Assembly: GCA_022360075.1 (NCBI GenBank)
Contig: JAKSDN010000688.1
Location: 1-20,880 of the forward strand
Direction of reading: 5' to 3'
Origin: Kiloniellales bacterium
GTDB lineage: Bacteria > Pseudomonadota > Alphaproteobacteria > Kiloniellales > JAKSDN01
Length of the DNA stretch: 20,880 nt
Both the position numbers and the translations under genes were made by a program. Shown one piece after another: positions 1-20,880 of the stretch (position 1 is the first letter of the stretch; every line of letters starts with the position of its first letter). Under the pieces are notes generated by a model, which saw only the letters and a list, made by a program, of their open reading frames with translations, was not told where the DNA came from and searched no databases.

Positions 1-60
1 GCGCAAGTCGAGGCGGCGGCGCGGATGATGGGCGAAGTTCTGGCTGATGAGCCTCACTAG
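1..60 (+). CDS. C-terminal tail of an unidentified protein (partial)
   Basis: Frame 1 is open from the window edge to a TAG at 58-60 and encodes 19 residues ending in VLADEPH. The other two plus frames contain stops within the first 45 bases. The GC-rich third positions suit the end of a real gene, but 19 codons cannot identify a family. It would be transcribed toward the palindrome at 164-258, which could then serve as its terminator. Its reality is inferred, not shown. Confidence 0.35.
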   Translation, partial: AQVEAAARMMGEVLADEPH

Positions 61-163
61 GCCGGGATGATCGTGCCAAGGGTCATTAATACGAGGGGTC
101 ACAGATCTTGACTTTTGCATTGCGCTGAAGCGCCTCGATTTCCTTTGTTCGGATCGTCCCCTC

Positions 164-258
164 CTCCTCATGCTGAGCCTGTCGAAGGGTGAGGATCGCT
201 CCGGCTTTGCCCGATGCACCGAGCAATCCTCATACTTCGACAGGCTCAGCATGAGGAG
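164..258. repeat. Large palindromic element (REP-like hairpin)
   Basis: Perfect 24-base inverted arms lie at 164-187 and 235-258; the right arm contains CTTCGACAGGCTCAGCATGA. Inside them is a second arm pair, 191-201 and 221-231, with one mismatch, leaving a 19-base loop at 202-220. The whole folds as one long hairpin. The core resembles a palindromic repeat I remember as dispersed in many alphaproteobacterial genomes; that is recollection, not a search result. It begins 7 bases past the cyclase stop codon and could terminate transcription from both sides. Confidence 0.8.
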
Positions 259-265
259 ACAGGCA

Positions 266-1444
266 CTAGTCCTGGCCAGGCACGAAGACCTCTTGCCGTT
301 CACCGACGCCGCGCAGCGTGAAGTGTCCGATCGAGGCCGTCGGCATCGGGCAACTCTCGGCGAAGCTGGCCGACAGCACGATCTCTCGGCTACGCTCGGC
401 TGCCAGCGATTCGAGCCGGGCGGCCAAGTTGACCGCGGGGCCGATCGCCGTGAAGTCGAGCCGGCCGCCGCTGCCGATGTTGCCGTAGAGCAGACGGCCG
501 TGATGCAAGGCAAGGCCGAAGCGAAGCGACGGAGTCTCCGCATCGGCGTGTTCCCGGTTCCAATCCTCTAAACGGCCGCTTGCTTCCAGCGCGGCCTCGA
601 GGGCTGCCTGGCAGACGGCCGGCGTCTCCGACGCTGCCGCGATCGGGAAGATCGCCAACACGCCATCGCCCATGAACTTCAGGACCTCGCCGCCCGCGGA
701 CTCGATGGCGGGGACCAGACAGTCGAAATAACTGTTGAGCAAGGCGATGACTTCGTGACCGGGCCGCGACTCGCTGAGCCGCGTGAAGCCGCGCAGATCG
801 GAAAGCCAGATCACCGAGTGAATCTCTTCCACGTCGCCTCGGCGAATGCGGCCACCTAGAATCTGCTCGCCGGAGTTTCGGCCGACGTAGGTGTTGAGCA
901 AATTGCTCGCGGTACGGCGCAGAGCGAAGATCTCCGCGACGCGCGACAAGGGACGAACGACTTCGCGGATCGCCGCCAGGTCATGGTCGGTGAAGCCGCC
1001 CGCCCGGCACGTCGACCAGGTCGCGACATGGGTTTCGCCGTTGGTAAAATTGAGCGGTAGAGCCAGGTAGTCGGTCACGCCTTCTGCGTGCAACTCGGCC
1101 AGAACGGGAAAGGCGTCGTTGGCAAAGCCGTCCTCCAGAACGGCACGGAACTCCTCGCCTCGATGGGCGACCCATTGGGCCGGGCTTCTCAGAAAGGTCT
1201 CCTGGCTAAGCACCTCGTGGGGCGCTTCCGAGATCGAGACGCTCGAGCCGGCAAGCCAAAGCAGGCGGCGGCCCATGGCGTTCGGGTGCAGCGTGCGGAC
1301 GAAGACCGCGACGCGATGAAGCGGCAGGCCGGAATCGTAAAGCCCGTCACAGAGTTGCTGGAGCACGGCGTCGGGCTGATCCGCCCCTGGCGCGCCGTCG
1401 ATCAGCCACGCGACGATCGGCTCGATTTTCGGCGAAAGCAGCAT
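266..1444 (-). CDS. Class III adenylate/guanylate cyclase, soluble
   Basis: Predicted 392-residue cytosolic cyclase making cAMP (or cGMP) from the nucleoside triphosphate. The catalytic domain spans about residues 205-390. Metal-binding aspartates are D216 (WLSDLRGFT) and D260 (FMGDGVLAIF). K256 and D330 sit where adenine-selecting residues are expected, and N339/R343 (PAVNLAARLE) match the transition-state pair. Residues 1-175 have no recognised motif and no membrane segment; the region could be a GAF-like sensory domain, which is a guess. The ATG at 1444 is preferred over an upstream TTG at 1459 because GGAG lies 9 bases before it. The gene diverges from the rpfF-like gene across about 200 bases, so the two may share regulation. 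Adenylate cyclase is favoured over guanylate cyclase from the lysine/aspartate pair. Confidence 0.88.
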   Translation of the reverse strand: MLLSPKIEPIVAWLIDGAPGADQPDAVLQQLCDGLYDSGLPLHRVAVFVRTLHPNAMGRRLLWLAGSSVSISEAPHEVLSQETFLRSPAQWVAHRGEEFRAVLEDGFANDAFPVLAELHAEGVTDYLALPLNFTNGETHVATWSTCRAGGFTDHDLAAIREVVRPLSRVAEIFALRRTASNLLNTYVGRNSGEQILGGRIRRGDVEEIHSVIWLSDLRGFTRLSESRPGHEVIALLNSYFDCLVPAIESAGGEVLKFMGDGVLAIFPIAAASETPAVCQAALEAALEASGRLEDWNREHADAETPSLRFGLALHHGRLLYGNIGSGGRLDFTAIGPAVNLAARLESLAAERSREIVLSASFAESCPMPTASIGHFTLRGVGERQEVFVPGQD

Positions 1445-1607
1445 GGATAAGGGCTCCAAAGTTACAGGTTATGCGTGCCATTCATCGCGGAATCAGCGTC
1501 TCCGGCGAGCAGGAAATACAGAGATCGCAAACAAGTTTAATCGACCGCTGTCACAAATTGGTCTCTCCCAATGCCTTGCACGCAGAACGCGTTGCAATCA
1601 TCCTTAC

Positions 1608-1624
1608 GTGACGAAACAAGTCAC
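1608..1624. promoter_or_regulatory. Inverted repeat GTGAC-N7-GTCAC upstream of rpfF-like gene
   Basis: Five-base perfect arms at 1608-1612 and 1620-1624 are separated by gaaacaa. The site ends 24 bases before the rpfF-like ATG, in the divergent spacer shared with the cyclase gene. The half-sites resemble CRP/Clp-type GTGA/TCAC, but the spacing between them is 9, not the 6 of canonical CRP sites. It may be an operator; short arms like these also arise by chance. Confidence 0.25.
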
Positions 1625-1648
1625 CACTCAAAAGCCCAGGAGGCAGGC

Positions 1649-2665
1649 ATGGAAAGAAGCCATCAAGCGCTTGTGCATTCGGGACCGCACATTCCGATGT
1701 TCAATCCGACTGAAGCCATGAGGCCGACGCTGCCAAGTGCCATTCAAAAACGCGCCGGTGCAAGGACAAGACCGGAGTTGTCTGTGCGAAACATCGACGA
1801 AGCCGCGCCTTCGGGCCGATTGACGGCGCTCGACCTTCCTCTCAAGGAGCTCGAGATCGACTTCGATCCGCAGGAACGGATTTTCTGGCAGTGGATGAAG
1901 CCAGAGGGCCGTCCGAGCTACACGCTTGGCATGCTGCGCGAGATCCGGCGCTCGCTGGACCGCGTGCAGGCGATGTTCGTGGAGCGCGCCGGCGACCCCG
2001 AGCCCGCGGTCAAGTACGTCGTGATGGGCTCGAAGATGCCCGGCATCTTTAATCTCGGCGGTGATCTTCCGCTTTTCGCCGATCGCATCCGGGCTGGCGA
2101 CGGCGAGGCCTTGCGGCACTATGCCCATAGCTGCATCGAGCTGCAGTACGATCGGGCGGTCAACCAGGAGCTGCCCTATATCTCGATCTCGCTGGTTCAG
2201 GGCGATGCCTTGGGCGGGGGCTTCGAGTGCTGCCTCGCCGACGACCTCATCATCGCCGAGCGCAGCGCCAAGTTCGGCCTGCCCGAGATCCTGTTCAACC
2301 TGTTCCCGGGCATGGGCGCCTACAGCTTCCTGTCGCGCCGGCTGGACCCGGTGCAGGCCGAGCGGATGATCCTGAGCGGTAAGATCTACAAGGCCGAGGA
2401 GCTGCAGGAGATCGGCTTGGTCGACGAGGTGGTCGACGACGGCAAGGGCATCGAGGCGGTCTATGCCTTCGCGGCCCGCAATCGCCGGCGGTTCCAGGCA
2501 CGGCGCGCGGTCTATCAGGCGCGGCGTCTGGCCCGTCCGATCACGCTCGAGGAGCTGACCGCGATCACCGACCTCTGGGTCGATGCGGCCTTGACCCTCG
2601 ATCCCGGCGATCTGCGCAAGATGGAACGCCTGGCAGCCGCGCAGGACCGGAGGCGCCGCCGCTAA
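1649..2665 (+). CDS. rpfF: RpfF-like DSF synthase (crotonase fold)
   Basis: A 338-residue crotonase-superfamily protein most like RpfF, which makes cis-2-unsaturated fatty acid signals (DSF family) from acyl-ACP by combined dehydratase and thioesterase steps. Diagnostic segments are FNLGGDLPLF (about 134-143), SLVQGDALGGGFE (181-193) and LPEILFNLFPGMGAYSF (211-227). E193 and E213 correspond to the two catalytic glutamates of Xanthomonas RpfF. Ordinary enoyl-CoA hydratases lack the NLGGDL and LFPGMGAYSF combination. The ATG at 1649 follows AGGAGG with a 5-base gap; an open frame continues up to 1571 but has no comparable ribosome site. It carries an N-terminal extension of several dozen residues relative to the roughly 290-residue Xanthomonas protein. 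It converges on an rpfC-like gene, the arrangement of known DSF loci. No rpfB-like acyl-CoA ligase is in the window. Confidence 0.88.
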   Translation: MERSHQALVHSGPHIPMFNPTEAMRPTLPSAIQKRAGARTRPELSVRNIDEAAPSGRLTALDLPLKELEIDFDPQERIFWQWMKPEGRPSYTLGMLREIRRSLDRVQAMFVERAGDPEPAVKYVVMGSKMPGIFNLGGDLPLFADRIRAGDGEALRHYAHSCIELQYDRAVNQELPYISISLVQGDALGGGFECCLADDLIIAERSAKFGLPEILFNLFPGMGAYSFLSRRLDPVQAERMILSGKIYKAEELQEIGLVDEVVDDGKGIEAVYAFAARNRRRFQARRAVYQARRLARPITLEELTAITDLWVDAALTLDPGDLRKMERLAAAQDRRRRR

Positions 2666-2714
2666 GCGAAAGCAAGAAACCGACGCTTCGACCGGAACAG
2701 CCGAGACATCCGTT

Positions 2715-2753
2715 CCGCAAGCCTCCGGGACAAAGGGGGCGGAGGCGATGCGG
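2715..2753. terminator. Hairpin between convergent rpfF- and rpfC-like genes
   Basis: Arms GCCTCCG (2721-2727) and CGGAGGC (2740-2746) extend outward, past small bulges, with CCGCA (2715-2719) and TGCGG (2749-2753). The element sits in the 118-base gap between two convergent stop codons, where a bidirectional terminator is expected. There is no clear T-tract on either strand, so factor-independent activity is uncertain. Confidence 0.45.
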
Positions 2754-2783
2754 AGCCCGTCGCGGCGATAAGCCGATGGGACG

Positions 2784-5384
2784 CTAAATCGGTCGGCTCG
2801 TGCGCCGGCGATCGCTCAAGTAATCCGTGATCGCCGAGCGGAAGCGGGAGAACTCTCGATCGAGGCGATCGAGCAGTTCCGCACTGTCCCGCTGTAGTTC
2901 GAAGTGCGCGGTGTTGCAGATGCCGGCGCAAATGCGGTGGATCCGCAAAGCGCCGAGGTTGGCGGCGCTACTCCTTAGCGCATGGGCACAGTCGCGCAGC
3001 TCGCGCAGATCCTTGGCCTCGCAGGCCGATCTCATCTGCTTCAGAACCTGCTCTGTGTCGACGATGAAGTGGTCGACGACCTCGATCAGGAAATCGCTTC
3101 CCGGCTCCAGCTCTTGAATGTCACTCAAGGAGCGAAGATTGATCACGGGCTCGCTATCGGCCGAGAACCGCGGATGGCTCGCGATGTCGGTGACCCTGGC
3201 ATCGAACGCTTCCTCGGGCCTCTCGGACTCGGGCTTGCAGGTCGCCTCCGCCACGCATTCGTAGATCGATTCCAGCAGTCGGCCGGCCTCGACCGGCTTG
3301 GTGATGTAGCCGTCCATGCCGGCGTCGGTGCAGGCCTTGCGCGTCTCCGTGGTCGCATCAGCGGTCAGCGCGATGATCGGCACGTAGGGCTCGTCCAGAT
3401 GGCTGAAGCGATACAGCTTGGTCACGTCCAAGCCGCTGGTGCCCGGCATGTTCACGTCCATCAGCACGGCATCGAAGCGCTCGGCCTCCATCGCATCGAG
3501 CGCCTCGTCACCGGTCTGCGCAAGATTCGCCGTGTGGCCGGCGCGCTCGAGAATCTTCGCCGTGACCATGCGGTTCACCGCGTTGTCCTCGGCCACGAGG
3601 ATCCGCAGCGGACGCCGGCGGCCGGACTGGGCCAGGCGCAGGCTCGCATCGACCTCAGCCTCGCTGCGTGCCGGATCGAACGCTTGGGCGCAATGCACGG
3701 CATTGAGCAGCACTTGATCGCTGAGCGGCAGGGCGAGCATGGCCATGAAGTTTTCGCGATGATCCTGCAATAGCCCGGGCAGCTCCGCCCGCTCGGCCAG
3801 CAGGAGGCAGGTGAAGACGCCACCCGGATCGACGGATTGCAGGTCCCGCACGATCTCCGAAGGGTCGCCATCCAGCCGGTTGGTGTTGATGAGCGCGATG
3901 TGGTGGCGCTGCCCCTCGCCGAGATCCTGGGCCAGGAAGTCTGCCGCCTGATCGATGTCGCGGGCCTCGGCGATCTGCAGGAAGCTGTCGGCGAAGACAC
4001 GATGCAAGCCGCGTGAGAGCGCCCGATCCGGCCCCAAGACGATCAATCGGCCACGCGCCAGGCGCTGCACCGCCTCGTCGAGGCTCTCGTCACGATCGCT
4101 GGCCCGGTCGAAAGCCGCGCTGACCCAGAACACGCTGCCTTTGTCGAGCTCGCTCGTGAAGTCGATCTCGCCACCCAGCAGCTCGGTCAATTGCCTGGAG
4201 ATAGAAAGCCCGAGGCCGGTGCCGCCATAGCGTCGATTGGTGGCTTCGTCGGCCTTGGTGAAGCTGTCGAAAATGCGGTCGTGCTCCTCTGCCGGGATGC
4301 CGATTCCGGTATCGCTCACGGCAAATCTGAGGGTGACCCGGCCGGCCTCCTCGCTCAGCAGCTCGATCGAGAGCATCACGTGGCCGCGCTCGGTGAACTT
4401 CACCGCGTTGGCCAGCAGGTTGGTCACGACCTGTCGCAGGTGCTGCAAACCCCCGTGCAGGCGATAGGGCACCTCGGGCGAGATATGGACCAGCAGCCGC
4501 AGGCCACCGCCTTCGGCCTGCGGACGGATGATCGAGAGGATGTCGGCCATCTCGGCGTGCAGGTCGAAGTCGACGGCATCGACCGACATCTTGCCGGCCT
4601 CGATGCGCGAGACGTCGAGGATGTCCTCGATCAGCGACAGGAGCGCGCGGCCGGAGGTCCCGACCGTCCGCGTCATGTCGCGCTGCTCGCGATCGAGGCG
4701 GGTATCCTGCAGGAGATCGCTGATGCCGATGATGGCGTTCAGAGGCGTGCGCAGCTCGTGGCTCATGTTGGCGAGGAAGCGGCTCTTGGCCTGGTTCGCC
4801 TCTTCGGCCTGGGCCTTCGCCAAGGTCAGCTTTCTGATCAGGGTGGAGACATAGGCCGGGAGGATCGCCAGCGCCGCCAGCAGGCTCGTCGCCATGTAGG
4901 GCTCGGAGCGCCAATAGGCGGTGGTCATCGTAACCCAGAAAAAGCCGATGATCGAAGCCGCCGCCGAGGCCGCGATGTAGGGGACGCCATAGCGAAAGCC
5001 GTTGCCGAACGTGATCCAGAGATAGAGCGGATAGAGCAGGCTCGCAGCCTCCCCGCCCCAGTGCATCAGGACTGACAGGCAGGTGAAGTCCGTGACCATG
5101 CCGCAAAGGCGCCGGACGACCGACTTGGCCGGGCGCAGCACGATCAATACGAGGTAGATGACCGAAAGGGCGAGATAGGTGCCGGTATAGAGCGCGCCCA
5201 GCCAATAGGGACCGTGGTCGAACTCGCTCTCGACGCTCAGGTAGAGGAAATAGAAGGCGGCAAAGAGCACGATCACGATGCGAATGATCGCCTGTTCGTG
5301 CTCGCTGTCCTCGCGCTGTCTCAGGCGTTGCAACAAAGCGCGCAACGCACCGGGCTCGCGTCCGACGTCAGGCATTGAGCTCAT
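2784..5384 (-). CDS. rpfC: RpfC-like hybrid sensor histidine kinase (TM-HK-REC-HPt)
   Basis: An 866-residue membrane sensor kinase, best read as the DSF receptor RpfC. A short polar N-terminus with DSEHEQ just before the first membrane segment matches the RpfC sensor start (Xanthomonas has DSEHAQ). About five or six hydrophobic segments follow between residues 34 and 185, with the GNGFRYG loop near 127-133. Next are the kinase core (HELRTP, histidine about 209; [23 protein letters not shown]), a true receiver with phospho-acceptor aspartate about 643 (LMDVNMPG) and TKP near 695, and a C-terminal HPt with histidine about 801 ([13 protein letters not shown]). Between kinase and receiver, about residues 445-570, lies an extra receiver-like segment lacking the aspartate. 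The start could be GTG 5390, ATG 5384 or ATG 5375; none has a strong ribosome site. It lies downstream of the REC-PAS-HK gene on the same strand. Confidence 0.88.
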
Positions 5385-5411
5385 GGTCACGAGAAAGTCT
5401 CAATACAAAGA

Positions 5412-5431
5412 AGGCAATGCAAGCTTTGCCT
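5412..5431. promoter_or_regulatory. Inverted repeat AGGCAA-N8-TTGCCT upstream of rpfC-like gene
   Basis: Perfect 6-base arms at 5412-5417 and 5426-5431 form a 20-base palindromic site. It lies 28 bases before the ATG at 5384, where an operator overlapping a promoter or leader would sit. The 165-base gap it lies in separates the rpfC-like gene from the upstream REC-PAS-HK gene. No convincing -35/-10 pair was found around it. The functional role is inferred. Confidence 0.3.
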
Positions 5432-5540
5432 CGCGTAGCACGACTAAGACCGAGCTCGCCCACAATCCGCGGTTCGCTCGCTTTTGCGACAACGCCCCCC
5501 AAAAGAAAACTGTCCTCGAGTCTGCCAGCAAAGGGTTAAC

Positions 5541-5561
5541 GCCGGCGCGCTATTCGCCGGC
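5541..5561 (-). terminator. Possible hairpin terminator at end of REC-PAS-HK gene
   Basis: Arms GCCGGCG (5541-5547) and CGCCGGC (5555-5561) surround a 7-base loop containing the stop codon. On the minus strand the hairpin is followed by GTTAACCCTTT, a weak T-rich run. It could limit read-through from the REC-PAS-HK gene into the rpfC-like gene, or act only as an attenuator. Confidence 0.35.
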
Positions 5562-7235
5562 TTGCTCGGCCCGGCTCGCCCGATGGACCGTCCGCTCGGC
5601 GGGGAAGAGGATCTTGATACGGGTTCCCTTCCCCACCTCACTTTCAATGTCTAGCTGACCCCCGTGCAGCTTGGTTAAATCGCTGGCGAGCGGCAGACCG
5701 AGCCCCGTGCCCGAATACCGGCTCTTTGAAGAGCTCTCCACCCGCCCAAATCTGGACTTCGCGACCGACAGATCCTGCTCGGAGATGCCGATGCCGGTAT
5801 CGCTGACCTCGAGTATGATCTCGCCGCGGTTGGTGGTCGAGGCTTTGAGCGTGACCGCGCCGCCCTGCGGCGTGAACTTGACCCCATTCGAAAGCAGATT
5901 GCCGAGAATCTGCTTCAGCCGCCGCTCATCGCCGCGCAGCGCCGGAAGCGCCGAATCGCAGTCGGTCGCAATGCGAACGCCGCCGCTGTCGGCCCGCTTC
6001 TGAATCCCGCCGATCGATTCGGCCAACAGGACGCCGAGGTCGACGACCTCGTCGTTCAACTCCATGCGGCCGGCCTCGATGGTCGAGACGTCGAGCAGGT
6101 CATTGATGATGTCCAGCAGATGCTCGGCGCTGGTGCGGATGTCTTGCGCGTACTCGGTGTACTTCGCGTTGCCGATCGGCCCGAAGAGCTCCGAGCGCAT
6201 CACGTCGGCGAAGCCGATGACCGCGTTCAGGGGCGTGCGCAGCTCGTGGCTCATGCTGGCCAGGAACTCGGTCTTGGTCCGATTGCCGGCCTCCGCCTCT
6301 TCCTTCGCGCGGTGCAGGGCCCGTTCCACGGCCTTGCGCTCGGTGATGTCGACGGACACGGTCACCACGTTGGCGACGCGGCCGGTGGAATCGAACAGCG
6401 GTGCCTTGGTGGTCAGGAAGATCCGTTGCTCGCCGATATGGCTCGAATAGGACTCCTCCGAGCCGGACAGCGTTTCACCGCTGTCGAAGACGCTCTGGTC
6501 CATCTCCAGGTGGCGCGCCGCGTAGGCGTCGCCGAAGAGATCGGCGATCGGCAGACCGACGGCCGCCTCCGGATCGGTGCTGAAGAAGGCGCCCTGATAG
6601 TTGTTCACGAACACGCAGCGCCCGCTGCGGTCGGTCACGCAGATCATGGCCGGCACGGAGTTGGTGACCAGCCGCAGCTTCTCCTCGCTTTCGCGCAGCT
6701 CCTCCTTCCTGAGCTGGTTGGTCGTCCGGAGCTTCTGCTCCAGGACCGAGGCGCGGCGCTTGATGATCTGCTGCTGCTTGCGCAGCGTCAGCAGGTTGTG
6801 CGCACGGGCACGGAACTCGTAGTGATCGAGCGGGCTCAGGAGGAAATCGGTCGCCCCCGCCTCGAGTGCCTTGTAGCGGAAGTCGCGATCCTCGTAGACC
6901 GTCACGACGATGATCGGCACGTCGTTGCACAGCGGTCGCCCGCGCAGCTCGCGAATGAAGGCCGCGCCGTCCATCGCGGGCATCTTGTAGTCGGTGATGA
7001 CGAGATCGGGCGTGTTGTCGGCGATCCAGTCGAGCGCGGCCTGGGGCTCGCCGAAGCTCTGGACGATCGTCTCTTCGTCGAGCGAGGTGGCGAGTTTCGA
7101 GAGAATGTCCCGATTGGTGACGCGATCGTCGACGATGACGATCACGGGAACGTCCCGTCCCAATCCGCTTGCCTGGCCGATCACGGGGGCCTGTGGCGCC
7201 ACCCGGACCACGTTTTGGCGTCTACTGTGTCCCAC
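5550..7235 (-). CDS. Receiver-PAS-histidine kinase with RpfG-like receiver
   Basis: A soluble 561-residue signalling protein with no membrane segment. The receiver (about 30-150) has the acidic pair D36/D37, phospho-acceptor D82 (ITDYKMPAMDG) and T112. The usual lysine is a serine, S134 (DFLLSPLD). The receiver end and linker (EAGATDFLLSP...FRARAHNLLTLRKQQ...ASVLEQKL) read very like Xanthomonas RpfG. The HD-GYP output is missing: instead come a coiled linker, a PAS/PAC domain (about 190-300, ending VDITERK) and a kinase core (MSHELRTP, H330; LGNLLSNGVKF; DTGIGIS; GTGLGLP). GTG 7235 is chosen because AGGCGG lies 9 bases upstream; a GTG at 7295 is open but adds residues that look non-coding. 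It lies upstream of the rpfC-like gene, the rpfG position in classic DSF loci, so it may receive phosphate from that HPt domain. Confidence 0.85.
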   Translation of the reverse strand: MGHSRRQNVVRVAPQAPVIGQASGLGRDVPVIVIVDDRVTNRDILSKLATSLDEETIVQSFGEPQAALDWIADNTPDLVITDYKMPAMDGAAFIRELRGRPLCNDVPIIVVTVYEDRDFRYKALEAGATDFLLSPLDHYEFRARAHNLLTLRKQQQIIKRRASVLEQKLRTTNQLRKEELRESEEKLRLVTNSVPAMICVTDRSGRCVFVNNYQGAFFSTDPEAAVGLPIADLFGDAYAARHLEMDQSVFDSGETLSGSEESYSSHIGEQRIFLTTKAPLFDSTGRVANVVTVSVDITERKAVERALHRAKEEAEAGNRTKTEFLASMSHELRTPLNAVIGFADVMRSELFGPIGNAKYTEYAQDIRTSAEHLLDIINDLLDVSTIEAGRMELNDEVVDLGVLLAESIGGIQKRADSGGVRIATDCDSALPALRGDERRLKQILGNLLSNGVKFTPQGGAVTLKASTTNRGEIILEVSDTGIGISEQDLSVAKSRFGRVESSSKSRYSGTGLGLPLASDLTKLHGGQLDIESEVGKGTRIKILFPAERTVHRASRAEQAGE

Positions 7236-7534
7236 TGCCGCTATCCGCCTTAGCTTGCACGGACGCCCTCTGTGCAATCCATCGTGTCTTCGCACGCAGG
7301 GCCACAGGTCTTAAAGCACGCCTCCCAAATGAAGCGCCAGGACCGCTAGTTAGTCGGCGCCCCGGATCCAGACCGGATACATTCCTGTCCTCAACACTCT
7401 ACAGCGCAATGCATAATCTAGCCAGCATCCTGTTACACGAGGATTTCAGCGTAACCTGCGCTGGCCTTGCGGCATCGAAAGGTCAGGCCGCCCGAGGTCG
7501 GTGGCACGGAGATGACGCGATCGTGAATGAACGA
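7236..7534. other. Spacer between REC-PAS-HK start and tRNA terminator
   Basis: About 300 bases of visibly less GC-rich DNA that must hold the promoter of the minus-strand REC-PAS-HK gene. A plus-strand frame crosses it, but it has no ribosome site and continues through the antisense of the tRNA, so I treat it as non-coding. No confident -35/-10 pair, repeat or small gene was seen. Confidence 0.5.
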
Positions 7535-7564
7535 CGCCCGCCAGTCGTGCATAACCGGCGGGCG
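7535..7564 (-). terminator. Hairpin terminator of tRNA-Gly
   Basis: Perfect 8-base arms CGCCCGCC (7535-7542) and GGCGGGCG (7557-7564) begin 7 bases beyond the tRNA CCA end. On the minus strand the stem is followed by a moderately T-rich stretch (TCGTTCATTC). Position and stem strength fit an intrinsic terminator for the tRNA transcript. Confidence 0.55.
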
Positions 7565-7571
7565 CCCGATC

Positions 7572-7646
7572 TGGAGCGGATGAAGGGAATCGAACCCTCG
7601 ACACGAAGCTTGGGAAGCTTCTGCTCTACCACTGAGCTACATCCGC
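7572..7646 (-). tRNA. tRNA-Gly (anticodon CCC)
   Basis: Read on the minus strand, the 75 bases fold into a full cloverleaf. The 7-bp acceptor is GCGGATG/CATCCGC with discriminator U and an encoded CCA end. The D arm is GCTCAGTGGTAGAGC, the anticodon stem GAAGC/GCTTC, and the T arm contains GGTTCGAATCC. The loop TTCCCAA gives anticodon CCC, reading the glycine codon GGG; U at the discriminator fits bacterial glycine tRNAs. On the minus strand a possible promoter, TTGCGT-N17-TAACGT, lies just upstream. No sign of an element integrated into its 3' end was seen. Confidence 0.95.
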
Positions 7647-7692
7647 AGCGTCCGATAAGGACGTTAGGCCGCTTCGCCTAGGGACGCAAGAA

Positions 7693-7741
7693 CCGGGGCC
7701 CCGGCCTGCGGCTGACAAGGCGCGAGCCGCCTTGTAGGCTC
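7693..7741 (+). promoter_or_regulatory. Structured leader upstream of ynjB-like gene
   Basis: The 12-base palindrome CCGGGGCCCCGG (7693-7704) is followed by a hairpin with arms ACAAGGCG (7715-7722) and CGCCTTGT (7728-7735) and loop CGAGC. The loop-side GAGCC (7724-7728) can instead pair with GGCTC (7737-7741), giving two competing folds. No T-tract follows. It lies 47 bases before the ynjB-like start and could be a leader structure; a TPP riboswitch core was looked for and not found. Confidence 0.35.
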
Positions 7742-7787
7742 GGGACCGGGCGCGGCCCTTGGATCATTGGTAAGGAATGCCTTCGAC

Positions 7788-8996
7788 ATGAAGCCCTTCA
7801 AGACCATCGCCGGAGCCTTGGCTCTCTTGGCCCTCGCGCTCGCCGGCAAACCCGCCGTGGCGGCGGACTGGGAGGCTCTGCTCGCCGAGGCCAGGGGCCA
7901 AACCGTCTATTGGAACGCCTGGGGCGGCGACGAGCGGATCAACGCCTATATCGCCTGGGTCGGCGAGCGGGTCTGGGCCGACCACGAGATCACCCTGCGG
8001 CACGTCAAGCTGGCCGATACCGCCGACGCGGTCTCGCGGGTGCTCGCCGAAAAGGCCGCGGGGCGTGAGGAAGACGGCTCGATCGACCTGATCTGGATCA
8101 ACGGCGAGAACTTCGCGACCATGAAGGAGAATGGGCTGCTCTTCGGGCCCTTCACCGAGGCGCTGCCCAATTACCGGCTGGTCGACTTCGACGGCAAGCC
8201 GACGACGCTGATCGATTTCACCGTCCCCGTCGAAGGCCTGGAAGCGCCCTGGGGCATGGCCAAATTCAACTTCATCTACGATTCGGCGCGCGTGGCCGAG
8301 ACCCCGGCCTCCATCCCCGAGCTTTTGACTTGGGCGGAGGCCTATCCCGGGCGCTTTACCTACCCGGCTCCGCCGGACTTCCTCGGCTCGACCTTCCTGA
8401 AGCAGGTCTTGGTCGAGCTGGCGCCGGACCGCGATCTCCTGCAGGCGGCCGTCCGCGACGACGCCCAGTTCGAGGCTGTCACCGCGCCGCTCTGGGACTA
8501 TCTCGAGGCACTCAACCCCCATCTTTGGCGGGGCGGGCGCTCCTATCCCGCGAGCGGGCCGGCGCAGCGCCAGCTCCTGGACGACGGCGAGCTCGACGTG
8601 ACGATCTCCTTCTATCCGTCGGAGGCATCGTCCCTGATCGCCAACGACCTTCTGCCCGACTCTGCGCGCGTCTTCGTGCTCGAGGGCGGGACCATCGGCA
8701 ACACGCACTTCGTTGCGATCCCCTTCAACGCCAGCGCCAAGGCCGGCGCCCAGGTCGTGGCGAACTTCCTGATGGGGCCGGAGGCTCAGGCGCACAAGCA
8801 GAACCCGGAGATCTGGGGCGACGAAACGGTGCTCGACCTCGCGGCGCTGGCGCCGGATGAGCGGCGGCGCTTCGCCGATCTGCCGCTGGGCGTCGCCAGT
8901 CTCCCGCCCGAGGCGCTGGGGCCGACCTTGCTGGAGCCGCATCCGACTTGGATGACGCGCATCGAGGACGAATGGCGCAGGCGCTTCAGCCGCTAA
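7788..8996 (+). CDS. ynjB: YnjB-like ABC transporter substrate-binding protein
   Basis: A 402-residue periplasmic solute-binding protein, the first gene of a three-gene importer operon. The start at ATG 7788 has AAGGA 11 bases upstream and gives a proper signal peptide: MKPFK, a hydrophobic core LALLALALAG, and likely cleavage after AVA at about residue 25. The mature protein opens ADWEALLAEARGQTVYWNAW. The segments VYWNAWGGDERINAY and IDLIWINGENF are typical of the YnjB family, which I recognise from enterobacterial and proteobacterial genomes. The substrate of YnjBCD is not established; thiamine and other small molecules have been guessed on distant similarity to iron/thiamine-type binding proteins. 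It overlaps the permease gene by 25 bases, supporting co-expression. Confidence 0.85.
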   Translation: MKPFKTIAGALALLALALAGKPAVAADWEALLAEARGQTVYWNAWGGDERINAYIAWVGERVWADHEITLRHVKLADTADAVSRVLAEKAAGREEDGSIDLIWINGENFATMKENGLLFGPFTEALPNYRLVDFDGKPTTLIDFTVPVEGLEAPWGMAKFNFIYDSARVAETPASIPELLTWAEAYPGRFTYPAPPDFLGSTFLKQVLVELAPDRDLLQAAVRDDAQFEAVTAPLWDYLEALNPHLWRGGRSYPASGPAQRQLLDDGELDVTISFYPSEASSLIANDLLPDSARVFVLEGGTIGNTHFVAIPFNASAKAGAQVVANFLMGPEAQAHKQNPEIWGDETVLDLAALAPDERRRFADLPLGVASLPPEALGPTLLEPHPTWMTRIEDEWRRRFSR

Positions 8997-10717
8997 GCCC
9001 GACCGCTCCGGGTCTCCGGCGGCATACCGGCGACCTCCTGCGCTTCATCCCGGCTCTGACGCTCGCGCTGTTCCTGGCGCCGGTCGGCGCGGGCCTGATC
9101 GGCACCTGGCTGCCCGCCTTCGGCTTCTTCCCCGCGCTCGGCGGCGAGGGATTGTCGCTCGATCCCTGGCGGGCCCTGTTCCAAGAGCCGGCGCTGCCGA
9201 GCGCGATCCGGCTTTCTCTGACCTCGGGCCTGATCTCCAGCGTCGTCTCGCTGGCTCTGGTCATCGGCCTCGTCGCCACCTGGCAGGGCAGCCCCTGGCT
9301 GCGGCGCCTGCGCCGCCTGCTGTCGCCGCTGCTCGCCGTGCCCCACGCGGCGCTCGCGATCGGCCTGGCCTTCCTCATCGCGCCGAGCGGCTGGCTGTTG
9401 CGCCTGCTCTCGCCCTGGGCGACGGGCTGGGACCGTCCACCGGATATCGCTCTGGTCCAAGATCCTCACGGTCTTGCCCTGACTCTCGCCTTGGTGGTCA
9501 AGGAAGCGCCCTTCCTGCTCCTGATGACGCTGGCCGCGCTCGACCAGAGCAACGCGGACCAGCGCCTCGCCGCCGCCCGATCGCTCGGCTATGGCCCCGC
9601 CGCCGCCTGGATGAAGACCGTCTTTCCGGCGATCTACACGCAGATCCGTCTGCCAGTCTACGCCGTCCTGGCCTTCTCGCTTTCGGTCGTCGACATGGCG
9701 ATGATCCTGGCGCCCAACAATCCGCCGCCCTTGGCCGTCCTGGTGCTGCGCTGGTTCAACGACCCCGAGCTCGGCCTGCGCTTCATGGCGGCGGCCGGCG
9801 CGAGCCTGCAGTTGGCCATTGTGGTCGCGGCGATCCTACTGTGGCGCTGCGGCGAGCTCCTGGCGATCGCCGTTGGACGGCGCTGGCTTTTCCGAGGCGA
9901 ACGCGGTGGCCCGGCGAAGACGCTGCGGCGCCTTTCCGGGACGGCTATGGCGCTCCTTTACGGCTTGTCGGGCATGAGCGTACTGGCCATGGCGCTTTGG
10001 TCCCTGGCCGGACGCTGGCGCTATCCGGACGCCTTGCCCAGCGCCTGGGGCCTGAAGACCTGGGTGCAGCAGAGCCATGGCCTGCTCTGGAGCGGGACCA
10101 CGACGCTCTGGCTCGGCCTCGCCTCGTCGCTGATCGCCCTGTTCCTGGTCCTCGGTTGCCTGGAGAACGAGTCGCGGCGCGGCATCCGCTCGCTGGAGCG
10201 CGCGCTCTGGCTGCTTTACAGTCCTCTCCTGGTGCCCCAGGTCGCCTTTTTGTTCGGGGCCCAGGTGCTGGCCGTTTCGGCCGGCATCGACGGGACCTGG
10301 GTCGCCCTGATTTGGAGCCACCTGTTGTTCGTTCTGCCTTTCGTTTTCCTGGCGCTGGCCGACCCCTATCGAAGCCTGGACGAGCGCTACGCGCGCTCGG
10401 CACTCTGCCTTGGCGCCTCGCCCAACCGGGTCTGGCTCGAGGTCAAGCTGCCGATGCTGCTGCGGCCGATCCTGGTCGCGCTGGCCGTCGGCTTTTCCGT
10501 CAGCGTCGCCCAGTATCTGCCGACGATCTTCGCGGGCAGCGGCCGCTTCATGACCCTGACGACGGAGGCGGTGAGCCTCTCCACCGGCGCCGACCGCCGG
10601 GTCATCGGCGTCTACGCGCTGCTGCAGGCGGTTCTGCCGCTGATCGCCTTCGCCGGCGCGCTGCTGGCGCCGGCCTGGCTGTTCCGTAATCGGCGCGGGC
10701 TGCGGGGCACGGCATGA
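8972..10717 (+). CDS. ynjC: YnjC-like double-domain ABC permease
   Basis: A 581-residue inner-membrane permease in which two permease modules are fused in one chain. About twelve hydrophobic segments run throughout, for example near 24-44, 84-104, 120-137 and 168-189 in the first half. Each half carries an EAA-type cytoplasmic loop that contacts the ATPase: AARSLGYGPAAAWMKTVFP (about 201-219) and SALCLGASPNRVWLEVKLP (about 476-494). The ATG at 8972, inside the end of the ynjB-like gene, has GAGGA just upstream; a TTG at 8948 is a less likely start. The gene ends in an ATGA overlap with the ATPase gene. A fused permease for YnjC fits the known ynjBCD layout. Confidence 0.88.
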   Translation: MAQALQPLSPTAPGLRRHTGDLLRFIPALTLALFLAPVGAGLIGTWLPAFGFFPALGGEGLSLDPWRALFQEPALPSAIRLSLTSGLISSVVSLALVIGLVATWQGSPWLRRLRRLLSPLLAVPHAALAIGLAFLIAPSGWLLRLLSPWATGWDRPPDIALVQDPHGLALTLALVVKEAPFLLLMTLAALDQSNADQRLAAARSLGYGPAAAWMKTVFPAIYTQIRLPVYAVLAFSLSVVDMAMILAPNNPPPLAVLVLRWFNDPELGLRFMAAAGASLQLAIVVAAILLWRCGELLAIAVGRRWLFRGERGGPAKTLRRLSGTAMALLYGLSGMSVLAMALWSLAGRWRYPDALPSAWGLKTWVQQSHGLLWSGTTTLWLGLASSLIALFLVLGCLENESRRGIRSLERALWLLYSPLLVPQVAFLFGAQVLAVSAGIDGTWVALIWSHLLFVLPFVFLALADPYRSLDERYARSALCLGASPNRVWLEVKLPMLLRPILVALAVGFSVSVAQYLPTIFAGSGRFMTLTTEAVSLSTGADRRVIGVYALLQAVLPLIAFAGALLAPAWLFRNRRGLRGTA

Positions 10718-11457
10718 CGGGACAAGAGCACGCCCGGACGCTGAATCTGCGCGAGGTCGGCATCGCGCTGGCCGATCGGCATCTGATGGGCCCGCTGAGC
10801 CTGACCGTGGCGCCCGGCGCGGTCTCGACGATCATGGGCCCGAGCGGATGCGGCAAATCGAGCCTGCTCGCCTTCGTCTGCGGCACGCTCGACCCGGCCT
10901 TTTCGGCGACCGGCGAAGTTCTGGTCGGCCGCGACCGGGTGGATCGCTTGCCGCCGGAGCAGCGGCGAATCGGCATCCTGTTCCAGGATGACCTGCTGTT
11001 CCCGCACCTGTCGGTCGCCGAGAATCTGGCCTTCGGGCTGCCGGCCTCGCTACGCGGTCGGAAGGCGCGCCAGGAGCGGGTCGAAGAAGCGCTGGAGGAA
11101 GCCGATCTGGGGGGCTTCGGCAGCCGCGATCCGGCGACGCTGTCCGGTGGCCAACGCGCCCGCGTCGCGCTGCTGCGCACGCTCTTGTCCGAGCCGCGTG
11201 CGCTACTCCTCGACGAGCCCTTCTCCAAGCTCGACGTGAACCTCAGGTCTCGATTCAGGCGCTTCGTGTTCGACCATGCCCGGGGCCGGGGCCTGGCGAC
11301 CCTCATGGTCACGCACGACCCCGCCGACGCGCAGGCGGCCGGCGGCCAAATCATTGAAATTTCTACACCTATGACCGAAAGATCGCTCGGCAACCAGCAA
11401 TCCCCGGGGCGTTCCGGCCCGGAGATGCCGGCCCGCCCAGCCCCCGCGACCAGCTAG
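10714..11457 (+). CDS. ynjD: YnjD-like ABC transporter ATPase
   Basis: A 247-residue nucleotide-binding subunit that powers the importer. All expected motifs are present: Walker A GPSGCGKS (42-49), Q-loop Q91 (LFQDDLLFPHLSV), signature LSGGQRARVALLR (143-155), Walker B ALLLDEPFSKLD (163-174) and switch histidine H201 (VTHDP). The ATG overlaps the permease stop as ATGA, so translation is probably coupled. The last 30 residues, after IIEISTP, are a proline- and serine-rich tail without a recognised domain. With the two preceding genes this makes a complete importer: binding protein, fused permease and ATPase. Confidence 0.9.
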   Translation: MTGQEHARTLNLREVGIALADRHLMGPLSLTVAPGAVSTIMGPSGCGKSSLLAFVCGTLDPAFSATGEVLVGRDRVDRLPPEQRRIGILFQDDLLFPHLSVAENLAFGLPASLRGRKARQERVEEALEEADLGGFGSRDPATLSGGQRARVALLRTLLSEPRALLLDEPFSKLDVNLRSRFRRFVFDHARGRGLATLMVTHDPADAQAAGGQIIEISTPMTERSLGNQQSPGRSGPEMPARPAPATS

Positions 11458-11624
11458 GGCGTTTGGCGACCTGATCGAATCGGCGCCTGCCCTCGCGACC
11501 TCTGGAAGCGCCATCTTTTGGTTGATTTTAACCACTGGCGGTCACGCTACCCCGGATCATCGGACTAGGCCTGCCGTCTAGATTGCCCGCGGTGCGGTGA
11601 CATCGATGGGCTAAGGCTCTCAAT

Positions 11625-11657
11625 TTTTGACACCGAAGGAAGGGAAATTTTGACACC
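11625..11657 (+). repeat. Direct repeat TTTTGACACC, period 23 bases
   Basis: Identical 10-base copies occupy 11625-11634 and 11648-11657, with A/T-rich flanks on the left of each. The second copy supplies the TTGACA of the candidate promoter. The pair could be a regulator binding site or the worn end of an insertion sequence; no transposase remnant is visible nearby. Confidence 0.5.
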
Positions 11658-11678
11658 ACAATCTGGGAAATCTAGAGT
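11650..11678 (+). promoter_or_regulatory. Candidate sigma70 promoter for OmpA-family gene
   Basis: A perfect -35 TTGACA (11650-11655) is followed after 17 bases by TAGAGT (11673-11678), a 4 of 6 match to the -10 consensus. Transcription would start near 11685, giving a leader of about 110 bases before the ATG at 11797. Confidence 0.5.
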
Positions 11679-11796
11679 AGGACTATCTGGGGCATATGAG
11701 CCCAGGGGGCATACAGCACGCTCGCCGACCAAAGCCGGCCGCATGAACTTCGGTTTAGCGGTCGAGGTCCGCGTGAGACGAGGGAGCGACGGATAG

Positions 11797-12639
11797 ATGT
11801 TAAGAGCGAAGTTCATTGCAGTGATTGCGGCACTGATGGCCTTGAGTGGCTGTGTCGGCTCGGACATCGAGGCGATGCGCAACGCCGAGGGGTCAGGCAG
11901 CGCCTTCACGCGGGCTCTCACCGAACAGTACCGGATGATCACGCTGTTCGAGGCTGACGAGATGTACGACTGGTCCGATGCCGGTTACTTCGCGCGCAAG
12001 GGCCTGCGGACGGCTGCAGGGGAAGTCGTCGAGCCGGAGCGGGTCGAGGATTGGCATCTGCCGGCCGACAAGGTCGATGAGTTGAGCTCGGCCCGGGCAC
12101 GGCTGGTCGATCTGCTGAACGCGAGCGCCAGGGAGAAGTTCCCTCAGGAGGCCGCGACCGCACAGGGACGCTACGACTGCTGGATCGAGCAGCAGGAAGA
12201 GAACCATCAGCCCGACCACATCGCGGCCTGCCGCGACGAGTTCTACGCCTCCCTGGCGAAGCTCGAAGAGCTGATGAAGCCGCCGCCGCCGCCGGCACCC
12301 GCGGCGCAGCCCGAGCCTTTCGTCGTCTTCTTCGCCTTCGACAGCGCCCTGCTGTCGACCGAGGCCGAGGCCATCATCGACCAGGCCGTGGCAGCCGCCC
12401 GCCGGTTCGGCTCGGCCGAGTTCTCGGTGACCGGTCACACCGACCGGGCAGGCCGCAACGACTACAACGACCGCCTCTCCTTGAACCGCGCCAACTCGGT
12501 CAGGGATGCGTTGGTCGCCCGTGGCGTTGCCGCCAGCAATGTCAGCGTGGCCGGACGTGGCGAGGCTGAGCCTGCCGTGCCGACCGCCGACGGCGTGGCG
12601 GAGCAGGCCAACCGACGGGTCGAGATCATCATCCAGTAG
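11797..12639 (+). CDS. OmpA-family outer-membrane lipoprotein
   Basis: A 280-residue predicted lipoprotein that tethers the outer membrane to peptidoglycan. The signal peptide ends in a lipobox LSGC (residues 16-19), so C19 would be lipidated; valine at the next position favours the outer membrane. Residues 20-160 form a charged, helix-prone region of unknown family with two cysteines (about 128 and 145). A proline-rich hinge KPPPPPAPAA (161-170) leads to a C-terminal OmpA domain (175-280). There the peptidoglycan-contacting residues are D216 (VTGHTDRAGR) and R273 (ANRRVEIII). It is larger than Pal (about 170 residues) because of the N-terminal region, and no tol genes are adjacent. It appears to be a single-gene unit, with its own promoter candidate and a strong terminator. 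Confidence 0.85.
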   Translation: MLRAKFIAVIAALMALSGCVGSDIEAMRNAEGSGSAFTRALTEQYRMITLFEADEMYDWSDAGYFARKGLRTAAGEVVEPERVEDWHLPADKVDELSSARARLVDLLNASAREKFPQEAATAQGRYDCWIEQQEENHQPDHIAACRDEFYASLAKLEELMKPPPPPAPAAQPEPFVVFFAFDSALLSTEAEAIIDQAVAAARRFGSAEFSVTGHTDRAGRNDYNDRLSLNRANSVRDALVARGVAASNVSVAGRGEAEPAVPTADGVAEQANRRVEIIIQ

Positions 12640-12656
12640 ACCCGAGCGCATTTGCG

Positions 12657-12691
12657 GAAACGGCGTCGCCCTGGCGGCGCCGTTTCTCTTT
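12657..12691 (+). terminator. Strong intrinsic terminator after OmpA-family gene
   Basis: Perfect 9-base arms GAAACGGCG (12657-12665) and CGCCGTTTC (12678-12686) continue inward with a CGC/GCG pairing around a tight loop. They are followed by TCTTT. The hairpin begins 18 bases past the stop codon, the usual position and form of a factor-independent terminator. Confidence 0.8.
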
Positions 12692-12885
12692 GCGCCGACG
12701 GAACGACGCCGCACAGACCTGTTCTCTGGTCGGCGCTACTGTTCCTAGGCCTCGTCGGCCCTGTCCCTCAGGTGCGCTTGCGGCCTATGGCGTCCCTGGA
12801 AATGCCCCGTTTCGGGGCGTAGAATGAAGTCCTTCCTCAGGCGGGAGGAGGTCGCGGACGGCGGACCGCAAGGAGGCCCAGGCCG

Positions 12886-13278
12886 ATGTACAGTGAAACG
12901 ACCCGGTCGATTCGCGTGACGGTCAAGCCCATGTACCTCGAAGAGCAGTCCTCGCCCGTGGAGGATCACTACGTCTGGGCCTACCATGTCCATATCGAGA
13001 ACATGGGACCGGAGCAGGTGCAGCTCCTGAACCGCCACTGGCGCATCACCGATTCCATGGGGCGCATGCAGGAGGTTCGCGGCGCGGGGGTCGTCGGCGA
13101 ACAGCCGGTCTTGCAGCCGGGCGAGTCCTTCGAGTACACGAGCGGCACGCCGTTGCCGACGCCGTCGGGCATCATGGTCGGCAGCTACGAGATGGAAAGC
13201 GCCGGCGGCGAGCGCTTCGACGTCGCGGTGCCGGCCTTTTCGCTCGACAGTCCCCACCAGCCGATCCAGGTGAACTGA
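12886..13278 (+). CDS. apaG: ApaG family protein
   Basis: A 130-residue protein of the ApaG (DUF525) family, a small fibronectin-type beta-sandwich. Length and the order of motifs match the family: RVTVKPMYLEEQS (10-22), YHVHIENMG (33-41), LLNRHWRITD (47-56), the phosphate-loop-like GAGVVGEQP (66-74) and PTPSGIMVGSYEME (91-104). The start is clear: AAGGAGG (12870-12876) lies 9 bases before the ATG. The biochemical role of ApaG is not settled; in enterobacteria it lies with apaH/ksgA and is linked to cobalt resistance and magnesium efflux. Here it stands alone between an OmpA-family gene and trkH. A small GC-rich hairpin (12804-12818) lies in its upstream region. Confidence 0.93.
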   Translation: MYSETTRSIRVTVKPMYLEEQSSPVEDHYVWAYHVHIENMGPEQVQLLNRHWRITDSMGRMQEVRGAGVVGEQPVLQPGESFEYTSGTPLPTPSGIMVGSYEMESAGGERFDVAVPAFSLDSPHQPIQVN

Positions 13279-13454
13279 GCGCACCTCGGCCCTGCTTGCA
13301 GAATCGTCGTGACCGGCCGCCAGCCCATCAGCGTCCAGCAGTGCCACGAGCAAGAGGGAAGCGTGGTCGCAGGTCCTTCGTCGCCCCTTTGGCCCGGACT
13401 GGCTAAAACGGCACGCTGGCGGCGCGGCGGCGGCGCGCGGCAGGAGCGGCCGAC

Positions 13455-14900
13455 GTGATCGATCTGCGGCCGGTCCTCTTCATCATCGGGATCCTGCTCG
13501 CGATCCTGGCGACGGCCATGGTTATCCCGGCGATTGCCGACGCCGCCGCCGGACATCCCGACTGGCAGGTCTTCGCCGCGGCCGCCTTGCTGACGCTCTT
13601 CGTCGGCGTGTCCTTGATCCTCACGACACGCTCCGGCTGGAAGGGCTTCACCCTGCGTCAAGCCTTCGTCATGACGAATCTGGCCTGGCTCGTGATCGCC
13701 ACCTTCGGCGCCCTGCCGCTGGCCTTCTCGGAGCTCGAGCTGAGCTTCACCGACGCCTTCTTCGAGGCCATGTCCGGTGTCACCACGACCGGCTCGACCG
13801 TAATCCTCGGCCTCGACAGCGCGCCGCCGGGTATCCTGCTGTGGCGCGGGATCCTGCAATGGCTGGGCGGAATCGGCATCATCGTCATGGCGGTCTCGAT
13901 CCTGCCGGTGCTCCAGGTCGGCGGCATGCAGCTCTTCCGGGTCGAGGCCTTCGAGACCGACAAGGTCCTGCCGCGCGCCGCGCAGATCGCCGGCGGCATC
14001 TCGATCGTCTACGTCTTCCTTACCGGCCTGGCGGCGATCATCCTCTGGGCGCTCGGCATGTCCGGCTTCGAGGCCGTCATCCACGCCATGACCTCGATCG
14101 CGACCGGCGGCTTCTCCACCTCCGACCAGTCGATCGCCCACTTCAAGAGCAGCGCGATCGAGTGGTCGATCTGCGCCTTCATGGTACTCGGCAGCCTGCC
14201 TTTCGTGCTCTACCTGCGCGCCCTGCGCGGTGACATCCTCGCCTTCCTGCGCGACAGCCAAGTGCGCCTGTTGCTCACCATCCTGGCGGCCACGATCGGC
14301 ATGACCACCTGGTGGCTCGCGAACCACCTGGAGATGACGCCTTTGACCGCATTGCGCTACGCGACCTTCAACATCATCTCGATCATGACCGGCACCGGCT
14401 ACGCCACCGCGGATTTCAGCCAATGGGGCGGCTTCGTCATGGCCTTGATGTTCGCGCTCATGTTCATCGGCGGCTGCGCCGGCTCGACCACCTGCGGGAT
14501 CAAGATGTTCCGCTTCATCGTGCTCTTCGCCACGGCCAAGACACAGATCCTCCGCCTGATGCAGCCGAACGGCGTCTTCATCCCCTACTACAACAAGCGT
14601 CCCATCCCCGAAGCTGTCGAAGAGTCCGTGATGGGCTTCTTCTTCCTCTTCATCGCGAGCTTCGCGGTGCTGGCGGCCGCCCTGGGCTTCACCGGTCTCG
14701 ACTTCATCACGGCAGTCTCGGGCGCGGCCACGGCGATCGCCAACGTCGGCCCGGGGCTGGGCGATCTGATCGGGCCGGCGGGCACCTTCTCCCGCTTGCC
14801 GGACTCGGCCAAATGGCTGATGGCCGCCGGCATGTTGCTCGGGCGGCTGGAGCTCTTCACCGTGATGGTGCTGCTGTCGCGCCGTTTCTGGCGCGGCTGA
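13455..14900 (+). CDS. trkH: TrkH family potassium uptake protein
   Basis: A 481-residue membrane protein forming the ion-conducting subunit of a Trk potassium uptake system, close to the usual TrkH length. The fourfold M1-P-M2 repeat is visible through its four selectivity-filter segments: TTTGS (110-114), ATGGF (216-220), TGTGY (312-316) and NVGPG (430-434). GTG 13455 is taken as start because AGGAG lies 8 bases upstream and the protein opens with the first membrane segment. TrkH normally works with the cytosolic NAD/ATP-binding ring TrkA; no trkA is in this window. The stop codon is 10 bases before the argE-like ATG, so the two are probably co-transcribed. Confidence 0.95.
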   Translation: MIDLRPVLFIIGILLAILATAMVIPAIADAAAGHPDWQVFAAAALLTLFVGVSLILTTRSGWKGFTLRQAFVMTNLAWLVIATFGALPLAFSELELSFTDAFFEAMSGVTTTGSTVILGLDSAPPGILLWRGILQWLGGIGIIVMAVSILPVLQVGGMQLFRVEAFETDKVLPRAAQIAGGISIVYVFLTGLAAIILWALGMSGFEAVIHAMTSIATGGFSTSDQSIAHFKSSAIEWSICAFMVLGSLPFVLYLRALRGDILAFLRDSQVRLLLTILAATIGMTTWWLANHLEMTPLTALRYATFNIISIMTGTGYATADFSQWGGFVMALMFALMFIGGCAGSTTCGIKMFRFIVLFATAKTQILRLMQPNGVFIPYYNKRPIPEAVEESVMGFFFLFIASFAVLAAALGFTGLDFITAVSGAATAIANVGPGLGDLIGPAGTFSRLPDSAKWLMAAGMLLGRLELFTVMVLLSRRFWRG

Positions 14901-14910
14901 GGAAGGAGAG

Positions 14911-16110
14911 ATGAGCACCCGCATCCCGCCTCGTCCGACAGCGATCGAGCTGCTCGAACGGCTGGTCGCTTTCGAGAGCGTCTCCTCGCGTTCGAACCTG
15001 GATCTAATCGACTTCGTCGAGTCCTACCTGGCGAGCTTCGGCGTCGCCGCGCGGCGCAGCCGCGATGCCACCGGGGCCAAGGCCAACCTGCTGGCGAGCC
15101 TGGGGCCGGCCGTCCCCGGCGGGATCATCCTGTCCGGCCACACCGACGTGGTGCCGGTCGAGGGCCAGCCCTGGGCGAGCGATCCCTTCACCCTGCGACG
15201 CGCCGACGGCCGGCTCTACGGCCGCGGCACGGCCGACATGAAGGCCTTCCTGGCCGTCGTCCTCGCCCTGGTTCCCGAGGCCCTGGCGGCGGGGCTGCGC
15301 CTGCCGCTGCATCTGGCGATGAGCTACGACGAGGAGACCGGCTGCTTCGGCGTGCCCGGCCTGATCGCCGATCTCCAGAACACCGTACCGGCGCCGAGCC
15401 TGGCCATCGTCGGCGAGCCGACCGAGATGCGCATCGTCAACGCGCACAAGGGCTGCTCGGTCTATCGCACCACGGTGACCGGATTGGAGGCGCACTCCGC
15501 CTATCCCGACCGCGCCGCCAACGCGATCGCCGCGGCGGCGCGGCTGATCGCCTTCATCGAGAGCCAGGCCGAGGAGCGCCAACGGCCGGAGAACTGCGAC
15601 CCTCGCTTCGATCCGCCCTTCACCAGCTTCAGCGTCGGCATCATCGAAGGCGGGACGGCGCAGAACATCGTGCCGCGGCATTGCAGCTTCGTCTGGCAAT
15701 GCCGCGCCCTGCCGAGCGACGACGACGCAGCCCTCCTGGCGACGTTCGAGCGCTTCGCCGAGGAGCAGGTCCTGCCCGGCCTGCGCGAACGCGCGCCCGA
15801 GGCCTCGATCGTCACGCAGACGCTCGCCCGCGTGCCGCCGCTACGGCCCGAGGCCAACTCGCCGGCCGAGGCCCTGGTCGGCTATCTGACCGGCGCCAAC
15901 CGGAGCGGGACCATGGCCTTCGGCTCCGAGGCGGGGATCTTCCAGGCGGCCGGCTTTCCCACCGTGCTGTGCGGACCGGGCTCCATCCTGCAAGCCCATC
16001 AACCGGACGAATTCATCGAGATCGCCCAGATCGAGGCCTGCGAGGCCTTCCTGCGCGACCTGATCGCCTGGGCCAGCCAGGCCGACTCGCCCGCCTGGCG
16101 CCCGGGCTGA
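14911..16110 (+). CDS. argE: Acetylornithine deacetylase-like M20 peptidase
   Basis: A 399-residue zinc hydrolase of the M20 family, most like ArgE, which releases ornithine from N-acetylornithine in arginine synthesis. Metal and catalytic residues are in place: H77 (SGHTDVVPV), D109 (GRGTADMKAF), E141/E142 (YDEETGC), E169 (VGEPTEM) and H363 (QAHQPDEF). A dimerisation lid (about 190-300) contains GLEAHSAYPDRA. AAGGAGAG just before the ATG fixes the start, 10 bases after trkH. Many alphaproteobacteria recycle the acetyl group with ArgJ and keep ArgE-like paralogues with other amide substrates, so the exact substrate is uncertain. The gene converges on the argD-argF operon, with only 8 bases separating its stop from the lipoprotein stop. 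A short GGGCT/AGCCC hairpin covers that junction. Confidence 0.85.
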   Translation: MSTRIPPRPTAIELLERLVAFESVSSRSNLDLIDFVESYLASFGVAARRSRDATGAKANLLASLGPAVPGGIILSGHTDVVPVEGQPWASDPFTLRRADGRLYGRGTADMKAFLAVVLALVPEALAAGLRLPLHLAMSYDEETGCFGVPGLIADLQNTVPAPSLAIVGEPTEMRIVNAHKGCSVYRTTVTGLEAHSAYPDRAANAIAAAARLIAFIESQAEERQRPENCDPRFDPPFTSFSVGIIEGGTAQNIVPRHCSFVWQCRALPSDDDAALLATFERFAEEQVLPGLRERAPEASIVTQTLARVPPLRPEANSPAEALVGYLTGANRSGTMAFGSEAGIFQAAGFPTVLCGPGSILQAHQPDEFIEIAQIEACEAFLRDLIAWASQADSPAWRPG

Positions 16111-16118
16111 AGAAGCCC

Positions 16119-16718
16119 CTATTGCGGCAGCAGGAACTTCGCCAGATCGCGCGTGAGTGTCGTCTCCAACTGGCGATCGAGATCGGCCATCAGATCGCGC
16201 GTCAGCTCGAACCAGAGCCTTTGCCGATCCACCTCACTGGCATTCTCCGCCAGGGTCGAAGAGCGCGTCCCGGCGACGCTCGCCTGGCCCTCGACGAAGC
16301 CGTCGCCGGCCAGGATCGTGACCTCGATCGCGACCTCCGCCTCGTAGCGCTTGGACTGCTGATTGAGGAAGAGGCCCTTGATGCCGCCGGTCGTCTCCAG
16401 GGGCACCTCGACGATCCCGGCCTCGGTGACGTCGTAGCGCAGCCGACGGCTCGTCCCGGCAGCCTCCAGGCGTTGCTCGGCCCAGCGCAGAGCGGCATCG
16501 GCCGGCGGCACCGGCGCCAGATGGTCGACGTGCGGCTGCCTTATCGGAGCGGCATAGCTCTGCTCGAGCTCGATGCCGGCCACGTCGAAACGCAGCGCGG
16601 GACGCGCCGCGAAGTCGAGTTCGGGAAAGACCGGGCGCGGCGTGCCGCAGGCCGCGAGCGCCAGGCCGATCAGTAGCGCGGCGGCGAGTCCGCGGCCCCG
16701 GCTCGCAAGATACGTCAT
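16119..16718 (-). CDS. Putative lipoprotein of unknown function
   Basis: A 199-residue protein I cannot assign to a named family. A signal peptide with hydrophobic core LAAALLIGLA ends in a lipobox LAAC (residues 21-24), so C24 is probably lipidated; glycine follows, consistent with outer-membrane sorting. The mature part is mixed alpha/beta in character, with a middle beta-rich stretch (about 95-150) and a helical, charged C-terminus (RLWFELTRDLMADLDRQLE) ending ...KFLLPQ. The gene is last in the argD-argF-hslO string; its ATG overlaps the hslO stop as ATGA, so translation is probably coupled. That placement next to Hsp33 suggests, weakly, an envelope-quality or stress role. Confidence 0.75.
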   Translation of the reverse strand: MTYLASRGRGLAAALLIGLALAACGTPRPVFPELDFAARPALRFDVAGIELEQSYAAPIRQPHVDHLAPVPPADAALRWAEQRLEAAGTSRRLRYDVTEAGIVEVPLETTGGIKGLFLNQQSKRYEAEVAIEVTILAGDGFVEGQASVAGTRSSTLAENASEVDRQRLWFELTRDLMADLDRQLETTLTRDLAKFLLPQ

Positions 16719-17644
16719 CGGGCGCGGATGTCGTCGATAGACTGCTCGGAGAAGCGGTAGTCGATGTTGCAGAACTGGCAGGTCACCACCAGCTCGCCGT
16801 CGACCTTCATGTACTCGAGATCTTCATCGGGCAGAGAGCGCAGGACCGATTCGATGCGCTCCCGGCTGCAGCGGCAGCCTTCGTGCAGGAGCCGGGCCTC
16901 ATAGACCCTGACCCGTTCCTCGTGGAACAGGCGATAGAGCAATTGGTCGGCGGAGAGCGCGGGATCGAGCAGCTCGTGGTCGCGGCAGCTCGACATGAGC
17001 ACGACATTGCGCCGCCAATCGTCCTCCTCGCCGCTGCCCAGCCATTCCTCGCCCTCTTCGGGAAGCTGCTGCAGGATCAAGGCCCCGGCCCGCCAAGCGC
17101 CTTCGGCGCGCCCGGCCGCGAGTCTGATCGCCGCGTTGAACTGCTCGGACTGACGGAAGTAGTGCTGCACGATCTCGGCCAAGCTGTCGCCCTCGAGCTC
17201 GACGATCCCTTGGTAGCGCTCGCTGTTGTCGCCCTGATCGACGGTGAAGGCGAGATAGCCCTGCCCGAGCAGCGCGGTCGCCGACGGTCTCGCCGCCGCG
17301 CCCTCCTCCCAGACCTCGGCGAGCTTGTCGGCATCGACCTCGGCATAGGCGCGCAGCTCGCCACCGCTCGTGACGTCGGCGACCATCATCCGCACCGGGC
17401 CGTCGCCCTTGGTCTGAAGCGTGAAGATGCCGTCGAACTTGAGCGTGCTGGAGAGCGCCGCGCTGAGCGCGACGAGCTCGCCGAGCAGCGCCGCCACCGG
17501 CTCGGGATAGTCATGGCGCCCGAGGATCAGATCGACGAGCGCGCCGAGGCGCACCAAGCGACCGCGCAGGCCCGGTATCTCGAGCAGGAAGGGCCGGACG
17601 AAGTCGTCGCGGAGCGTGCCGGCCGATAGGTCGCCCTCCGGCAT
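16715..17644 (-). CDS. hslO: Hsp33 redox-regulated chaperone
   Basis: A 309-residue cytosolic holdase that becomes active on oxidation, when its zinc is released. The four zinc-binding cysteines are present in family spacing near the C-terminus: C257/C259 (HEGCRCSRERI) and C289/C292 (VTCQFCNIDYRF). The N-terminal substrate-binding domain has typical segments, LKFDGIFTLQTKGDGPV (about 68-84) and GQGYLAFTVDQGD (128-139). ATG 17644 shares its A with the argF stop (TGATG), the expected coupled start; an open frame reaches 17773 but would run 43 codons into argF. Slightly longer than the roughly 290-residue E. coli protein. Its linkage to arginine genes is a layout I recall from Rhodospirillales-type genomes. 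Confidence 0.94.
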   Translation of the reverse strand: MPEGDLSAGTLRDDFVRPFLLEIPGLRGRLVRLGALVDLILGRHDYPEPVAALLGELVALSAALSSTLKFDGIFTLQTKGDGPVRMMVADVTSGGELRAYAEVDADKLAEVWEEGAAARPSATALLGQGYLAFTVDQGDNSERYQGIVELEGDSLAEIVQHYFRQSEQFNAAIRLAAGRAEGAWRAGALILQQLPEEGEEWLGSGEEDDWRRNVVLMSSCRDHELLDPALSADQLLYRLFHEERVRVYEARLLHEGCRCSRERIESVLRSLPDEDLEYMKVDGELVVTCQFCNIDYRFSEQSIDDIRAR

Positions 17645-18573
17645 CAGGCCAGGCACCAAAGCAGGATGCCCTTCTGCGCGTGCAGACGGTTCTCCGCTTC
17701 GTCCCACACCACCGACTGCGGGCCGTCGATCACCGAATCGGTGACCTCTTCGCCGCGATGCGCCGGTAGGCAATGCATGAATATCGCCCCCGGCTTGGCC
17801 CGGCGCATCAGCGCCTCGTCGACCTGATAGGGGCGCAGCAGGTTGTGCCGCCGCATGCGGCTGTCGGGATCCTCGCCGTCTCCCATGGAGATCCAGGCAT
17901 CCGTGACCACGCAGTCCGCCTCTTCGATGGCCTCGGTCAAGTCATGGGTGACGCTGACGCGGCCGCCCTCCGACTCGGCCCAGGCCACGACGTCGGCGGG
18001 CGGCACCAGCTCCTCGGGGCAGGCCAGGCGCAGCTCGAATTCGAAGCGCGCCGCCGCGTGCAGCCAGGAGGCCGCCATGTTGTTGCCGTCGCCCGACCAG
18101 ACCACGACCTTGCCGGCGATCGGCCCGCGATGCTCCTCGAAAGTCATGACATCGGCCATGAGCTGACAGGGATGGGTGCGGTCGGTCAGCCCGTTGATCA
18201 CCGGCACGCTGGCGTTCTCGGCCAGCTCGAGAAGCTTTTCCTCCGCCGTGGTGCGGATCATGATCGCGTCGACGTAGCGCGACAGCACGCGGGCGGTATC
18301 CGCCACGGTCTCTCCGCGGCCGAGCTGCGTGCCGCTCGGCTCCAGGACCACCGCGTCACCGCCGAGCTGGCGCATGCCGACCTCGAAGGACACGCGGGTG
18401 CGGGTCGAGGGCTTCTCGAAGATCATGGCCAGCGACTTGCCGGCCAGCGGCTTCGCCGCGCCATTGCCGTCGGTCGGGCCCTCGGCCTTCAGGGCCTTGC
18501 CCGATTCGAGGATGCCGCGCAGCGTCCCGCCGTCGAGGCGATCGAGATCCAAAAAGTGACGGACTTCGGCCAT
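17644..18573 (-). CDS. argF: Ornithine carbamoyltransferase
   Basis: A 309-residue cytosolic enzyme, normally a trimer, that makes citrulline from ornithine and carbamoyl phosphate. The carbamoyl-phosphate-binding STRTR (56-60) and HPCQ (134-137) and the ornithine-side DAWISMG (225-231) and [11 protein letters not shown] (267-277) are intact. Length is standard for the anabolic form. The start ATG lies 4 bases after the argD stop, and the stop overlaps the hslO start by one base, placing it in the middle of a tightly packed operon. SMG and HCLPAHRG favour ornithine rather than aspartate carbamoyltransferase. Confidence 0.97.
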
Positions 18574-18577
18574 GGCC

Positions 18578-19756
18578 TCAGGCGGCTTCCGCCCAGCCGG
18601 CCGAGACCTGCTCGAGGATACCGGCGGCCTCGTCTATATGGCTTTCCTCGATGATCAGCGGCGGCAGCAGCCGGACCACGTTCTCGGCGGCCGCGACGAC
18701 CAGTAGGCCGTGATCGCGCAGCCTTGCCATCATCTCGCCGTTGGGCACGACACATTTCAGGCCCAGCATCAGGCCGACGCCGCGCAGCTCCGCGAAGACG
18801 TCGGGGTGGCGCGCGACGAGACCGCCGAGCTGCTCCCGGGCGTAGCGGCCGACCCGCTCGACCCGCGCCAGGAAACCGGGCTCAAGCACGACATCCAGCA
18901 CGGCGTTGCCGACCGCCATGGCCAGCGGGTTGCCGCCGAAGGTGCTGCCGTGGGTGCCCGCGGTCATGCCCTTGGCTGCTTCCGCGCTGGCCAGTATGGC
19001 ACCGACCGGGAAGCCGCCGCCGAGACCCTTGGCGAGGGCCATGACGTCGGGCTCGATGCCGGACCACTCGTGGGCGAAGAGCTTGCCGGTGCGGCCGACC
19101 CCGCACTGGATCTCGTCGAAGATCAGCAGCAGGCCGAACTCGTCGGCGACCTGGCGCAGGGCGCGCAGATAGTCGAGGTCCGCGGCGCGGATGCCGCCCT
19201 CGCCCTGCACCGGCTCGACCAGAATGCCGGCGGTCTCGGGCGTGATCGCCTGGCGCAGCTCGTTCATGTTGCCGAAGGCGACCTGGTCGAAGCCCTCGAG
19301 CGCCGGGCCGAAGCCCTCGATGTACTTCGGGTTCCCCGCCGCCGCCAGGGTCGCCAGCGTACGGCCGTGGAACGAGCCCTCGCAGGTGATGATGCGATAG
19401 CGCTCGGGCCGGCCGGTCGCGTGATAGTATTTGCGCGCGACCTTGATCGCGCCTTCGACCGCCTCGGCACCCGAGTTGCAGAAGAAAGCGCGCGCGGCGA
19501 AGCCGGCCTCGCAGAGCCGCCGGGCCAGGCGCTCGCCTTCAGGAATCCGATAAAGGTTGGAGCAGTGCCAGAGCTTCTCGGCCTGCTCGTGCAGCGCCTC
19601 GACCAGATGCGGATGGGCATGGCCCAGGGAGTTGACCGCCACGCCGCTGCCGAAGTCGAGGTATCGTCGCCCGTCCGCCGTGAAGAGATAGGCGCCTTCG
19701 CCAAGCTCGAAGGCGAGTTCCGCACGGGCATAGGTCGGCATCAATACGTCGCTCAC
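18578..19756 (-). CDS. argD: Acetylornithine aminotransferase
   Basis: A 392-residue PLP-dependent class III aminotransferase that converts N-acetylglutamate semialdehyde to N-acetylornithine; ArgD enzymes often also serve as succinyldiaminopimelate aminotransferase in lysine synthesis. Recognisable motifs are [12 protein letters not shown] (94-105), SFHGRT (128-133), the cofactor aspartate D214 ([13 protein letters not shown]) and the PLP lysine K243 ([10 protein letters not shown]). The start is GTG 19756, with AAGGAG 7 bases upstream; an internal ATG five codons later is a weaker choice. It is the first gene of the argD-argF-hslO-lipoprotein operon, and a candidate promoter lies 66 bases upstream. 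No ArgR-type operator was recognised. Confidence 0.96.
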
Positions 19757-19821
19757 GGTGCAGCTCCTTCACGAAGGCGGCACGCCGGCCAAGGTCGAGT
19801 TTACCATGGAAAAGGGCCGGC

Positions 19822-19850
19822 ACGATGGGCCCGAATGGCGCGGCTGTCAA
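19822..19850 (-). promoter_or_regulatory. Candidate promoter of the argD operon
   Basis: On the minus strand a perfect -35 TTGACA (19850-19845) is followed after 17 bases by CATCGT (19827-19822), a 3 of 6 match to the -10 consensus. It would give a leader of about 60 bases before the argD GTG. The strong -35 and ideal spacing support it; the poor -10 does not. Confidence 0.4.
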
Positions 19851-19983
19851 CCAAGGTGTTGGCGCCGGGGCCCGGCAGGTTTTGCGTTCAGTTCTGGTCG
19901 GTACCGGCAGGACCGCAGACCGCTCTAGCCGATCGTTCGGGCGATGCCGTGCCGAGAATTTCGCCCCATTCGGAAGGACCTAT

Positions 19984-20019
19984 CCATTGGGCCAAGCCGA
20001 ACCGTTGGGCCAAGCCGAA
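19984..20019 (+). repeat. Tandem 18-base repeat, two copies
   Basis: Two adjacent copies, 19984-20001 and 20002-20019, read CC(A/G)TTGGGCCAAGCCGAA and differ at one base. Each holds the palindrome TTGGGCCAA. The array sits 67 bases before the GAF-PAS start. It may be paired operators or simple slippage; the reading frame across it is not that of the neighbouring gene. Confidence 0.75.
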
Positions 20020-20086
20020 AGAGCTAACAATTTAGCAATACTACGGCGGCAAAGATGGGCGGGACGGGTTCACCGAGGTTCGGCCA

Positions 20087-20880
20087 ATGATCCTGGATTT
20101 CGCCTGTCCTATTCCGCCCGCGGAGGAGGAAGAGGCGCGCCTGCTCGCGCTGGCGAGCTATGGCATCGTCGACACGCCGGCCGAAGCGGAGTTCGACCGC
20201 TTCGTGCGCCTGGCGAGCGAGCTCTTCGAGGTCCCGATCGCCGTGATCTCGCTGGTCGAGCGCGACCGGCAGTGGTTCAAGGCGATCGTCGGCCTGGAGG
20301 CCAGCGAGACGGAGCGCCAGGTCTCCTTCTGCGGCCATGCCATCCTGTCCGATGACCCCCTGGTCGTTCCGAACGCGTTGGAGGACCCGCGCTTCAAGGG
20401 CAACCCCTTGGTCGTGGGCGCGCCCAACATCCGCTTCTACGCCGGCGCGCCTTTGATCACCCCGACGGGGGCGAGGCTGGGCACTCTTTGCATTATCGAC
20501 GACAAGCCGCGTTCGGGCTTCACCGATTGCCAAGCGACCTTGCTGGCCGACCTCGCGCAGCTCGTGATGGACCGGCTTGAGTTGCGCAAGGCCGAGGCCG
20601 AGCGGCGGATCAGTCAGGAGCGCTTCCGCAAGATCGCTTCGACGACCCCTGAGGCCATCGTCTGCGCCGACTTCGAGGGCACGATCCAGTTCTGGAACGA
20701 GGCGGCGGAATCCATCTTCGGCTACCTCAAGGAAGATGCCCTCGGTCGGAACGTGGCGATGCTCGTTCCTGAAGAGTCGCAGTCGGCGCACCAAAGCGGC
20801 ATGGAGAGATTCGTCACCGGCGGCACGCCAAGGCTGATCGGGCAGACCCGCGAGTTCATGGCGCGCCGCCGCGACGGCGA
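20087..20880 (+). CDS. GAF-PAS sensor protein, 3' end outside window
   Basis: The first 264 residues of a signalling protein cut by the window edge. Residues 15-165 form a GAF domain of the type found in many sensor kinases and cyclic-di-GMP enzymes: ISLVERDRQWFKAIVGL (54-70), SFCGHAIL (80-87), DPRFKGNPLV (100-109) and IRFYAGAPL...LGTLCIID (115-138). A short coiled linker (ELRKAEAERRISQERFR) leads into a PAS domain from about 178 (TTPEAIVCADFEGTIQFWN, FGYLKEDALGRN). ATG 20087 is the only usable start after an in-frame TAG at 20033, and GAGG lies 8 bases upstream. No signal peptide or membrane segment is seen, so it is likely cytosolic. The output domain (histidine kinase, GGDEF/EAL or other) is not visible. 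Confidence 0.85.
   Translation, partial: MILDFACPIPPAEEEEARLLALASYGIVDTPAEAEFDRFVRLASELFEVPIAVISLVERDRQWFKAIVGLEASETERQVSFCGHAILSDDPLVVPNALEDPRFKGNPLVVGAPNIRFYAGAPLITPTGARLGTLCIIDDKPRSGFTDCQATLLADLAQLVMDRLELRKAEAERRISQERFRKIASTTPEAIVCADFEGTIQFWNEAAESIFGYLKEDALGRNVAMLVPEESQSAHQSGMERFVTGGTPRLIGQTREFMARRRDG

Follow-up and report, generated by a model that had tools for sequence, protein, structure and literature searches.

What would a DSF signalling locus control when the gene in the place of rpfG encodes a second histidine kinase? The question is raised by the window (the whole stretch of 20,880 nt analysed here), for which an earlier note had described an RpfF-like synthase convergent with an RpfC-like receptor kinase, and a minus-strand gene upstream of rpfC in the position of rpfG (hereafter the slot gene). 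Our analysis of gene order and domains in the window matches this description on both counts (Table 1) and identifies the slot protein as a receiver-PAS-histidine kinase with an orthologous RpfG-type receiver. The window module is a real new form of the known DSF system in which the output module has been swapped. We favour, with a probability of roughly 0.65, the reading that the locus is an alphaproteobacterial DSF quorum-sensing module whose RpfG-type receiver controls a PAS-linked histidine kinase.

Table 1. Coordinates, in the window, of the features discussed in the text
Feature	Position	Strand	Basis or remark
Class III cyclase	266-1459	-	Neighbour of rpfF, opposite direction
rpfF-type DSF synthase (crotonase family)	1649..2665	+	Start as in P0002, an identical database protein of 338 aa; alternative start 1697
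rpfF catalytic glutamates (Xcc E141, E161)	2225..2287; codons 2225-2227, 2285-2287	+	Alignment to 3m6m
rpfC-type hybrid receptor kinase: sensor, hydrophobic segments, HisKA, HATPase, REC, HPt	2784..5390	-	Pfam, 3m6m_D match, hydropathy
DSF-sensor motif REDSEHEQ of rpfC (Xcc R15, D17, S18, E19, Q22)	5292..5315	-	
RpfC HPt domain (presumed phosphodonor to the slot receiver)	2835..3083	-	PF01627, 41.7 bits
rpfG-slot gene, REC-PAS_4-HisKA-HATPase	5550..7295	-	Pfam; for the start see text
RpfG-type receiver of slot protein	6804..7142	-	Slot gene is top match genome-wide in 14/14 genomes
PAS_4 of slot protein	6333..6662	-	PF08448, 68.9 bits
Kinase output module of slot protein	5595..6275	-	HisKA 6069-6275, HATPase 5595-5933; Pfam and kinase trees

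Synthase and receptor

The window RpfF scores 351 bits against NF006452 (cut-off 177). Its top PDB match is Xanthomonas RpfF (3m6m, 178 bits); the first four matches score 172–178 bits and the next one 72 bits, which, together with a tree that carried long-branch warnings, places the protein far nearer to the characterised RpfF proteins than to the ordinary enoyl-CoA hydratases. G86, G138, E141 and E161 are all kept according to the alignment to 3m6m and are invariant across a 21-protein alignment (catalytic and conserved RpfF residues are named in the available part of PMC9040811).

The homology of the RpfC sensor is confirmed by the full motif R.DSE..Q, i.e. all five residues reported as essential for DSF in Xanthomonas. 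The domain order HisKA-HATPase-REC-HPt, as assigned with Pfam, is that of known RpfC, and the top match among the listed chains best aligned at the receiver is the RpfC receiver chain 3m6m_D (94 bits). Hydropathy, the only measure used for the membrane part, gives four peaks above 1.4 and a fifth of 1.3 at a lower threshold, five transmembrane helices being expected of RpfC. Of the 108 loci, including the window, whose sequence extends 4 kb or more downstream of rpfF, 87 have a convergent rpfC within 400 bp of it, a pairing beyond chance. For L143, which has two RpfC-like genes, this count took the wrong one of the pair; the receptor tree and the sensor-motif comparison below use the right one. 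The earlier note had also claimed that HD-GYP and rpfB are missing; accordingly, we found no HD-GYP motif in window frames of at least 60 aa and saw no rpfB, the window proteins scanned (a subset of its ORFs) having no match to an acyl-CoA ligase family.

The gene in the rpfG position

The true start of the slot gene probably lies downstream of the end at 7295, because its identical counterpart in the database is 544 aa long and the ten best homologues have 533–568 aa. When the receiver of the slot protein was compared with 14 genomes (five of kinase, four of GGDEF-EAL and five of HD-GYP type), its top match was the rpfC-adjacent slot gene in every one, e.g. with 187 bits vs 47 for the runner-up in G001 and 102 vs 50 in G717, the smallest lead being 81 vs 48 bits (G753). 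Since the slot gene comes first whatever its output, we conclude that the receiver is of the RpfG type and that its output module has been exchanged, here being PAS-HisKA-HATPase and not the HD-GYP phosphodiesterase. The view of the rpfG slot as "rewired" therefore holds more strongly than claimed: the receiver is retained, the output module is exchanged, and the exchange recurs beyond this window.

The acidic pair and the phospho-Asp are present in all 92 of 92 slot receivers. In that of the window the phospho-Asp is kept and a Ser stands at the usual position of the receiver Lys, so its phosphorylation may work differently. The usual Lys is also replaced in most non-HD-GYP slots, while the HD-GYP slots have Lys (6/7) or Arg (1/7).

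As to the kinase module, a careful tree (L035 and L141 left out as odd rows) groups 19 of 24 slot kinases, including that of the window, in one clade with support 95/90, and a quick tree so groups 17 of 25; a single origin of all 24 is not rejected (p-AU 0.173), with no more than 30 loci, the best matches in four genomes, as background. The best NCBIfam match is PdhS (223 bits), with BarA close at 217, and 4 of the 120 listed slot-kinase homologues carry the source name PleC. Because BarA scores nearly as well and five other kinases of G011 outscore the slot kinase, the assignment to PleC/PdhS is tentative.

Output modules across rpfF loci

We compared 121 rpfF loci, counting the window. The output module in the slot is GGDEF-EAL in 51, a HisKA kinase in 26 and HD-GYP in seven; eight slots have another or no recognised output, and in 29 loci no slot gene was seen. 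The limits of the kinase class are loose: it includes L141 (HisKA, no HATPase at the threshold used, and located on the other strand) and L035 (slot on the other side of rpfF). A PAS match was found in 51/51 GGDEF-EAL, 23/26 kinase and 0/7 HD-GYP slots, the kinase slots that lack it being L013, L035 and L137 (Pfam finds a weak PAS in L137). The same output swap recurs in related bacteria: well-supported branches of the receptor tree require at least four changes between kinase and GGDEF-EAL. That tree was thinned by 20 GGDEF-EAL rows and restricted to loci whose slot is of the kinase, GGDEF-EAL or HD-GYP type.

According to a motif script, the DSF-essential Gln of the sensor is present in 25/26 kinase-type and 4/51 GGDEF-EAL receptors (among which L174 counts through a spurious hit at residue 405), and 44/51 GGDEF-EAL receptors have Met, Leu or Ile at this position. 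We rejected a tie between this Gln and the kinase output. The three GGDEF-EAL loci with a genuine Gln (L014, L056 and L151) fall elsewhere in the receptor tree than the main GGDEF-EAL group, to which the kinase locus L141, with Met, does belong; thus, the sensor residue tracks receptor ancestry, not output.

These loci suggest that DSF signalling works as a plug-in system, in which synthase, receptor and receiver are kept and the output varies between HD-GYP, GGDEF-EAL and kinase. Such a view uncouples "DSF signalling" from "c-di-GMP breakdown" and leads one to expect DSF signalling in lineages where the literature searched describes none; the loci also offer a natural series for studying how one receiver controls differing outputs. 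In that literature, which was searched for DSF signalling in this group and covered few subscription papers and bioRxiv preprints, we found neither a description of this output exchange nor a report of DSF production by an organism of this type. RpfC-RpfG is listed for alphaproteobacteria from KEGG in the available part of PMC8895600.

Proposed signalling route and comparison with known systems

In the reading that we favour, RpfF would make a cis-2-unsaturated fatty acid, to be detected by the short N-terminal sensor of RpfC, which would then run its internal HisKA-REC-HPt phosphorelay. From the HPt domain the phosphate would reach the slot receiver, which would govern the PAS-linked histidine kinase in place of an HD-GYP phosphodiesterase. 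We infer these steps, from the nature and production of the signal through each phosphotransfer (that from RpfC to the slot kinase included) to the direction of control: the kinase would phosphorylate, or dephosphorylate, a response regulator encoded elsewhere, none being recognised next to its gene among the window proteins scanned. If the module fused to the RpfG-type receiver is a PleC/PdhS-like kinase, the DSF signal might enter the DivK/PleD-CtrA cell-cycle pathway by a kinase-to-kinase relay, an idea that we consider doubtful; if true, cell density would act as a gate on the cell cycle, on motility and on attachment.

The slot kinase could also be a side branch, with RpfC still acting via c-di-GMP through phosphotransfer to an HD-GYP or GGDEF regulator whose gene lies elsewhere. 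An HD-GYP domain is indeed present somewhere in 8 of 12 kinase-type genomes and could take the phosphate by cross-talk, and in Denitrobaculum (G006) the receiver of a REC-GGDEF protein ranks second in similarity to the slot receiver (97 bits). That protein, however, adjoins a hybrid kinase without a match to the RpfC input domain, and in 5/5 kinase-type relatives searched for an rpfG elsewhere the closest receiver is that of the slot gene, with the runner-up at no HD-GYP place, which makes this route unlikely, although c-di-GMP could still lie further downstream of the slot kinase. It is rather improbable that the slot protein is itself a sensor through its PAS domain (perhaps of the fatty acid, as RpfS and RpfR are), with the receiver tuning it and RpfC mainly controlling RpfF. 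The PAS domain is near-constant in GGDEF-EAL and kinase slots, and that of the window is PAS_4, the type by which RpfS reportedly binds DSF (PMC4504480, available part), but the HD-GYP slots have no such PAS. A profile of ten slot PAS domains, moreover, matched the PAS of RpfR weakly (E 0.031), below many unrelated PAS domains, which speaks against DSF binding by the slot PAS.

The proposal that the interval 266..7235 forms one DSF locus stands for synthase, receptor and slot gene but not for the cyclase. A route via cAMP, with the divergent class III cyclase as true output partner of the adjoining rpfF, is very improbable: among the 107 loci in which 3 kb or more of sequence precede rpfF, a cyclase match near rpfF occurs only in L148 (93 bits, 1.5 kb upstream), and a match in L065 lies 8.7 kb away on the other side. 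Lacking conservation beside rpfF in relatives, the cyclase was rejected as part of the module. We give as little credence to RpfF being a metabolic crotonase in a locus outside quorum sensing, which would fit its 215 bits against the NCBIfam RpfF equivalog (cut-off 550). This cut-off is passed in 3 of 398 sampled genomes, so the model is narrow, and it is likewise missed by the RpfFs of the HD-GYP-type loci L108–L110 (places L157–L159); moreover, the synthase-receptor pairing is conserved and the receptor DSF residues are kept in 21/26 kinase-type loci.

Among known systems, Xanthomonas rpfF/rpfGHC shares with the window the convergence of rpfF on rpfC, a codirectional gene with an orthologous receiver upstream of rpfC, the sensor motif and the RpfC domain order. 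It differs in that the window slot ends in a PAS-histidine kinase and not in HD-GYP, that no rpfB was seen beside rpfF, and in the replacement of the receiver Lys by Ser. Burkholderia RpfF/RpfR has in common with the window an RpfF homologue and a PAS domain linked to signalling output; to our knowledge, RpfR has no receiver and does not need RpfC. The available part of PMC4504480 describes RpfR as PAS-GGDEF-EAL. RpfS, the DSF-binding PAS_4 kinase of Xanthomonas, resembles the slot protein in having PAS_4 followed by a kinase in DSF signalling, but its PAS is described there as N-terminal, so that no receiver precedes it. The 51 REC-PAS-GGDEF-EAL loci share with the window the receptor and synthase families, the REC-PAS half of the slot protein and the loss of the receiver Lys, whereas their slots end in GGDEF-EAL and their receptors mostly lack the sensor Gln. 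The titles of these loci are nearly all alphaproteobacterial or kin.

The rpf locus, its synthase and its receptor

In the window the place of rpfG beside rpfC is occupied by the gene of a kinase (hereafter the slot gene), and the motif script printed no HD-GYP domain, in agreement with the absence claimed by the earlier note. Farther along lies a tRNA-Gly, and profile matches identified as other neighbours an ABC transporter and binding protein, an OmpA-family protein, an ApaG-domain protein, TrkH, Hsp33 and acetylornithine transaminase; the alphaproteobacterial kinship of the window comes from rpfF, rpfC and the slot gene. The class III cyclase, divergent from rpfF, was rejected as a candidate member of the locus: in relatives it is not conserved beside rpfF.

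Features of the window (forward-strand positions)
Feature	Position	Strand
Class III cyclase	266-1459	-
RpfF-type synthase	between class III cyclase and rpfC	+
RpfC-type hybrid kinase	2784-5390	-
Slot protein, REC-PAS_4-HisKA-HATPase	5550-7295	-
GAF-PAS protein, cut by window end	20087-20880	

At 351 bits the synthase clears the NCBIfam NF006452 cut-off of 177 bits, but at 215 bits it misses the 550 bits set for the RpfF equivalog NF053515, a narrow cut-off, reached by only 3 of 398 phylum-sample genomes. Its top four PDB matches score 172-178 bits and the fifth 72 bits; two of the four are deposited under the name RpfF (3m6m, 6dgn), 7zq7 as a crotonase family protein and 5fus, a DSF-type synthase, as a putative enoyl-CoA hydratase. 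A quick tree comprised 99 rows: 93 RpfF-type, with the GGDEF-EAL set thinned, and six ordinary hydratases, one of which was the root. The remaining five hydratases group together with full support on a long branch. This group attaches beside a few divergent RpfFs, where the tree program warns of long branches. The window RpfF falls among kinase-type RpfFs, but inside no well-supported set. Residues G86, G138, E141 and E161, reported for RpfF thioesterase and catalytic function (PMC9040811), are all kept in our alignments. The rpfF of locus L002 (L-handles denote loci of other genomes), from a bin titled Terriglobia, is 59% identical to the query and groups with alphaproteobacterial rpfFs; it is possibly mis-binned or transferred.

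DSF sensing by RpfC depends on R15, D17, S18, E19 and Q22, which adjoin the membrane (PMC5391125). The window receptor carries REDSEHEQ directly before its first hydrophobic stretch, which bears out its RpfC sensor homology. Its hydropathy profile has four peaks above 1.4 and a fifth of 1.3, five helices being described for RpfC. Among the PDB chains listed, RpfC's 3m6m_D (94 bits) is on top of those best matched over the receiver, and longer chains with kinase and receiver score above it. Across 98 receptors, the full R.DSE..Q motif is found in 21/26 of the kinase type, 6/7 of the HD-GYP type, 3/51 of the GGDEF-EAL type, 2/7 with another slot protein and 2/7 with no slot gene. Met replaces the DSF-essential Gln in 37 of the 51 GGDEF-EAL-type receptors, so that another fatty acid may be the one sensed by this type.

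Three loci have extra frames separating rpfC from the slot gene, one in L003 and two each in L008 and L012; these frames show an RpfC input-domain match and the sensor motif, an arrangement that calls Xanthomonas rpfH to mind. The title of the L012 record, Mycobacterium sp. KBS0706, is probably a misnomer, since the receptor tree places this locus with Inquilinus. In L143 a second RpfC-like kinase (L143:9127-11487) lies on the opposite side of rpfF.

Output types and the identity of the slot receiver

We compared 121 loci: the window, 40 regions from two even genome samples and 80 named loci (the best 80 of at least 495 confirmed), the last a biased set because their ranking followed similarity to the RpfF family of the window. 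By script, the slot output is GGDEF-EAL in 51, a HisKA kinase in 26 and HD-GYP in seven; eight have a receiver with none of these outputs, and in 29 no slot gene was seen. These 29 comprise 14 in which the rpfC side extends for less than 5 kb, 11 with room yet with rpfC also missing, and four with room and rpfC (L163, L164, L165 and L166 of the phylum sample, rpfF-rpfC pairs with no recognised slot gene downstream). Pfam, run on six of the eight slot proteins lacking these outputs, found REC-PAS-HisKA_2, a kinase of another family, on the opposite side of rpfF in L017, L037 (both Skermanella-titled) and L139, REC-PAS alone in L022 and L059, and REC-PAS-GAF-PAS in L069. In the Roseomonas and Acetobacteraceae loci L022, L028, L039 and L059 the slot protein is seemingly REC-PAS without an output domain, L028 and L039 being judged by script. 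The slot gene adjoins rpfC in the same direction in 45/51 GGDEF-EAL, 23/26 kinase (24/26 with L143 corrected) and 7/7 HD-GYP loci. At an rpfF threshold of E 1e-40, the even sample of the class of Denitrobaculum (genome G006) has rpfF in 23 of 385 genomes: 15 are kinase-type (12, including L141, together with L001, L015 and L020), one GGDEF-EAL, one REC-PAS-HisKA_2, and six show no slot gene, three of these being cut by contig ends.

Searches of 14 genomes (five kinase-, four GGDEF-EAL- and five HD-GYP-type) with the window slot receiver gave, in 14/14, the slot gene adjoining rpfC as the best match; the receiver is thus orthologous across output types, and it is the remainder of the protein that differs. 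The smallest lead over a runner-up was 81 vs 48 bits (genome G753), and the strongest runner-up reached 97 bits vs 173 for the slot gene (G006). The phospho-Asp and acidic pair are kept in 92/92 slot receivers. At the usual Lys position, HD-GYP slots have K (6/7) or R (1/7), and the 85 others S (80), T (4) or A (1).

An rpfG partner elsewhere could serve the receptor of kinase-type genomes, and HD-GYP domains are present in 8 of 12 of them (most being metagenome assemblies by title, which may be incomplete). The runner-up to the slot receiver was at an HD-GYP place in none of the five of these 12 genomes that were searched with it. In Denitrobaculum another hybrid kinase (L205:3685-7203) adjoins a REC-GGDEF protein whose receiver is RpfG-like; an RpfC input-domain match was looked for in this kinase, and none was shown.

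History of the output exchange

In a quick receptor tree of 64 rows, the kinase- and GGDEF-EAL-type receptors (57 rows) form one group (SH-aLRT 96) with HD-GYP rows outside. Between kinase and GGDEF-EAL five changes are needed, four of them forced by well-supported branches. The tree gives no direction of change, and slot genes may have been transferred between lineages; a separate tree of 98 rows, in which the L143 row is the wrong gene, is similar in outline. A careful tree set 24 slot kinases beside 26 further kinases taken from four kinase-type genomes. Of the slot kinases, 19/24, including the window's, fall in one clade (support 95/90), and the test does not reject a single origin for all 24 (p-AU 0.173). 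From the receptor tree and this clade, the window variant looks like an inherited arrangement, not a local accident.

Putative signalling route

By analogy with Xanthomonas, the model for DSF action via RpfC (PMC4504480), DSF would act on RpfC, whose HPt would phosphorylate the slot receiver, which in turn would steer the attached kinase. Among the window proteins scanned, no target of the kinase was recognised adjoining the slot gene. The best curated match of the slot kinase is PdhS (223 bits), with BarA close at 217 bits, and PleC is the source-given name of 4/120 slot-kinase homologues among the matches listed. DivK and PleD are predicted targets of PdhS-family kinases (PMC7003649), and the PdhS/PleC likeness, with DivK and PleD as candidate targets, is a lead only. 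The parts of the DSF signalling literature covered by our search hold no report of an exchange of slot output; a DSF output independent of c-di-GMP is described in Lysobacter (PMC8463545).
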